From Chromobacterium paludis (lineage in GTDB: Bacteria; Pseudomonadota; Gammaproteobacteria; Burkholderiales; Chromobacteriaceae): a DNA stretch of 64,000 nt. Each line of letters begins with the position of its first letter. The stretch's first letter is position 1. Location of the stretch: NCBI RefSeq assembly GCF_008275125.1, contig NZ_CP043473.1, positions 3,658,001 to 3,722,000 of the forward strand. The letters run 5' to 3'. Below the pieces are notes generated by a model. That model worked only from the letters and a program-made list of their open reading frames with translations, searched no databases and was not told where the DNA came from. Shown here piece after piece: positions 1-64,000 of this stretch. The translations under genes were made by a program, and so were the position numbers.

Positions 1-791
1 GCGCTGGCGTGATCCGCGCCGAGGCGCAGGGCCAAGCCGTCTGGCGGCGGCTGCGGGTCGTCGCGGTGACGGATGCTTAGCTCCATGCCTATGGGCAAGT
101 TCAGATCGCTTGGCAGCAGGGAGTCGGCCCGGATGAACAGCAGGGCGAAGTGCTTGGGCAGCAGGTCCTGCACGCCGCCGGACTGGCGGGTATCGATGCC
201 GCGCAGCAGCGCATAGGCAGTCTGGCCTTGAGGCACGTTCAACTGGCGGGACAGGGTGGTGCGGCCGCTGTTCATCGTTTCGTCCAGCGCGTCGCGCAGC
301 TGGGATTGCTGCCATGCATCCCAGCCCACCAATTGCAGATTAGCCGTGGATTGCGGCTCGGCGAACATCAGCGGGAAGTACGCCTCCTGGCCCGGAGCTG
401 GCTTTTCCCCGCCCTGAAAGGCGTGCAGCCGGTACGCGCGGCCATATTCGCGGCGCAGCCGCTGTTCATAATCGGCCTGCTGGCTGACCGGCACGCGTTC
501 GAGGTGGGCGAGGGCGATGATTTGCGGATAACGGCGCAGCAATTGCAGCACGAAGGGGTGTTTTTGCCGGGTTTCGCCGCCATGGTCCAGCGCGCTGAAG
601 GTGGCATAGCTGTCGAGCACGGTTTCATTGGTCAGCTGACGCTGTTTCAACTGCTCGGTCACTTGCTGCAACTGGCTGTTGAATTGCTGCTCGGCGCCCA
701 ATAGGGTGCGGCTGGCGATGGACAACGCGGCGAGCGCGCTGAGCATCAGCCATAGAGCTATGCAACCAGCATAAACCAGTCTTGCTTGCAT
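1..791 (-). CDS. CHASE-domain membrane sensor, C-terminus beyond window
   Basis: Only the first ~263 residues are inside the window; the reading frame is open at base 1. The protein starts at the ATG at 791 with a short cytoplasmic end and a hydrophobic segment (about residues 5-27), followed by an extracytoplasmic region with the feel of a CHASE domain (RYPQIIALAHLERV, then YGRAYRLHAF and YFPLMF). CHASE domains sense small ligands in the periplasm and are followed by a second membrane helix and an output domain such as histidine kinase, GGDEF or EAL; which one applies here cannot be seen. It lies 87 bp downstream of the AlgR-like regulator on the same strand, so it is probably the last gene of the same operon and could be that regulator's partner. 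Confidence 0.75.
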   Translation of the reverse strand, partial: MQARLVYAGCIALWLMLSALAALSIASRTLLGAEQQFNSQLQQVTEQLKQRQLTNETVLDSYATFSALDHGGETRQKHPFVLQLLRRYPQIIALAHLERVPVSQQADYEQRLRREYGRAYRLHAFQGGEKPAPGQEAYFPLMFAEPQSTANLQLVGWDAWQQSQLRDALDETMNSGRTTLSRQLNVPQGQTAYALLRGIDTRQSGGVQDLLPKHFALLFIRADSLLPSDLNLPIGMELSIRHRDDPQPPPDGLALRLGADHAS

Positions 792-878
792 GTTAAAACC
801 ATCGACATAAATTCGGCAATGACTGATTCTATAAGAAGGGAGGTCTATTTTTTAGCAATAAATCAGGGAAAGCGCGGT

Positions 879-1616
879 TTAAGTAATAGTACGTACCACG
901 CTGGAACCGGCCAGCGCGCGCTTGAGCGCGGGGATCTGGCGCCGGCTGACGGCCAGCGGCGCGTCTATGTCGCGCAGGTGGATCTGCCATTGCTCGTCGC
1001 CGGCCAGGGTCAGTTCCTGCACGGCCTCGCGCATCACCAGGCAGTTGCGGTGGATGCGCAACACGGCTTCGCCCAGCTGCTCTTCCAGGGCAACCAACGG
1101 TTCGTCCAGCAGGTATTCGCCGTCGCGGGTGACCAGGGTGACATATTTCAGCTCCGCCTTCAGGTAGCGCGCCTCGCTGAGCGGCACATGCAGCAGCCGT
1201 CCTCGCTGGCGCACCACGAAGCAAGGCGCCTCCAGGCGGGCGCCGACGCGGGCCAGCGCCCGCCTGAGCGCCTCGGCCAGCCGTTCGCGCCGCACCGGTT
1301 TGAGCAGATAGTCCGCGGCGTTCAGCTCGAAAGCCTCCACCGCGTATTCATCATGGGCGGTGCTGAAGATCAGCTGCGGCGCCTGCGGCAGCTGGCGCAG
1401 CTGGCGGGCCAGCGCCATGCCGTCCTGCCCGGGCATGCAGATGTCGAGCAAGGCCACGTCGGCGGGATGGCGCGTCAGCCAGTCCAGCGCCGCCTGGCCA
1501 TCGCCCTGGCAGTGCACTTGCAACACGCCTAGGTCCGTCAGCTGTTGGCGCAGCCTCTCCCGCGCCAGCAGTTCGTCGTCCACCACCAGCACGCGTAGCC
1601 GGCTCAAATCACCCAT
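879..1616 (-). CDS. AlgR-like LytTR response regulator
   Basis: A 245-residue DNA-binding response regulator. The N-terminal receiver domain (about residues 7-125) has the acidic pair in LVVDDE, the phospho-acceptor aspartate in LLDICMPGQDG and the conserved lysine in YLLKPVRRERL. The C-terminal half is a LytTR DNA-binding domain (YLKAELKYVTL, LDEPLVALEEQL, RIHRNCLV, AVSRRQ), the arrangement found in Pseudomonas AlgR, which controls twitching motility and exopolysaccharide. Its start overlaps the 3' end of the upstream REC-TPR gene by 13 bp, implying translational coupling. Control of type IV pilus or surface genes is inference from family resemblance; the pilT-pilU genes of this window are 60 kb away. 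Confidence 0.85.
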   Translation of the reverse strand: MGDLSRLRVLVVDDELLARERLRQQLTDLGVLQVHCQGDGQAALDWLTRHPADVALLDICMPGQDGMALARQLRQLPQAPQLIFSTAHDEYAVEAFELNAADYLLKPVRRERLAEALRRALARVGARLEAPCFVVRQRGRLLHVPLSEARYLKAELKYVTLVTRDGEYLLDEPLVALEEQLGEAVLRIHRNCLVMREAVQELTLAGDEQWQIHLRDIDAPLAVSRRQIPALKRALAGSSVVRTIT

Positions 1617-3337
1617 TGCGGTTTGTCCATCTTGTTGACCAGCAGCCGCCAGGACTGCAGGATCTTCTGGAACTTGTTGTTGGTCGGGGCCAGCTCGCGC
1701 GCTTTGCCCAATAGCTCGTAGGCGCGCCGCATATGGCTTTCGTGCCAGCCGTTCTGGCTGACGTAGGCCAGCACGGAGCTGACTAGGTTCAGCATGATCT
1801 GCACGTTCTGCGGCATTTCCTCCAGCGCCTTGATGAAGCGCTCGATCGCCGCCTCGAATTCGCCCGATTGCGCCAGGTGCACCGCCTGGTTGTTCAGTTC
1901 GGCCACGGATTTGACGTTGTTGGCAATCAGCTGGTGGCCCTGCGCGCCCAGGCCGATTTCCTCGAACATGTCGCCGAAGCGGGCCAGCATGTCCTCGTCG
2001 TCGTGGTGATTGCGGATCAGGAACTCCATCACCGCATCGCCGCGATCCTCGCGGCCTTGCTGGTAGCAGGCGCGCGCGTACTCCAACTGGGCATCCTGTC
2101 CCAGCTTGGACGAGAGTTGGCGGAAGCGCTCGTCGGCGGCGTCCAGCAGTTCGGCCGCCTTGTCGGGATTGCCGTTTTTGGCTTGCAGCTGGCTATCCAC
2201 CACGCCGGCCAGCCATTCCGCCTCTTCGTTGTAGCGGTAGTCGTGGCGCAGATTGCCCAGGGTGCGGCCGGCGGTGGCGGTATCGCCGCGCGCCAGCTGG
2301 ATGCGCGCCAGCGTGGCGTAGTGGGTGGGGCTGCGGTGCCAGGTGTACTTGGCGATGTCCAGCGTTTGCTGGTAGGCCGTCTCGGCCGTGGCCAAGTCTT
2401 TGTTCAGCATGGCCACCTCGGCCAGCTGTTGCTGGCGGGCGAACACCACGGGCGACTTGTCCGCTGCCTGTCGCAGCATCTGCTGGGCGCGCTTGAGGTC
2501 GCCGTTGGCGCGGTACAGCTTGGCCAGCCAGTCATAGGCTTCCATGAGCTGATTGTTGTCGGCCAGCACCGCTTCGAACAGCAGCCGGGCTTCCTCAAAC
2601 GATTTGAGTCCGGCCAAGGCTTTGGCCAGGCCCATCTTGGCCCAGGTGGCGGGCTTGACGCGCAACACCTGCATATAGGCGTCGCGGGCGGTGTCGAAGT
2701 CCTGGATTTTCAGCGCCAGAGAGGCCTTGAGCCGCATGAAGTCGTAGGCGAATTCATCGTTTTGCTCAATCTTGCGCTTGCAGGTATCGATGGCGCTCAG
2801 GTATTCGTGGCGCAGGATGTTCTCGTCCACCGGGCGGAACGCTTCGCGCTTGCGCATGGCGCGCTCCAGCCGCGCGCGCAGCACTTCGCCGGTGAAGGGC
2901 TTGAGCAGATAGTCGTCCGGCGCCAGTTCCGCGGCGGAAATCACTCTTTGAGAACGGCGTTCGCCGGTGACGATCATGAACACGCAGGACTGTTTCAGCA
3001 GATTGCGCGCCTTGATTTCCTCAAACAGGTAGAGGCCGTCGTAGCCATTGCCCAGATCGTAGTCGCACAGCACCACGTCGAATTCGAATTTGGCCATCTT
3101 GGCCAGCGCGTCGCTGGGTTTGCTGGCGTACTCGACGGAATTGGCGCCGAACGACGACAGCGTCATCGCCAGCGCGCGCTGCATTTGCGGCAGGCTGTCA
3201 ATGATCAGGAACAGCCGCTTGGCGTAGGGATTGTCGTAGTTGCGCTGCGGCGCGGCGCGCGATTGGCGCGGCGCTTCGGCAGCGGGCGGGGGGCTGGAAG
3301 GGGAGTCGCTCATCGCACCTTGGTTCGCTTGCGGCAT
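1604..3337 (-). CDS. Receiver domain plus TPR-repeat protein
   Basis: A 577-residue protein with a Pro/Ala-rich N-terminal tail (about 35 residues), a CheY-type receiver domain (phospho-acceptor in DVVLCDYDLG, Thr in MIVTGER, Lys in DDYLLKPF) and a long C-terminal array of tetratricopeptide-like helices. It has no DNA-binding or enzymatic output, so it probably acts by phosphorylation-dependent protein contact. It belongs to the same family as the two tandem proteins at 57149-60452, sharing the DYLLKPF motif and a WAKMGLAKALAG segment at the start of the TPR region. An alternative start is the internal Met at residue 9 (3313). First gene of the operon with the AlgR-like regulator and the CHASE sensor. 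Confidence 0.85.
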   Translation of the reverse strand: MPQANQGAMSDSPSSPPPAAEAPRQSRAAPQRNYDNPYAKRLFLIIDSLPQMQRALAMTLSSFGANSVEYASKPSDALAKMAKFEFDVVLCDYDLGNGYDGLYLFEEIKARNLLKQSCVFMIVTGERRSQRVISAAELAPDDYLLKPFTGEVLRARLERAMRKREAFRPVDENILRHEYLSAIDTCKRKIEQNDEFAYDFMRLKASLALKIQDFDTARDAYMQVLRVKPATWAKMGLAKALAGLKSFEEARLLFEAVLADNNQLMEAYDWLAKLYRANGDLKRAQQMLRQAADKSPVVFARQQQLAEVAMLNKDLATAETAYQQTLDIAKYTWHRSPTHYATLARIQLARGDTATAGRTLGNLRHDYRYNEEAEWLAGVVDSQLQAKNGNPDKAAELLDAADERFRQLSSKLGQDAQLEYARACYQQGREDRGDAVMEFLIRNHHDDEDMLARFGDMFEEIGLGAQGHQLIANNVKSVAELNNQAVHLAQSGEFEAAIERFIKALEEMPQNVQIMLNLVSSVLAYVSQNGWHESHMRRAYELLGKARELAPTNNKFQKILQSWRLLVNKMDKPQWVI

Positions 3338-3394
3338 GGTCCTGGTTTAATCGAATGTGGCCGCGGTGTCTGCGGCTGCCCTGCCCCGCGCCAC

Positions 3395-5536
<2,142 letters not shown>

Positions 5537-5598
5537 GACGGGACGCTTTTTCGCTGCAAAAACGCCATTTTAGCATGCGTCCCGGCGCTGCCTGGGGC

Positions 5599-6354
5599 TT
5601 ACTCCTGCGACAGGTAATGCGTCAGCATGGTCTTGAGCTTGCCGTTCTTCTGCAGTTTGTCCACGGCGCGATTCAGCTGCTCCAGCTTGATCGGCGATTT
5701 GGGCGACAAGGCGCACATGGTGGGCATGGACGATACCACCAGCGGGTGCAGCTTGAAGCTGGCGGCTTCCCGCGTGTGTTCATGCGCCCACCAGACGTAA
5801 ATGATCTCGGTGACGATGGCGACGTCGCTCAGGCGCTTTTCCAGCGATTTGAACAGCAGGTCGAAACGGGCCTCGGTATCCTTGCTGCTGCGGTTGCTGG
5901 CCCACAGGTATTCCAGCTCCGGATAGTGGTAGCCGTGCTGGATGCCGATGCGCTTGCCGGCCAGATCGTCGAACTTGCGGATGGGGGGCAGGCCTTTGGG
6001 CGACAGCACGCGCTCGGTCAAGGGGTAGATCACGTGGCTCCAGCCCAGGCGGGCAGAGTTGCCGTACCAGTCGGGATTGGCGTTGCAGACGATATCCACT
6101 TTGCCGCTTTCGATGGCAGGCTCCACTCTTTTGCGCGCCAGTATGACAAACTCGGGCTTCATTTCCAGTTCTGCCGCCAGCAGCGCGCCCAGGTCGCGCG
6201 TCAAGCCGCCGTTCAGCGTGTTGCCGTCTTCTGAGATCACCGCGAGGGGCGGGCCGTCGCTGTCGGACACGCCGATCCGCAGCGGAGCGGCGGACGCGCT
6301 GAGCGCGAGCAGCAGCAAAGTGGAAAACCACCACTTATTATTCTGTATGGCCAT
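5599..6354 (-). CDS. Periplasmic solute-binding protein, family 3
   Basis: A 251-residue protein with a signal peptide (residues 1 to about 23, cleavage after ALSASAA) and a family-3 extracellular solute-binding fold, the type that binds polar amino acids or related small ligands in the periplasm. The features LRIGVSDSDGPPL near the N-terminus, SGKVDIVCNANPDW and FDDLAGKRIGIQHGYHYPE fit the family. No permease or ATPase gene adjoins it, so it is an orphan; such stand-alone members can serve as shared binding proteins or resemble sensor domains. The ligand cannot be told from sequence. Confidence 0.85.
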   Translation of the reverse strand: MAIQNNKWWFSTLLLLALSASAAPLRIGVSDSDGPPLAVISEDGNTLNGGLTRDLGALLAAELEMKPEFVILARKRVEPAIESGKVDIVCNANPDWYGNSARLGWSHVIYPLTERVLSPKGLPPIRKFDDLAGKRIGIQHGYHYPELEYLWASNRSSKDTEARFDLLFKSLEKRLSDVAIVTEIIYVWWAHEHTREAASFKLHPLVVSSMPTMCALSPKSPIKLEQLNRAVDKLQKNGKLKTMLTHYLSQE

Positions 6355-6474
6355 ATGAATACGCTCTCTTATTCTAATGGGTGCTGTCTGGGGCGGGTGA
6401 CGCCGATGTTATGATGACCCTAACAGGCCGCGCGGCCATTAGATACCGTTTTAGACAAATACGCTGCAATTAAC

Positions 6475-10188
<3,714 letters not shown>

Positions 10189-10243
10189 ATTTATTGATTT
10201 GCTTATTAATTTAATTAGCACTTATACATGAAGGGAGTTGAAA

Positions 10244-11353
10244 ATGGCTCTTGATGTTGAGATTGAGAAGTGGCGTGGTGAAATTAAAACCGATTCTTAT
10301 AGTATGTCTATTGGGGAGTTAATTAACTTATATCGAGATGGTGAGTTAAATATTAAGCCTAAATATCAGCGATTTTTTAGATGGTCAATAGAACAGAAGT
10401 CAAAATTTATTGAATCAATATTGCTAGGTATTCCTGTTCCATCCCTCTTTATGGCTCAGGATAAGGATGGGATATGGGAAGTCGTTGATGGATTACAGCG
10501 GCTATCGACAATTTTCCAGTTTGTTGGGATATTAAAATCTGAAAGTGGTGAGATTTTGCCCCAGCTATGTACAAAAGGTACCCGCTATTTGCCAAGTCTT
10601 GAGGGGAAGCGATGGGAAGTAGATGGTGATGATAATAATCAAGCATTTTCAACTTCTCAGCGCATAGATTTTAAAAGGGCGAAGTTAAATGTAAATATAA
10701 TTCAACGAGAAAGTCAGAGATTTACAAAATATGAACTCTTTCAGCGATTGAATACAGGTGGCTCCAGTGCAACCTTTCAAGAGGTTCTGAATTGTATGTT
10801 GATCGATACAAATGAAGAATTCTACGATTGGTTTGAATCTCTTGGTAAAGATGAAAATTTCATCGATTGCTGTAATTTATCTGACTCGAAAATTGAGGAA
10901 CAATATGATCTAGAACTGGTGTCAAGATTTATTGTTTTCTATGATAGAAAAGTTGATAATATCGGCTATTTTGGAAGTATTTCAGATTACTTGGCTGAAA
11001 ATATGCTTGCATTTGCAAGTGATCCACAATTTGATAAGGAAATGGTCGAAGAGAGATTTAGAAAAACCTTTAAAGCGCTGAGGGATCTTGTCGGTGAAAA
11101 CTGCTTTAGGCGTTATGATGCAGGCAAATCTAAATTCCTTGGTGGTTTTCTAATCTCAGCGTTTGAGGCAATCGCGTTGGGTGTGGCTTACCATATCGAT
11201 GAAATAAGTGAAAGCCCAAAGAGGAAAGCCGACCTACCTGTTAAAGTTAAGAAAATATGGGGTGAACGTGATTTCCAGAAGTATGTCGGTGTCGGCAGAA
11301 CGGCAGATTATAGAATAAATAACATTTTGACAGTTGCTAGGAATTTTTTCTAA
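10244..11353 (+). CDS. DUF262 (GmrS/ParB-like) protein
   Basis: A 369-residue DUF262 protein, the family that includes the GmrS half of the type IV restriction enzyme GmrSD and other phage-defence components. The N-terminal ParB/Srx-like fold shows the conserved PKYQR (residues 39-43, followed by FFRWS) and the DGLQRLSTI motif (82-90), the region used for nucleotide binding or hydrolysis in relatives. There is no visible HNH nuclease motif in the C-terminal half. The ATG at 10244 is chosen over an in-frame TTG at 10238 because AAGGGAG sits 6 nt before it. The gene is very AT-rich compared with its neighbours, indicating horizontal transfer, and it is 4 nt from the HEPN gene. Confidence 0.85.
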   Translation: MALDVEIEKWRGEIKTDSYSMSIGELINLYRDGELNIKPKYQRFFRWSIEQKSKFIESILLGIPVPSLFMAQDKDGIWEVVDGLQRLSTIFQFVGILKSESGEILPQLCTKGTRYLPSLEGKRWEVDGDDNNQAFSTSQRIDFKRAKLNVNIIQRESQRFTKYELFQRLNTGGSSATFQEVLNCMLIDTNEEFYDWFESLGKDENFIDCCNLSDSKIEEQYDLELVSRFIVFYDRKVDNIGYFGSISDYLAENMLAFASDPQFDKEMVEERFRKTFKALRDLVGENCFRRYDAGKSKFLGGFLISAFEAIALGVAYHIDEISESPKRKADLPVKVKKIWGERDFQKYVGVGRTADYRINNILTVARNFF

Positions 11354-11357
11354 TGCC

Positions 11358-11996
11358 ATGAAGATTAGAACAGATGAAGAGGTAATTGATAAAATCAGCC
11401 AAGAGTTAGCATGGAGACGGAGTGAGATTTTAACGCTTGAGGGAGTTGTAATGCGTGAGCGGAAGAATATTCATGCATTACGAGCAACGGCACCAATGTT
11501 GTATGCGCATTGGGAAGGGTTTGTTAAAAATAGCTGTACATATTATCTTTGCTTTATATCATGTTTGTCCTTGAGTCGAGGGCAGCTTAGTAATAATTTA
11601 CTTGGGCTGGTAATAAGAGAAAAAATTGAGATTTTTTCATCTAAGTCAACGAAAGCAGAGCTGTTTGAGGAGTTGGCAAAGAATTTTGTAGATTTTATAG
11701 ATGAAAAAGCTAAGTTGCCATATAAAGACATAATTGATACAGGATCAAACCTAAAGCCTGTTGTGTTGAGAAATATAATTTTTTTGCTTGGTTTGAAATA
11801 TGACTTCTTCGAGAGTAAAGAAAAAACAGTAATTAACCCTATTTTGGAAAAGAGAAATGGAATTGCCCATGGGCAGTGGGTAGAATTTGATTGGGAAGAT
11901 TTTCTTTTCTTTAGGAGTGAGATCATTAATTTAATGAGCCACTTGAAAGATTTGTTGGAAAATGCTGTTGTTCAAAAAAGCTATATTCGAGTATAG
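11358..11996 (+). CDS. HEPN-family protein, MAE_28990/MAE_18760-like
   Basis: A 212-residue, mostly helical protein with a HEPN signature: RNGIAHG at residues 166-172, giving Arg166 and His171 of the R-x4-6-H active site of HEPN ribonucleases, preceded by the helix LYAHWEGFVKNS (about 49-60) typical of the MAE_28990/MAE_18760 group. HEPN RNases usually act as toxins or abortive-infection effectors. The gene starts 4 nt after the DUF262 stop codon; the start at 11358 is the first sensible ATG, but its Shine-Dalgarno (AGGA at 11339) is about 15 nt away, so translation is probably coupled. AT-rich like its partner. RNase activity is inference. Confidence 0.8.
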   Translation: MKIRTDEEVIDKISQELAWRRSEILTLEGVVMRERKNIHALRATAPMLYAHWEGFVKNSCTYYLCFISCLSLSRGQLSNNLLGLVIREKIEIFSSKSTKAELFEELAKNFVDFIDEKAKLPYKDIIDTGSNLKPVVLRNIIFLLGLKYDFFESKEKTVINPILEKRNGIAHGQWVEFDWEDFLFFRSEIINLMSHLKDLLENAVVQKSYIRV

Positions 11997-12017
11997 ATTG
12001 CGCTCATTTTTTTAAAA

Positions 12018-12051
12018 AACAGTCCTATAAGTATAAGCTTGTGGGACTGTT
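12018..12051. terminator. Hairpin after the HEPN gene
   Basis: An 8-bp stem AACAGTCC / GGACTGTT (12018-12025 with 12044-12051). On the minus strand it is followed by a run of T (12014-12019 as A on the plus strand), so it resembles a terminator more in that direction. It lies at the right edge of the AT-rich island. Confidence 0.5.
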
Positions 12052-12067
12052 ATCATTCGTTCAGTGT

Positions 12068-12098
12068 AAACCGGCTTGCCGCGAGGCAAGCCGGTTTT
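12068..12098. terminator. Strong bidirectional terminator
   Basis: A perfect 13-bp stem AAACCGGCTTGCC / GGCAAGCCGGTTT with a GCGA loop and T run, between the DUF262-HEPN island and the convergent subtilase gene. Its GC content matches the core genome, so it may originally have ended the metH transcript, now 1.9 kb away, as well as the subtilase transcript. Confidence 0.85.
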
Positions 12099-12111
12099 CT
12101 ATTGCCCGCGC

Positions 12112-13551
12112 TCAGCGGTAGTTCTGCGCGGCGCGCACGGCGGCGGCGGCGTCGACCAGGCCGGCCGAGCAGCCGGTGCAATTGGCCGGGGCCTTGCGCG
12201 AGGTCTGGATCAGCAGATTGCGCACCGCTTTCCAGTCCAGGCTGGGGTTGATGGACAGCATCAGCGCCACCAGGCCGGACACGTGCGGTGCGGACATGGA
12301 GGTGCCCATCATCGCCTCGTAGGCGTTGTCGTCCTCCGGCGCGGTGGCGCCGCTGTTGACCGTGGAGTAGATGCCGGGGTCGCCCACGTTCAGGTCGCCG
12401 CCGGGCGCGGTGACGGCCACGGTGGCGCCGTAATTGGAATAGCTGGCGATGGCGCCGGCCTGGCCATTGGCCGCCACCGTGATCACGCCGTAGCAGCTGG
12501 CCGGCGAGGCGGAGCGCGCGTTGCGGTTGCTGTTGCCGGCCGAGACCACCACGATGCCGTTGCGCGCATGGATCTGCTGGATCACGCTGCGGTAGGACTG
12601 GGTGCAAGGCTGGCTGCCGCCCAAGGACATATTGATCACGCGCGCCGGCGAAGGGTTGATCGGGGCGCCGGGAATCGGCGCGCCCACTGCCCACAGCATG
12701 GCGTCGGTGATGTCGGCGTCAGTGCCGCCGCAGCGGCCCAGCACGCGCACCGGGAGGATCTTGGCGCGCGGGGCCACGCCGGTGATGCCGCCCTTGTCGC
12801 CGCCTGCAGCGGCGATGGTGCCGGCGACATGGGTGCCGTGCCAGCTGCTGCCGTCGGCCGCGGAGCCGGGGTAGCAATCATTGGCGTTTTTCCAGCTGCC
12901 CTGGTCCAGGGCATTGGCCTGGCGCGCCGTCTGGCCGTCCGGTCCCACCGGCAGGCGGGCGTCCTCCGGCTTGGAGACAAAGTTGTAGCCCGGCGCCAGC
13001 AGATTGGGCTTCAGGTCCTTGTGCGGACGATAGCCGGTGTCCAGCACCGCCACGGTGACGCCCAGGCCCTTGCTGGTGTTCCACGCATCCGGCAGATTCA
13101 TCGCGCCCGGTTCGGCGGCGTTGGACTTCATGTCCCATTGCTGCTGCTGATAGAGCGGGCTGGCGGGTTCGAAGTTGGCCTGCTTGATGTAGTTGGGCTC
13201 GGCGTATTCGACATTCGGGTCCTGCCGGATGCGGCGCGTCAGCTGCTTGGCCTCGGCCGGACTCAGCGCCTTGCGGGTATGGAACACATAGGCGCCAGTG
13301 CCCATCTGGCGCTCGAACTGCAAGGGCACGCCGGTCAGTTGCTGCAGTTGCAGCGTGCGTTGCCTGGCGTCGGCCGGTTGCGCGGACAGCACGGCGCCGC
13401 GCGGCAGGCTGGCCGCCTGCGCCGCCAGCTGGGCGGAGGAGACCTGGCGGTATTTGACGATGATGCCGGCCACGTCGCTGCCCGGCGCCGCCTGGGCAGC
13501 GGCGCTGGCGAGACCTGCCAGCAGCAGGGGCAGAAGATTGAGCTTTTTCAT
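12112..13551 (-). CDS. Secreted subtilisin-like (S8) serine protease
   Basis: A 479-residue exported protease. The start at 13551 gives a good signal peptide (KKLNLLPLLLAGLASAAAQA); a longer frame exists upstream but lacks this. A propeptide of the S8-pro type follows (about residues 25-120, ending RQDPNVEYAEPNY), then the catalytic domain with Asp in VAVLDTGYRPHKD, His in HGTHVAGTIAA, the oxyanion Asn in VVVSAGNSN, and Ser in GTSMSAPHVSG. Paired cysteines suggest disulfides suited to the periplasm or outside. It lies 26 bp after the RCC1-repeat lipoprotein gene on the same strand, so the two are likely one operon. Substrate unknown. Confidence 0.93.
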   Translation of the reverse strand: MKKLNLLPLLLAGLASAAAQAAPGSDVAGIIVKYRQVSSAQLAAQAASLPRGAVLSAQPADARQRTLQLQQLTGVPLQFERQMGTGAYVFHTRKALSPAEAKQLTRRIRQDPNVEYAEPNYIKQANFEPASPLYQQQQWDMKSNAAEPGAMNLPDAWNTSKGLGVTVAVLDTGYRPHKDLKPNLLAPGYNFVSKPEDARLPVGPDGQTARQANALDQGSWKNANDCYPGSAADGSSWHGTHVAGTIAAAGGDKGGITGVAPRAKILPVRVLGRCGGTDADITDAMLWAVGAPIPGAPINPSPARVINMSLGGSQPCTQSYRSVIQQIHARNGIVVVSAGNSNRNARSASPASCYGVITVAANGQAGAIASYSNYGATVAVTAPGGDLNVGDPGIYSTVNSGATAPEDDNAYEAMMGTSMSAPHVSGLVALMLSINPSLDWKAVRNLLIQTSRKAPANCTGCSAGLVDAAAAVRAAQNYR

Positions 13552-13577
13552 ATTTTTTCTTTCCGTAGGCGTTGCGC

Positions 13578-15251
13578 TTAGCTCTTCAGATAGGGGATGG
13601 TTTTCAGGCTGGCCGGCGGCGCGGCGTCGCCGGCGGACGGGCTGCCCCAACTGATGAATTGGCCATCCTTGGCGACGGCAAGGAAGCCGCCCAGCGCGGT
13701 GCTGTAAATGGCGCGGATGTTTTTCAGCTTGCCTTGCACGGCGCTGCTGTCGCCGCCGTGCATGGGCGCGCCCCAGGTGACGACGGAGCCATCTTTTTTC
13801 AGTGCGGCAAAGGCGTAGTCGTTGGCGTACAGCGCCACGACATTGTTCAGCTGCGGCTGCACGGCGCCGCTGTCGCCGCCGCGCGTTTCATCGCCCCAGG
13901 TGACCACGCTGCCGTCTTTCTTCAGCGCGGCGAAGGCCAGCTCAGTGCTGGCGATGTCCACCACATTGTTCAGCTGCGACTGCGCGGCGCTTGGGTCGTT
14001 GCGCAGCTTGTCGCCCCAGGTCACCACGCTGCCGTCCTGCTTGAGGGCGGCAAAGGCGGCCTTGCTGGCGAATACCTTGGCCACATTGCTGAGGCTGGCT
14101 TCCAGCAAGGTCAGGTTGGCGCCCTTGTCGAACTGCGGGCTGCCGATGGTGGAGACGAGGCCGTTCTTGCCCAGCACGGCCAGCACCGCGCCATTGCTGA
14201 CCAGGTTCAGCGCGTTTTGCGGCGCGGCTTCCTGGCCATTGAAGAAGTCCTCGGTATCCCAATTGATGCCCCAGCTGACCACGCTGCCGTCTTGCTTCAA
14301 GGCGGCGAACTGGTAATCGGTGGCGTAGAGCTTGACCACATCTTTCAGTTTAGCCGCGACGGGAGCGGTATCGCCGCCGCTTTCCGGGTCGCCCCAGGCG
14401 ACGACGGTGCCGTCTTTCTTCAGCGCGGCGGCGGCGGCCAGGTTATAGCTGACGTCGCGGATGTCGCGCAGTCCAGCCAGCGCGTCCGCCGACGGGAAGG
14501 ATTGCGCGGCGGTTTTCCAGGCGCCCAGGCCGCCGAAGGTTTTTTGCGTCAGGCCCCAGGTGGCGGCGCTGCCGTCTTCATTCAGCGCGACGAAGCTGCG
14601 CTGGGTGGGCCATAGCTTGACCACCTTGCCGAAGGCGCCGGCGGCGGTCATGAAGCGGTTGGTGGTCACGCCCTGTACCGAGACGAAGGGCGATTTGGCC
14701 CAGACGCTGCCCCAGGACACCACTTTGCCGTCGGCTTGCAGCGCCGCCAGCGCGCGCTCGTTGCCCACCACCTGCACCACGTTCTTGGGCTGCTGCTCCG
14801 GTTTGAGCGACGACAGATCGCCGCCCAGCAGCTTATCGCCCCATACCGCCAGCGTTCGGTCTGGCTGGATCACGGCAAACACGCCGGGGGTGGTGAACAC
14901 GCTTTGCGCGGCCAGCGTCAGCGTGGCGCTGGCATTGCCGCAGCTGGCGGTCACTTGCAGCGGATGGTCGGGCGCGGGGTCGTCCACGCTGGCGCCGCTG
15001 GCCGTCAGCTTGGCGTCGTCGGCAGCGCTCCAGTTGATTTTGGCGCCGCCTACGCAGCCTTCGCTGCTGGCGCTCAATCGGGCGCCGCGCGCGCCGTATA
15101 CGTCCAGCGTCAGCTTGGCTTGCTCTTGCAGATTGCTGGTGCTGCGGCCGCCTTGCTCATCGCTGCCGCCTCCGCAGCCCGCCAGCGTGCCTATCATCGC
15201 CATGCTGATGCTGAGCGTGCTGAGACGCCACGTTGTTGTTGCCCTGGGCAT
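13578..15251 (-). CDS. RCC1-like repeat lipoprotein
   Basis: A 557-residue predicted lipoprotein. The start at 15251 is supported by AAGGAG 5 nt upstream and gives a signal sequence ending in the lipobox TLAG-C followed by GGGS. After a Ser/Ala-rich N-terminal domain with a Cys pair (EGCVGG, ASCGNA), repeats of roughly 50 residues run to the end, each with the core FAALKxDGSVVTWGD followed by GGDSxAVQxxLxNV; they resemble RCC1/beta-propeller blades. Surface beta-propellers bind protein or glycan partners. It is first in an operon with a subtilase, so it may be a partner, substrate or inhibitor; that is inference. Confidence 0.8.
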   Translation of the reverse strand: MPRATTTWRLSTLSISMAMIGTLAGCGGGSDEQGGRSTSNLQEQAKLTLDVYGARGARLSASSEGCVGGAKINWSAADDAKLTASGASVDDPAPDHPLQVTASCGNASATLTLAAQSVFTTPGVFAVIQPDRTLAVWGDKLLGGDLSSLKPEQQPKNVVQVVGNERALAALQADGKVVSWGSVWAKSPFVSVQGVTTNRFMTAAGAFGKVVKLWPTQRSFVALNEDGSAATWGLTQKTFGGLGAWKTAAQSFPSADALAGLRDIRDVSYNLAAAAALKKDGTVVAWGDPESGGDTAPVAAKLKDVVKLYATDYQFAALKQDGSVVSWGINWDTEDFFNGQEAAPQNALNLVSNGAVLAVLGKNGLVSTIGSPQFDKGANLTLLEASLSNVAKVFASKAAFAALKQDGSVVTWGDKLRNDPSAAQSQLNNVVDIASTELAFAALKKDGSVVTWGDETRGGDSGAVQPQLNNVVALYANDYAFAALKKDGSVVTWGAPMHGGDSSAVQGKLKNIRAIYSTALGGFLAVAKDGQFISWGSPSAGDAAPPASLKTIPYLKS

Positions 15252-15577
15252 GTAATCTCCTTTGCATCCGGTCACGGATATTTTTACGTGCATGTTGTTT
15301 GTTAATTTTCATGAAATGCACGAAGAAATATTAATGACAAAGGTATTTTTTGCAAATGGGGATGGTGGACGCCGCCCGACGGACGCGCCCGCTCCGGCCG
15401 AATGGGAAACGGGACGCGACATTGAAAAATAAGTAGAAATAGCTAGGCGCGGGCAGGAAGAAGGAGCGACTGGGCTGGGCGCGGCCATCAGCCATAAGTC
15501 ATATTTTGTGTCATTTTTGAGACATGAAACCTGACCCAGGCAAGCTCCTGGCGGTTAGGGGCGCGCAGGCTGCCGGC
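15252..15577. other. Intergenic region, no gene seen
   Basis: 326 bp between two leftward genes. The part next to the lipoprotein is relatively AT-rich and probably carries its promoter; no convincing hexamer pair, RNA or conserved ORF was recognised. A short plus-strand frame starting at 15524 is the shadow of the next gene. Confidence 0.5.
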
Positions 15578-16834
15578 TCACCAGAGCAAGGGCAGCAGGC
15601 CCAGCGCCGCCAGCGCCAGCAAAAAGCCAAGGCTCTGCCGTCCGGCCGCGCGCGCGCCCAGCATGCAGGCGTAGACGCCCTTGGCCACGTTGTTGCCGGC
15701 CACGGCGATCAGGATGGCCGATCCGGCCACCGGCAGCGGCGTCAGCTGCGGCGTGGATTGGGTGATGCCCATGATGAAGGGGTCCACGTCGCTGACGCCC
15801 ATCACCGCCGCCAGCGTATAGACGCCGGCCGATCCCAGGTATTGCGCGGCCAGCCGGGTGGCCACCAGCATGGCGATGAACAGCAGGGCGAACAGGACGG
15901 CGGCGCCGATCTCCAGCGGGTTTTGCGGCCGGTAGTCGCTATGCTTGCCGGCTTCCGGCGGCGGGCCGCTGCGCGACCACAGCCAGCCGCCCAGCAGCGC
16001 CAGCGCCGCCAGCGCGCTGAAGGCCGGCCACAGCCGCAGCAGCAGCGCGAAGTTGAACAGGGCGAGGAAGGCCATCAAGCGCAGATACATCACGCCGGAA
16101 GCCATCAGGATGGCGCCTGAGAACAGCCGCGGCGTGGCGCCCTCGGCGGAGCGGCGCGCCATCACCACGGTGGTGACGGTGGAGGAGTAGGCGCCGCCGG
16201 CCAGCGCGGCCAGCAGCAGGCCGCCGCTGCCCTGGCGCAGCTTTTGCAGCAAGTAGCTGCCGTAGGACACGGCGCTGACCGCCACCACCACCAGCCAGGT
16301 CTTGAACGGATTGATCTGGAAGCGGCCGATGGTCTCGTCGGGCAGCAGCGGCAGGATCACCGCCGCCAGCAGCAGGAATTGGGTGAAGGTCAGGATATCG
16401 GCCGGGTCTATGCGTTGCGCCAGGCTTTCCAGCCGCGATTTGAACTCCAGCAGCAAGAGGCTGGCCACGGTCAGCGTGGTGGCCAGCCAGTACAGCTCGC
16501 GGCAGACCAGCACGCCGATCAGATAGGTGGCCAGTCCTGACATCTCGCTGGTGACGCCGGAATAGCCTGATGAACCCAGCTTGTGCCAATACGACATCAG
16601 CAAAAAGGCCGCCACCACGGCAAAGCCTAGCCCGACCAGCGCCCAATCGCCGCCGGACAGCGCCGCGGCGACGTAGCCGATCAGCCCGATCAACGGGTAG
16701 GTGCGCACGCCGCCGAAGACGTAATGTTCGCCGCCGGCCTTGCGCTCTTCGCGCTCCAGTCCGATCAAGAAGGCCAGGAACAGCACCAGGGTGATTTGCG
16801 TCGCCTCGGGCGGCAGCCAGTCCAGGTAGCGCAT
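15578..16834 (-). CDS. MgtC/SapB-type membrane protein with DUF4010 domain
   Basis: A 418-residue polytopic inner-membrane protein. The N-terminal third (LVLFLAFLIGLEREERK, GGVRTYPLIGLIGYVAA) is the MgtC/SapB family signature, followed by a C-terminal DUF4010 block with several helices and GGAYSSTVTTVVMARRS. About eleven hydrophobic segments are visible. MgtC proteins help adaptation to low magnesium and acid by interacting with ATP synthase or kinases; the function of DUF4010 fusions is not established. The start at 16834 (MRYLDWLPPEA) is chosen because the upstream extension is polar and not family-like; an upstream start cannot be excluded. Confidence 0.85.
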   Translation of the reverse strand: MRYLDWLPPEATQITLVLFLAFLIGLEREERKAGGEHYVFGGVRTYPLIGLIGYVAAALSGGDWALVGLGFAVVAAFLLMSYWHKLGSSGYSGVTSEMSGLATYLIGVLVCRELYWLATTLTVASLLLLEFKSRLESLAQRIDPADILTFTQFLLLAAVILPLLPDETIGRFQINPFKTWLVVVAVSAVSYGSYLLQKLRQGSGGLLLAALAGGAYSSTVTTVVMARRSAEGATPRLFSGAILMASGVMYLRLMAFLALFNFALLLRLWPAFSALAALALLGGWLWSRSGPPPEAGKHSDYRPQNPLEIGAAVLFALLFIAMLVATRLAAQYLGSAGVYTLAAVMGVSDVDPFIMGITQSTPQLTPLPVAGSAILIAVAGNNVAKGVYACMLGARAAGRQSLGFLLALAALGLLPLLW

Positions 16835-17061
16835 GGGCAGGATTTCCAGTTGGGAGCAGTATTCCGTGCACGATATCCCGATGGCGTGGCGCTGTACACT
16901 GGCGGCCTGCCGGCTCCTTGTCATACTCAATGGATTTTTGCTGTTGTGCCTGGTGCCGCAGCAGGGCGGACGGAGACGCGGGAGCGGGCTGGGATGGGGC
17001 GAGGCAGAAGGGGGCGAAATGCGCGGAGCAGCCGTTTGCGGCGGGGACAGGCCACCGCCGC

Positions 17062-17081
17062 GCCGGGAAACCTATCCCGGC
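17062..17081 (-). terminator. Hairpin directly after the GG-leader peptide gene
   Basis: A 7-bp stem GCCGGGA / TCCCGGC with a six-base loop abuts the stop codon of the peptide gene. It has no T run, so it may end or protect the transcript rather than act as a classical terminator. Confidence 0.35.
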
Positions 17082-17243
17082 TTATTCCGTCGGCAGGTAG
17101 CCGGCCGGATGGGTCACCGACACGATGCCGCCGGAAACTTGCTCCACTTCCGCTTGTTCCAGGCGAACCATGGCAGCCAGTTCCACGCTGGTTTCCAGTT
17201 GGGTTTCGAAGTCAGCGGCTTGCAGGGTTTCGTTCTTCTTCAT
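17082..17243 (-). CDS. 53-residue double-glycine leader peptide
   Basis: A small peptide beginning MKKNETLQAADFETQLE and ending GYLPTE. The central stretch LEQAEVEQVSGG matches the double-glycine leader pattern (acidic helix, then hydrophobic-x-GG) cleaved by C39 peptidase-transporters or other maturation proteases, which would release the 14-residue core IVSVTHPAGYLPTE. The ATG at 17243 has AAAGG 7 nt upstream (AAAGGCAACAAAATG). It lies 52 bp downstream of the eight-cysteine protein gene on the same strand, suggesting a peptide natural-product or peptide-signal pair. No transporter or modifying enzyme is encoded next to it. Could also be a small regulatory protein; the product is not recognised. 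Confidence 0.65.
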   Translation of the reverse strand: MKKNETLQAADFETQLETSVELAAMVRLEQAEVEQVSGGIVSVTHPAGYLPTE

Positions 17244-17295
17244 TTTGTTGCCTTTCATAGACAGGTTGAGAGTGAGGCGGCTGGCGCCGCTCTTG

Positions 17296-17748
17296 TTATG
17301 ACTGGGAAGGCGCGGCGTCGCGGCGCGGCGGCACTCTCGCCTCGGCGATGCCCGACGGCGCCTGCAAATCCTGGGTGATGACGCGCGCGCAGCGCATGCA
17401 GGCGTCTTGGCCATGCTGGTGCCACCACACGCAGTCTGGGCGGATGGCGCAGTAAGCCAGTTCCTCGCTGATGGGGGACACTTTGTCGATGATGCGGTTG
17501 ACCAGCGTGCATTGCTCGCTGGCGGCGTCGTGGTGGGCGCATTTGCCGCCGGCGCATGGCCCGGCGGTGCGGAACACTTCGCCGGGCGCGATGCCGTTCA
17601 GTTTGGCGGCGTCGATCTGCTCCACCGGCATGGCCTGCTTCAGATAAATGATGCGGCGATCGCCCGCGCTGCCGCCCAGCATGCCGAACACGCGCTGGCC
17701 GTTGGCGTGGAAGTCGGCGCTGGGACAGGCGGCGTGTTCTTTTTTCAT
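17296..17748 (-). CDS. Eight-cysteine protein, possible Fe-S binder, peptide-operon partner
   Basis: A 150-residue cytoplasmic protein with eight cysteines at positions 8, 65, 70, 80, 100, 106, 117 and 120, in the patterns GPCAGGKCAHH-x6-C, YCAIRPDCVWWHQ and ACMRCARVIT. The spacing, with C-x4-C, C-x5-C and C-x2-C pairs, looks like an iron-sulphur or zinc site. I recall similar small proteins being annotated loosely as nitrogen-fixation proteins near bacteriocin-type precursor genes, but I cannot verify that. The start at 17748 is supported by GGAG 8 nt upstream; an upstream in-frame Met at 17820 lacks this. It precedes the GG-leader peptide gene in an apparent operon. Function unknown. Confidence 0.75.
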   Translation of the reverse strand: MKKEHAACPSADFHANGQRVFGMLGGSAGDRRIIYLKQAMPVEQIDAAKLNGIAPGEVFRTAGPCAGGKCAHHDAASEQCTLVNRIIDKVSPISEELAYCAIRPDCVWWHQHGQDACMRCARVITQDLQAPSGIAEARVPPRRDAAPSQS

Positions 17749-17878
17749 GCGCTTGGCTCCATTCGGATGGGCGGCGATCTGGTCAGATAGCCGGGATAGG
17801 GAATTTATAGACAATGACAATTGAATTGAAAATATGATTTTTATGCATAAAATTCAAAAAGCAACTAAAGTCTACGCT

Positions 17879-17907
17879 ATTAAATTTAAATGACATTTAA
17901 ATTTAAT
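17879..17907. promoter_or_regulatory. Perfect 14-bp-arm AT palindrome
   Basis: ATTAAATTTAAATG and CATTTAAATTTAAT flank a single A, making a perfect inverted repeat 131 bp upstream of the eight-cysteine gene. A weaker inverted repeat, TTGAATT / AATTCAA (17821-17827 with 17851-17857), lies between it and the gene. The symmetry suggests a dimeric regulator site or an AT-rich extruding cruciform. No regulator gene adjoins. Confidence 0.5.
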
Positions 17908-17984
17908 GTCGACGCACAAGACGACAGCGATGTTTCAGTCCGGCAGGGCAATTTGGGAGACGCAGGGGCGAGCAAACTGCGGGG

Positions 17985-18022
17985 TGTGGATAAATTCGGG
18001 GCGCGGCTGCGGCAGTGGATAA
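17985..18022 (+). other. Pair of DnaA-box-like 9-mers
   Basis: TGTGGATAA at 17985-17993 (the exact complement of the consensus DnaA box) and AGTGGATAA at 18014-18022 (one mismatch), same orientation, 29 bp apart start to start. A second pair with the same spacing occurs at 44433-44470. DnaA binding is inference; the 334-bp gap 17749-18082 also holds the palindrome above and the terminator below. Confidence 0.35.
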
Positions 18023-18033
18023 GTCCAGCAATG

Positions 18034-18059
18034 AAAAAACCGCGCCTGACGGCGCGGTT
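18034..18059 (-). terminator. Terminator of the aminopeptidase P gene
   Basis: On the minus strand AACCGCGCC - GTCA - GGCGCGGTT followed by a T run (A run at 18034-18039), 24 bp after the aminopeptidase stop codon. Confidence 0.85.
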
Positions 18060-18082
18060 GCGATGCGTTTTGAAGACGGCGC

Positions 18083-19471
18083 TTACATCGCCATCACGGC
18101 TTCAATCTCTTCCACCGTCTTCGGAATCGGCTCGCCCAGCACGCGGCTGCCGTCTGCGGTCACCAGCACATTGTCCTCGATGCGGATGCCGCCGAAATCG
18201 GCGTATTCGCGGAACTTGGCGTAGTTGATGGTCTGGCTGTGGCGGCCTTCCTTCTCCCAGGCCTCGATCAGCGCCGGGATGAAGTAAACGCCCGGCTCCA
18301 CCGTCACCACCATGCCGGCCTTCAAGGGCTTGCCCAGGCGCAGATAGCCCAGGCCGAACAGCTGGCTGCGCTCGGCGCCTTCGCCGTAGCCCACCAGGTC
18401 TTCGCCCAGCGCTTCCATGTCATGCACATCCATGCCGATCTGGTGGCCCAGGCCGTGCGGGAAGGCGATGGCGTAGGCGCCGGATTCGACGATGTCTTCG
18501 GCCTTGCCGTTGAAGAAGCCCAACGCGGCCATGCGCTCCGCCATCACGGCGGCGGACAGCTTATGGATGTCCTGGTATTTGACGCCGGGCTTGATGGCGG
18601 CGATGGAGGCTTCCTGCATCTCCAGCACGATGTCGTACAGCTCGCGCTGGCGGGTGGAGAACTTGCCGCCCACCGGGAAGGTGCGGGTGATGTCGCTGGC
18701 GTAGCCGCCGCCGCTGGCGCAGCCGGTGTCGTTCAGCACCAGGTCGCCCTGCTGCAGCACATTGGCGTGACCATGGTTGTGCAGCACTTCGCCGCGCTTG
18801 GAGAAAATGGACGGGTAGGCCAGCTGCCAGTCATGGCGGCGCATGATGCCTTCCATGATGCCCACCACCTGGTATTCCACCACGCCGGGCTTGGCGTTCT
18901 GCATCGCGGCGATGTGCATGGCGTGGGTCACGCCCAGCGCGGCTTCCATCTCGGCGATTTCTTCCTCGCCCTTGATCTCGCGCAGCGCCACCACGGCGCG
19001 GGTCAGCTCGGGACAGAAACCTGCCTTGACTTCGGCCGGATGCGTATCCAGCAGGCGGCCCATCTCGATCAGCGTCTCGCCGCGGTACGGCGCCAGGTAG
19101 CGCACCGGGCGGCCGGCGGCGCGGGCATCGGCCACGGCCTGCGCCAGTTCGGCGTACGGCCGGCTGCGCTGCAGCCCGGCCAGCGCGGCGCGCTCGGCCA
19201 GGGACGGCAAGGGGCCGGTCCACACGATGTCCGCCACGTCCGGGTCATTGCCGAACAACACCGCCTCTCCGCTGTCGGCGTCGATCGCGCCGGCTAGGCC
19301 GGGCTCGTTCAGGCCGAAGAAATATCGGAAGCTGGAGTCCTGCACGAAGGGCAGGGTGTTGTCGTGGTAATTCATCGGCGAATCGACGTTGCCGACGAAC
19401 AGCAACAGGCCGGACAGGCCGGCTTGCTGCAGGCGGGCGCGGCGCTGGGCGTAGACGGAGGGGGCGAACAT
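18083..19471 (-). CDS. Aminopeptidase P (Xaa-Pro aminopeptidase) family
   Basis: A 462-residue M24 metallopeptidase that removes N-terminal residues preceding proline. The N-terminal AMP_N domain (LLFVGNVDSPMNYHDNTLPFVQDSSFRYFFGL) is followed by the pita-bread catalytic domain with metal ligands in VLNDTGCASGGGYASDITRTFPVGG, HGLGHQIGMDVHD, and TVEPGVYFIP. The length fits cytoplasmic PepP (about 440). Monocistronic by appearance, with its own terminator at 18034 and a palindrome in its promoter region. PepP is the likeliest assignment; a prolidase-type PepQ is less likely because an AMP_N domain is present. Confidence 0.9.
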   Translation of the reverse strand: MFAPSVYAQRRARLQQAGLSGLLLFVGNVDSPMNYHDNTLPFVQDSSFRYFFGLNEPGLAGAIDADSGEAVLFGNDPDVADIVWTGPLPSLAERAALAGLQRSRPYAELAQAVADARAAGRPVRYLAPYRGETLIEMGRLLDTHPAEVKAGFCPELTRAVVALREIKGEEEIAEMEAALGVTHAMHIAAMQNAKPGVVEYQVVGIMEGIMRRHDWQLAYPSIFSKRGEVLHNHGHANVLQQGDLVLNDTGCASGGGYASDITRTFPVGGKFSTRQRELYDIVLEMQEASIAAIKPGVKYQDIHKLSAAVMAERMAALGFFNGKAEDIVESGAYAIAFPHGLGHQIGMDVHDMEALGEDLVGYGEGAERSQLFGLGYLRLGKPLKAGMVVTVEPGVYFIPALIEAWEKEGRHSQTINYAKFREYADFGGIRIEDNVLVTADGSRVLGEPIPKTVEEIEAVMAM

Positions 19472-19506
19472 GTTTTCTCCTTGGCGCGCGGCGGGATGCC
19501 GCGCGG

Positions 19507-19518
19507 ATTGTATACAAT
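19507..19518. promoter_or_regulatory. ATTGTATACAAT palindrome upstream of aminopeptidase P
   Basis: A perfect 12-bp palindrome 36 bp upstream of the start codon. The GTATAC core resembles GntR-family (HutC-like) operators and also contains a TATACA that could serve as a -10 box, so regulator binding would block transcription. Inference only. Confidence 0.35.
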
Positions 19519-19561
19519 TTCCTAACTTAACACGCCCGGCGCGCGGCGGCCAGCCGGAACG

Positions 19562-20773
19562 CTAGCGCGCGGCCGCCGTTTCCGCCTTGTCCGACAAAGA
19601 CTTGGGCGGCGCCAGCAGCCGGCACAGCAGGCCGCCGGCCAGCATGGCCCACAGCGGCGCGCCCAGTCCGGCGAAGCTGACGCCGGAGGCGGCCACCACG
19701 AAAGTCAGCAGCGCCGCCTCTCTATGTTCGGCATCGGCGACGGCCGCGCTCAGCGACGAGGCCAGGGTGCCGAACAGCGCCAAGCCGGCCGCCGTCACCA
19801 GCAAGGGTTTGGGCAAGGCCAGCGCCAGCGCCGCCAGCGCGCCGCCCATCATGCCCATCGCGATGTAGATCAGCCCGCAGAACACGCCGGCCACATAGCG
19901 GCGGCTGCGGTCCGGGTGCGCTTCCGGCCCGGTGCAGATGGCGGCGATGATGGCGGCCAAGGTCACGCCGTGGCCGCCCAAGGGCGCGGTGAGCAGGGAG
20001 GCGACGCCCAGCGCGCTGACCGGCGAGCGGGCCGGAACGTTATAGCCAAAGGCGCGCAGCACCGCCATGCCGGGCAGAAACTGGCTGGTCAGCGCCAGCA
20101 GGGCCAGCGGCAAGGCCAGGTTGACGAAAGCGGACCACGACCAGGCCGGCCAGGTGAACAGCGGCACGGCGATGGCATGCAGCGATGCGCCGGCCGGCGC
20201 ATGCAGCTCGCCCGCCGACAGCGCCGCGCCCGCCGCGATGGCCGCCAGCAAGGCCCCGCGCGGAAACCAGCGGCGGCCGATGAAAAACAGCCCCGCCATG
20301 GCCAGCACCAGGCCGAGATGGCCCGCCGCCTCGCTCACCACCTCGCCGACGAAATGAAACAGGATGCCGGCCAGCAAGGCCGCCGCCAGCGCCGGCGGGA
20401 ACAGCGCCATCAACCTATCGAACAAGCCGCTGGCGCCCACCAGGGTGACGATGGCGGCGGCGGCCAGGAAGGCGCCCACGGCCTCCGGGTAAGGCACGCC
20501 GGGCAGGGCGGCCAGCAGCAGCGCCGCGCCGGGCGTGCTCCAGGCAGTGATCACCGGCGCTTTCCAGCGCAGGCTCAGCCATAGCCCGGCCACGCCTGAG
20601 CCTATGGATACCGCCCACACCCAAGAGGCCAGCTGCGCCTGGCTCAGGCCGGCCGACTGGGCGGCGTGGACGATGATCAGAAACGGGCCGGAAAAGCCGA
20701 CCATCAAGGCCAGCGCGGCGGCCAGCAGGGCGGAGGGGGCGGCGTCGCGCCGCAGGGTGCGCCAAAAGCTCAT
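19562..20773 (-). CDS. BenE-type benzoate/H+ symporter family transporter
   Basis: A 403-residue inner-membrane protein with about twelve hydrophobic helices, matching the BenE family (ALALMVGFSGPFLIIVHAA, ITAWSTPGAALLLA, APLGGHGVTLAAIIAAICTGPEAHPD). BenE members import benzoate with protons, but many orphan members have unknown substrates. The start at 20773 (MSFWRTLRRD) is chosen over an upstream frame extension that is not membrane-like. It is divergent from the cupin gene across a 133-bp gap. No aromatic degradation genes are nearby, so the substrate is uncertain. Confidence 0.85.
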   Translation of the reverse strand: MSFWRTLRRDAAPSALLAAALALMVGFSGPFLIIVHAAQSAGLSQAQLASWVWAVSIGSGVAGLWLSLRWKAPVITAWSTPGAALLLAALPGVPYPEAVGAFLAAAAIVTLVGASGLFDRLMALFPPALAAALLAGILFHFVGEVVSEAAGHLGLVLAMAGLFFIGRRWFPRGALLAAIAAGAALSAGELHAPAGASLHAIAVPLFTWPAWSWSAFVNLALPLALLALTSQFLPGMAVLRAFGYNVPARSPVSALGVASLLTAPLGGHGVTLAAIIAAICTGPEAHPDRSRRYVAGVFCGLIYIAMGMMGGALAALALALPKPLLVTAAGLALFGTLASSLSAAVADAEHREAALLTFVVAASGVSFAGLGAPLWAMLAGGLLCRLLAPPKSLSDKAETAAAR

Positions 20774-20906
20774 GGGTCTTGCTTTCTTGTCGATGCGAAT
20801 GTCGCCAGCGTGCCACGCGCCGGCCGGTCGCCCTCCCACAAGCGGGCCAAACAGTTTATGCTGATCCGCATCTGTTCTATATAACAGCCATTTTCAGGAG
20901 CCCAGC

Positions 20907-21236
20907 ATGCGGCTGACCGGCATTCCCTTCGGCGTCACCGATTGGTCTGATATCCCCGCCACCGAGCACCCTGGCGAACAGGGCCGCGCCTACTGGCGCA
21001 CCCGCCAGTTCGGCGACATCCGGGTGCGCATGGTGGAGTACACGGCGGGCTATCTGGCCGACCACTGGTGCGAGAAGGGCCACATCCTGCTGTGCCTGGA
21101 GGGCGAGCTGCATACCGAGCTGGACGACGGCCGCGTCTTCATCCTCACGCCCGGCATGAGCTACCAGGTGGCGGACCAGGCGGAGGCCCACCGCTCCCGC
21201 GCGCCGCAGGGCGCCAAGCTGTTCATCGTCGACTGA
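20907..21236 (+). CDS. DHCW-motif cupin-fold protein
   Basis: A 109-residue single-domain cupin. The motif YLADHWCEKGHILLCLEGEL (about residues 48-67) marks the DHCW-motif cupin family, a compact beta-barrel that may bind a metal. No enzymatic activity is established for the family. AGGAG lies about 7 nt before the ATG. It is followed after 4 nt by the MocR-type regulator gene, then a GNAT gene overlapping it, so the three form a probable operon. Confidence 0.85.
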   Translation: MRLTGIPFGVTDWSDIPATEHPGEQGRAYWRTRQFGDIRVRMVEYTAGYLADHWCEKGHILLCLEGELHTELDDGRVFILTPGMSYQVADQAEAHRSRAPQGAKLFIVD

Positions 21237-21240
21237 AGCC

Positions 21241-22662
21241 ATGCATCAATATCAGGACATCGCGCGGCAACTGCTGGCGCGCATAGACGGCGGCGAGTTC
21301 CCGCCCGGCGGCAGGCTGCCCTCGGTGCGGCGGCTGGCCGCCGATCACGGGGTCAACAGCCTGACTGCGCTGGCCGCCTACCGCTGGCTGGAGCAGCGGC
21401 AGCGGGTGGTGGCGCGGCCGCGCGCCGGCTTCTACGCCGCCTTGCCGGCGCAGTCCGAAGGGCAAGCCCAAGCCCGCGCCCTGCCCTCGCCCGCCACGCT
21501 GGTGGATATGGACAGCCGCATGTCGCAGTTGGTGGCGCTGTCTTCCTCCGATGTGGCGGTGCAGCTGCACATGGCCGAGGCGCATCACAGCCTGTATCCG
21601 GCGGCGGAGCTGGCGCGGCGGTTGCAGCAAACGCTGCAGCGGCAGCCGGAACTGATCGGCGCCTATTTGCCGGCGGCGCTGCACGATAGATTGTGCGGCC
21701 AGCTGCGCCGTTTGGCCGCCGGCTGGCAGCTCGACCTGCCCGCCGGCGAAATCCTGTTCTGCAACGGCATCACCGAGGGCATCAGCCTGGCCTTGCGCCA
21801 CCTGACCCGGCCCGGCGACACGGTGGCGGTGGAGACGCCGGTCTACTTCGGCCTGCTGCAGACGCTGGCCGCGCTGGGGCTGAAGGCCCTGGAAATCCCG
21901 TGCACGCCGGATGCCGGCCTGTCGCTGGAAGCGTTGGAATTCGCGCTGCAATACGGCCCGCCGGTGCGCTGCCTGGTGACGGTGACCAATTTCCAGAACC
22001 CCACCGGCGCCTTGATGCCGGACGACAACAAAAAGCGGCTATTGGCGCTGGCGCGCCGCCACGGCGTGGCCATCATCGAGGACGACGTGTTCGGCGAGCT
22101 GTATTTCGGCGGCCCGCGGCCGACGCCGCTGAAGGCCTGGGACCGCGACGGCGACGTGATCTACTGCGCGTCGTTCACCAAGAGCCTGGCGCCGTCCTTC
22201 CGTCTGGGCTGGCTGTCCGGCGGCCGCCACCACGCGGCGCTGGAGCGGCTGCGCGCCAGCAGCAGCCTGGTCAGCCCGGCCTTGCTGCTGGGCACCTTGG
22301 CCGACTTGTTGGCCAGCGGCGACTATGGCCGCATCAGCCGCAAGCTGCGCGCGCGTTTGGCCGGGCAGATGGAGCGGGTGGCCGACGCCGTGCTGGGGTC
22401 CTTCCCGCGCGGCACCCTGGTGCGGCGGCCGCGCGGCGGCCTCTTGCTGTGGGTGGAAGGGCCAGCGGGCCTGGACAGCGGCAAGCTGCTGGAAGCCGCG
22501 CTGAAGGAGTCGATCAGCTTCGCGCCGGGCATGCTGTTCTCGGCCGAGCCCCGCTTCCGCCACTGTCTGCGGCTGAATTTCGGCCAGCCTTGGGACGCGG
22601 CGCAGCAGGCGGCCATCGCCCGGCTGGGCGCGCTGGCCGCCGAACAACTAAGGACCACATGA
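21241..22662 (+). CDS. MocR-type GntR/aminotransferase transcriptional regulator
   Basis: A 473-residue fusion of an N-terminal GntR winged helix (residues 1 to about 70; PPGGRLPSVRRLAADHGVN) to a class I PLP-dependent aminotransferase fold. The PLP lysine is seen in YCASFTKSLAPSFRLGWL, with the usual NFQNPTGALMP and EDDVFGELYF motifs. MocR regulators bind PLP and often an amino-acid-derived effector, and commonly control a neighbouring gene. Its stop codon overlaps the ATG of the GNAT gene (ATGA). Possible targets are the adjacent GNAT and the FAD oxidoreductase. Confidence 0.93.
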   Translation: MHQYQDIARQLLARIDGGEFPPGGRLPSVRRLAADHGVNSLTALAAYRWLEQRQRVVARPRAGFYAALPAQSEGQAQARALPSPATLVDMDSRMSQLVALSSSDVAVQLHMAEAHHSLYPAAELARRLQQTLQRQPELIGAYLPAALHDRLCGQLRRLAAGWQLDLPAGEILFCNGITEGISLALRHLTRPGDTVAVETPVYFGLLQTLAALGLKALEIPCTPDAGLSLEALEFALQYGPPVRCLVTVTNFQNPTGALMPDDNKKRLLALARRHGVAIIEDDVFGELYFGGPRPTPLKAWDRDGDVIYCASFTKSLAPSFRLGWLSGGRHHAALERLRASSSLVSPALLLGTLADLLASGDYGRISRKLRARLAGQMERVADAVLGSFPRGTLVRRPRGGLLLWVEGPAGLDSGKLLEAALKESISFAPGMLFSAEPRFRHCLRLNFGQPWDAAQQAAIARLGALAAEQLRTT

Positions 22663-23171
22663 TAGAAAACGGCTTGCGCATCCGCCCGGCCCAGGCGGAC
22701 GAGTTGGCGTGGCTGGCGCGAATCGAGCGCCGCGCCGCGCGGTTGTTTTCGCCGGACGATCTGCCTTCCGCGCTCAGCGAGCGCACCTTGCCGGCCGAGA
22801 TCCTGAGCGCCGCCCGCGACGCCGGCTTGCTGTGGGTGGCGGACGACGCCGGCCAGCCGGTCGGTTTCGCGCTGGCGGAAATCCTGGATGGCCAGCTGCA
22901 TCTGGCCGAAATGGACGTGGACCCGGACCACGCCCGCCGCGGCATCGGCTCCGCGCTGCTGGAGCATGTGCTTGCCCACAGCGCGCAAGCCGGCTTCGAC
23001 GGCGTCACACTGACCACTTTTTCCCACCTGCCGTGGAACGCGCCGTTTTATCGCCGCCGCGGTTTTATGGCGTTCGAGCCGCCTGCCGGCAGCGCGCTGG
23101 CGGAGCGCTTGCGCGCCGAGACGGCGGCCGGGCTGCGCCATCGCGTGGCGATGCGGCGCGATATCGTCTGA
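22659..23171 (+). CDS. GNAT family N-acetyltransferase
   Basis: A 170-residue acetyltransferase with the acetyl-CoA binding motif in EMDVDPDHARRGIGSALLEHVLAHS and a C-terminal PFYRRRGF motif, both typical of GNAT enzymes. The start codon overlaps the stop of the MocR-type regulator by 4 bp, so the two are translationally coupled. The substrate, probably an amine or amino acid, cannot be read from the sequence. Confidence 0.9.
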   Translation: MIENGLRIRPAQADELAWLARIERRAARLFSPDDLPSALSERTLPAEILSAARDAGLLWVADDAGQPVGFALAEILDGQLHLAEMDVDPDHARRGIGSALLEHVLAHSAQAGFDGVTLTTFSHLPWNAPFYRRRGFMAFEPPAGSALAERLRAETAAGLRHRVAMRRDIV

Positions 23172-23190
23172 ATCCTAGCGGAGACCGTTC

Positions 23191-24282
23191 ATGGAGCGTG
23201 TGGAATGCGTGGTGATAGGCGCCGGCGTGGTGGGCCTGGCGGTGGCCAAGCAGCTGGCCGAGGCCGGGCGCGAGGTGGTGATCATCGAGGCGGAGCCGGC
23301 CATGGGCCAGCACGCCTCCAGCCGCAACAGCGAGGTGATCCACGCCGGCCTGTACTATCCCGCGGGCAGCCTGAAAGCGCGCTTGTGCGTGGCGGGCCGC
23401 GATTTGCTGTACCGCTACTGTGCCGAGCGTGCCATTCCGCACCTGCGGCTGGGCAAGCTGATCGTCGCCAGCCATGAGGGCCAGCTGGCCAAGCTGGAGG
23501 CGCTGGAGAAGCAGGCGCGCGCCAATGGCGTGGACGATATTCAGCGGCTTTCCGCCAAGCAGGCCCGCGCGCTGGAGCCGGCGCTCGATTGCGCGGCCGC
23601 CCTGCTGTCGCCGTCCACCGGCATCGTCGACAGCCACGCGCTGATGCTGTCCTTGCTGGGCGATGCGGAGGCGGCCGGCGCGCAGCTGGCGCTGGGCTCG
23701 CCGCTGGAGGGCGGGGCGGCCACCGCTGACGGCATCGCGCTGCGCGTCGCCGGCATGGAGCTGATCGCGGACCGGGTGGTCAACGCCGCCGGCCTGTTCG
23801 CGCCCGGTGTCGCGCGCTCCATCGCCGGCCTACCCGCCGATTCGATTCCGCAGGCCCATTACGCGCGCGGCGTGTATTTTTCGCTGCAAGGCCGCGCGCC
23901 GTTTTCGCGGCTGATCTACCCCTTGCCGGAGGCCGGCGGCCTGGGCAGCCACTTGACGCTGGACCTCTCCGGCCAGGCGCGCTTCGGCCCGGACGTGGAA
24001 TGGGTGGACGGCGTGGACTACCGCGTCGACCCGGCGCGGGCGGAGGCCTTCTACCGCGCGGCGCGCGCCTGGTGGCCGCAGTTGCCGGACGGCGCGCTGG
24101 CGCCCGGCTATGCCGGCATCCGCGCCAAGATCGCCGGGCCGGGGCAGCCGGACGCGGACTTTGTCATCCAGGGCGCGGCGGCCCATGGCGTGCCAGGCCT
24201 AATCCATCTGTTCGGCATCGAGTCGCCGGGCTTGACCAGTTGCCTGGCCATCGCCGAGGCCGTGGCCGCGCTGCTGGATTAG
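23191..24282 (+). CDS. FAD-dependent oxidoreductase, LhgO/DAO family
   Basis: A 363-residue flavoprotein. The N-terminus has a dinucleotide-binding fold ([29 protein letters not shown]) and the next block [25 protein letters not shown] is characteristic of L-2-hydroxyglutarate oxidase and related members of the DAO family. C-terminal motifs ([34 protein letters not shown]) fit. It likely oxidises an L-2-hydroxy acid and passes electrons to quinone. It follows the GNAT gene by 19 bp and a DeoR-type regulator comes 45 bp after. Exact substrate is inference. Confidence 0.85.
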
Positions 24283-24327
24283 AGCAAATCGCTTACAATC
24301 CCCGGCAAAGGGGAGAAACCGACAAGC

Positions 24328-25092
24328 ATGCTGATCCTGAATCAAAGACAACAAGAGCTGCTGGACATGGTCAGGCGCGACAGCTATGTCAGCGTGGAAA
24401 AACTGGCCGATCATTTCGCCGTCACCCGGCAGACCATACGCCGCGACATCGCCCTCCTGGCCGAGCATCAGCAGCTGCAGCGCTACCATGGCGGCGCCAG
24501 CGTGCTGTCCAGCGTGGAGAACGTGGCCTATCAGGCGCGCCAGGTGCTGTGCATAGAAGAAAAACGCCGCATCGCCGACTGCCTGGCGCGGCACATTCCG
24601 GACAACGCGTCCCTGTTCATCAATCTGGGCACCACCACGGAAGAAGTGGCCAAGGCGCTGCATCGCCATCGCGGCCTCAGGGTCATTACCAATAATCTGC
24701 ACGTGGCCGAGCAGATGTGCGATTACCCGGACTGCGAGGTCATCGTGCTGGGCGGCTCGCTGCGCAAGCGCGACCGCGGCCTGACCGGCGAGGCGACGGT
24801 GCAGATGATCCGCCAGTTCCGCGTGGACTACGGCATCATCGGCGTGTCCAGCATCGAGTCCGACGGCACGCTGCGCGATTACGACTACCGCGAGGTGCGC
24901 ACCACCGAGGCCATCATCCAGCAATCGCGCCAGGTGTTCCTGGCGGCGGACCACAGCAAGTTCGACCGGCCGGCGCTGGTGGAGCTGGGCCGGCTCAGCC
25001 AGATCGCCGCGCTGTTCACCGACAAGCCGGTGCCGCCGGCCATCGCCCGCCTCATGCAGGAGAGCGGCACCCAGCTGCATGTGGCCGAATAG
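24328..25092 (+). CDS. DeoR-family regulator, GlpR-like paralogue
   Basis: A 254-residue repressor with an N-terminal DeoR helix-turn-helix (LADHFAVTRQTIRRDIALLAEHQQLQRYHGGA) and a sugar-phosphate-sensing domain (NLGTTTEEVAKAL, VITNNLHVAEQM, DYGIIGVSSIESDGTLRDYDYREV, LAADHSKFDR). It is strongly similar along its length to the GlpR-like protein at 27472-28239, though the GlpR-type GRNA following DHSKF is absent. It may control the adjacent oxidoreductase in response to a phosphorylated metabolite; that is inference. Confidence 0.9.
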   Translation: MLILNQRQQELLDMVRRDSYVSVEKLADHFAVTRQTIRRDIALLAEHQQLQRYHGGASVLSSVENVAYQARQVLCIEEKRRIADCLARHIPDNASLFINLGTTTEEVAKALHRHRGLRVITNNLHVAEQMCDYPDCEVIVLGGSLRKRDRGLTGEATVQMIRQFRVDYGIIGVSSIESDGTLRDYDYREVRTTEAIIQQSRQVFLAADHSKFDRPALVELGRLSQIAALFTDKPVPPAIARLMQESGTQLHVAE

Positions 25093-25148
25093 TCTGGATA
25101 CGTATTTTTGCTATGCTGAAGCATCGCGTCCACTAGACGGCATGCTTC

Positions 25149-25928
25149 ATGCAACTCTCCCCGCCCCCGCTGGCCGACGGCGCGCTGTTCCGCGACGCCT
25201 CCGGCCGCTATTGCGCCAGCCTGGCCGGCCATCGCTTCTTCAGCGTCTTCCAACCCATTTTCTACAAGGGCGGCAGCCTGTTCGGCTACGAAGCGCTGCT
25301 CAGGGTGGTGGACGAGGGCGGAGAATGGCAGCCGCCGGACCGCTACTTGGGCGGCCTGCCGCCGGAACAGGCGCAGCTGGCGGACCGGCTGGCGCGGCTG
25401 ATCCACGTGCGCAACTTCGCCCAAAGCAGCCAGGACGGCTGCCTGACCCTGAACCTGCTGGCCGCCACGGTGCAGGAAGACCATAGCGGCCGCAGCCACC
25501 TGCCCATGCTGAAAACCCTGTTGCAGACCGTGGAGCTGGACAGCGGCGGCGTGATTTTCGAAATCCCGGAATTTGAAGTGGAGCACCACGGCGCGCCCCT
25601 GCTGGACGGCCTGCGTCACGCCTCAGACATGGGCTTCGGCCTGGCGGTGGACGACTTCGGCGCGCTAGGCTCGCGCCACGGCAAGACCAGCGAGCTGTGC
25701 CCGGACATCCTCAAGATAGACCGCAGCCTGCTGCTGGATTACATGGCGGGCGAAACCCAGCGCCTGCCGGCGCTGCTGGAGCTGGGCTGGCAGATAGGCT
25801 GCCGCATGCTGGTGGAAGGCGTGGAAACCGCCGAGCAGCTGGAAGCGATGCGCGCGCTAGGCGTGGAACTGTATCAGGGCTTCTTCCTGGGCCGGCCGGG
25901 AGAGCTGCCGGTGATGCGCCAGTTGTAG
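25149..25928 (+). CDS. EAL-domain c-di-GMP phosphodiesterase
   Basis: A 259-residue protein that is essentially only an EAL domain, hydrolysing c-di-GMP to pGpG. The key residues are visible: the name motif in GYEALLRV, the metal-binding Asp pair in VDDFGALGS, the general-base lysine in ILKIDRSLL, EGVET, and YQGFFLG. Loop 6, normally DDFGTGYSS, is altered to DDFGALGSR, which may lower activity or dimer-linked regulation. No sensor or membrane segment is present. Stands alone, 56 bp after the DeoR regulator. Confidence 0.88.
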   Translation: MQLSPPPLADGALFRDASGRYCASLAGHRFFSVFQPIFYKGGSLFGYEALLRVVDEGGEWQPPDRYLGGLPPEQAQLADRLARLIHVRNFAQSSQDGCLTLNLLAATVQEDHSGRSHLPMLKTLLQTVELDSGGVIFEIPEFEVEHHGAPLLDGLRHASDMGFGLAVDDFGALGSRHGKTSELCPDILKIDRSLLLDYMAGETQRLPALLELGWQIGCRMLVEGVETAEQLEAMRALGVELYQGFFLGRPGELPVMRQL

Positions 25929-26221
25929 GGCGCGGGGGGCTACGGGCAAATCGCGGGAACCGCCTGCGGCCAAGCTGCGCTACGGGGTTTCACGGGCGTG
26001 CCAGCACAATGTGCCAAAGCCATATGCAAAACACCCATCAATGACTCGGGGGATACGGCATCGCCCCAGCCAAGTAGCGTGTTTCGTCCAATTTTAGGTC
26101 CTTGCAAGAATCACGCAAATATGGCATTGTCATTATTTTGACATGCAAACTTTGTCGCATAATTTTCATACACCACCAATCTGGTGGTTTTCACTCGATG
26201 TTCCGGGTGGCTAATTACAAC
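25929..26221. other. Intergenic region before the gene cassette
   Basis: No gene is seen. Composition shifts from GC-rich to AT-rich near 26100. A candidate promoter is annotated at 26138; a small hairpin CCACC-AATCT-GGTGG followed by TTTT lies at about 26173-26190. No integrase gene, and no convincing attI or second attC was recognised. Confidence 0.45.
26138..26165 (+). promoter_or_regulatory. Candidate sigma70 promoter reading into the cassette
   Basis: Perfect -35 TTGACA at 26138-26143 and a poor -10 (TAATTT at 26160-26165, 16-bp spacer). It could drive the cassette gene, as cassettes usually lack their own promoter. Confidence 0.35.
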
Positions 26222-26883
26222 TTAGACAGCACTAACATTTATATGATCTCAAGTAGCTTCGAAGACGCACAGGCTGACATGCGTTCTGCTTACCTGTGGG
26301 GTGCTCCTGGGGTGTCAGTGTCCGGTGCAGTGTGGGTTATTTCCGCTTTGTTTGCTTCCTTTGTCAGCTTTAAGGCTGGAGTGTGGTCGTTATTGCTTGG
26401 TGGCACAGTCATTTTTCCGCTATCGCTCGTTGTGTGCCGGGCATTGGGTGCTAAAGCCAAGCACAGTGCTGACAATCCGCTCGGAAAGCTCGCATTGGAG
26501 GGCACGTTTTGGCTCTTGGCAGGTATAGCAGTGGCCTTCGGAATACAGGTGTTAAGGCCGGAGTGGTTCTATCCGTCAATGTTGCTCATGATCGGAGGGC
26601 GCTACTTCACTTTTCAAACCCTTTACGGGCTTCGTGCTTTTTGGTGGGCGGGTGGCACGCTTTGTTCGCTGGGCATTGCCTTGGCGCTGGCTAGCGCGGC
26701 ACCGGCGCTAGCGGCGGCAGTAGGTGGAGGCACTGAGGTCGTGCTTTCAGTGCTGTTGTTCTCAATGGCGCGAGGTAAAAAAGATGCTGTCTAACTCGTC
26801 GTTCAAGCAGACAGCCTCACCGGTCCGGTGCATGCTGGGCTCTGAGAATTTTGTGTGCGGCGGGTCTGCCGCTTAACTCTGCA
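26222..26883 (+). mobile_element. Single integron-type gene cassette
   Basis: The left edge is set at TTAGAC (26222-26227) because these six bases, joined to the base at the other end as in a circular cassette, complement the attC R'' box GTCTAAC. The right edge lies inside the R' box at 26883/26884. The start codon lies only 15 nt after the left edge and the attC begins at the stop codon, the usual compact cassette design. The cassette of 662 bp carries one DUF7010-type gene. No integrase in the window. Cassette boundaries are inferred from the attC pairing rules. Confidence 0.6.
26243..26794 (+). CDS. DUF7010-type membrane protein, cassette gene
   Basis: A 183-residue protein with the motif EDAQADMRSAYLWGAPGVSVSGAVW near the N-terminus and about five hydrophobic segments, matching the DUF7010 family of small membrane proteins of unknown function. 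The ATG at 26243 is chosen because it falls just inside the inferred cassette edge; longer frames start at 26102 and 26198 but lack family similarity. The stop codon TAA forms part of the attC R'' box. There is no clear Shine-Dalgarno sequence. Its base composition is less GC-rich than neighbours. Confidence 0.7.
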   Translation: MISSSFEDAQADMRSAYLWGAPGVSVSGAVWVISALFASFVSFKAGVWSLLLGGTVIFPLSLVVCRALGAKAKHSADNPLGKLALEGTFWLLAGIAVAFGIQVLRPEWFYPSMLLMIGGRYFTFQTLYGLRAFWWAGGTLCSLGIALALASAAPALAAAVGGGTEVVLSVLLFSMARGKKDAV

Positions 26884-26889
26884 TTAGGC
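26789..26889 (+). repeat. attC (59-base element) recombination site
   Basis: R'' box GTCTAAC (26789-26795, fits RYYYAAC), L'' TTCAAGC with AGAC following, then after a variable middle the matching GTCTGCC, L' GCTTAA (one base shorter than its partner, as expected for the extrahelical base) and R' ATTAGGC (26883-26889; first base A instead of G). The length of 101 bp and the imperfect palindrome are typical of Xanthomonas/Pseudomonas-type attC sites recognised by IntI as folded single strands. Confidence 0.8.
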
Positions 26890-26945
26890 GGCTCATGTAA
26901 AGTAATGCAAATGGACTTTGTTGCATAGCTCAAAATCATGCCAAA

Positions 26946-27338
26946 ATGTTGCCGGCGTATTTGCAGGAATACGGCGCGCCGCGCGCAGCCACTGATCTGG
27001 CGCGTCATCGCTGCCTGCACTACCGCTTTCCCAGCAGCGGCAAGCTGCTGCCATGGCCGCTGGTGTTGGCGGACGGCGAAGAGGCGGAACCGCCGGTCAG
27101 CGCCAGCTGCAATACCGGCGAGGCCTTGATCGAGCTGGCCGAGCGCGGCATGGGCATTGTCTGCATGCCGGACTTCTCCATCCGCCGCGAGCTGGCTTCC
27201 GGCGCGCTGCTGGCGTTGGAGACGCCCCAGGTGCGGCGCAGCGGCAATCTGTATCTGCTCTGGCCGTCCACGCCGGCCATGCCGCCGCGGCTGCGCGCCT
27301 TTATCGACTACATGGCGGCGCATGTGTTTGCGGGCTGA
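26946..27338 (+). pseudogene. LysR-type regulator, C-terminal half only
   Basis: About 130 residues match the end of the LysR effector-binding domain (LPAYLQEYGAPRAATDLARHRCLHYR, then NTGEALIELAERGMGIVCMPDFSIRRELASGALL and a terminal RLRAFIDYMAAH). The helix-turn-helix and the first half of the effector domain, about 170 residues, are missing, and the frame fuses at about 26940 to the AT-rich flank of the integron cassette. The 5' half is not found in the flanking DNA, so this is a remnant left by insertion and deletion, not a gene interrupted in place. Confidence 0.8.
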
Positions 27339-27422
27339 GCGCCGGCTAAGGTTTGCGCGGGCAGCGCCGTGGGCGAGCCCGCGCTGCTGGCGGTATGGCG
27401 CGGCCTGCGCCGCCGCAATGAG

Positions 27423-27446
27423 AAAACCCGGCCAGCGGCCGGGTTT
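27423..27446 (-). terminator. Terminator of the GlpR-like gene
   Basis: On the minus strand AAACCCGGCC - GCT - GGCCGGGTTTTC, a 10-bp stem 25 bp after the stop codon of the GlpR-like gene. Confidence 0.8.
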
Positions 27447-27471
27447 CGCGAAACAGGATGAGGATGTGGAC

Positions 27472-28239
27472 TCAGGCCTCGGACAGCACCAGGCGCACGC
27501 TGTGCTCTTCCAAGAGCTTGCTGACCGGCTCCGGCGGCATGGCGTCGGTGAATACGGTGTGGAATTCGCTGATGTGGCCCATGCGCACCAGCGCGTTGCG
27601 GCCGAACTTGCTGTGGTCGGCGGCCAGATAGCGGTGGCGGGCGTTGTTCATCATCGCTTGGGCCACGCGCACTTCGCGGTAGTCGAAGTCCAGCAGCGAG
27701 CCGTCGGTTTCTATGCCGGACACGCCGATGATGGCGTAATCCACCTTGAACTGGTTGATGAAGTCCAGCGTCGCCACGCCGGTGATGCCGCCGTCAGACG
27801 CGCGCACGGTGCCGGAGGTGATCATCGCGGTGAAGTCCGGGTTGGTGGACATGATGGAGGCGACGTGGATGTTGTTGGTGATGACGCGCAGGCCTTTGTG
27901 CGTGGCCGTCAGCGCCTGCGCCACCGCTTCTATGGTGGTGCCTATGCTCATGAACAGCGAGGCGTGGTCCGGGATGCTGCGCGCGATCATTTCCGCGATA
28001 TGGGCCTTTTCGCTCTGGAACTTTCCTTTGCGCGCAAAGTAGTCCTCATTCTCCACGCTGTTGCCCAGCGCGGCGCCGCCGTGATAGCGGCGCAACAGAT
28101 TGGCCTCGCACAGCTGGTTGATGTCGCGGCGAATGGTTTGCGGCGTGACGTCGAGCAGACGGGCCAGCTCTTCAATCGGCATGAAGCCGTTTTCGCGGAC
28201 CAGTTGCAGAATTTTGTCGTGACGTGGAGAGCGGCTCAT
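27472..28239 (-). CDS. glpR: GlpR-like DeoR-family repressor
   Basis: A 255-residue repressor closely resembling E. coli GlpR, which senses sn-glycerol-3-phosphate: DeoR helix-turn-helix (LLDVTPQTIRRDINQLCEANLLRRYHGGA), SIGTTIEAVAQAL, ITSGTVRASDGGITGVATLDFINQF, GVSGIETDGSLLDFDYREVR and DHSKFGRNALVRMG. The last motif matches GlpR better than its paralogue at 24328. No glpD, glpF or glpK is in the window, so its targets lie elsewhere or it senses another sugar phosphate. Its upstream region has a GTTACT / AGTAAC palindrome that may be an autoregulatory site. Confidence 0.8.
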   Translation of the reverse strand: MSRSPRHDKILQLVRENGFMPIEELARLLDVTPQTIRRDINQLCEANLLRRYHGGAALGNSVENEDYFARKGKFQSEKAHIAEMIARSIPDHASLFMSIGTTIEAVAQALTATHKGLRVITNNIHVASIMSTNPDFTAMITSGTVRASDGGITGVATLDFINQFKVDYAIIGVSGIETDGSLLDFDYREVRVAQAMMNNARHRYLAADHSKFGRNALVRMGHISEFHTVFTDAMPPEPVSKLLEEHSVRLVLSEA

Positions 28240-28262
28240 AACTATTCGGAATCGAAAATCAC

Positions 28263-28276
28263 GTTACTTTAGTAAC
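28263..28276. promoter_or_regulatory. GTTACT-TT-AGTAAC palindrome upstream of glpR
   Basis: A 6-bp perfect inverted repeat with a 2-base centre, 24 bp upstream of the GlpR-like start codon, likely within its promoter. It could be a self-repression operator. Confidence 0.35.
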
Positions 28277-28309
28277 ATATTTGCACCCGGCTTAGCAAAT
28301 GCGGGATGC

Positions 28310-28347
28310 AAAAAAAGCCGGCCGCGCGCGCTGGCGCAAGACCGGCT
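28310..28347 (-). terminator. Terminator of the alcohol dehydrogenase gene
   Basis: On the minus strand AGCCGG ... CCGGCT followed by seven T. A second, GC-only hairpin CGTGCCCGCC / GGCGGGCACG (28351-28378) lies between it and the stop codon. Confidence 0.65.
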
Positions 28348-28382
28348 AGGCGTGCCCGCCACACTGGCGGCGGGCACGATTT

Positions 28383-29390
28383 CTAGTGCTGGATCACCAC
28401 CTTGCCGAAATGGCGGCGCGCGTCGAAATGCTCAAAAGCCGCGCGCGCCTCGCCAAATGAGAAAACCTGATCGACGACCGGCCGCAGCTTATGTTGGCCG
28501 ATGGCGCGCAGCATGGCCTCCATGCCCTCGCGGTGGCCCACGGCGATGCGGCGCAGCGTGGCGCCGCTCATGAAATAGCGCATGAAGTCCAGCGCCGCGC
28601 CGCCCTGGTCCAGGAAGCCGATCACGGCGATTTCGCCGCCGACGGCGATGGCGGCCAGCGATTGTTCCAGGGTGCCCTGGCCGCCCACTTCGATGATGCG
28701 GTCCACGCCGCCGCCGCTCAGCGCCCGTGCCCGCTCGCCCCAATTCTGCGCGGCGCGGTAATCGATCACCTCGTCCGCGCCCAGCGCCTTCAATTTCTCG
28801 GCCTTGTCCGCGCTGGAGGTGGTGGCGATCACCCGCGCGCCCATCAGCTTGGCCAGCTGCACCGCGAACAAGGACACGCCGCCGGTGCCCTGGGTCAGCA
28901 CCGTGTCGCCGGCCTTGACCGGCTGCGGCCCGGTCAGCGCGGTCCAGGCGGTCAGCGCGGCGCAGGGCAGCGCGGCGGCCTCGGCGTAGCTCAGATGGTC
29001 CGGCACGCGGACCAGCGCCTCCTCGCTCACCGTCTTGTATTGGCACAACCAGCCGTCCAGATTGCTGCCGTACTGGCGGGCGGCCTGCTCCAGCGGAAAC
29101 GGCCCGCCGAACCATTCCGGGAAGAAGCTGTTGCAGACGCGGTCGCCCACGGCGAAGCGGCGGCAGCCTTCGCCCAGCGCGATGATCTCGCCGGCGCCGT
29201 CGGACAGCGGAACCAGGCCGTCGCTCCAGCTCATTGGGTAATGGCCGTGCAGCAGGGCCAGATCGCGGTAGTTCAAAGAGCTGGCATGCACTTTGACCAG
29301 CACTTCGCCGCGGCCGGGCGCGGGCATGGCTTCGTCCTGCATGCGCAGGGAATCGAGCGAGCCGAAACGGGAAAAACGGTAGCTTTGCAT
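28383..29390 (-). CDS. Zinc-type NAD(P)-dependent alcohol dehydrogenase / quinone reductase family
   Basis: A 335-residue MDR-superfamily oxidoreductase: N-terminal GroES-like domain (GRGEVLVKVHASSLNYRDLALLHG, GVGDRVCNSFF-like segment) and a Rossmann domain (VLTQGTGGVSLFAVQLAKLMGARVIATTSS, EVGGQGTLEQSL). The catalytic zinc cysteine of classic ADHs is replaced by Asn in SLNYRDL, so it is probably a zinc-independent member near quinone oxidoreductases. The start at 29390 gives MQSYRFSRFG; the longer upstream frame is a shadow of the divergent AraC gene. It is divergent from the AraC regulator, a likely controller. Confidence 0.88.
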   Translation of the reverse strand: MQSYRFSRFGSLDSLRMQDEAMPAPGRGEVLVKVHASSLNYRDLALLHGHYPMSWSDGLVPLSDGAGEIIALGEGCRRFAVGDRVCNSFFPEWFGGPFPLEQAARQYGSNLDGWLCQYKTVSEEALVRVPDHLSYAEAAALPCAALTAWTALTGPQPVKAGDTVLTQGTGGVSLFAVQLAKLMGARVIATTSSADKAEKLKALGADEVIDYRAAQNWGERARALSGGGVDRIIEVGGQGTLEQSLAAIAVGGEIAVIGFLDQGGAALDFMRYFMSGATLRRIAVGHREGMEAMLRAIGQHKLRPVVDQVFSFGEARAAFEHFDARRHFGKVVIQH

Positions 29391-29498
29391 TGCGGATGTC
29401 CTTGCGTGAAATATCGCAGGAACATCTTGCCGCGGCGCGCGGAGATGATGAATGATTGGCCGTATCCGTTTTTTCACCATTCGTGCCGGAGTCTCATC

Positions 29499-30410
29499 AT
29501 GGACTTGCTGGAAGACCTGTTTGCCGCGATGCGGGTGCAGAGCGCGCTGTATGCTCGGCTGGAGGCCCGCGCGCCGTGGGGAATAGACTTCGCCCATCAG
29601 GTGTCGGCGCGCTTCGGCATTGTCGCCCATGGCCAGGCCTGGCTGGCCGGAGCGGGCCAGGCCGAACCGCTGCATGTGGAAGCGGGCGATCTGTTCATCG
29701 TCAGCGGCGGCCAGCGTTTCTGCCTGATGGACGCGCCAGGCCGTCAGGCCTTGCCGTGCGAGACCGTATTCGACGGCCGTCGCGACGGCGTGATCCGCTT
29801 CGGCGGCGACGGCGAGGAAACCGGCATCGTGTCCGGCCGCTTCGTGTTCGATGCCGCCGCCGGCGCGCCATTGATGGACATGCTGCCGCCGGTGCTGCAT
29901 GTGCGGCTGGACGCGGAGCGGGCGCGGCTGCTGCAGGCGGCGCTGGAGATGATCGCCCGCGAGAACGCCGAGCCGGGGCTGGGCTCGCGGCTGGTGGTGC
30001 AAAAACTGGTGGACGTGCTGCTGATCGAGGCGCTGCGCATTCATTGCCTGTCGGGCCAGGGACAGGGCTGGCTGGGCGCGCTGGCGGATAGGCGGCTGTC
30101 GCCCGTGTTGCGCGCGCTGCATGACGATCTGGCCGCGCCGTGGACGCTGGACAGCATGGCCGCGCGCGCCGGCATGTCGCGCTCGGCCTTCGCCCGTCAT
30201 TTCCGCCAGCGGGTAGGCGATACGCCGCTGAACCATCTCACCGGCTGGCGCATGCAGCGGGCGCGGGCCTTGCTGAGCGGAAGCCGGCTATCGCTGGCCG
30301 AGGTGGCGGCGCGGGTGGGCTACGACAGCGACGCCGCCTTCCAGCGCGCCTTCAAGCGGCTGGCGGGCCTGCCGCCGGGCGAGTACCGGCGCGCGGCCCA
30401 GCCGGATTAG
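29499..30410 (+). CDS. AraC-family regulator with cupin-6 sensor
   Basis: A 303-residue activator. The N-terminal half (WGIDFAHQVSARFGIVAHG, GDLFIVSGGQRFCL, LPPVLHVRLD) is a cupin-6 ligand-binding domain; the C-terminal 100 residues hold two AraC helix-turn-helices (WTLDSMAARAGMSRSAFARHFRQRVGDTPLNHLTGWRMQRA, LAEVAARVGYDSDAAFQRAFKR). GGAG lies 7 nt before the ATG at 29499. It is divergent from the alcohol dehydrogenase across 108 bp, the common arrangement for an AraC regulator and its target. Its last 4 bp overlap the convergent racemase gene. Confidence 0.92.
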   Translation: MDLLEDLFAAMRVQSALYARLEARAPWGIDFAHQVSARFGIVAHGQAWLAGAGQAEPLHVEAGDLFIVSGGQRFCLMDAPGRQALPCETVFDGRRDGVIRFGGDGEETGIVSGRFVFDAAAGAPLMDMLPPVLHVRLDAERARLLQAALEMIARENAEPGLGSRLVVQKLVDVLLIEALRIHCLSGQGQGWLGALADRRLSPVLRALHDDLAAPWTLDSMAARAGMSRSAFARHFRQRVGDTPLNHLTGWRMQRARALLSGSRLSLAEVAARVGYDSDAAFQRAFKRLAGLPPGEYRRAAQPD

Positions 30411-31102
30411 ACGCAGGCGGCGTTGAGCGCGGCTTCGGCCAGCACCAGGGTGGTGTCTATGGCCGGCACGCCGCAATTGGCGTCGTTCAGGACCAGGGGC
30501 AGCTCGGTGCAGGCCAGCGCCACGCCGTCGCAGCCCTGGGCCTTCATCGCCTCTACCACTTCCAGCAGCGCGGCCACGGTGACTGCGCTGGCGCCGCCGG
30601 TGGGCACCAGCTCGGCGAAGATCGCGTTTTGGATCAGCGCCTGCTGCGCCTCGTCCGGGATGATCTCCGTGATGCCGCGCTCGGCCAGCGGCGTTTGATA
30701 TAGCCGGCGCGCCATGGTCCAGCGGGTGCCGAGTATCGCCACTTGCTTCAGGCCGCGCGCGGCGCAGGCCTCAGCCACCACGTCCAGCATGCTGATCAGC
30801 GGGATGGGGGAGCGCGCGCGGATGTCGTCCACCACCAGGTGCACGGTGTTGGCCGGGATCACCGCCAGTTCGGCGCCGGCGCCGGCTAGCCGATCTAGCG
30901 AGCCGACGATGGAGTCGGCTACGCGGTCCCAGCGGTCGTCGTCCTGCGCCTGGTGCACCGCGCCGAAGTCGGGCTGATCCAAAACGAAGCGCGGGTGATG
31001 AAGGGGTGGGAAACGGCCCGCGCACAGGCGGTGCATCTTGGACAGGCAGTCTACGGCGCCGGGCACGGTGACGCCGGCAATGCCTATGGTTTTCGCTTGC
31101 AT
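30407..31102 (-). CDS. Aspartate/glutamate racemase family protein
   Basis: A 231-residue member of the Asp/Glu racemase superfamily, interconverting or cleaving amino acids through a two-cysteine mechanism. The second-half catalytic Cys is in GVALACTELPLVL; the first-half position shows PANTVHLV, where Cys is usual in aspartate racemase (PCNTAH), so the first catalytic cysteine seems replaced by Ala. This suggests a changed activity, such as a hydantoin racemase or maleate-isomerase-like protein, or loss of racemisation. The start at 31102 (MQAKTIGIAG) fits the family. Confidence 0.85.
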   Translation of the reverse strand: MQAKTIGIAGVTVPGAVDCLSKMHRLCAGRFPPLHHPRFVLDQPDFGAVHQAQDDDRWDRVADSIVGSLDRLAGAGAELAVIPANTVHLVVDDIRARSPIPLISMLDVVAEACAARGLKQVAILGTRWTMARRLYQTPLAERGITEIIPDEAQQALIQNAIFAELVPTGGASAVTVAALLEVVEAMKAQGCDGVALACTELPLVLNDANCGVPAIDTTLVLAEAALNAACV

Positions 31103-31180
31103 GGTTCTGCCAAAGTGAAACGCCGCGGGCGGCGCGATGCCGGGCAGTTTACGCATGCGGCATTGTTGAGGCAATCTATC

Positions 31181-32725
31181 TTACCCATTCCAGGTGTCGC
31201 CGGCGCGCCAGCGGCGGATGAACTCGTCCAGCGGCATGGGGCGGGCGATGTGATAGCCCTGCAGCCAGCCCACGCCCAATTGGGCCAGGTAATCGAACTG
31301 GGCGGCGGTTTCCACGCCTTCCGCCACCGTATCCAGGCCCAGCTTGGCCGCCAGCTCCGCCACGCTGTCGACGATATGGGCGGACAAGCCGTCGCTGCCG
31401 ATGCCGGCGACGAAGCTTTGGTCTATCTTCAGCCCGTCCACCGCCAGTTGCTGCAAGTAGACCAGGCTGGAGTGGCCGGTGCCGAAATCGTCCAGCGCGA
31501 TCTTCGCGCCCAGCGCGTGCAGCCTTTGAAACAGCGCCTCCACCTCTGGCGTGATGGCGATGATCTCGCGTTCGGTCAGTTCCAGCGTCAGCACCGCGCC
31601 GCGTGCCGCCAGCGCGCGCTGCCAGCGGGCGCAGTCGTCGAAGAAGCCTGGGTCGTCCAGGTGCGCGCGGCTGATGTTGAAGCCGAGGTGGAAGCCCGCC
31701 GGCAGCCGCAGCGGCGCCAGCCGCGGGATCAGCCTGTCCATCATGCCGCGCGTCATCGGCACGATCAGGCCGCTTTCCTCGGCGCGCGGGATGAACAGGT
31801 CGGGCCGGACCAGGCCTTCGCGCGGGTGGCGCCAGCGCATCAGCGTCTCGGCGCCCTGCCAGCCGGCCTGGCCGGGTTTGACCAGCGGCTGCAGAAAACC
31901 CTCGAACTCATCGTTTTCCAGCGCGCGGCGCAATTCGTCGCTGGGCGAGGCCGGCCGGCCCAGCAGCCAATACAGCGCGCCGCCGGCCAGCAGGCTCAGC
32001 GCCACCACCACCAGCAAGAGCGCGGCATGGCGGCGCCACAGCCATTCGCGGTTGCCGGGCAGCGCGTAACCGGTGGCGACGGCGTAGGGGTAGCGCGTCG
32101 ATGACAGGCGGATCTGGATTTGCGCCGGCAGCGGCGGCTGGCCGGCGCCGGCCAGGCGCGGCCCCAGCCATTGCCCGCCTACGATCAGGTAGACCGGCGC
32201 GCCGTCGCTGGCGTCCTGCAGCGCCAGCTGCAGATAGCGGCCGTCCACGGCGGCCAGCGTATCGCCATGCGGGCCTGCCGTGCGGAAGTGCATCAGCGGC
32301 ACGTCCGGCGTGGTGCGGTTGCCGGGCAGCAGGCGCAAGGCGCCGCCGACAAAAGGGCTGGAGTAGGGTTTGGGATGCGGGATGGCGCCGGACAGCGAGG
32401 TGCAGTAGATGGCCCCGTCGCGCAGCAAACCGGTGCTGCGCACGAAGGGTACGATGGTGGCCTGGCGGCGCAGTTCGGGCGCGGCGCTGGCGCAATCGCT
32501 GCCGGCCAGCGGCTGGATGGCGCGGCTGGCCAGCGCGGCCTGGTCCAGAATCTCGTCTAGCTGGCTCCTGGCTTGCTCCGCTTGCCGCCGCGCCTGTTCG
32601 GCCAGGTCGCGCTTTTCCTGCCACAGCAGGGTGGGTGCGATGGCCAGCAGCGGCAAGGCGGCGACCAGCAAACTGGCCAGCAGATGGGACAGGCGATGCT
32701 GGCGGCGGGGATGCAGAGGATTCAT
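31181..32725 (-). CDS. CSS-motif EAL phosphodiesterase
   Basis: A 514-residue inner-membrane c-di-GMP phosphodiesterase. The N-terminal helix (LASLLVAALPLLAIAPTLL) and second helix (LLLVVVALSLLAGGALYWLLG, about 235-256) enclose a periplasmic region carrying YCTSLSG, the CSS-type motif of PdeB/PdeC enzymes whose cysteine pair is tied to redox control. The cytoplasmic EAL domain shows GAETLMRW (ETL in place of EAL), LELTEREI, LDDFGTGHSSLVYLQ, LKIDQSFV and EGVET. The active-site residues are intact, so it is probably active. Confidence 0.9.
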   Translation of the reverse strand: MNPLHPRRQHRLSHLLASLLVAALPLLAIAPTLLWQEKRDLAEQARRQAEQARSQLDEILDQAALASRAIQPLAGSDCASAAPELRRQATIVPFVRSTGLLRDGAIYCTSLSGAIPHPKPYSSPFVGGALRLLPGNRTTPDVPLMHFRTAGPHGDTLAAVDGRYLQLALQDASDGAPVYLIVGGQWLGPRLAGAGQPPLPAQIQIRLSSTRYPYAVATGYALPGNREWLWRRHAALLLVVVALSLLAGGALYWLLGRPASPSDELRRALENDEFEGFLQPLVKPGQAGWQGAETLMRWRHPREGLVRPDLFIPRAEESGLIVPMTRGMMDRLIPRLAPLRLPAGFHLGFNISRAHLDDPGFFDDCARWQRALAARGAVLTLELTEREIIAITPEVEALFQRLHALGAKIALDDFGTGHSSLVYLQQLAVDGLKIDQSFVAGIGSDGLSAHIVDSVAELAAKLGLDTVAEGVETAAQFDYLAQLGVGWLQGYHIARPMPLDEFIRRWRAGDTWNG

Positions 32726-32757
32726 GGCGAGATGGCGTTGCGCGGAGGCGGAAAATC

Positions 32758-32782
32758 AAAACGCCCTCCAGCGGGAGGGCGT
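32758..32782 (-). terminator. Terminator of argH
   Basis: On the minus strand ACGCCCTCC - CGCT - GGAGGGCGTTTT, 12 bp after the argH stop codon and just before the downstream EAL gene. Confidence 0.85.
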
Positions 32783-32793
32783 AACGGGGAGAC

Positions 32794-34173
<1,380 letters not shown>

Positions 34174-34254
34174 GGCGTGACGTCCTGCGGTGAGAGTGCG
34201 AAAACTCTACTATGCCAGCCGCCACCGCTCGCGGCCAGTGTCCTGGCGGATAGA

Positions 34255-34989
34255 CTACGGCGTGGCCGACAGCAGGCGGGCAATGGTGCCGTCGGCCACC
34301 ATGCCGCGCAGGGCTTGTTGGATGCGGGTCTTTTGCGGCTGCAGCGGCGAGCGCCGCGCCAGGGCCAGGCGGTTGGGGTGGTGGTCGTCCAGGGTCAGGA
34401 CGGCGCGCTTCACCTTGCCCGCGAACTCCGGCCGGGCCGCCAGTTCGCGGCCCTGGCTGCTGTTGACGATCAACACGTCCACGCGGCCTTGCGCCAGCTT
34501 GCGGAAGCCGGACTCCATGCCGGGGCTGGCGTCGCGGCGCAATTGGGCATCGCCGTCGAAGCGGGGGGTATAGCTGACGCCTTCGGAGACGCCCACGCGG
34601 CGAGCGTGCAGATCCTCGTAGCGGGCGATGACGCTGTTGTCGTCGCTGCGCTGATAAAACGCCAGATGGTCGCCATTGGCGAACGCCGGTTCCAGAAAGT
34701 CCAGATAGCGCGATCGTTCCGGCGTGGGCCGCACGCCTATCATCAGGTCGGCGCGGCCTTGCTCCATCATGGCCAGGCAGCGCGACAGCGGGCAATGCGC
34801 GAAGCGCAGCGGCAGTTTCAGCCGGCGCGCCAGCTCGCGCACGATGTCGGCATATGGTCCCGCCGGCAGGCCATGCGCGTCCAGGCGTTTCCACGGTTCG
34901 AACACGCTGTAGGCAAGGACCAGCTCTGGCGCCGCCAGCGCGGACTGACTGCACAGGGCAAGCAGCAGCAGGGCGATCAATTTCTTCAC
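34255..34989 (-). CDS. Periplasmic solute-binding protein, family 3
   Basis: A 244-residue protein with a signal peptide (KKLIALLLLALCSQSALAA) and a family-3 binding fold (LVLAYSVFEPWKRLDAHGLPAGPYADIVRELARRL, GRADLMIGVRPTPERSRYLDFL). Likely binds an amino acid or similar polar ligand. It is an orphan without adjacent permease genes, like the one at 5599, with which it is related only by family. The start at the ATG at 34989 directly gives the signal peptide. Confidence 0.85.
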   Translation of the reverse strand: MKKLIALLLLALCSQSALAAPELVLAYSVFEPWKRLDAHGLPAGPYADIVRELARRLKLPLRFAHCPLSRCLAMMEQGRADLMIGVRPTPERSRYLDFLEPAFANGDHLAFYQRSDDNSVIARYEDLHARRVGVSEGVSYTPRFDGDAQLRRDASPGMESGFRKLAQGRVDVLIVNSSQGRELAARPEFAGKVKRAVLTLDDHHPNRLALARRSPLQPQKTRIQQALRGMVADGTIARLLSATP

Positions 34990-35130
34990 GGAATGGACCC
35001 GGCGATATTTTTGGCCATGCTAGTACCGTTAAGGAATGCATGGAGCATTTATTGCTTTTCTTGCAAGCGGCTGTTGCAAAAATGGGGCCAAAGCCCGGCC
35101 AAGCGCCCTGTGCCATGACGCCAGCGATGA

Positions 35131-35154
35131 AAAAGCCCGGCTGGCGGCCGGGCT
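35131..35154 (-). terminator. Terminator split from the glt operon by an IS
   Basis: On the minus strand AGCCCGGC - CGCC - GCCGGGCT followed by a T run (A run at 35131-35134). The next leftward gene starts at 34989, so it does not end that gene; it lies downstream of the IS5 element and, before that insertion, of gltL. It probably ended the glt transcript. Confidence 0.7.
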
Positions 35155-35188
35155 GGGGAGCGGACATGGCGCCGCTTGTCGACGCTAA

Positions 35189-36499
35189 CAGGCCGTTGAA
35201 AAACACGTCGATCTTGCCCCAACCCATTTCCGTATGAACAAAAATGGGCGGTTTCAGCGGGCTGAATGCCCATAAATCCGTTCTCTGCCTGAGTTTTCAG
35301 GCTGTTTGCCGGTTATCCGGCGATTTTGGGCGCAATACGCCCTATACATGCGATCCGCCCCAGCAACCGGACAGGCTGCCCATGCGGATCAGGTTATAGG
35401 TCGCAAACGCTAAAAAAGTTTGCCCGGCCAGTTTGGCCCGGCCGATCAGTTTGGTTTTGCGAAGGCCTCCGACGGTTTTCAGCCAGCCGAAGCATTCCTC
35501 GATCCGTTTGCGTCGCCGCTGGCTGATCGCGTAACCCTCATGGCGCGTGGTGCGGCTGTCGATGGCGCTGCCGACACGCTTGCGCGCCACGTGCGGCGTA
35601 ATGCCCAAGCCTCGGCAGCCGTTCACGAAAGCAGGCGTGTCATAGCCCTTGTCCGCGCCGACGGTGCTGCCTTTCTTGGCATTGCGCAGCAACAGGTTCA
35701 GCGCTTCGATGTTTTCGGCGTGGCCATTGACCTCGGACACCGAGACGTCCACAACCAGACCGTTGCGGTTCTCGGTCAGGATATGGGCCATATGGCACAA
35801 GCGGCTGGCGTCGCCGGCGCTCTTGCGGGCCAGTCGCGCTTCCGGATCGGTTCGCGATTGATGCGTCTGGTTGCTTCGCTTCTCGCCCCGGAAATCGACG
35901 TCCGGGTTGCGCCCTGCGGGTGGGGACGTGTCGTCATCCTTGTGAACAAAGCTTTTGTGCGAAGCCCAGGCATCGATCAGCGTGCCGTCGACGCTGAAAT
36001 GTTCGTCGCTGGTGAGCTTGCCCCACTCGGCCAGGCTGCGTACGCGAATGAAGAAGGCGCGGGCGACGTCTTCGGTAAACAAGCGGTCGCGATTTTGCGA
36101 GAAGGTCGAGTGATCCCATACGCGGGCATCGGCGGAAAGACCGACGAACCAGCGAAACAGCAGGTTGTAGTCCAGTTGCTCGACCAGCAGCCGCTCGGAG
36201 CGGATGGTGTAGAGCACTTGCAGCAGGGAGGCGCGCAGCAGATGTTCGGGCGGAATCGAAGGCCGCCCGACCCGGGAATATAAGCCGTCGAATATCTCAT
36301 TCATCGAGCCGAGCACCAGATCGACCATCTGGCGGATCTTGCGCAGCGGGTGATTGGCCGGGATGCGATCTTCCAGCTGGATGTAGCTGAACAGGCTCGT
36401 CTGACTGTCGTTGCGGACGCCTCTCATCGGGTGCTTTCGCGGTTCGTTGGATGTTGATGATTATACCAAATGAATGGCTGTTGGTTTTTCAACGGCCTG
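35189..36499 (-). mobile_element. Complete IS5-family insertion sequence
   Basis: 1311 bp bounded by 16-bp perfect terminal inverted repeats CAGGCCGTTGAAAAAC and flanked on both sides by CTAA (35185-35188 and 36500-36503), a 4-bp target duplication of the kind typical for IS5-group elements. It encodes one transposase and no passenger genes. The intact ends and duplication suggest a relatively recent insertion. It lies between gltL and a downstream terminator. Confidence 0.92.
35342..36427 (-). CDS. IS5-family DDE transposase
   Basis: A 361-residue transposase with an N-terminal domain found in IS5-family proteins (SLFSYIQLEDRIPANHPLRKIR, GRPSIPPEHLLRASLLQVLY), and the catalytic DDE residues in FSVDGTLIDAWAS, GADKGYD and RKRIEECFGWLK. 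The frame is intact, so the element may be active. It lies inside the IS at 35189-36499; no frameshift is needed for expression. Confidence 0.93.
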   Translation of the reverse strand: MRGVRNDSQTSLFSYIQLEDRIPANHPLRKIRQMVDLVLGSMNEIFDGLYSRVGRPSIPPEHLLRASLLQVLYTIRSERLLVEQLDYNLLFRWFVGLSADARVWDHSTFSQNRDRLFTEDVARAFFIRVRSLAEWGKLTSDEHFSVDGTLIDAWASHKSFVHKDDDTSPPAGRNPDVDFRGEKRSNQTHQSRTDPEARLARKSAGDASRLCHMAHILTENRNGLVVDVSVSEVNGHAENIEALNLLLRNAKKGSTVGADKGYDTPAFVNGCRGLGITPHVARKRVGSAIDSRTTRHEGYAISQRRRKRIEECFGWLKTVGGLRKTKLIGRAKLAGQTFLAFATYNLIRMGSLSGCWGGSHV

Positions 36500-36556
36500 C
36501 TAAGCCCCCTACCGCGCCTGATCCCAGGCGCGAGGCAGGATCGGGTGGAGCGGGTC

Positions 36557-37300
36557 TTAGTGTTGCAGGATCTTGGACAGGAACTGTCGCGCGCGCTCGC
36601 TGCGGGCGTCCAGATCGCCGAAGAATTCTTCCTTCTTGCAGTCCTCGACGATATGGCCCTGGTCCATGAAGATCACGCGGTCGGCCACGCGGCGGGCGAA
36701 GCCCATTTCGTGGGTCACGCACATCATGGTCATGCCCTCGTGCGCCAGCTCGCTCATCACGTCCAGCACCTCGTTGATCATCTCCGGGTCCAGCGCGCTG
36801 GTGGGCTCGTCGAACAACATGGCGATGGGGTCCATGGCCAGCGCGCGGGCGATGGCCACCCGCTGCTGCTGGCCGCCGGACAGCTGGCCGGGATGCTTGT
36901 CGGCGTGCGCCCTGAGGCCCACGCGGTCCAGCAGCTTCAGGCCCTTGGCCATGGCTTCGTCGCGGCCGCGGCCCAGCACCTTGATCTGGGCGATGGCCAG
37001 GTTCTCGGTGATGGACAGGTGCGGAAACAGCTCGAAATGCTGGAACACCATGCCGACGCGGCTACGCAGCTTGGGCAGGTCGGTTTTCGGATCGCCCACC
37101 GAGATGCCGTCGACGATGATCTCGCCCTGCTGGAACGGCTCCAGCGCGTTGACGCACTTGATCAGGGTGGATTTGCCGGAGCCGGACGGCCCGCACACCA
37201 CCACCACCTCGCCCTTGGCGACCTCGGTGGTGCAATCGGTCAGCACCTGGAAGTCGCCATACCATTTGCTGACCTTGTTCAGCGAAATCATTGCAGTCAT
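36557..37300 (-). CDS. gltL: Amino-acid ABC transporter ATPase (GltL type)
   Basis: A 247-residue ABC ATPase with Walker [11 protein letters not shown]-loop, signature LSGGQQQR and Walker [14 protein letters not shown]; the family of polar amino-acid importers (GlnQ/GltL). It powers the glutamate/aspartate-type importer of this operon. The start overlaps gltK by 4 bp. The IS5 element begins about 50 bp after the stop codon. An internal Met at residue 4 is an alternative start. Confidence 0.93.
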
Positions 37301-37962
37301 ACAGCCAACCTTTGTTGCAGGCGCTTCACCAGGCGGGAGGCGCCGAAACTGATTACGAAGTAGACCGTGCCGGCGAATATCAGGAATTCATGCGGCAGGC
37401 CGACGATGTCGCCCTTGGAGCGGGCGGTGTTCAGGAAATCCATCAAGCCGACAGCGTAAACCAGGGAGGTATCCTGGAACAGGATGATGGACTGCTGCAA
37501 CAGCAGCGGCATCATCTTGCGCAAGGCCTGCGGCAGCACCACCAGGCGCATCACCTGATGGTAGCGCATGCCCAGGGCGTAGGCGGCGTTGGCTTGGCCC
37601 TTCGGTATCGCCTGGATGCCGGCGCGGACGATCTCGGCGAAGTAGGCCGCCTCGAACATGACGAAGGCCACCAGGCAGGAGGTGAAGGCCCCCACCGGTT
37701 CCAGATTGCCGGTGATCCAGTTCAGCAGCATGGGCACCGCCAGGTAGAACCAGGAAATCACCAGCAGCAGCGGAATGGAACGGAAGTAATAGATGTAGAA
37801 CTTGGCCAGCGCCGACAAGGGCTTAACGTCGGACAGCCGCGCCAGCGCCAGGAAAATGCCCAGCACCACGCCGCCGATCACGCCGCCGGCCGTCATCTTC
37901 AAGGTCAGCATCATGCCTTGCGACAGGCCCGGCATGGCCGGAATGATTTGGCTGAAATCCAT
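37297..37962 (-). CDS. gltK: Amino-acid ABC permease (GltK type)
   Basis: A 221-residue inner-membrane permease with about five helices. The EAA-type loop interacting with the ATPase is seen in [22 protein letters not shown]. The N-terminal region [28 protein letters not shown] matches the HEQRO/His-Glu-Gln-Arg permease family. It pairs with GltJ to form the channel. Overlaps both neighbours by a few bases, so strongly coupled. Confidence 0.92.
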
Positions 37963-38702
37963 TATTTGCCTCCCATCATGCCGGGCACCCGCAGTTTCTT
38001 CTCCAGCGCGTTCATCATCAGCATCAGGCTCATGTTCAGCGTGAAATAGATGATGGTGGACAGGGTGAAGGCCTCGAACAGGTTGGCGGAGAACTCAGCC
38101 GTCTGCTTGGTCTGCGCCAGCAGCTCCATCAGGCCGATCAAGGACGCCACCGACGAGTTCTTGATGATGTTCAGGAACTCGCTGGTCAAGGGCGGGATGA
38201 TGATGCGCGCCGCCTGCGGCAACAGCACGTGGCGGTAAGTCTGGCCCAGCGAGAAGCCCATGGCCATGGCCGCGTTGCGCTGGCCGCGCGGCAGCGCCTC
38301 GATGCCGGTGCGCACCTGCTCCGCCACGCGCGCGGCGGTGAACAGGCCCAGGCAGACCACGACGGACAGGTATTGCGAGGTGGCCGGCGCCAGGTCCTGC
38401 TTGAACCAGACCTGCGCGCCCTGAGGCAGCAGGTCCGGCACCAGGAAGTACCAGACGAATAGCTGCACCAAGAGCGGCACATTGCGGAACAGTTCGACAT
38501 AGGCGGTGGCCAGGGCGGCCAGGCCGCGATGCGGCAGCGTGCGCGCCACGCCGACCGCGGTGCCGACGACGAGCGCCACGATCCAGCCGGAAAGCGCCAC
38601 GGCCAGGGTCCAGCCCAGGCCGGAGACGAACCAGTTCAGATAGATTTCGCTGCCGACGCCGGTGGGTTTGAAGAAGACTCCCCAGTCCCAGTGATAATTC
38701 AT
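37962..38702 (-). CDS. gltJ: Amino-acid ABC permease (GltJ type)
   Basis: A 246-residue permease of the same family. The start at 38702 (MNYHWDWGVFFKPTGVGSEIYL) matches the GltJ N-terminus; a longer frame upstream is not supported. The EAA loop is in EQVRTGIEALPRGQRNAAMAMG. It is separated from gltI by about 156 bp with a GC-rich hairpin, and its stop codon overlaps gltK's start codon. Confidence 0.92.
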   Translation of the reverse strand: MNYHWDWGVFFKPTGVGSEIYLNWFVSGLGWTLAVALSGWIVALVVGTAVGVARTLPHRGLAALATAYVELFRNVPLLVQLFVWYFLVPDLLPQGAQVWFKQDLAPATSQYLSVVVCLGLFTAARVAEQVRTGIEALPRGQRNAAMAMGFSLGQTYRHVLLPQAARIIIPPLTSEFLNIIKNSSVASLIGLMELLAQTKQTAEFSANLFEAFTLSTIIYFTLNMSLMLMMNALEKKLRVPGMMGGK

Positions 38703-38792
38703 TGCAACCACTCCCAACCGCGCGGCCGGGGCGGCGGCGCGGCGATCAATGCTCCCCGCGGCGGCCGGATGGCGGCCGCGCAGGGTCAAACC

Positions 38793-38810
38793 GCCGCCCT
38801 GACGGGCGGC
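38793..38810. other. Hairpin between gltI and gltJ
   Basis: A GCCGCCC / GGGCGGC stem with a TGAC loop in the gap after gltI, without T run. Such hairpins often stabilise the upstream binding-protein message so it is made in excess over the permease. Inference. Confidence 0.4.
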
Positions 38811-38858
38811 GCGACGGACAAAGCTTCAGGGCGGAGGCCGCATTGGCGGCCAGGCAGG

Positions 38859-39767
38859 TTACTCGGCCGGCTTGTCGGTCGGCTTGGCCAACAGCGCCTT
38901 CAGCTCGTCGGACATCGGGAAGTTCAGGTTCAGGCCCTTGGGCGGCACCGGGCTGGTGAACCATTTGGCGTAGATCTTGTTGATTTCGCCGGACTTGAAG
39001 GTTTTTTCCAGCGCGGTGTCCACCACCTTCTTGAAGGCCGGGTCGTCCTTGCGCAGCATGCAGCCGTAGATTTCATACGATTGCGACTTGCCGGTCACGG
39101 TCCAGTTGGACGGATTCTTGGCCTTGGCCATTTCGCCGTACAACAGCGCGTCGTCCATCATGAAGGCGACGGCGCGGCCGGATTCCAGCATCAAGAAGGA
39201 TTCGCCGTGGTCCTTGGCCGAGATGATGTTCATGCCCATGTTCTTGCTGGCGTTCATGGACTTGATCAGGCGCTCGGAGGTGGTGCCGGCGGTGGTGACC
39301 ACGTTCTTGCCCTTCAGGTCCGGAAAGTCTTTGACGCCGGAGTTCTTGGCGGTCAACAGGCGGGTGCCGATCTCGAAGATGCCGACCGAGAACGCCACTT
39401 GCTTGCCGCGCTCGGCGTTATTGGTGGTGGAGCCGCACTCCAGGTCCACCGTGCCGTTCTGCACCAGCGGGATGCGGTTCTGCGAGGTCACCAAGTTATA
39501 GCGCACCTGCAGATTGGGCATCTTCAATTCCTTCTTCACCTCGTCCACTACCTTGTTAGCCAGGTCCACGGAATAGCCGATGGGCTTCTGGTTGTTGTCG
39601 TAGTACGAGAACGGGATGGAGGAGTCGCGGTTGCCCAGCACGATGACGCCGGAATCCTTGATCTTCTTCAGCGTGCCGGTCAGCTCGGCGGCGGCGGCGG
39701 ATTGAGTGGCCAGGGCGGCGAGGGCGGCCAGGGTGCAGCCGGCGACGACGGAAGCGCGAATACGCAT
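38859..39767 (-). CDS. gltI: Glutamate/aspartate periplasmic-binding protein (GltI type)
   Basis: A 302-residue secreted binding protein with a signal peptide (residues 1 to about 26, ending AAAA) and the family signature of GltI, the glutamate/aspartate carrier (GVIVLGNRDSSIPFSYYDN, VDLECGSTTNNAERGKQVAFS, FMMDDALLYGEMA). First gene of the gltIJKL operon on the minus strand. The specificity for glutamate and aspartate is from family resemblance. Confidence 0.92.
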   Translation of the reverse strand: MRIRASVVAGCTLAALAALATQSAAAAELTGTLKKIKDSGVIVLGNRDSSIPFSYYDNNQKPIGYSVDLANKVVDEVKKELKMPNLQVRYNLVTSQNRIPLVQNGTVDLECGSTTNNAERGKQVAFSVGIFEIGTRLLTAKNSGVKDFPDLKGKNVVTTAGTTSERLIKSMNASKNMGMNIISAKDHGESFLMLESGRAVAFMMDDALLYGEMAKAKNPSNWTVTGKSQSYEIYGCMLRKDDPAFKKVVDTALEKTFKSGEINKIYAKWFTSPVPPKGLNLNFPMSDELKALLAKPTDKPAE

Positions 39768-39800
39768 GAGTGTTTCTCCTTATGACTCTCTTTGCGAAGG

Positions 39801-39830
39801 AAGGCGCCGCCGCGGCAAGGGCGGCGCCTT
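39801..39830. terminator. Hairpin between rsmA and gltI
   Basis: An 11-bp stem AAGGCGCCGCC / GGCGGCGCCTT in the gap between the leftward rsmA stop codon and the gltI start. It likely ends the rsmA transcript, although the T tract is poor. Confidence 0.55.
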
Positions 39831-39882
39831 AGACTTTCTTTGTAGTGTTTGTCCGACAGTATGCAGTTATTTTTTATTCGTG

Positions 39883-40671
39883 TCAGGACGAAATGCCTTT
39901 GTCAGACAAATGGTTCGCCAAGCGAACATAGTCTTCCACCGGCAGGTTTTCCGGGCGCAGGCCGGGGTCTATGCCCACGGCCTCCAGGTCGGCCACGTCG
40001 GCCAGGCCCTTCAGATTGTTGCGCAGGGTCTTGCGGCGCTGGGCGAAGGCCTGGGTCACCAGTTTCTCCAGCAGGCCCTCGTCGCGGGCCACACCGCGCG
40101 CGCCCGGCGCCGGGATCATCCGCACCACGGCGGAGTCCACTTTTGGCGGCGGCCAGAACGCTTCCGGCGGCACGAACAGGATGTTTTCCATGTAGAAGCG
40201 GTATTGCAGCATCACCGACAGCCGGCCGTAATCGGCGGTGGACGGCTCCGCCACCATGCGCTCGATCACCTCTTTTTGCAGCATGAAGTGCATGTCGGTG
40301 ACGCGGTTGCCGTAAGTGGCCAGGTGGAACAGCAGCGGGGTGGAGATGTTGTACGGCAGGTTGCCGACGATCTTCAGCGGCGCGTCGCTGACCGAGGCGA
40401 AGTCGAAGGCCAGCGCGTCGCCGGCGTGGATGGTCAGCTTGTCTGCCGAATGCTCGGCGCGCAGACGCTCGATGATGTCGCGGTCGATTTCCACCACATG
40501 CAGGTGCTTGAGGCGGGCCAGCAGCGGTTTGGTGATGGCGCCCAGGCCGGGGCCGATTTCGATCACGACATCGTCCGGCTGCGGATTGACCGCGTGGACG
40601 ATGCCGGCGATGACGCTGGCGTCTTGCAGGAAGTTCTGCCCGAAACGCTTGCGCGGAATGTGCTTGCTCAT
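39883..40671 (-). CDS. rsmA: 16S rRNA dimethyladenosine transferase (KsgA/RsmA)
   Basis: A 262-residue methyltransferase that dimethylates A1518 and A1519 in helix 45 of 16S rRNA, a late step in 30S assembly. The N-terminal [11 protein letters not shown] and SAM motif [15 protein letters not shown] are characteristic; the NLPYNIST catalytic motif (Asn-Leu-Pro-Tyr) is visible. The length matches KsgA. It follows the Bcr/CflA-type transporter by 63 bp on the same strand. Confidence 0.96.
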
Positions 40672-40734
40672 GAATCTGCCAATCTTGGGAACAGCCGCGA
40701 TTGTACTCGCGCCGCGGCGAATGTCCCAAGCGAT

Positions 40735-41919
40735 TCAGGCAGTTGCCGCCCTGGCTTGCGGCGCAGGCGCCGAACGCAACAGCAACAGACAGCCGCCGGC
40801 GAGCGGCAGCACGGCGAGTGCCAGCGCCCACTCGCCTGGCAACGGCAACTGGGGCAGCAGGCCGGACAGGACGGAGGCGAACAGCATCTGCGCGCAGCCC
40901 AGCAGCGCGGCGGCGCGGCCGGCGGCATGGCCGAACGGCCCCATCGCCAGGCTGCTGGCCGGCCCCAGGGTGAAGGCGAAGCCCACGCTCAGCACCCCTA
41001 CCGGCAGCAGGTAATGCCAGGCCTCTGGCCTGCCCGCCAGCAACAGCAGAAGCGCGCCGGCGACCAGCATCAGGCATAGCCCCAGCTTGAGCACGGCCAG
41101 CTGGCAGAAGCGGCCGATCAGGCGCAGGCCGACAAAGCTGGCCGCCATGAGCAGCAAGGCATTGCCGCCGAACAGCACGCCGAAGGTGGTGGCGGGCAGG
41201 CCGCCGCGCGCGATCAGCACGCCGGGCGCCAGCGTCACGTAGCTCAGGATCAGGCCCAGGGCAGTGCAACTGCAGGCGCCGTAGCGCCACAGCGCAGGAT
41301 GGCCCAGCAACTCGGCCAGGCGGATGCCGGCCGACCGCTCCGGGCGCTGGGGACGGGTTTCCGGCATGGCGGCCGCCAGCAGCGCGCATGCCGCCAGGGC
41401 CGAGGCGGACAATAGGTAGAAGCAGGCGCGCCAGCCGTAGCGCTCTGCCAACAAGCCGCCGAAGGCCGGCGCCAGCGCCGGCACGATGTTCAGGGTGCCG
41501 TTGAGCAGGCTGTAACGCTGAGCGGCGGCGTCGCCGGAAAAGCAATCGCGGATGATGGCGAAGGCGCAGACCGCGCTGGCGCTGGCCGCCAGGCCTTGCA
41601 GACTGCGCGCCAGCAGGAAACTGACCAGCGTGTCGCATCGGCTCGCCAGCAGCGAGGCAAGGGCGTAGACCAGCAGGCCGCCCAGCGCCACCGGGCGGCG
41701 GCCCAGCCGGTCCGCCAGCGGGCCGAACAGCAGCTGGCCCAGGCCCAGGCTGAACACGAAGGCACCTATGCTGGCCGAGGCATCGGCATGGAATTGCCGC
41801 TGCAGCATGGGCAGCGCGGACAGGTAGAGGTCTATGCCCAGCGGATTGAACAGGATCAGCAGGATGGCGGCGGCGGTAGCCGGATTGGCCTGGCGGGCGG
41901 CGAGGCTGGCGTGCGACAT
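40735..41919 (-). CDS. Bcr/CflA-type multidrug MFS transporter
   Basis: A 394-residue 12-helix major facilitator. The motif GPLADRLGRRPVALGG (loop 2-3) and the early LGIDLYLSALPML match the Bcr/CflA drug efflux subfamily. Substrate is unknown. It is divergent from maf across 276 bp holding an 11-bp inverted repeat that may be a regulator site. Confidence 0.9.
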   Translation of the reverse strand: MSHASLAARQANPATAAAILLILFNPLGIDLYLSALPMLQRQFHADASASIGAFVFSLGLGQLLFGPLADRLGRRPVALGGLLVYALASLLASRCDTLVSFLLARSLQGLAASASAVCAFAIIRDCFSGDAAAQRYSLLNGTLNIVPALAPAFGGLLAERYGWRACFYLLSASALAACALLAAAMPETRPQRPERSAGIRLAELLGHPALWRYGACSCTALGLILSYVTLAPGVLIARGGLPATTFGVLFGGNALLLMAASFVGLRLIGRFCQLAVLKLGLCLMLVAGALLLLLAGRPEAWHYLLPVGVLSVGFAFTLGPASSLAMGPFGHAAGRAAALLGCAQMLFASVLSGLLPQLPLPGEWALALAVLPLAGGCLLLLRSAPAPQARAATA

Positions 41920-41971
41920 GGAATAGCCTGGTGGCGGAAAATGCCCATGTTATCAAAACAGGCATGCATTG

Positions 41972-42007
41972 TTCAATTTGCATAATAAAAGTTGATTGCA
42001 AATTGAA
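41972..42007. promoter_or_regulatory. 11-bp inverted repeat between efflux gene and maf
   Basis: TTCAATTTGCA and TGCAAATTGAA separated by 14 bp, about 53 bp upstream of the Bcr/CflA-type gene start, in an AT-rich promoter region. Spacing of arms (25 bp centre to centre) places them on nearly the same face of the helix. Possible operator of the efflux gene. Confidence 0.4.
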
Positions 42008-42195
42008 TGTCATTCTACGTGCCGGGTCAACCCAGTCTTGCATACAATCGTTTACTGAAATGCATGCCGAATTAAGTGATTGAATCCACGAGACTTGCGC
42101 CGCGCCGCGGCGCCGGAGCGGCGGCGGGACCATGGTTGGCGGCCTGCCGCTCTGGTAACCTAGGCGGCAGCCCAAGAACAAACGAGCAGCCTGAC

Positions 42196-42792
42196 ATGAT
42201 TGCCAATGACAATAGAATCTACCTCGCTTCCGGCAGCCCCCGCCGGCGCGAGCTACTGGAGCAGCTTGGCCTGAATCTGGAGCGCATCCACGCTGACATC
42301 GACGAAAGCGTGCGCCCCGGCGAGGACGCGGTGGCCTATACCGAACGGCTGGCGAGGGAAAAGGCCGAGGCAGGCTGGCGCGTGGTGGCGTCTTGCGGAT
42401 TGCCGGAACGTCCGCTGCTGGCGGCGGACACCACGGTGACGCAGGATGGCGAAATCTTCGGCAAGCCGGCAGACGCCGACGACGCCCGCCGCATGCTGCG
42501 CGCCTTCTCCGGCCGCCGCCACCAGGCCATCACCAGCGTGGCCGTTATGCGGGGCGACAGGCTGCTCGTCAAGACCTCGGTCACCGACGTGTTTTTCAAG
42601 GCGCTGTCCGACGCCGAGATCGAGCGCTACCTCGCCAGCGGCGAACCGTTCGACAAGGCCGGCGCCTATGGCATCCAGGGCCGCGCCGGCGTGTTCATCG
42701 AACGCATCGAGGGCAGCTACACCGGCGTGATGGGCCTGCCGGTGCATGAAACCGCGCTGCTTCTGGCCGAATTCGGCTTCGCGCTGCCGTAA
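42196..42792 (+). CDS. maf: Maf-type nucleotide pyrophosphatase
   Basis: A 198-residue Maf/YhdE-family pyrophosphatase that hydrolyses dTTP, UTP and modified pyrimidine nucleotides, preventing their incorporation. YLASGSPRRRELLEQLG, AADTTVTQDGEIFGKP and DKAGAYGIQGRA are the family motifs. The ATG at 42196 fits the family N-terminus; a longer frame upstream does not. It precedes rng by 14 bp, the arrangement maf-rng being common in Proteobacteria. Confidence 0.95.
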   Translation: MIANDNRIYLASGSPRRRELLEQLGLNLERIHADIDESVRPGEDAVAYTERLAREKAEAGWRVVASCGLPERPLLAADTTVTQDGEIFGKPADADDARRMLRAFSGRRHQAITSVAVMRGDRLLVKTSVTDVFFKALSDAEIERYLASGEPFDKAGAYGIQGRAGVFIERIEGSYTGVMGLPVHETALLLAEFGFALP

Positions 42793-42806
42793 GCCGGAGA
42801 ACCAAT

Positions 42807-44303
42807 ATGCTGCATCAATCAATACCGCTGCCGCGCGATCTGCCGCGGCCGCAGGAACAAATCCTGGTCAACATCACGCCGCAGGAAACCCGCGTCGCCG
42901 TGCTGGAGGAAGGCGTGGTGCAGGAGCTGCATGTGGAGCGCGCCGCCAGCCGCGGCATCGTCGGCAACATCTACCTGGGCCAGGTCAAGCGCGTGCTGCC
43001 GGGCATGCAGAGCGCCTTCATCGAGATCGGTCTGGAACGCGCCGCCTTCCTGCACATCGCCGACGTGCTGGAGCAGCGCCAGCATCCCACCGAGCCGCAA
43101 CGCATAGAAAAGATGCTGTTCGAGGGCCAGACCGTGCTGGTGCAGGTGATCAAGGACCCGATAGGCACCAAGGGCGCGCGGCTGTCGACGCAGATCTCGC
43201 TGGCCGGCCGTTTCCTGGTGCATCTGCCGCAGGAAGAGCACATCGGCGTGTCGCAGAAGATAGAAAGCGACGCCGAGCGCCACAGCCTCAAGACCCGGCT
43301 GGAGAAATTGCTGCCGGCGGACAGCCCCCGGGGCTACATCATCCGCACCAGCGCCGAGACCGCCCGCGACGACGAGCTGGCCGCCGACATCGAATACCTG
43401 AGCAAGCTGTGGTGCGACATCCGGCATAAATCGCAAACCCTGCCGGCGCAAAGCCTGTTGTACGAAGACCTGCCGCTGGCGGTGCGGGTGCTGCGCGACA
43501 TGGTCAGCGGCTACACCGACAAGGTGCTGGTGGACTCCAACGAGAACTACAGCCGCATGGTGGAGTTCGCCGAGCAGTACGTGCAGATCGCCGTCGACAA
43601 GATCGAGCGCTACGCCGGCGAGCGGCCGCTGTTCGAGCTGCATGGCATCGAGGCGGAGATAGACAAGGCGCTGGCGCGCCGCGTCAACCTGAAGTTCGGC
43701 GGCTATCTGATCATCGACCAGACCGAGGCGATGACCACGATAGACGTCAACACCGGCGGCTTCGTCGGCAACCGCAATTTTGACGAAACCATCTTCAAGA
43801 CCAATCTGGAAGCCACCCAGGTCATCGCGCGCCAGCTGCGGCTGCGCAATCTGGGCGGCATCGTCATCGTCGATTTCATCGACATGGACAGCGAGGAGCA
43901 TCAGGCGGCGGTGTTGTCCGAACTGGCCAAGGCCATGGCGCGCGACCGCACCCGCGTCACGCTGAACGGCTTCACCAGTCTGGGCCTGGTGGAAATCACC
44001 CGCAAGCGCACCCGCGAAAGCCTGGCCCATGTGCTGTGCGAGCCCTGCCCCACTTGCCAGGGCCGCGGCGAGATCAAGACGGCGCAGACGGTGTGCTACG
44101 AAATCCAGCGCGAGATTGTGCGCGAGGCGCGCCAGTACGACGCCAAGAGCTACCGCATTCTCGCGGCGCAGTCGGTGATAGACATGTTCCTGGACGAGGA
44201 ATCGCAAAGCCTGGCCATGCTGGTGGACTTCATCGGCAAGCCGGTGTCGTTGTCGGTGGAGTCCAGCTACACCCAGGAGCAGTTCGACGTGGTGCTGCAC
44301 TAG
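42807..44303 (+). CDS. rng: Ribonuclease G
   Basis: A 498-residue endoribonuclease for 16S rRNA 5' end maturation and mRNA decay. It has the S1 domain (RGIVGNIYLGQVKRVLPGMQSAFIEIG), the RNase E/G catalytic core (AMTTIDVNTGGFVGNRN, IVIVDFIDMDSEEHQ) and the zinc-link CEPCPTCQGRGEIKT. The length matches RNase G rather than the longer RNase E. A terminator follows at 44372. Confidence 0.96.
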   Translation: MLHQSIPLPRDLPRPQEQILVNITPQETRVAVLEEGVVQELHVERAASRGIVGNIYLGQVKRVLPGMQSAFIEIGLERAAFLHIADVLEQRQHPTEPQRIEKMLFEGQTVLVQVIKDPIGTKGARLSTQISLAGRFLVHLPQEEHIGVSQKIESDAERHSLKTRLEKLLPADSPRGYIIRTSAETARDDELAADIEYLSKLWCDIRHKSQTLPAQSLLYEDLPLAVRVLRDMVSGYTDKVLVDSNENYSRMVEFAEQYVQIAVDKIERYAGERPLFELHGIEAEIDKALARRVNLKFGGYLIIDQTEAMTTIDVNTGGFVGNRNFDETIFKTNLEATQVIARQLRLRNLGGIVIVDFIDMDSEEHQAAVLSELAKAMARDRTRVTLNGFTSLGLVEITRKRTRESLAHVLCEPCPTCQGRGEIKTAQTVCYEIQREIVREARQYDAKSYRILAAQSVIDMFLDEESQSLAMLVDFIGKPVSLSVESSYTQEQFDVVLH

Positions 44304-44371
44304 GGCGGAAGCCCGGCCAAGCCGGGCGTGCCGCCTGTCCGCGCCGCCATGGCGTGAAGCGGCGAGGCAAG

Positions 44372-44409
44372 AACGGGCGATGCGCTGATGCGATCGCCCG
44401 TTTTGTTTT
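44372..44409 (+). terminator. Terminator of rng
   Basis: A 10-bp stem AACGGGCGAT / ATCGCCCGTT followed by a T-rich tail (TTTTGTTTT), 69 bp after the rng stop codon. Confidence 0.85.
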
Positions 44410-44432
44410 GCGCGGCATCCGGCTTAGGCGTC

Positions 44433-44470
44433 TGTGGGTAAAAAGGGAATGACGAGGTTTCTGTGGATAA
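44433..44470 (+). other. Pair of DnaA-box-like 9-mers
   Basis: TGTGGGTAA at 44433 (one mismatch) and TGTGGATAA at 44462 (consensus complement), same orientation and 29 bp apart, as in the pair at 17985. They lie upstream of the small gene at 44573. DnaA binding is inference. Confidence 0.35.
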
Positions 44471-44572
44471 GCGCCTTGCCTCCGGCCGATGCCCGCCAGG
44501 CTCATCCCCGTCTGCAAACCGCTACACTGAAAATGGCAGTCCCGCGACAGTCTTGCGACAGGAGGAAAAGCC

Positions 44573-44842
44573 ATGGACGCGCTCAGCCGTGAAAACCTGC
44601 TGTGCTTGGTGGAGGACGTGGAGGCGGAAGACCCTATCGACTACGCCGACCTGCCTTTCGACGAACCAAACCTGCGCGAACTGATCGTGGACTCGTTGTT
44701 GGAGCGCGAGCTGTTGTTCCGCGCCGAGGAGCCGGACGAGGCCAAGCGCATGCTGGTGTATCTGGCCGCCACCGCGCGGCTGACATTGGAAAACCTGGTG
44801 CTGCATGCCCGCTTGCTGCGCGCCGGGCTGGAGGACGGTTAA
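44573..44842 (+). CDS. Small hypothetical protein, 89 residues
   Basis: An acidic, probably helical 89-residue protein (LCLVEDVEAEDPIDYADLPFDEPNLRELIVDSLLERELLF). An excellent AGGAGG lies 8 nt upstream of the ATG, and the codon use matches the neighbours, supporting it as real. No motif is recognised and no signal peptide or membrane segment is seen. It lies between rng and the glutathione transferase gene. Its upstream region contains two DnaA-box-like sequences. Confidence 0.7.
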   Translation: MDALSRENLLCLVEDVEAEDPIDYADLPFDEPNLRELIVDSLLERELLFRAEEPDEAKRMLVYLAATARLTLENLVLHARLLRAGLEDG

Positions 44843-45061
44843 GGCCGCCCGCCGCGGTTCTCGGCGAGAGACTCTGATAGGGGCGGCGGGTGCCGGCCCT
44901 TGTTCATGCTTCAAGCCGCCGGCTGAAATCCCGGCTGTGCATGATCTTGCGATTTGACAGCTTGTCGCGTTGAGCAGAACACACGGTCAAATGGCTAAAA
45001 TAAACATTTGGCATGCCGGGTGGTATGCTGTTCATCCCTCCTCCTCCATCAGGATGAACCC

Positions 45062-45679
45062 ATGCTCCGCCTGCTCGGCCGCGCCAACTCCATCAATGTC
45101 CGCAAGGTGCTGTGGACCTGCCATGAAATCGGCCTCGATTACCAACGTGAGGACTGGGGACGCGGCTTCCGGCCCGTCAGCGATCCTGAGTTTCTGGCGC
45201 TGAATCCCTTCGCGCAAATCCCCGCGCTGGTGGACGGCGACGTGGCGCTGTCCGAATCCAACGCCATCTGCCGCTACCTGGCCGCCAAGCATGGCCGGCA
45301 TGATCTGCTGCCGGCCGATCCCGCCGCGAGGGCGCAAGTCGAACGCTGGATGGACTGGCAGCTCGCGGAGCTGAATCCTGCATGGGTCTATGCGTTCCAA
45401 GCGCTAAGCAGGCATAACCCAGACTACCCAGACTCGGGCGGTGTTGGCAAAAGCATTGAAGACTGGGCCAAGCAAATGGCCACCCTGGAATCACAGTTGG
45501 GCGAGGGCTGGATCTTGGGCGAAACCTTCACCCTGGCCGACATTGTCCTGGGCGTGTCGATACAGCGCTGGCTGCTGACGCCGTTCGACAAGCCGGCGCT
45601 GCCCAGGACCGAAGCCTATTTCGAACGGCTGCGCCGGCGGCCGGCTTATCAGGCGCATGGCGGCGCGGGCGTGGCCTGA
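45062..45679 (+). CDS. Glutathione S-transferase family protein
   Basis: A 205-residue two-domain GST. The thioredoxin-fold N-terminal half has LGRANSINVRKVLWTCHEIGLDY, the cis-Pro motif in AQIPALVDGDVAL and the glutathione-binding SESNAICRYLA; the helical C-terminal half has the conserved FTLADIVLGVSI (capping box). Detoxification or redox enzyme; the substrate is unknown. The start at 45062 fits the family. It precedes the O-methyltransferase by 36 bp on the same strand. Confidence 0.93.
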   Translation: MLRLLGRANSINVRKVLWTCHEIGLDYQREDWGRGFRPVSDPEFLALNPFAQIPALVDGDVALSESNAICRYLAAKHGRHDLLPADPAARAQVERWMDWQLAELNPAWVYAFQALSRHNPDYPDSGGVGKSIEDWAKQMATLESQLGEGWILGETFTLADIVLGVSIQRWLLTPFDKPALPRTEAYFERLRRRPAYQAHGGAGVA

Positions 45680-45715
45680 GCCGCTGCAGATACTTACCTT
45701 GCCAGGAGAACAGAC

Positions 45716-46384
45716 ATGAACGACGCACAATGGGCCGCGCTGGACGATTACTACAGCACGGAGCTGGTCAAACAGGACGAGGCGCTGGAGGCGGCCTTGG
45801 CCGATAGCGCGGCGGCGGGGCTGCCGGCCATCCAAGTGCCGCCTAATCAGGGCAAGTTCTTGAACCTGCTGGCGCGCATCCACGGCGCCAAGCGGGTGCT
45901 GGAGATCGGCACCCTGGGCGGCTACAGCGCCATCTGGCTGGCGCGCGCGCTGCCGGCAGACGGCCAGCTGGTCACGCTGGAATATGAGGCCAAGCATGTC
46001 GAAGTGGCCGCCGCCAATCTGGCCCGCGCCGGTCTGGCCGACAAGGCGCGGATACTGCAGGGCGCGGCGGCGGATACGCTGCGCCGGCTGATCGAGCAGG
46101 GCGAGCCGCCGTTCGACTTCATCTTCATCGACGCCGACAAGCCCAACAACCCGCTCTATCTGGAACTGGCGCTGCAGCTGTCGCGCCCCGGCACGGTGAT
46201 CGTCGGCGACAACGTGGCGCGCGGCGGCGAAGTGGCCAATGCGGCCAATCCTGACCCGGCCATCCAGGGCATACGCCGCTTCATCGAGCTGATGGGCGAC
46301 AATCCGCGCCTGTCCGCCACCGCGATGCAGACGGTGGGCGCCAAGGGCTACGACGGTTTCGCCCTGGCGGTGGTCGAGGGCTGA
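45716..46384 (+). CDS. Class I SAM-dependent O-methyltransferase
   Basis: A 222-residue methyltransferase of the catechol/caffeoyl-CoA O-methyltransferase type (family 3). The SAM motif VLEIGTLGGYSAIWLARAL, acidic VTLEYEAKH, and the metal-ligand cluster FIFIDADKPNN and GDNVARGGEV are visible. It probably methylates a hydroxyl on an aromatic small molecule. It may share a transcript with the GST and ends at a bidirectional terminator. Confidence 0.92.
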   Translation: MNDAQWAALDDYYSTELVKQDEALEAALADSAAAGLPAIQVPPNQGKFLNLLARIHGAKRVLEIGTLGGYSAIWLARALPADGQLVTLEYEAKHVEVAAANLARAGLADKARILQGAAADTLRRLIEQGEPPFDFIFIDADKPNNPLYLELALQLSRPGTVIVGDNVARGGEVANAANPDPAIQGIRRFIELMGDNPRLSATAMQTVGAKGYDGFALAVVEG

Positions 46385-46395
46385 GCCGCGCGCGC

Positions 46396-46427
46396 AAAAA
46401 ACGGGCAGCCAAGGCTGCCCGTTTTGT
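46396..46427. terminator. Bidirectional terminator
   Basis: A 10-bp stem ACGGGCAGCC - AA - GGCTGCCCGT with an A run before it and a T run after it, between two convergent genes; it would end transcripts from both. Confidence 0.88.
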
Positions 46428-46445
46428 TTGACTGCTTGAACCGGC

Positions 46446-47198
46446 TTACGGCTGAGCCGCCGGCTCCGGCTGGCCGTACACGTCCTTCCAGCTGGTGTAG
46501 GCGGTGACGAAGGCCACCGGGCACCACAGCAGCAGGCCCAGGCCCAGGGTCAGCATGACTGGAATCAGCAACAGGCCCAGCGCTAGGCCGGCCACCAGCA
46601 TGGGCAGCCAGTTGGCCAGGCCGGCGCGCAGGCTGGCCAGAATGGCCTGCCACGGCGACACGCGGTCCAGCGTCACCAGCGACGGCGCGAACCAGTAGCT
46701 CAGGCTGACGACGAACATCACCACCGACATCGTCAGCAGCAACAGGGCGACGAAACCGCCGGCCGCTGCCGGCTTGGCATCGATGGCGAGATGGCCGCTC
46801 GCCATGCCGCTCATCATCCCGGTGGACACCCCGGCCATGCCGACGATCAGCATCGCCGCCACCATCAGCGCGAAGAACATGGCGCCCACTTGCAGCAGCG
46901 GGCCGGGCATCAGGCGGAAGCCGGCGAACAGATCGGCCAGCTCCAGCTCCTCGCCGCGTTCGGACTTGCGCGCGGCCAGGATGAAGCCGCCGGCGAACAC
47001 CGGACCGATGATGGCGCCCACCAGGCTGCCGATGAAGGGCACGGCGTGGATGACGAAATGGATCAGCAGGTAGACCAGGGTCAGCAGCACCCAGGTCAAG
47101 GGCTGTTCGCGCACGATGTGGAACGCTTCCACGCACCAGCGCCAGCCGCGGGCAGCGCTCACCTTGCGGGCCGGGGGCGGAGTTTCATATGCCTGCAT
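46446..47198 (-). CDS. BPSS1780-family membrane protein
   Basis: A 250-residue inner-membrane protein with about six hydrophobic helices, of the BPSS1780 family of unknown function. Conserved features include GWRWCVEAFHIVREQPLTWV near the N-terminus and the repeated hydrophobic hairpins (LLTLVYLLIHFVIHAVPFIGSLVGAIIGPVFAGGFILAARK). The start at 47198 is chosen because GGAG lies 6 nt upstream; an earlier in-frame ATG at 47210 lacks this. It is divergent from tkt. Confidence 0.85.
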   Translation of the reverse strand: MQAYETPPPARKVSAARGWRWCVEAFHIVREQPLTWVLLTLVYLLIHFVIHAVPFIGSLVGAIIGPVFAGGFILAARKSERGEELELADLFAGFRLMPGPLLQVGAMFFALMVAAMLIVGMAGVSTGMMSGMASGHLAIDAKPAAAGGFVALLLLTMSVVMFVVSLSYWFAPSLVTLDRVSPWQAILASLRAGLANWLPMLVAGLALGLLLIPVMLTLGLGLLLWCPVAFVTAYTSWKDVYGQPEPAAQP

Positions 47199-47310
47199 CT
47201 TGGTCTCCATTGAGGCGCATCTTGCGCCGGAAAGTGGGAAATAAGGCTAGACCATGCCGTCTGAACATGGTTCTGCTTGATTCTACTCAATTTGCGAGGT
47301 GTCGGGCCGG

Positions 47311-47340
47311 TTGCCGGAAATGGCCAAAATCGGCGATAAT
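47311..47340 (+). promoter_or_regulatory. Promoter of tkt
   Basis: -35 TTGCCG (47311-47316), 18-bp spacer and -10 GATAAT (47335-47340). Transcription would start near 47347, leaving a leader of about 90 nt before the tkt ATG. Confidence 0.55.
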
Positions 47341-47437
47341 CCGGCGGTTTTGCGACGGTGTACCTTGTCGCCGGCAGCATGAGCGCATAGGGATGAACCG
47401 TCGTACCGGTTCCCAATAGTCTTGAGGTTTTACCGAA

Positions 47438-49426
47438 ATGGTTACCCGCACCGAGCTTGCCAACGCCATCCGCTTCCTGGCCATGGACGCCGTGGAAAAA
47501 GCCAAATCCGGCCATCCGGGCGCCCCGATGGGCATGGCAGACATCGCCGAAGTCCTGTGGCGCGATCACCTGAAGCATAATCCGGCCAACCCGTCCTGGG
47601 CCGACCGCGACCGCTTCGTACTCTCCAACGGCCACGGCTCGATGCTGATTTACAGCCTGCTGCATCTGACCGGCTACGATCTCTCCATCGACGACCTCAA
47701 GAACTTCCGCCAGCTGCACTCCAAGACGCCGGGCCACCCGGAATACGGCTACGCGCCGGGCGTGGAAACTACCACCGGCCCGCTGGGCCAGGGCATCACC
47801 AACGCCGTGGGCATGGCGATGGCCGAGAAAATGCTGGCCGCCCAGTTCAACCGCGACGGCCATGACATCGTCGACCACCACACCTACGTCTTCCTGGGCG
47901 ACGGCTGCCTGATGGAAGGCATCAGCCACGAAGCCTGCTCGCTGGCCGGCACCTGGGGTCTGAACAAGCTGATCGCCTTCTGGGACGACAACGGCATCTC
48001 CATCGACGGCCACGTCGAAGGCTGGTTCAGCGACGACACCCCGGCCCGCTTCGAAGCCTACGGCTGGCAGGTGATCCGCAATGTCGACGGCCACGACCCG
48101 GCCGAGATCGCCACCGCCATCGCCACCGCCAAGAAGAGCGCCGACAAGCCGACGCTGATCTGCTGCCGCACCACCATCGGCTTCGGCGCGCCCACCAAGC
48201 AAGGCAGCCACGACTGCCACGGCTCCCCGCTGGGCGCCGCCGAGATCGCTGCCGCGCGCGAAGGCCTGAAGTGGCCGCACGCGCCGTTCGAGATCCCGGC
48301 CGAGATCTACGCCGAATGGAGCGCCCGCGACAAGGGCGCCGTGGCCGAGATCGAATGGAACAAGCGCTTCGACGCCTACCGCGCCGCCCATCCGGCGCTG
48401 GCCGCCGAGTTCGAACGCCGCATGAAGGGCGAGCTGCCGCAAGGCTGGGCCGAAGCCCAGGCCGCCGCGCTGGCCAAGATCAACGACGCCGCCCAGACCG
48501 TGGCCACCCGCAAGGCCAGCCAGATCGCGCTGGAAGCGCTGTCGCCGGCCCTGCCGGAGTTCGTCGGCGGCTCCGCCGACCTGACCGGCTCCAACCTGAC
48601 CAACTGGTCCGGCTCCAAATGGATTGACGGCGAAGGCAACGGCAACTACATCAGCTACGGCGTGCGCGAGTTCGGCATGGCCGCCATCATCAACGGCATG
48701 ACCTTGCACGGCGGCCTGCGCCCCTACGGCGGCACCTTCCTGATGTTCAGCGAATACGCCCGCAACGCGCTGCGCATGGCTTCGCTGATGAAGATCAACC
48801 CGATCTTCGTGTTCACCCACGACTCGATCGGCCTGGGCGAAGACGGCCCCACCCACCAGCCGGTGGAACAGACCGCCACCCTGCGCTACATCCCCAACCA
48901 CCACACCTGGCGCCCGTGCGACACCACGGAAACCGCGGTGGCCTGGGCGCACGCCATCGAGCAGAAGACCACGCCTTCCAGCCTGGTGCTGAGCCGGCAG
49001 AACCTGCCCTTCGTCGCCCGCGACGCGGCGCAGATCGCCGCTATCCGCAAGGGCGGCTACGTGCTGCGCGACGCGGAAAACGCCCGCGCCGTGCTGATCG
49101 CTACCGGTTCCGAAGTGGAGCTGGCGCTGAAGGCACAGGAAACCCTGGCCGCCGAAGGCATCGCCGTGCGCGTGGTGTCCATGCCCTGCACCAATGTGTT
49201 CGACGCCCAGGACAAGGCCTGGCAGCACAGCGTGCTGCCGGCCGGCCTGCCGCGCGTGGCCATCGAAGCCGGCCATCCGGACTTCTGGCGCAAGTACGTG
49301 GGCCTGGACGGCGACGTGGTCGGCATCGACCACTTCGGCGAATCCGCCCCGGCTGGCCAGCTGTTCAAGGAGTTCGGTTTCACCGTGGAAAACGTGGTCG
49401 CCAAGACCCGCGCCGTTCTGCGCTAA
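47438..49426 (+). CDS. tkt: Transketolase
   Basis: A 662-residue thiamine-diphosphate enzyme of the non-oxidative pentose phosphate pathway. Motifs: [34 protein letters not shown], the ThDP-binding [41 protein letters not shown], and the C-terminal [17 protein letters not shown]. The length matches Tkt (about 665). Upstream promoter at 47311, strong terminator at 49436. Next to gap, pgk and fba as a carbon metabolism block. Confidence 0.97.
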
Positions 49427-49435
49427 GCAATCGAC

Positions 49436-49467
49436 AGACCACCGCTGAGCAGCGGTGGTCTTTTTTT
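49436..49467 (+). terminator. Strong terminator of tkt
   Basis: An 11-bp stem AGACCACCGCT - GAGC - AGCGGTGGTCT followed by seven T, ten bases after the tkt stop codon. Separates tkt from gap. Confidence 0.92.
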
Positions 49468-49520
49468 GCCGTGTCATGTAGTCGTCGCACTACAAAAAAG
49501 CATCTGGAGAAGAGAGAAGC

Positions 49521-50531
49521 ATGACCATCCGCCTCGCCATCAACGGTTACGGCCGCATTGGCCGCCAAGTTCTGCGCGCCATCTACGAAAACAAGTTGCA
49601 CGACGACTTCAAGGTGGTGGCGGTCAACGCCTCCGGCGACCTGGCCATCAATGCCCACCTGACCCAATTCGACACCGTGCACGGCCGCTTCCCCGGCACC
49701 GTGGAGCAGGACGGCGAAAACCTGATCCTCAATGGCGACAAGATTCCGTTCTTCAGCACCCGCAACCCGGCCGAGCTGCCGTGGCAGGCGCTGGGCGTGG
49801 ACCTGGTGCTGGAATGCACCGGCTCCTTCACCACCAAGGAAAAGTGCCAGGCCCACCTCGCCGCCGGCGCCAAGAAAGTGCTGATCTCCGCGCCGGGCGG
49901 CGACGATGTGGACGCCACCATCGTCTACGGCGTGAACCATGACGTGCTGACGGCCGACATGACCGTGGTGTCCAACGCCAGCTGCACCACCAACTGCCTG
50001 GCCCCGGTGGCCAAGGCGCTGCACGACGCGCTGGGCATCAAGAAGGGCCTGATGACCACCATCCACGCCTTCACCAACGACCAGGTGCTGACCGACGTCA
50101 AGCACAAGGACCTGCGCCGCGCCCGCTCCGCCACCGACAATATGATCCCCACCAAGACCGGCGCGGCCAAGGCCGTCGGCCTGGTGCTGCCGGAGCTGAA
50201 GGGCAAGCTGGACGGTTTCGCCGTGCGCGTGCCCACCATCAACGTATCCTTGGTGGACCTGACCTTCACCGCGATGCGCGATACCAGCAAGGAAGAGGTG
50301 AACGAAATCCTGCAGGGCGCGGCCAATGGCAGCATGAAGGGCATTCTGGGCTTCAACACCCTGCCCCTGGTGTCCGGCGACTTCAACCACACCGAGCAGG
50401 CGTCCACCTTCGACTCCACGCTGACCAAGGTGACCGGCGGCAATCTGGTGAAGGTGCTGGCCTGGTACGACAACGAATGGGGCTTCAGCTGCCAGATGCT
50501 GCGCACCGCGCGCGCGATGTTCGCCTGCTGA
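49521..50531 (+). CDS. gap: Glyceraldehyde-3-phosphate dehydrogenase, type I
   Basis: A 336-residue NAD-type GAPDH. The N-terminal Rossmann motif [14 protein letters not shown] and the catalytic cysteine in [13 protein letters not shown] are clear, followed by [26 protein letters not shown] and the C-terminal WYDNEWGFS. Upstream GGAGAAGAGAGAAGC provides a ribosome-binding site. It is followed by a repeat-like hairpin element and then pgk, the usual gap-pgk order. Confidence 0.97.
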
Positions 50532-50538
50532 TCCAGCC

Positions 50539-50648
50539 GTAGGGCGGATGCCTCGTTAGGGGCGATCCGCCATCTTCTTCGGCAAGCGGGCTTGGAGGCG
50601 GACAGGTTGGCGGGGCGGCACGCCGGCCATGCCGGGCTTCCGCCCTAC
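50539..50648. repeat. Possible 110-bp inverted-repeat element between gap and pgk
   Basis: GTAGGGCGGA (50539-50548) and TCCGCCCTAC (50639-50648) form perfect 10-bp terminal inverted repeats. A second hairpin GGCGGAT / ATCCGCC sits inside (50543-50571). Ends of this type recur as small intergenic repeat elements in proteobacteria. The remaining part of the 391-bp gap (50649-50922) holds the probable pgk promoter; no gene was seen. Confidence 0.45.
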
Positions 50649-50922
50649 CAAGAACCGCGACCGCATGCCAAATGCACTGTTGTTTTGTTACACGGCGCGC
50701 GCAAGAAATTTGATTGGTGTTAAAGTGACGCCGCTTAATCGGCATACACTGCCGGATAGGGGCGATCACCGCGCGCGACTGCCCGCCTCCCGGCAAGCCG
50801 GGGCAGCCCAGGCAGAAACTTTGCAACAGCGCGCGGCGCCATCGCCATGGTTACGTCTTATCCCGCGCAAGCCTCGTCCGCTTGCCGGACCGTCCCGCAT
50901 CCCAACTTGAGCGAGCGAAGCG

Positions 50923-52098
50923 ATGAAATTCAACAAACTCTCCGAGCAGAATCTTTCCGGCAAGCGCGTGCTGATCCGCGTGGACATGAACGTGCCGCTG
51001 AAAAACGGCGTGATCGGCGAAGACACCCGCATCCGCGCCAGCCTGCCCACCATCGAACTGTGCCTGAAAGCCGGCGCCGGTGTGATGCTGATGACCCACC
51101 TGGGCCGCCCGACCGAAGGCGAACCCAAGCCGGAAGACAGCCTGGCCCCGGTCGTCGCCCGCCTGTCCGAGCTGCTGGGCAAGCCGGTGCGCCTGCAAGC
51201 CGATTTCCAGTCCGGCGTCGAACTCGCTCCGGGCGAGGTGGTGATGCTGGAAAACGTGCGCCTGAACAAGGGCGAGAAGAAGAACAACGAAGACCTGGGC
51301 CGCGCTTACGCCGCGCTGTGCGACGTGTTCGTGCATGACGCCTTCGGCACCGCGCACCGCGCCGAGGCCTCCACCCACGCGGTGGCCAAGTTCGCCCCGG
51401 TGGCCTGCGCCGGCCTGTTGCTGTCGGCCGAGCTGGACGCCCTCTCCAAGGCGCTGCAGGCGCCGGCCCGCCCGATGGTGGCCATCGTCGCCGGCTCCAA
51501 GGTATCGACCAAGCTGACCATTCTGGAAGCGCTGGCCGACAAGGTGGACCAGCTGATCGTGGGCGGCGGCATCGCCAACACCTTCCTGCTGGCCGAAGGC
51601 AAGGCCATCGGCAAGTCCCTGGCCGAAGCCGACCTGGTGGAAGACGCCAAGCGCGTGATCGCCAAGATCCGCGCCCGCGGCGGCGATGTGCCGCTGCCGT
51701 CCGACGTGGTGTGCGCCAAGGAGTTCGCCGAAACCGCCGCCGCGACCATCAAGAACGTGGCCGAAGTGGCCGCCGACGACATGATCCTGGACATCGGCCC
51801 GGATTCCGCCAAGGAACTGGCCGCCATCATCGCCCAGGCCGGCACCGTGGTGTGGAACGGCCCGGTGGGCGTGTTCGAGTTCGACCAGTTCGGCAACGGC
51901 ACCCAGACCCTGGCCCAGGCCATCGCCCAGTCCAAGGCCTTCTCCATCGCCGGCGGCGGCGACACCCTGGCGGCCATCGCCAAGTACGGCATCACCGACG
52001 ACATCAGCTACATCTCCACCGGCGGCGGCGCCTTCCTGGAATTCCTGGAAGGCAAGGAACTGCCGGCCGTGGCCATCCTGGCCGAACGCGCCAACTAA
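50923..52098 (+). CDS. pgk: Phosphoglycerate kinase
   Basis: A 391-residue glycolytic kinase making ATP from 1,3-bisphosphoglycerate. The signature [16 protein letters not shown] at the N-terminus, [28 protein letters not shown] and the C-terminal nucleotide-binding [40 protein letters not shown] are visible. The length matches Pgk. A long upstream gap separates it from gap, so it probably has its own promoter. Confidence 0.97.
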
Positions 52099-52236
52099 GG
52101 GAGAGACCGTCATGGCGGCGATGCCGCTGTGACGGAGTCGAAGGATGCTTGTGCGAAATGAAGGATGCGAGATGAGTCGACGCCCAGTTCTGACGCTCCG
52201 TTATACTGGCGGCTATGCCCCCACCAGGAGAACGTG

Positions 52237-52866
52237 ATGTCGCTGCAAACTTGGCTGTTGTTCGTCACCACCGTGTTTTTCGTCTCCGCCACGCCTGGTC
52301 CCAATATGCTGCTGGCCATGACGCACGGCATCCATTACGGCGTGCGCCGCACCCTTATGACCTGCCTGGGGCTGATGAGCGCGCTGGGCCTGATCATGGC
52401 CGGCTCGGTGGCCGGGCTGGGCGCGCTGCTGGCCACCTCGGAGCTGCTGTTCGCCATCGTCAAATACGCCGGCGCGCTGTATCTGGTCTATCTGGGGGTC
52501 AAGACTTGGCGCAGCCTGCCGCAGCCGGTGGCGGAAGTGGCCGAGGACGACAGCGGCAAGCATGGCCCATGGGCGCTGTTCCGCCGCGGTTTCCTGGTGG
52601 CGATGAGCAATCCCAAAGCGTTTATTTTCTTTACCGCGCTGTTCCCGCAGTTCATGAACGCGCACCAGCCGGAAGGCCCGCAACTGGCCATCCTGGCGAG
52701 CTCTTTTTTCCTGATCGAGTCCTGCTGGCAGCTGACTTACGCCGGCAGCGGCGCCCGTCTGGCGCGTTGGCTGAACAGCGCGCGCCGGTTGCGCCTGGTC
52801 AACCGCTTCAGCGGCGGCGCCTTCGTCGGCGCCGGCCTGTTGCTGACCGGCCTGACTCGTCAATAA
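52237..52866 (+). CDS. LysE/RhtB-family amino-acid exporter
   Basis: A 209-residue inner-membrane exporter with six helices. The N-terminal FVSATPGPNMLLAMTHGI is the LysE/RhtB signature, followed by YAGALYLVYLGVKTWR and MSNPKAFIFFTALFPQF. It exports amino acids such as homoserine, threonine or lysine; the substrate is not identifiable. AGGAG lies 6 nt before the ATG at 52237. It lies between pgk and fba but has its own terminator and may be independently expressed. Confidence 0.92.
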   Translation: MSLQTWLLFVTTVFFVSATPGPNMLLAMTHGIHYGVRRTLMTCLGLMSALGLIMAGSVAGLGALLATSELLFAIVKYAGALYLVYLGVKTWRSLPQPVAEVAEDDSGKHGPWALFRRGFLVAMSNPKAFIFFTALFPQFMNAHQPEGPQLAILASSFFLIESCWQLTYAGSGARLARWLNSARRLRLVNRFSGGAFVGAGLLLTGLTRQ

Positions 52867-52871
52867 GCATC

Positions 52872-52906
52872 ACGGCTGCCGATTCGCCATCGACAGCCGT
52901 TTTTTT
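52872..52906 (+). terminator. Terminator of the LysE-family gene
   Basis: Stem ACGGCTG / CAGCCGT (52872-52878 with 52894-52900), extended by inner pairs, followed by seven T, a few bases after the stop codon. Confidence 0.85.
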
Positions 52907-52947
52907 CGAACCGGCCCCGCGCGGCGGGGCTTCGTGAGGAGAGATTC

Positions 52948-54012
52948 ATGGCACTCGTTTCCCTGCGCCAGCTGCTGGACCACGCGGCTGAATTCAGCTA
53001 CGGCCTGCCGGCCTTCAACGTCAACAACCTGGAACAGATGCGCGCCATCATGGAGGCCGCCGACAAGGTGGACGCTCCGGTGATCGTGCAGGCCTCCGCC
53101 GGCGCGCGCAAATACGCCGGCGCGCCCTTCCTGCGCCACATGATCCTGGCCGCGGTGGAAGAATTCCCGCACATCCCGGTGGTGATGCACCAGGACCACG
53201 GCACCAGCCCGGACGTGTGCCAGCGCTCCATCCAGCTGGGCTTTTCCTCGGTGATGATGGACGGCTCGCTGAAGTCCGACGGCAAGACCCCGGCCGACTA
53301 TGACTACAACGTCGGCGTCACCCGCACCGTGGTCAACTTCGCCCACGCCTGCGGCGTGTCGGTGGAGGGCGAGATCGGCTGCCTGGGCAGCCTGGAAACC
53401 GGCATGGCCGGCGAGGAAGACGGCGTCGGCGCCGAGGGCGTGCTGGACCACAGCCAGCTGCTGACCGATCCGGAAGAAGCCGCCCGCTTCGTCAAGGATA
53501 CCGGCGTGGACGCGCTGGCCATCGCCATCGGCACCAGCCACGGCGCCTACAAGTTCAGCAAGAAGCCCACCGGCGACGTGCTGCGCATCGACCGCATCAA
53601 GGAAATCCACGCCCGCATCCCCAACACCCACTTGGTGATGCACGGCTCTTCCAGCGTGCCGCAAGAATGGCTGCAAATCATCAACCAATACGGCGGCGAT
53701 CTGGGCGAAACCTATGGCGTGCCGGTCGAGGAAATTGTGGAAGGCATCAAGCACGGCGTGCGCAAGGTGAACATCGACACCGACCTGCGCCTGGCTTCCA
53801 CCGGCGCCATCCGCCAGTTCATGGCCAAGAACCCGGCCGAATTCGATCCGCGCAAATACCTGGCCAAGACCATAGACGCGATGCGCGATGTCTGCATCGC
53901 CCGCTACGAGGCTTTCGGCGCCGCCGGCCAGGCCAGCAAGATCAAGGCCATCAATCTGGACACCATGGCTAACCGCTACCTGAAAGGCGAGCTGGCGCAG
54001 ATCGTGCGCTAA
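52948..54012 (+). CDS. fba: Fructose-1,6-bisphosphate aldolase, class II
   Basis: A 354-residue zinc-dependent aldolase of the Calvin-cycle-subtype seen in betaproteobacteria. Zinc ligands lie in [49 protein letters not shown] and [10 protein letters not shown]; the C-terminal [17 protein letters not shown] is the substrate-binding loop. The length matches the subtype (about 354, longer than the E. coli type). GAGGAGAG is the Shine-Dalgarno. Ends the carbon metabolism block. Confidence 0.96.
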
Positions 54013-54064
54013 GTCCGGCGATGACAAAATGCGACAGCGGTTTGTAAGCGTAGTGTAAAAGCTC

Positions 54065-54093
54065 TTGTCACGCTAATTAACCGCTGCGATAAT
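54065..54093 (+). promoter_or_regulatory. Strong sigma70 promoter upstream of the ureohydrolase leader
   Basis: -35 TTGTCA (54065-54070), 17-bp spacer and -10 GATAAT (54088-54093). The transcript should start near 54100 and run into the leader and terminator described next. Optimal spacing makes it one of the best promoters in the window. Confidence 0.7.
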
Positions 54094-54099
54094 TCATTT

Positions 54100-54200
54100 G
54101 TCATTTCAGGAGAGGGAATGCTATGCAGCGCCGTCCGCAGCTTGTGCGGCGCCGTCATGCGACATGCCCGACCCGCCCGGCAGGGCGGGTTTTTTTTTTT
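54100..54200 (+). ncRNA. Short leader or small RNA ending at a terminator
   Basis: A unit of about 100 nt between promoter 54065-54093 and terminator 54171-54200. It has a strong Shine-Dalgarno (AGGAGAGGGA) followed by two possible starts, ATG at 54118 or ATG at 54123. The 34-codon frame from 54123 is arginine-rich in its first 22 codons (seven arginines) and ends at 54227, just past the start of the arginase-family gene. An inner hairpin (about 54127-54151, CGCA / TGCG core) precedes the terminator. This could be a translated attenuator or an independent small RNA; which is not known. Confidence 0.5.
54171..54200 (+). terminator. Intrinsic terminator just before the ureohydrolase gene
   Basis: ACCCGCCC - GGCA - GGGCGGGT with eleven T (54190-54200). 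It ends 11 bp before the ureohydrolase start codon and overlaps the spacing to its GAGGAG ribosome-binding site, so read-through is needed for that gene from the upstream promoter. Confidence 0.9.
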
Positions 54201-54211
54201 GAGGAGACAGC

Positions 54212-55030
54212 ATGGTTCTGCATTTGAGTTTCGCGCAATGGCAGGGCAGCGGCGACGGGCGCCGCATCGCCGATGGCGGCCATTTGCTGAAGGCGGAACT
54301 GGACGCGCCGCTTGAGATCGCTATCGAAGCTTGCCCGAGCTGCGTGCGCGAAGATGGCGTCGATCACCTGCCGGCGCTGCGGCGTCAACTATACGCTTGT
54401 GCCGAGACCATCGCCGCCGTCGCTCCACAGCGCATTCTGCTGTGCGGAGGGGACTGTGCTTGCGAGATCGCGCCGTTGGCCTATCTGAACCAATTGTATG
54501 GCGGCCGGCTGAACGTGGTATGGCTGGACGCACACGCGGACCTGAATACGCCGCACAGTTCGCCCAGTGGTCACTTGCACGGCATGCCGCTGCGGCTGTT
54601 GTTGGGCGAAGGCCATGCTGACCTGTTGCGCATCGTACCGGTGCCTCTCAGACCGGAGCAAGTGCATCTGGCAGGCGTGCGCGAGGTAGACCCGCCGGAG
54701 GCGACTTATATCGAGTCTAACCGCATAACCTGGCATAAGACGGCCGCGTTACAGACCAGGCCGGAGTGCCTGGCGGAAGGCTTAAACCCCGCCTGGCCTA
54801 CCTATCTGCACCTGGACCTCGACGTGCTCGATCCGGCCGAGTTTCCCCATGTTTGCTGCCCGACGCCGGATGGTCTGAGCCGCGATGTCCTGCTGCGCGC
54901 GATGCGCGCGGTGGCGGCGCGTACGCCGCTGCTTGGTGCCGGTCTGACAGAGTGCACCGCCCAGCGGCGTGGAGAGGCCGATGCCGCCATTGAGTTGCTG
55001 GCGTGGCTGAAACAGGCGCTGGCGCATTGA
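54212..55030 (+). CDS. Arginase/agmatinase-family ureohydrolase
   Basis: A 272-residue ureohydrolase-fold protein. Manganese-site motifs are GGDCA (residues 79-83), WLDAHAD (104-110), SGHLHG (119-124) and HLDLDVLDP. The usual first-site histidine of GGDHS is Cys82 here, so metal binding at site A is altered; the second-site motifs are intact. It may be an arginase, agmatinase or formimidoylglutamase-like enzyme, releasing urea or a related product, or a divergent member with another substrate. GAGGAG is the Shine-Dalgarno, directly after the terminator. Moco genes follow on the same strand. Confidence 0.85.
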   Translation: MVLHLSFAQWQGSGDGRRIADGGHLLKAELDAPLEIAIEACPSCVREDGVDHLPALRRQLYACAETIAAVAPQRILLCGGDCACEIAPLAYLNQLYGGRLNVVWLDAHADLNTPHSSPSGHLHGMPLRLLLGEGHADLLRIVPVPLRPEQVHLAGVREVDPPEATYIESNRITWHKTAALQTRPECLAEGLNPAWPTYLHLDLDVLDPAEFPHVCCPTPDGLSRDVLLRAMRAVAARTPLLGAGLTECTAQRRGEADAAIELLAWLKQALAH

Positions 55031-55103
55031 GCGCGCTTTCGCCGCCGCCGCCGTTTGCATACACTGGCCGTAACGAGGCAGCGAACCCGATCGCGAGGAT
55101 GAC

Positions 55104-55355
55104 ATGAAATTGAATCTGCTGTATTTCGCCCGGCTGCGCGAGACGCTGGGCGTGGAGTCCGAGCAACTGGACAGCGAGGCCGCCACCGTGGCGGAGCTGT
55201 TGGCCGAATTGCGCCAGCGCGGCCAGGCCTGGGCGCAGGCGCTGTCTGCCGACAAGGTATTCCGCGTGGCGGTGAATCAGGAAATGGCCGCACTGGACAC
55301 GCCCTTGGCCGACGGCGACGAAGTGGCGGTGTTTCCGCCGGTGACCGGGGGCTGA
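55104..55355 (+). CDS. moaD: Molybdopterin synthase sulfur-carrier subunit
   Basis: An 83-residue ubiquitin-like protein ending in PPVTGG, the double-glycine tail that is adenylated and thiocarboxylated to donate sulfur to molybdopterin precursor Z (cPMP). The N-terminal KLNLLYFARLRETLG is typical of MoaD. It is 1 bp from moaE, forming the molybdopterin synthase pair. No other Moco genes are in the window. Confidence 0.95.
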   Translation: MKLNLLYFARLRETLGVESEQLDSEAATVAELLAELRQRGQAWAQALSADKVFRVAVNQEMAALDTPLADGDEVAVFPPVTGG

Positions 55356-55356
55356 G

Positions 55357-55833
55357 ATGGCGGTCAACCACATCCGCGTGCAGGCGGAGGATTTCGACGT
55401 CGGCGCCGAAGTGAGGCGCTGGTCGGCCAATCCGGCCTGCGGCGCCGTGGTCAGCTTCACCGGCCTGGTGCGCGACTACGGCGACCGCCAGGACGTGGTG
55501 GCGCTGGAGCTGGAGCATTATCCGGGCATGACGGAAAAGGCCTTGGCCGACATCGTTTGCGAGGCGCGCCGGCGCTGGTCGCTGAAGGGCGTGACGCTGA
55601 TCCACCGCGTCGGCAGGCTGGCGCTGGGCGACAATATCGTGCTGGTGGTGGCGGCCAGCGGTCATAGGCGCGACGCCTTCGAGGCCGCGTCCTTCCTGAT
55701 GGATTATCTGAAACGGCAGGCGCCGTTCTGGAAATGCGAAATCCTGGCCGACGGCGGCCGGCACTGGGTGGACGCCAAGGCCAGCGACGAAGCCGCCGCC
55801 GCGCGCTGGGACGAAACGGGAGAGCAGGCATGA
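55357..55833 (+). CDS. moaE: Molybdopterin synthase catalytic subunit
   Basis: A 158-residue protein with the MoaE motifs GAVVSFTGLVRDYGD, ALELEHYPGMTEK, HRVGRLALGDNIVLVVAASGHR and the active-site lysines in LKRQAPFWKCE. With MoaD it makes molybdopterin from cPMP. Translationally coupled to the AIM24-family gene, overlapping by ATGA at 55830-55833. Confidence 0.95.
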   Translation: MAVNHIRVQAEDFDVGAEVRRWSANPACGAVVSFTGLVRDYGDRQDVVALELEHYPGMTEKALADIVCEARRRWSLKGVTLIHRVGRLALGDNIVLVVAASGHRRDAFEAASFLMDYLKRQAPFWKCEILADGGRHWVDAKASDEAAAARWDETGEQA

Positions 55834-56615
55834 CGATGGACGTGATCGACTATCAGGTGTTCGGCGACGACATGCAGTACGTCGAAGTGGAACTGGACCC
55901 GGGCGAGGCGGCGGTGGGCGAGGCCGGCGCGCTGTACTACATGCAGGACGGCATCGCCATGGACACGGTGTTCGGCGACGGCTCCAACCGCGACGGCGGC
56001 GTGTTCGGCTCGCTGCTGGGCGCCGGCAAGCGGCTGCTGACCGGCGAATCGGTGTTCACCACCGTGTTCGCCAATCAGGCGGCCGGCCGGCGCAAGGTGG
56101 CCTTCGCCGCCGCCACGCCGGGCAAGATCGTGCCGGTGCACCTGCTGGAGCTGGGCGGCGTGTTGTACGCGCAGAAGGACAGCTTCCTGGCCGGGGCCAA
56201 GGGCGTCAGCCTGGGCCTGGCCTGGCAGAAGCGCATCGGCACCGGCTTGTTCGGCGGCGAGGGCTTCATCATGCAGAAGCTGGAGGGCGACGGTTACGTC
56301 TTCCTGCACGCCGGCGGCGCGCTGACCGAGCTGCAGCTGCATCCGGGCGAGACGGTGCGCGTCGACACCGGCTGCGTGGTCGCCTACCAGCCCAGCGTCG
56401 ATTTCGATATCGAATACGTGGGCAAGCTGAAGAGCGCGCTGTTCTCCGGCGAGGGACTGTTCTTCGCCAAGCTGACCGGGCCGGGCAAGGTGTGGCTGCA
56501 GTCGCTGCCCTTGTCTAGGCTGGCCGACCGCATCGTCGCCGCCGCGCCGCGCGCCGGCGGCGAATCGAAAGAGCAGGGCTCGCTGTTGGGCGGCCTGTTC
56601 AACGACAAGAACTGA
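55830..56615 (+). CDS. AIM24/TIGR00266 family protein
   Basis: A 261-residue protein of the AIM24 family (related to the tryptophan-RNA-binding TRAP-like fold). Family features: VEVELDPGEAAVGEAGALYYMQDGI, GEGFIMQKLEGDGYVFLHAGG and the final block LFSGEGLFFAKLTGPGKVWLQSLPL. The function in bacteria is unknown; the eukaryotic namesake is mitochondrial. The start overlaps the moaE stop codon, so they are co-expressed. A Met two codons later is an alternative start. Confidence 0.9.
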   Translation: MTMDVIDYQVFGDDMQYVEVELDPGEAAVGEAGALYYMQDGIAMDTVFGDGSNRDGGVFGSLLGAGKRLLTGESVFTTVFANQAAGRRKVAFAAATPGKIVPVHLLELGGVLYAQKDSFLAGAKGVSLGLAWQKRIGTGLFGGEGFIMQKLEGDGYVFLHAGGALTELQLHPGETVRVDTGCVVAYQPSVDFDIEYVGKLKSALFSGEGLFFAKLTGPGKVWLQSLPLSRLADRIVAAAPRAGGESKEQGSLLGGLFNDKN

Positions 56616-56616
56616 C

Positions 56617-57147
56617 TCACGCATCCGGGCTGGGCGCGGCGGCGCGGCGCCAGCCGTCCAGCCGGTAATGGCGCGCGCCGCCGGCGCGCAAGTCGGAGGC
56701 GAACAGCGTCACTTCGTCCAGCAGCAGGGTCAGCGGCGGCAGGGCCTGCTGCGGCAAGGGGCGCTCCAGGCTTCGCAGCAAGGTCAGATGCGGCCGATAG
56801 GGCCGGGCGTCCACCGCGATGCCGGCCGCGCGCAGTTCCGTTTTCAATTTTTCCACCCAGGCGCGCAAGGCTGGCGGCGGCCTGCCGGGACCGCACCAGC
56901 CGACGTCGTGCCAGCTGCCGCAACCGTCCAGCGTCACGGCGGGCGGCAGGGCCGGCGCCGCGCGCTCGGCGCAGTCCGCGGCCAGCAGCAATTGCAGCGG
57001 CGTCACTTCGCCCAGGAAAACCAGGGTCAGATGCAGCTGCCGCGAGGGCAGCGCGCGACCGCCGACCTGCTGGCACAACTGGCGCTGCCACGCGCGCAGC
57101 GTGGGCAGGCAGCTGTCCGGCGGCAAGCAGGCGAGAAAGGCGCGCAT
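56617..57147 (-). CDS. thpR: RNA 2',3'-cyclic phosphodiesterase (ThpR / LigT family)
   Basis: A 176-residue 2H phosphoesterase with the two HxTx motifs HLTLVF and HLTLLR that form the active site. Family members hydrolyse RNA 2',3'-cyclic phosphate ends and catalyse 2'-5' ligation in vitro. The start at 57147 is 1 nt after the stop codon of the upstream REC-TPR gene; an alternative Met at 57159 overlaps that gene. The convergent AIM24 gene ends 1 nt away from its stop codon. Confidence 0.88.
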   Translation of the reverse strand: MRAFLACLPPDSCLPTLRAWQRQLCQQVGGRALPSRQLHLTLVFLGEVTPLQLLLAADCAERAAPALPPAVTLDGCGSWHDVGWCGPGRPPPALRAWVEKLKTELRAAGIAVDARPYRPHLTLLRSLERPLPQQALPPLTLLLDEVTLFASDLRAGGARHYRLDGWRRAAAPSPDA

Positions 57148-57148
57148 C

Positions 57149-58762
57149 TCACGCGGCATGGCGCAGCAGCGCCTGGCGCCGCTTGACGAAGCCGCGCACG
57201 CGCTCGTTGTCTTGCGGCAGCCAGGACAGCAGCTCGCGCAGCGCCGCCATTTCCCCCGCGTCCGGCAGGCCTTGCTGATGATGGTTTTCCGCGATGCGCA
57301 GCAGCATGGCGCAGCCGTAGTGGGCCAGATGGCCATTCAGCGTGCGCATGGCTTCGTCATGCAGCTGGTAGGCCGCCTCTTCCAGCCGGCCTTGGTTGGC
57401 CATCTCCAGCGCGTTGCGGCTGAGCGCGCGCAGCTCCTCGAAGGCCTGCTCCACGGCCTCGCGGCAGGCGGGGCGTTCGCGCGTGATTTCCTGCAACAGG
57501 CCCAGCTCGTGGCGGCCGTCGGCGAAGCGCAGGCCGATCAGCCGGGCCCAGTCCCGGGCCGGATCGCCCCCCGCGTCGTCCGGCAGCTGGACGGCGGCGG
57601 CGAGGAAGCGCTGGGCGCTGGCGAAATCCACTTCCGGCGCGCGCAGCCATTGCGCTGCTTCCTGCAGATGCGGCAGGGCCAGGCCAGCTTGCTGCAGCGC
57701 CAGCGCCGCCAGGGCGCGGCACACCGCCATGGTCAATGGCCCGCCCTTGAGCTTGCCCTGACGCGCGGCGATGTCTTTTTGCAGCCGGTCCAGCTGCTGG
57801 GTCTGGCCGCTCTCGCAGCGCGCCTGCAGCAAGTCCACCATGGCGTCCGGGCCAAAGAAGCTGTTGTTGCGGCCGATATCCACCGCTTTTTGCAGCGGCG
57901 CCACCGCGCGCTCGGCCTCGCCGCTGCGCAGCAGAGAGGTGCCGTAATGGTGCAGCCGGCGGAAGTTGCGCGGAGAGATCGCCACCGCTTTTTCCAGCAC
58001 GGCGGCGGCCTGGGCGTAGCCGCCCTCGTCTATCAGGTTCTGCGCCAGCAGGTCGTAGGCCTCGGTGTAGCGCGGCGCGACGGCGATGACCTGGTCCAGC
58101 AGGCTGCGCGAGCCGTCGCCGTCGCCCTGTTCGGCCAGGATGCGCGCCACGCCCATCTTGGCCCAGGGCTGGTCGGTTTGCGCCAGGACGGCGCGGTACA
58201 GCTGCAGCGCGGCTTCGTGCTGGCCTTCTCGGGTCTGCAGCTCGCCGCACAGGCGCAGGGCGTCCAGCCGGCGCTGGCGGTTCTCGGTCTGCTTGGCCAG
58301 TTCCTGCAGCTGGGCGATGGCCTGCTCGGTTCGTCCCTTGTCCAGCAGCTTGTGCGCCGGTGCCAGCCAGTCCTTGCGCCGCGCGGCGGCGTCCAGCCGG
58401 TCCAGCAGCTGTTGCGCGGTGAAGGGCTTGAGCACGTAGTCGTCCGGGATCATCTCGGCGGCGCCGGCCACCTGGCTGTAATTGCGTTCGCCGCTGATCA
58501 TCACCCACAGCGTGGACAGCGATAGATGGCCGTCCTTGCGCAGGGCTTCCAGTAATTCCTGGCCGTTCATGCCGCTGCCCAGATTGTAGTCGCACAGCAC
58601 CACGTCGTAGCGGCGGCCGCGCAGGCGGTTCTGCGCGTCGGCGGCGTTGCTGGCGGTGTCGGTCTGGGTGATGCCGGCCATGGCCAGGATGGCGCGCAGG
58701 CTTTGCGCCATGCTGAGGGCATCCTCGACGATCAGGGCGGTGGTGTGGTCATCGAAAGCCAT
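57149..58762 (-). CDS. REC-TPR protein, tandem paralogue 2
   Basis: A 537-residue protein: CheY-like receiver (ALIVEDALSMAQSL, phospho-acceptor in VVLCDYNLGSGMNGQEL, DDYVLKPF) and a TPR-rich C-terminal region starting with QPWAKMGVARILAEQ and ending NERVRGFVKRRQALL. It has the same length and order of motifs as the upstream protein at 58839, from which it is separated by 76 bp, so they arose by tandem duplication. Together with pilT and pilU on the same strand, it may act as a phosphorylation-controlled adaptor in pilus retraction or chemosensing; this is inference. Confidence 0.85.
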   Translation of the reverse strand: MAFDDHTTALIVEDALSMAQSLRAILAMAGITQTDTASNAADAQNRLRGRRYDVVLCDYNLGSGMNGQELLEALRKDGHLSLSTLWVMISGERNYSQVAGAAEMIPDDYVLKPFTAQQLLDRLDAAARRKDWLAPAHKLLDKGRTEQAIAQLQELAKQTENRQRRLDALRLCGELQTREGQHEAALQLYRAVLAQTDQPWAKMGVARILAEQGDGDGSRSLLDQVIAVAPRYTEAYDLLAQNLIDEGGYAQAAAVLEKAVAISPRNFRRLHHYGTSLLRSGEAERAVAPLQKAVDIGRNNSFFGPDAMVDLLQARCESGQTQQLDRLQKDIAARQGKLKGGPLTMAVCRALAALALQQAGLALPHLQEAAQWLRAPEVDFASAQRFLAAAVQLPDDAGGDPARDWARLIGLRFADGRHELGLLQEITRERPACREAVEQAFEELRALSRNALEMANQGRLEEAAYQLHDEAMRTLNGHLAHYGCAMLLRIAENHHQQGLPDAGEMAALRELLSWLPQDNERVRGFVKRRQALLRHAA

Positions 58763-58838
58763 GGGCTGCCTCGCGGCGAGAGTGTGGCGGCCGGCGGTCC
58801 GGCCATGGCTTCAGTTTAGACGGTTCGTTTGCAGACGG

Positions 58839-60452
58839 TCAGGCGCAGTCGGGGTCCAGTGCCTGGTGGCGGCGCACAAAGCCGCGCACCCGCTCGTTTT
58901 CTTCCGGCAGCCAGTGCAGCAGCTGCTGCACCTGTTTTTCCTCTTCCGGGAAGGGCTGGCCGGCTTTCTTGCGGGACTCGCAAGTGCGCAGCAGCAGCGC
59001 GCAGGCGTTCATGCTGATGCGCTCGTTCAGCGTCTTTTGCGACAGCAGATAGAGCATGGCGGCGGCTTCTTCCAGCATGCCGTTGCTGGCCAGCTCCACT
59101 GCCTTGTTGCTGTCGGTCTGCAGCGTGTCGTAGGCGGTCTGGATGGCCTCGTGGCAGGCCGGGTGCTTGTGGGCGATTTCCAAGAGCGTGCCCAGTTCGT
59201 GGCGGCCGTCGGCGAAGCGCAGCGCGATGCTGTGCGCCCATTGCGGCGGCAGCTCGCTGTTTTGCTCCGGCGGCAGCCGCACGGCGGCGGCGAGGAAGCG
59301 CTGGGCGGCGGTGAAGTCGGTTTCGCGCGCGCGCAGCGCGTCGGCCACCGTTTGCAGCTGGGCCAAGGCGTCGGCCGGCCGCTTTTGCGCCAGCGCGGTC
59401 ATCGCGCGGCAGACCGCCATGGTCAGCTGGCCGCCCGCCAGTTCGCCGGAACGCGCGGCGATCTCGGCCTGCAGCCGGTCCAGCTGCTGGGTCTGACCGC
59501 TTTCGCTGAAGGCTTGCAGCAGGTCCACCAGCACGTCCGGGCCGAAGAAATTGTTGTTGCGGCCGACTTCCACCGCGCGCTGCAGGTAGTCGGCGGCCTT
59601 GGCCGGGTCGCCGCAGCGCAACAGCGCGGTGCCGCAGCTCTTGAGCCGGTTGAAGTTGCGCGGCGAGATGGCCACCGCCTTTTCCAGCACGATGGCGGCG
59701 GTCTGGTATTGGCCGTCGTCGATCAGGTTTTGCGCCAGCAAGTCGTAGGCGTCGGTGTAGCGCGGCGCATCGGCGATGATCTCGCGCAACAGCGCGTTGG
59801 ACTCCTGGGTCTCGCCCTGCTCCGCCACGATGCGCGCCACGCCCATCTTGGCCCACGGAATCACGCGCAGGTTCAGCAGTTCTTGGTAGATGGCCAGCGC
59901 CTCGCCCTGGCGCCCCTCGTTCACCAGCAGCTCGGCCGCCAGTCTTTGCGCGTCTATGCGGTACTGCGGGTTGGATGTTTCACGCGCCTGCTGCATCAGC
60001 ACCTGTATCGCCTGCTCCGGTTTGCCCTGCGCCACCAGCCGGTGCGCCGGGGCGAGAAAGGCCTTGCGCTGGTAGGACTGGCTCAGCCGGTCCAGCAGCA
60101 TCTGCGAGGCGAAGGGCTTCAGGATGTAGTCGTCCGGCGCCATCTCGGCGGCGGCCACCACGCGTTCGTAGTGGCGCTCGCCGGTGATCATGATCCAGAT
60201 GGTGGACATCGGCAGGTTGCCGTCCTTGCGCATCGCTTCCAGCAGCTCCTGGCCATCCATGCCTTCGCCCAGGTTGTAATCGCACAGCACCACGTCGTAG
60301 TCCTTGTTGCGCATGCGGTTGCGCGCCTCGCTGGCGCTGCTGACGGCCTCGGAGCGGGTGATGCCGGCGGAGGACAGCATGGTGCGCAGGCTCTGGCGCA
60401 CGGTGTGGGAGTCTTCGACAATCAGTACGGTGGTGTTGGCGTCAAGAGGCAT
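58839..60452 (-). CDS. REC-TPR protein, tandem paralogue 1
   Basis: A 537-residue protein: receiver domain (VLIVEDSHTVRQSLRTML, phospho-acceptor in VVLCDYNLGEGMDGQEL, IMITGER, DDYILKPF) and TPR-like repeats (IPWAKMGVARIVAEQ, AEVGRNNNFFGPDVLV-type segment, WLPEENERVRGFVRRHQAL). The ATG at 60452 is chosen because it gives the conserved start MPLDANTTVLIVEDS; the longer frame begins with TTG at 60485 overlapping the pilU stop codon. It follows pilU by 25 bp, so pilT-pilU-REC-TPR-REC-TPR is probably one operon. Confidence 0.85.
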   Translation of the reverse strand: MPLDANTTVLIVEDSHTVRQSLRTMLSSAGITRSEAVSSASEARNRMRNKDYDVVLCDYNLGEGMDGQELLEAMRKDGNLPMSTIWIMITGERHYERVVAAAEMAPDDYILKPFASQMLLDRLSQSYQRKAFLAPAHRLVAQGKPEQAIQVLMQQARETSNPQYRIDAQRLAAELLVNEGRQGEALAIYQELLNLRVIPWAKMGVARIVAEQGETQESNALLREIIADAPRYTDAYDLLAQNLIDDGQYQTAAIVLEKAVAISPRNFNRLKSCGTALLRCGDPAKAADYLQRAVEVGRNNNFFGPDVLVDLLQAFSESGQTQQLDRLQAEIAARSGELAGGQLTMAVCRAMTALAQKRPADALAQLQTVADALRARETDFTAAQRFLAAAVRLPPEQNSELPPQWAHSIALRFADGRHELGTLLEIAHKHPACHEAIQTAYDTLQTDSNKAVELASNGMLEEAAAMLYLLSQKTLNERISMNACALLLRTCESRKKAGQPFPEEEKQVQQLLHWLPEENERVRGFVRRHQALDPDCA

Positions 60453-60477
60453 GATGGATAAGGGCGTGGCGCCGGGG

Positions 60478-61614
60478 TCAAACAATGTCCAGGTGGTCTA
60501 TGCCTTCCAGCGGGTCGCGATTGCGCGCGCTTTCGCTGTACAGCTTGATTTTCAGGCGCAGGTCGTTGATGGAGTCCGCGTTGCGCAGCGCGTCCTCGTA
60601 GCTGACCAGGTCCGCCTCGTACAATTCGAACAGCGATTGGTCGAAAGTCTGCATGCCGGCCTCGCGCGAGCGCGACATCACTTCTTTCAGGCCGGCGATC
60701 TCGCCGCGGAAGATCATATCCGAGACCAGGGGGCTGTTCAGCAAAATTTCCACCGCCGCCACGCGGCCGCGGCCGGATTTATGCGGCACCAGCCGTTGCG
60801 ACACGATGGAGCGCATGTTCAGCGACAAGTCCATCAGCACCTGCTGGTGGCGCTCCTCCGGGAAGAAATTGAGGATGCGGTCCAGCGCCTGGTTGGCGTT
60901 GTTGGCGTGCATGGTGGCCAGGCACAGGTGGCCGGTCTCGGCGAACTGCAGGCCGTAGTTCATGGTTTCGCGGTCGCGGATCTCGCCCATCAGGATCACG
61001 TCCGGCGCCTGGCGCAGCGTGTTCTTCAGCGCGATTTCCCAGCTCTCGGTGTCGACGCCGATCTCGCGCTGGGTGACGATGGATTTCTTGTGCGCGTGCA
61101 CGTACTCGATCGGATCCTCCACCGTGATGATGTGGTCCTGGTTGGTGCTGTTGCGCCAGTCCACCAGCGCGGCCAGCGAGGTGGATTTGCCTGAGCCGGT
61201 GCCGCCGACGAAGATCACCAGACCGCGCTTGATCAGCGCGATGTCCTTCAAGACCTCGGGCAGATTGAGCTGGTCGAAGTTGGGGATCTCGGTGTTGATC
61301 TTGCGCAGCACCATGCCCACCATGCCCTGCTGCACGAAGGCGCTGACGCGGAAGCGGCCGATGCCGGGCGGGTTGATGGCGAAGTTGGCTTCTTTTTTGG
61401 ATTCGAATTCTTCGGTCTGGCGGTCGTTCATCACCGAGCGCACCAGCGCCTTGCTCTGCTGCGGGCTCAAGGGCTGCGGCGCCACCGGCGTGATCTTGCC
61501 GTCTATCTTCATCGCCGGCGGAAATTCCGGCGAGATGAAGATGTCCGAGGCGTTCTTGCCGATCGCGTGCTTCAGCAGATCGTGAATGAATTTTGAAGCC
61601 TGGTCCTTTTCCAT
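60478..61614 (-). CDS. pilU: Type IV pilus retraction ATPase PilU
   Basis: A 378-residue secretion-superfamily ATPase. Walker A GGTGSGKST, the Asp box ITVEDPIEYVHAHKK, Walker B VILMGEIRDRETM, the His box ATMHANNANQ and the conserved sequence AGMQTFDQSL near the end identify a PilT-type retraction motor; the N-terminal DIFISPEFPPAMKIDG and length separate PilU from PilT. It assists PilT in pulling back pilus fibres. Downstream of pilT on the same strand, 91 bp apart. Confidence 0.95.
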   Translation of the reverse strand: MEKDQASKFIHDLLKHAIGKNASDIFISPEFPPAMKIDGKITPVAPQPLSPQQSKALVRSVMNDRQTEEFESKKEANFAINPPGIGRFRVSAFVQQGMVGMVLRKINTEIPNFDQLNLPEVLKDIALIKRGLVIFVGGTGSGKSTSLAALVDWRNSTNQDHIITVEDPIEYVHAHKKSIVTQREIGVDTESWEIALKNTLRQAPDVILMGEIRDRETMNYGLQFAETGHLCLATMHANNANQALDRILNFFPEERHQQVLMDLSLNMRSIVSQRLVPHKSGRGRVAAVEILLNSPLVSDMIFRGEIAGLKEVMSRSREAGMQTFDQSLFELYEADLVSYEDALRNADSINDLRLKIKLYSESARNRDPLEGIDHLDIV

Positions 61615-61705
61615 GACGGCGTATCCTGCGTGTGCTGCTTTCAGTTTAGTCCGCCGCCTTGGCTGGCTGCGGCCGATTGCGGTGCATCCTTAGCGCCGGG
61701 GCGGC

Positions 61706-62743
61706 TTAGAAGGCGTCCTTGTTGCTGGCCTTGGCGCGCGCTTCGCCCGGCGACACCAGATTGCGCCGCACCAGGTCAGACAGACATTGGTCCAGCGTCT
61801 GCATGCCGTGCTGCTGGCCGGTCTGTATCATCGAATTGATCTGGGCGATCTTGTTTTCGCGTATCAGGTTGCGGATGGCCGGGGTGCCCATCATGATCTC
61901 GTGCGCCGCCACGCGGCCCGCGCCGTCCTTGGTTTTCAGCAATGTCTGCGCGATGACCGCGCGCACCGATTCGGACAGCATGGAGCGCACCATTTCCTTC
62001 TCGCCGGCCGGGAATACGTCCACGATACGGTCTATGGTCTTGGCCGCGCTGCTGGTGTGCAGGGTGCCGAACACCAGGTGGCCGGTCTCGGCCGCGGTCA
62101 GCGCCAACCGTATCGTTTCCAGATCGCGCAATTCGCCCACCAGGATCACGTCCGGGTCCTCGCGCAGCGCGCTTTTCAGCGCGTTGGCGAAGCTGTGCGT
62201 CTGCAGGCCCAGTTCGCGCTGGTTGATCAGGCTCTTCTTGCTCTCGTGGACGAACTCGATTGGGTCCTCCACGGTAAGAATGTGCGAAAAAGAGTTCTCG
62301 TTGACATAGTCTATCATCGCCGCCAGCGTGGTGGACTTGCCGGAGCCGGTGGGGCCGGTGACCAGCACCAGGCCGCGCGGGAAGTTGGCGATGTCCTGGA
62401 AAATCTTGGGCGCGGACAGCTGCTCCAGCGTCAGCACCTTGCTTGGAATCACCCGAAACACCGCCGCCATGCCGCGGTTTTGCACGAAGGCGTTGACGCG
62501 GAAACGGGCGATGCCGGGCAGCTCGAACGAGAAGTCGCACTCGTAGCTGTCCTCGAAGATCTTGCGCTGGTAGTCGTTCATGATGTCGTACACCATGTCG
62601 TGCACGTCATGATGGTCCATCGGCGGCAGATTGATGCGGCGGATGTCGCCGTTGACGCGGATCATCGGCGGCAGGCCGGCCGACAGGTGCAGGTCGGAGG
62701 CCTTGTTCTTGACGGTGAATGCCAGCAGCTCGGAGATTTCCAT
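61706..62743 (-). CDS. pilT: Type IV pilus retraction ATPase PilT
   Basis: A 345-residue hexameric motor that depolymerises the pilus, driving twitching motility and DNA uptake. Motifs: ASDLHLSAGLPPMIRVNGDI, Walker A GPTGSGKST, ILTVEDPIEFVHESKK, Walker B VILVGELRDLETIRLALTAAETGHLVFGTLH, and the AIRNLIRE motif required for retraction. The start ATG at 62743 fits the family. Divergent from yggS-proC, a neighbourhood common in gamma- and betaproteobacteria. Confidence 0.97.
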   Translation of the reverse strand: MEISELLAFTVKNKASDLHLSAGLPPMIRVNGDIRRINLPPMDHHDVHDMVYDIMNDYQRKIFEDSYECDFSFELPGIARFRVNAFVQNRGMAAVFRVIPSKVLTLEQLSAPKIFQDIANFPRGLVLVTGPTGSGKSTTLAAMIDYVNENSFSHILTVEDPIEFVHESKKSLINQRELGLQTHSFANALKSALREDPDVILVGELRDLETIRLALTAAETGHLVFGTLHTSSAAKTIDRIVDVFPAGEKEMVRSMLSESVRAVIAQTLLKTKDGAGRVAAHEIMMGTPAIRNLIRENKIAQINSMIQTGQQHGMQTLDQCLSDLVRRNLVSPGEARAKASNKDAF

Positions 62744-62992
62744 GTCTTGACCCGTTGCGTGATTGCGGGGGCGCGCTTCGCGGCGCGGCGAATGCGTGCA
62801 TTCTCAAGCGTAGCGGGGCGACGGCGCAACACATTCGCGCTTGGCGCCGGCCGACTGTGCCCGAAACGCACCCGCCGGCGGCCCGGCGTCTGCCTGCGCG
62901 TGGCGGGGGCTTGATTGTGGTCCTCCGCCGCTTTCCCTACAATCGCCGTGACGACCGGCCGCGGCCGGCATACGCTCATGGACCCTCATTAC

Positions 62993-63688
62993 ATGACAGA
63001 TTCCCTATCTACCCGCCTGCAACAGGTGCGGGGCCGGCTGCAAGCCGCCTGCGCCGCGGCCGGGCGCCCGGCCGAGGCGGTGACGCTGCTGGCCGTCAGC
63101 AAGACCTTTCCCGCCACCGATGTGCAAGAGGCGCATGCCTGCGGTCAGCGCGCCTTCGGCGAGAACTATGTGCAGGAATTGCAGCAGAAAAGCGAGGCCC
63201 TGGCCGGCCTAGCGATAGAATGGCACTTCATCGGCCCCTTGCAGTCGAACAAAACCCGCATCGTCGCCGAACGCGCGCACTGGGCGCATTCGATAGATCG
63301 GCTGAAGATAGCCGAGCGGCTGTCGGCGCAGCGGCCGGACGAACTGCCGCCGCTGAACGTGTGCGTGCAGGTCAATGTGTCCGGCGAGGACAGCAAGAGC
63401 GGCTGCGCGCCGGAGGAGGCGTTGGCGTTGGCGCGCGCGGTGGCGGCGCTGCCCAGGCTCAGGCTGCGCGGCCTGATGTGCATCCCGGAACCGACCGAGG
63501 ACGCGGCGCGGCTGGCGGCGCAGTTCGTCGAGTTGCGCCGCTTGAAGGAACAGCTGGCGGCCGAGGGCCTGGCCCTGGACACGCTGTCCATGGGCATGTC
63601 GGCCGATCTGGAGCTGGCGGTGGCCGAGGGCGCCACCGTGGTGCGCGTGGGCTCGGCCATTTTCGGCCAGCGCAGCTACCCACTTTAA
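62993..63688 (+). CDS. yggS: PLP homeostasis protein YggS
   Basis: A 231-residue PLP-binding barrel protein of the YggS/PROSC family, controlling pyridoxal phosphate pools. The PLP lysine lies in LLAVSKTFPATDVQEA, and GENYVQELQQKSEAL, WHFIGPLQSNKTR and LSMGMSADLELAV(A)EGATVVRVGSAIFG are the family motifs. ATG at 62993 is chosen over an in-frame ATG at 62978. It precedes proC by 53 bp, the usual yggS-proC order. Confidence 0.94.
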   Translation: MTDSLSTRLQQVRGRLQAACAAAGRPAEAVTLLAVSKTFPATDVQEAHACGQRAFGENYVQELQQKSEALAGLAIEWHFIGPLQSNKTRIVAERAHWAHSIDRLKIAERLSAQRPDELPPLNVCVQVNVSGEDSKSGCAPEEALALARAVAALPRLRLRGLMCIPEPTEDAARLAAQFVELRRLKEQLAAEGLALDTLSMGMSADLELAVAEGATVVRVGSAIFGQRSYPL

Positions 63689-63741
63689 AATACCGCGCGT
63701 CGGCAATGCGCCGGCGGGCAAGCAGACCGGGAGAGAACCGC

Positions 63742-64000
63742 ATGCGGATCACCTTCATCGGCGGCGGCAATATGGCCGGCGCCATCATAGGCGGGCTGGC
63801 CCGCCAGGGCGGCCACCAGATCCACGTGGTGGAGCATCAGCAGGACAAGCTGGACCAATTGGCGGCCAGCTTCGGCTGCAGCGGCGGCCAAGCGTTGCCG
63901 GAGCGTTTTTCGGCCGAGGACGTGGTGGTGCTGGCGGTGAAGCCGCAGCAGCTGCGCGAACTGTGCCTGGCGCTGGCGCCGCGGCTGAACGGCGCCCTGC
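63742..64000 (+). CDS. proC: Pyrroline-5-carboxylate reductase, N-terminal part
   Basis: The first 86 residues are in the window; the frame is open at the right edge. The N-terminus MRITFIGGGNMAGAIIGGLARQ is the NADPH-binding Rossmann motif of ProC, and VVVLAVKPQQLRE matches its second conserved block. It makes proline from P5C. A good ribosome-binding site (GGGAGAG) precedes the ATG. Confidence 0.93.
   Translation, partial: MRITFIGGGNMAGAIIGGLARQGGHQIHVVEHQQDKLDQLAASFGCSGGQALPERFSAEDVVVLAVKPQQLRELCLALAPRLNGAL

Follow-up and report, generated by a model that had tools for sequence, protein, structure and literature searches.

A horizontally acquired DUF262–HEPN gene pair behind metH in Chromobacterium paludis, a candidate anti-phage module with the gene order of PD-T4-2

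The DUF262 and HEPN genes and the insert that carries them

In this study, we analyzed a 64,000-nucleotide stretch of the Chromobacterium paludis genome (the window), in which two tightly linked genes lie at the 3' end of metH, one encoding a 369-residue DUF262 protein with a DGLQR motif and the other a 212-residue HEPN protein with an R166-x4-H171 motif (Table 1). The two ORFs, and the gap of 4 nt between the DUF262 stop codon and the HEPN start codon, are placed as an earlier note on this DNA had described them. They are the sole content of an AT-rich insert (GC of 0.357 for 10182–12067, vs. 0.645 for metH and 0.663 for 12068–16930), within which no transposon or integrase was found. A promoter scan, which returned nine sigma-70-like sites in total against 4.8 expected, placed none on the forward strand between metH and the DUF262 start codon. 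Judging by its sequence, the stem-loop that follows the HEPN gene is possibly the transcription end of the insert; it was not listed by the same scan, for which its loop is too long.

Table 1. Features of the insert and its flanks, in window positions
Feature	Position	Strand	Basis
metH (flanking gene)	6475..10188	+	ORF; last codon and stop replaced by insert
AT-rich insert, about 1.89 kb, 35.7% GC	10182..12067		Both flanks aligned to empty site in congener G012; GC
AAGGGAG, Shine-Dalgarno-like, 7 nt 5' of DUF262 ATG	10231..10237	+	Read from sequence
DUF262 / GmrSD_N protein, 369 aa	10244..11353	+	ATG 10244, stop ends 11353; Pfam; predicted fold
D82-G-L-Q-R86, predicted NTP-binding motif	10487..10501	+	Conservation; motif role from the consulted parts of PMC4619093 and PMC13251355
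HEPN protein, MAE_28990/RiboL-PSP type, 212 aa, predicted RNase	11358..11996	+	ATG 11358, stop ends 11996; Pfam; model
R166-x4-H171 (R166-N-G-I-A-H171), predicted RNase active-site motif	11853..11870	+	End of helix 149-170
Stem-loop AACAGTCC...GGACTGTT after HEPN gene	12018..12051	+	Read from sequence
GC-rich terminator-like hairpin AAACCGGCTTGCC...	12068..12098		Also in G012 between metH and S8 peptidase gene

Comparison with other genomes of the genus, all 19 of which have metH (the window genome counted), revealed an empty site in the nearest congener, G012. The gene order there is metH–S8–RCC1–MgtC as in the window, with neither a DUF262 nor a HEPN gene in between, and the encoded proteins are 94% (C-terminal part of MetH), 92% (S8 peptidase), 86% (RCC1-like protein) and 89% (MgtC/DUF4010) identical to those of the window. 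Homology to G012 ends at about position 10182, within the final codons of metH, and MetH ends in Y-D-A-stop in all 18 congeners read and in Y-D-K-stop in the window, which indicates that the last codon and stop of metH are now supplied by the insert. The AT-rich block therefore ends before a GC-rich hairpin, as the earlier note had it, but begins inside the end of metH and not behind its stop codon. That hairpin is also present in the empty-site genome and is thus ancestral and outside the insert. An S8 and an RCC1 gene adjoin metH in G012 alone among the congeners, so that the interval between metH and MgtC is variable in any case.

Neither protein of the pair was matched 3' of metH in the 18 congeners (from 1.4 to about 9 kb covered per genome, with contig ends truncating some of the stretches), and a whole-genome search of 61 genomes of the family matched the HEPN protein only in the window's own genome, leaving 0 of the 60 others. 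The insertion that had been proposed is borne out by this absence and by the empty site, and the pair has been recently inserted and horizontally acquired. Its closest homologs among the listed hits are distant, at 54% identity for the DUF262 protein and at most 42% for the HEPN protein, and hence no donor is identified.

Three further observations concern the surroundings of the pair. A 7-bp inverted repeat seen by eye (ATGATAA at 10178–10184 and TTATCAT at 12050–12056) lies close to the ends of the insert and may be due to chance. Directly 3' of metH in another congener, G024 (locus L214), is a different AT-rich insert (about 0.39–0.44 GC over 2.5 kb) carrying ORFs of 455 and 187 aa, and the 3' side of metH seems to be a recurrent place of insertion in the genus. 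Farther along the window, a short ORF on the reverse strand (17082–17414) that has no Pfam match ends in ...EVEQVSGGIVSVTHPAGYLPTE, which we take to be a Gly-Gly leader-like motif as in peptide precursors of the RiPP/bacteriocin type.

Predicted properties of the two proteins

The DUF262 protein matches GmrSD_N (PF03235, E = 8.6e-25), its sole Pfam family at E ≤ 1, and the window genome has no further PF03235 gene. Its predicted fold comprises a ParB/sulfiredoxin-type N-terminal domain and an all-helical C-terminal part, and the model resembles structures of BrxU (the best Foldseek match, E = 4.4e-4), SspE, DndI and CTP-bound ParB. A ParB/Srx fold is also described for GmrS (PMC4619093), and the SspE nuclease is licensed by DGQQR-dependent GTP hydrolysis (PMC13251355), according to the parts of these sources consulted. 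In some T-even-like phages, among them Phi1, kvi and MIZ, there is a protein that matches residues 32–95 of the DUF262 protein with 43–46% identity (for example, EF437941.1, 116685–116885), which could be a phage-side decoy or the phage's own DUF262 enzyme.

The HEPN protein matches both HEPN_RiboL-PSP (PF18735, E = 8.4e-30) and HEPN_MAE_28990 (PF18737, E = 1e-29), its model (pLDDT 93.4) has the helical HEPN fold, and its sequence contains R-x4-6-H, the RNase motif of HEPN proteins (PMC3710099, in the sections consulted); family match, fold and motif thus agree in placing it in the HEPN superfamily. Foldseek returned nothing for the model at E ≤ 0.001, and HEPN structures, including those of MntA-HepT, Csm6 and AbiV, top the list of a second structural comparison (VIA). 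Searching the PDB with phmmer gave just DNA polymerase iota (E = 0.77) and a decarboxylase (E = 0.05), and no NCBIfam family was matched. Both proteins of the pair match PHROGs of unknown function, the DUF262 protein phrog_2598 (256 bits) and the HEPN protein phrog_22325 (134 bits).

Conservation of the pair and its carriage by mobile elements

The DUF262–HEPN pair is an old two-gene unit. GTDB genomes yielded 287 HEPN loci, of which the best 80 form the set seeded on the HEPN protein. In 79 of these 80, a DUF262 gene lies directly upstream on the same strand and within 200 nt, and in 40 the two genes overlap in the ATGA manner (gap of −4). A single open frame in the 80th locus (L096, from Fortiea) holds both DUF262 and HEPN, which may reflect a frameshift rather than a true fusion. 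By their record titles, the loci come from cyanobacteria, proteobacteria, desulfobacteria, Bacteroidota, actinobacteria, Alicyclobacillus, Planctomycetes, Acidobacteria, Verrucomicrobia, Chlorobi and Chloroflexi-like bacteria. To offset this choice of seed, a second search started from DUF262, and 39 of its 67 viral loci are close relatives (31 distinct DUF262 sequences), defined as scoring 300 bits or more. The next gene is of HEPN type in all 38 of those relatives with downstream DNA, the 39th being cut by a contig end. Clustering of 558 neighboring ORFs produced lineage-specific clusters only, with no recurrent third gene. A third conserved gene was also rejected on position, as the next ORF on the same strand is no more than 100 nt from the HEPN stop codon in just 12 of the 80 loci (74 of the 80 include 1 kb or more downstream).

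The predicted motifs were assessed in the 116 pairs left when 147 loci and the window had been filtered by length and adjacency. R-x4-H is present in all 116 HEPN partners, 114 of them aligned and two gapped rows read directly (RHSIAH and RNAIAH); in alignment A1, Y stands in place of H in one of the 34 proteins. The DGLQR motif of the 116 DUF262 members is likewise conserved, with D82, G83 and R86 in 114, Q85 in 111 and two rows gapped. Over 96 non-redundant pairs, the pairwise distances of the DUF262 and HEPN proteins correlate with r = 0.86, and none of 1000 permutations exceeded 0.214; the correlation is uncorrected for organism phylogeny and so speaks for co-inheritance, not contact. The earlier note had named three findings that would count against its proposal, namely a block present at the same site in all relatives and with normal codon use, loss of R166/H171 conservation among homologs and no association of the two families beyond this genome, and none of the three was encountered.

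Mobile elements carry the pair as well. HEPN relatives occur on nine plasmid records, with DUF262 just upstream in all four of the plasmid regions opened, and on a Psychrobacter plasmid a BsuBI/PstI-type R-M system adjoins the pair. A single phage record of 50,697 matches the HEPN protein, that of Terrisporobacter phage TVCOM_ph1, in which DUF262 is followed by HEPN near a methyltransferase and an integrase. On a Leptospira noguchii plasmid (L258, 4965–6077), the DUF262 gene is annotated in two pieces and followed by an intact HEPN gene; the sensor gene may be broken there while the HEPN gene remains.

A different setting is found in Nostocales-type cyanobacteria, where pheS ends 111–220 nt before the DUF262 gene, by the offsets listed, in nine of the 80 genome loci (L029, L042–L046, L048, L056 and L057), and a recQ-like gene lies 3' of the HEPN gene in six. 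Mean identities among pheS-linked loci (15 pairs, six loci) are 94% for PheS, 80% for DUF262 and 79% for HEPN. This cyanobacterial copy changes faster than PheS; it has been retained for long and may have been domesticated.

Partners of related DUF262 proteins

DUF262 and HEPN are closely associated among near relatives, and less so as the distance grows. A DUF262 match, mostly distant, was found in 51 of 299 genomes of the phylum, and partner genes were examined in 30 of those 51. All three loci at 300 bits or more (the window's own included) have a HEPN partner; at 150–300 bits, the partners are four HEPN and two NsnB-like proteins, and below 150 bits they are 10 NsnB, three other HEPN, one PD-T4-2_B and seven unlabeled proteins. 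NsnA and NsnB are PADLOC names, which we take to denote the components of Menshen.

Partner type also tracks the DUF262 phylogeny, with seven changes for five labels against a mean of 51.6 when labels were shuffled. The phylogeny is a quickly computed SH-aLRT tree with 111 DUF262 rows, for which genome loci were thinned to a third, near-copies were removed, and rows were dropped if they scored below 75 bits, were shorter than 300 aa or were truncated by a contig end. One branch (96) has on one side all 54 rows with MAE-type partners and eight more HEPN-partner rows, and on the other the three PD-T4-2 rows, which are a clade of their own, along with 24 NsnB-partner, 12 further HEPN-partner and 10 unlabeled rows. 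Eight of nine unlabeled partners tested are PF18735 HEPNs. As HEPN partners stand on both sides of that branch, the tree does not establish monophyly of the pairing. The DUF262 clade with MAE_28990 HEPN partners is the tightest, PD-T4-2_B being counted among the other RiboL-PSP-type HEPNs.

Comparison with described defense systems

PD-T4-2, the closest characterized system, which reportedly goes back to Vassallo et al. in 2022, resembles the window pair in having two genes in the same order, DUF262 and then HEPN. Two loci served as yardsticks for true PD-T4-2, L224 (527 bits to PD-T4-2_A and 209 bits to PD-T4-2_B) and L254 of E. coli MDR_56 (538 and 213 bits), of which L254 is situated among P4-like satellite genes, next to ssrA and an integrase, and may not be identical to the ECOR65 system. 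The likeness extends to the 4-nt gap, which recurs in L254, to R-x4-H in both HEPN proteins, and to an end-to-end relationship of the window DUF262 protein with PD-T4-2_A (PADLOC, 109.2 bits, residues 22–367). That score is, however, far from the 527–538 bits of true PD-T4-2_A; the window protein belongs to another clade and is 25% identical to the DUF262 protein of L254. The HEPN proteins differ more, at 212 aa in the window and 167 aa in PD-T4-2. No PADLOC family, PD-T4-2_B included, matches the window HEPN protein at E ≤ 1, BLASTP finds no similarity to the HEPN protein of L254 (E = 0.68), and hhalign does not join the two (probability 1.1%, over 30 columns holding a shared RN-x-x-AH motif). 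True PD-T4-2 was therefore rejected, with the A component outside the PD-T4-2_A family and the B component outside the PD-T4-2_B family. The sources consulted in part give the components of PD-T4-2 as DUF262 and a PF18735 HEPN (PMC10952713) and report that the system from E. coli ECOR65 protects against T4, whose plaquing was raised by its deletion (PMC9519451).

The window DUF262 protein scores higher with the PADLOC model NsnA (204.5 bits) than with PD-T4-2_A, yet NsnA also gives 193–197 bits for true PD-T4-2_A and so does not discriminate. NsnA-type relatives that stand beside NsnB (an AAA_15/AAA_21/DUF3696 protein) are in another part of the tree. Menshen was rejected since the window pair has no NsnB-like neighbor; HEPN is the next gene, after which the insert ends. 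GmrSD, BrxU, SspE and DndI share with the window protein a DUF262 (ParB/sulfiredoxin) domain with DGxQR, whereas the pair is without the DUF1524/HNH (GmrD) domain, which Pfam did not find in either protein at E ≤ 1, and its nuclease candidate is the separate HEPN protein. A GmrSD restriction enzyme was rejected on this ground. MntA-HepT and AbiV also have a HEPN effector gene adjoining that of a regulatory partner, and their HEPN structures resemble the window model. There, the partner is the nucleotidyltransferase MntA or some other protein, and DUF262 is not known in this role.

The window HEPN protein belongs to the MAE_28990 and RiboL-PSP families of a 2013 survey, which describes the former as "in operon with a ParB nuclease and DNA methylase genes" and the latter as "operon with ParB" (PMC3710099, Anantharaman et al. 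2013). That survey is computational, and the parts consulted hold no defense test of the pair. A Salmonella prophage survey, in the parts consulted, lists a MAE_28990-type protein as prophage cargo without testing it, and we found no experimental study of the MAE_28990-type DUF262–HEPN subtype in the open-license PMC literature. The suggestion that the system is undescribed or little studied hence holds for the subtype and not for the architecture, which is known from PD-T4-2 and was noted as ParB-type operons in 2013. What is new here is a distinct subtype, the architecture of DUF262 plus HEPN and its role in defense being already known for PD-T4-2. PADLOC-DB 2.0.0 has no fitting HEPN model, its sole hit being a weak one (E = 0.0087) to one viral relative, and consequently the pair, widespread as it is, may be missed by defense surveys built on that database.

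Discussion

We consider it probable that the insert behind metH is an anti-phage module of two genes that was acquired horizontally and works like PD-T4-2. Its defensive function is suggested by analogy, as PD-T4-2 stops T4 in E. coli, and a division of the pair into a DUF262 sensor and a HEPN effector is plausible from the models. The DUF262 protein, with its predicted ParB/sulfiredoxin fold, would bind and probably hydrolyze a nucleoside triphosphate through DGLQR, and would sense a sign of infection such as DNA that is modified or of phage origin, or altered nucleotide pools. It would form a complex with the HEPN protein and restrain it until sensing changes the shape of the complex and the HEPN protein is released. 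This gating is most likely comparable to that in SspE, whose DUF262 part gates its own nuclease. The freed HEPN dimer would then cut RNA by means of R166 and H171, most likely tRNA, rRNA or mRNA, thereby halting translation and phage propagation, probably through abortive infection (cell killing).

The same parts could also make up a toxin–antitoxin stability module, in which a DUF262 antitoxin and a HEPN toxin would retain the insert, plasmid or prophage that carries them and any effect on phages would be secondary. This reading, which is close to the sensor/RNase model and differs from it mainly in purpose, has in its favor the antitoxin-like first gene, the overlapping genes, HEPN toxins of the MntA-HepT fold and the position of the pair next to replication genes on plasmids. 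We nevertheless regard it as unlikely, as the same DUF262 family is wired elsewhere to an AAA/ABC-type ATPase of the NsnB type, which suits a sensor better than a dedicated antitoxin, the predicted NTP-binding site is conserved, and PD-T4-2 defends.

Modification-dependent restriction of the GmrSD type, with DUF262 itself recognizing and cutting modified phage DNA and HEPN as an accessory, would accord with the Pfam name, with the BrxU/SspE-like fold of the model and with the sensing of DNA modification by the DUF262 part of SspE (PMC13251355, in the sections consulted), but it is very improbable given that GmrSD_N is the sole Pfam family of a protein without DUF1524/HNH and that an idle accessory would have no need of the active site kept by every HEPN partner. 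A host function in RNA processing or stress unrelated to phage, of which the window copy would be a stray transfer, is just as improbable, for the long-term retention beside pheS in cyanobacterial genomes that favors it is set against a patchy distribution, carriage by plasmids and a phage, and a pair that changes faster than the neighboring housekeeping gene.

Under the preferred reading of an anti-phage sensor and RNase, the pair represents a minimal test case of how an NTP switch of ParB/sulfiredoxin fold, known from SspE and BrxU to license DNA nucleases, could be put in control of an RNase. It also bears on whether PD-T4-2, Menshen-type sensors and the window clade have a common trigger. 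Tentatively, and with somewhat more doubt than confidence, we suggest that NsnA, PD-T4-2_A and the window-type DUF262 proteins may be interchangeable phage sensors mounted on different killing devices, these being MAE_28990 HEPN RNases, other RiboL-PSP-type HEPNs and NsnB-type ATPases. In favor of this are the small number of partner changes on the DUF262 tree and the PF18735 HEPNs found among the unlabeled partners tested. Such an exchange of effectors across the DUF262 family argues for DUF262 as the sensing part. If this sharing of sensors is real, a single conserved trigger and a single NTP switch would lead to either RNA cleavage or ATPase/nuclease effectors, with HEPN as the more frequent partner, and the pair beside pheS in some cyanobacteria would be a resident guard retained there for a long time.
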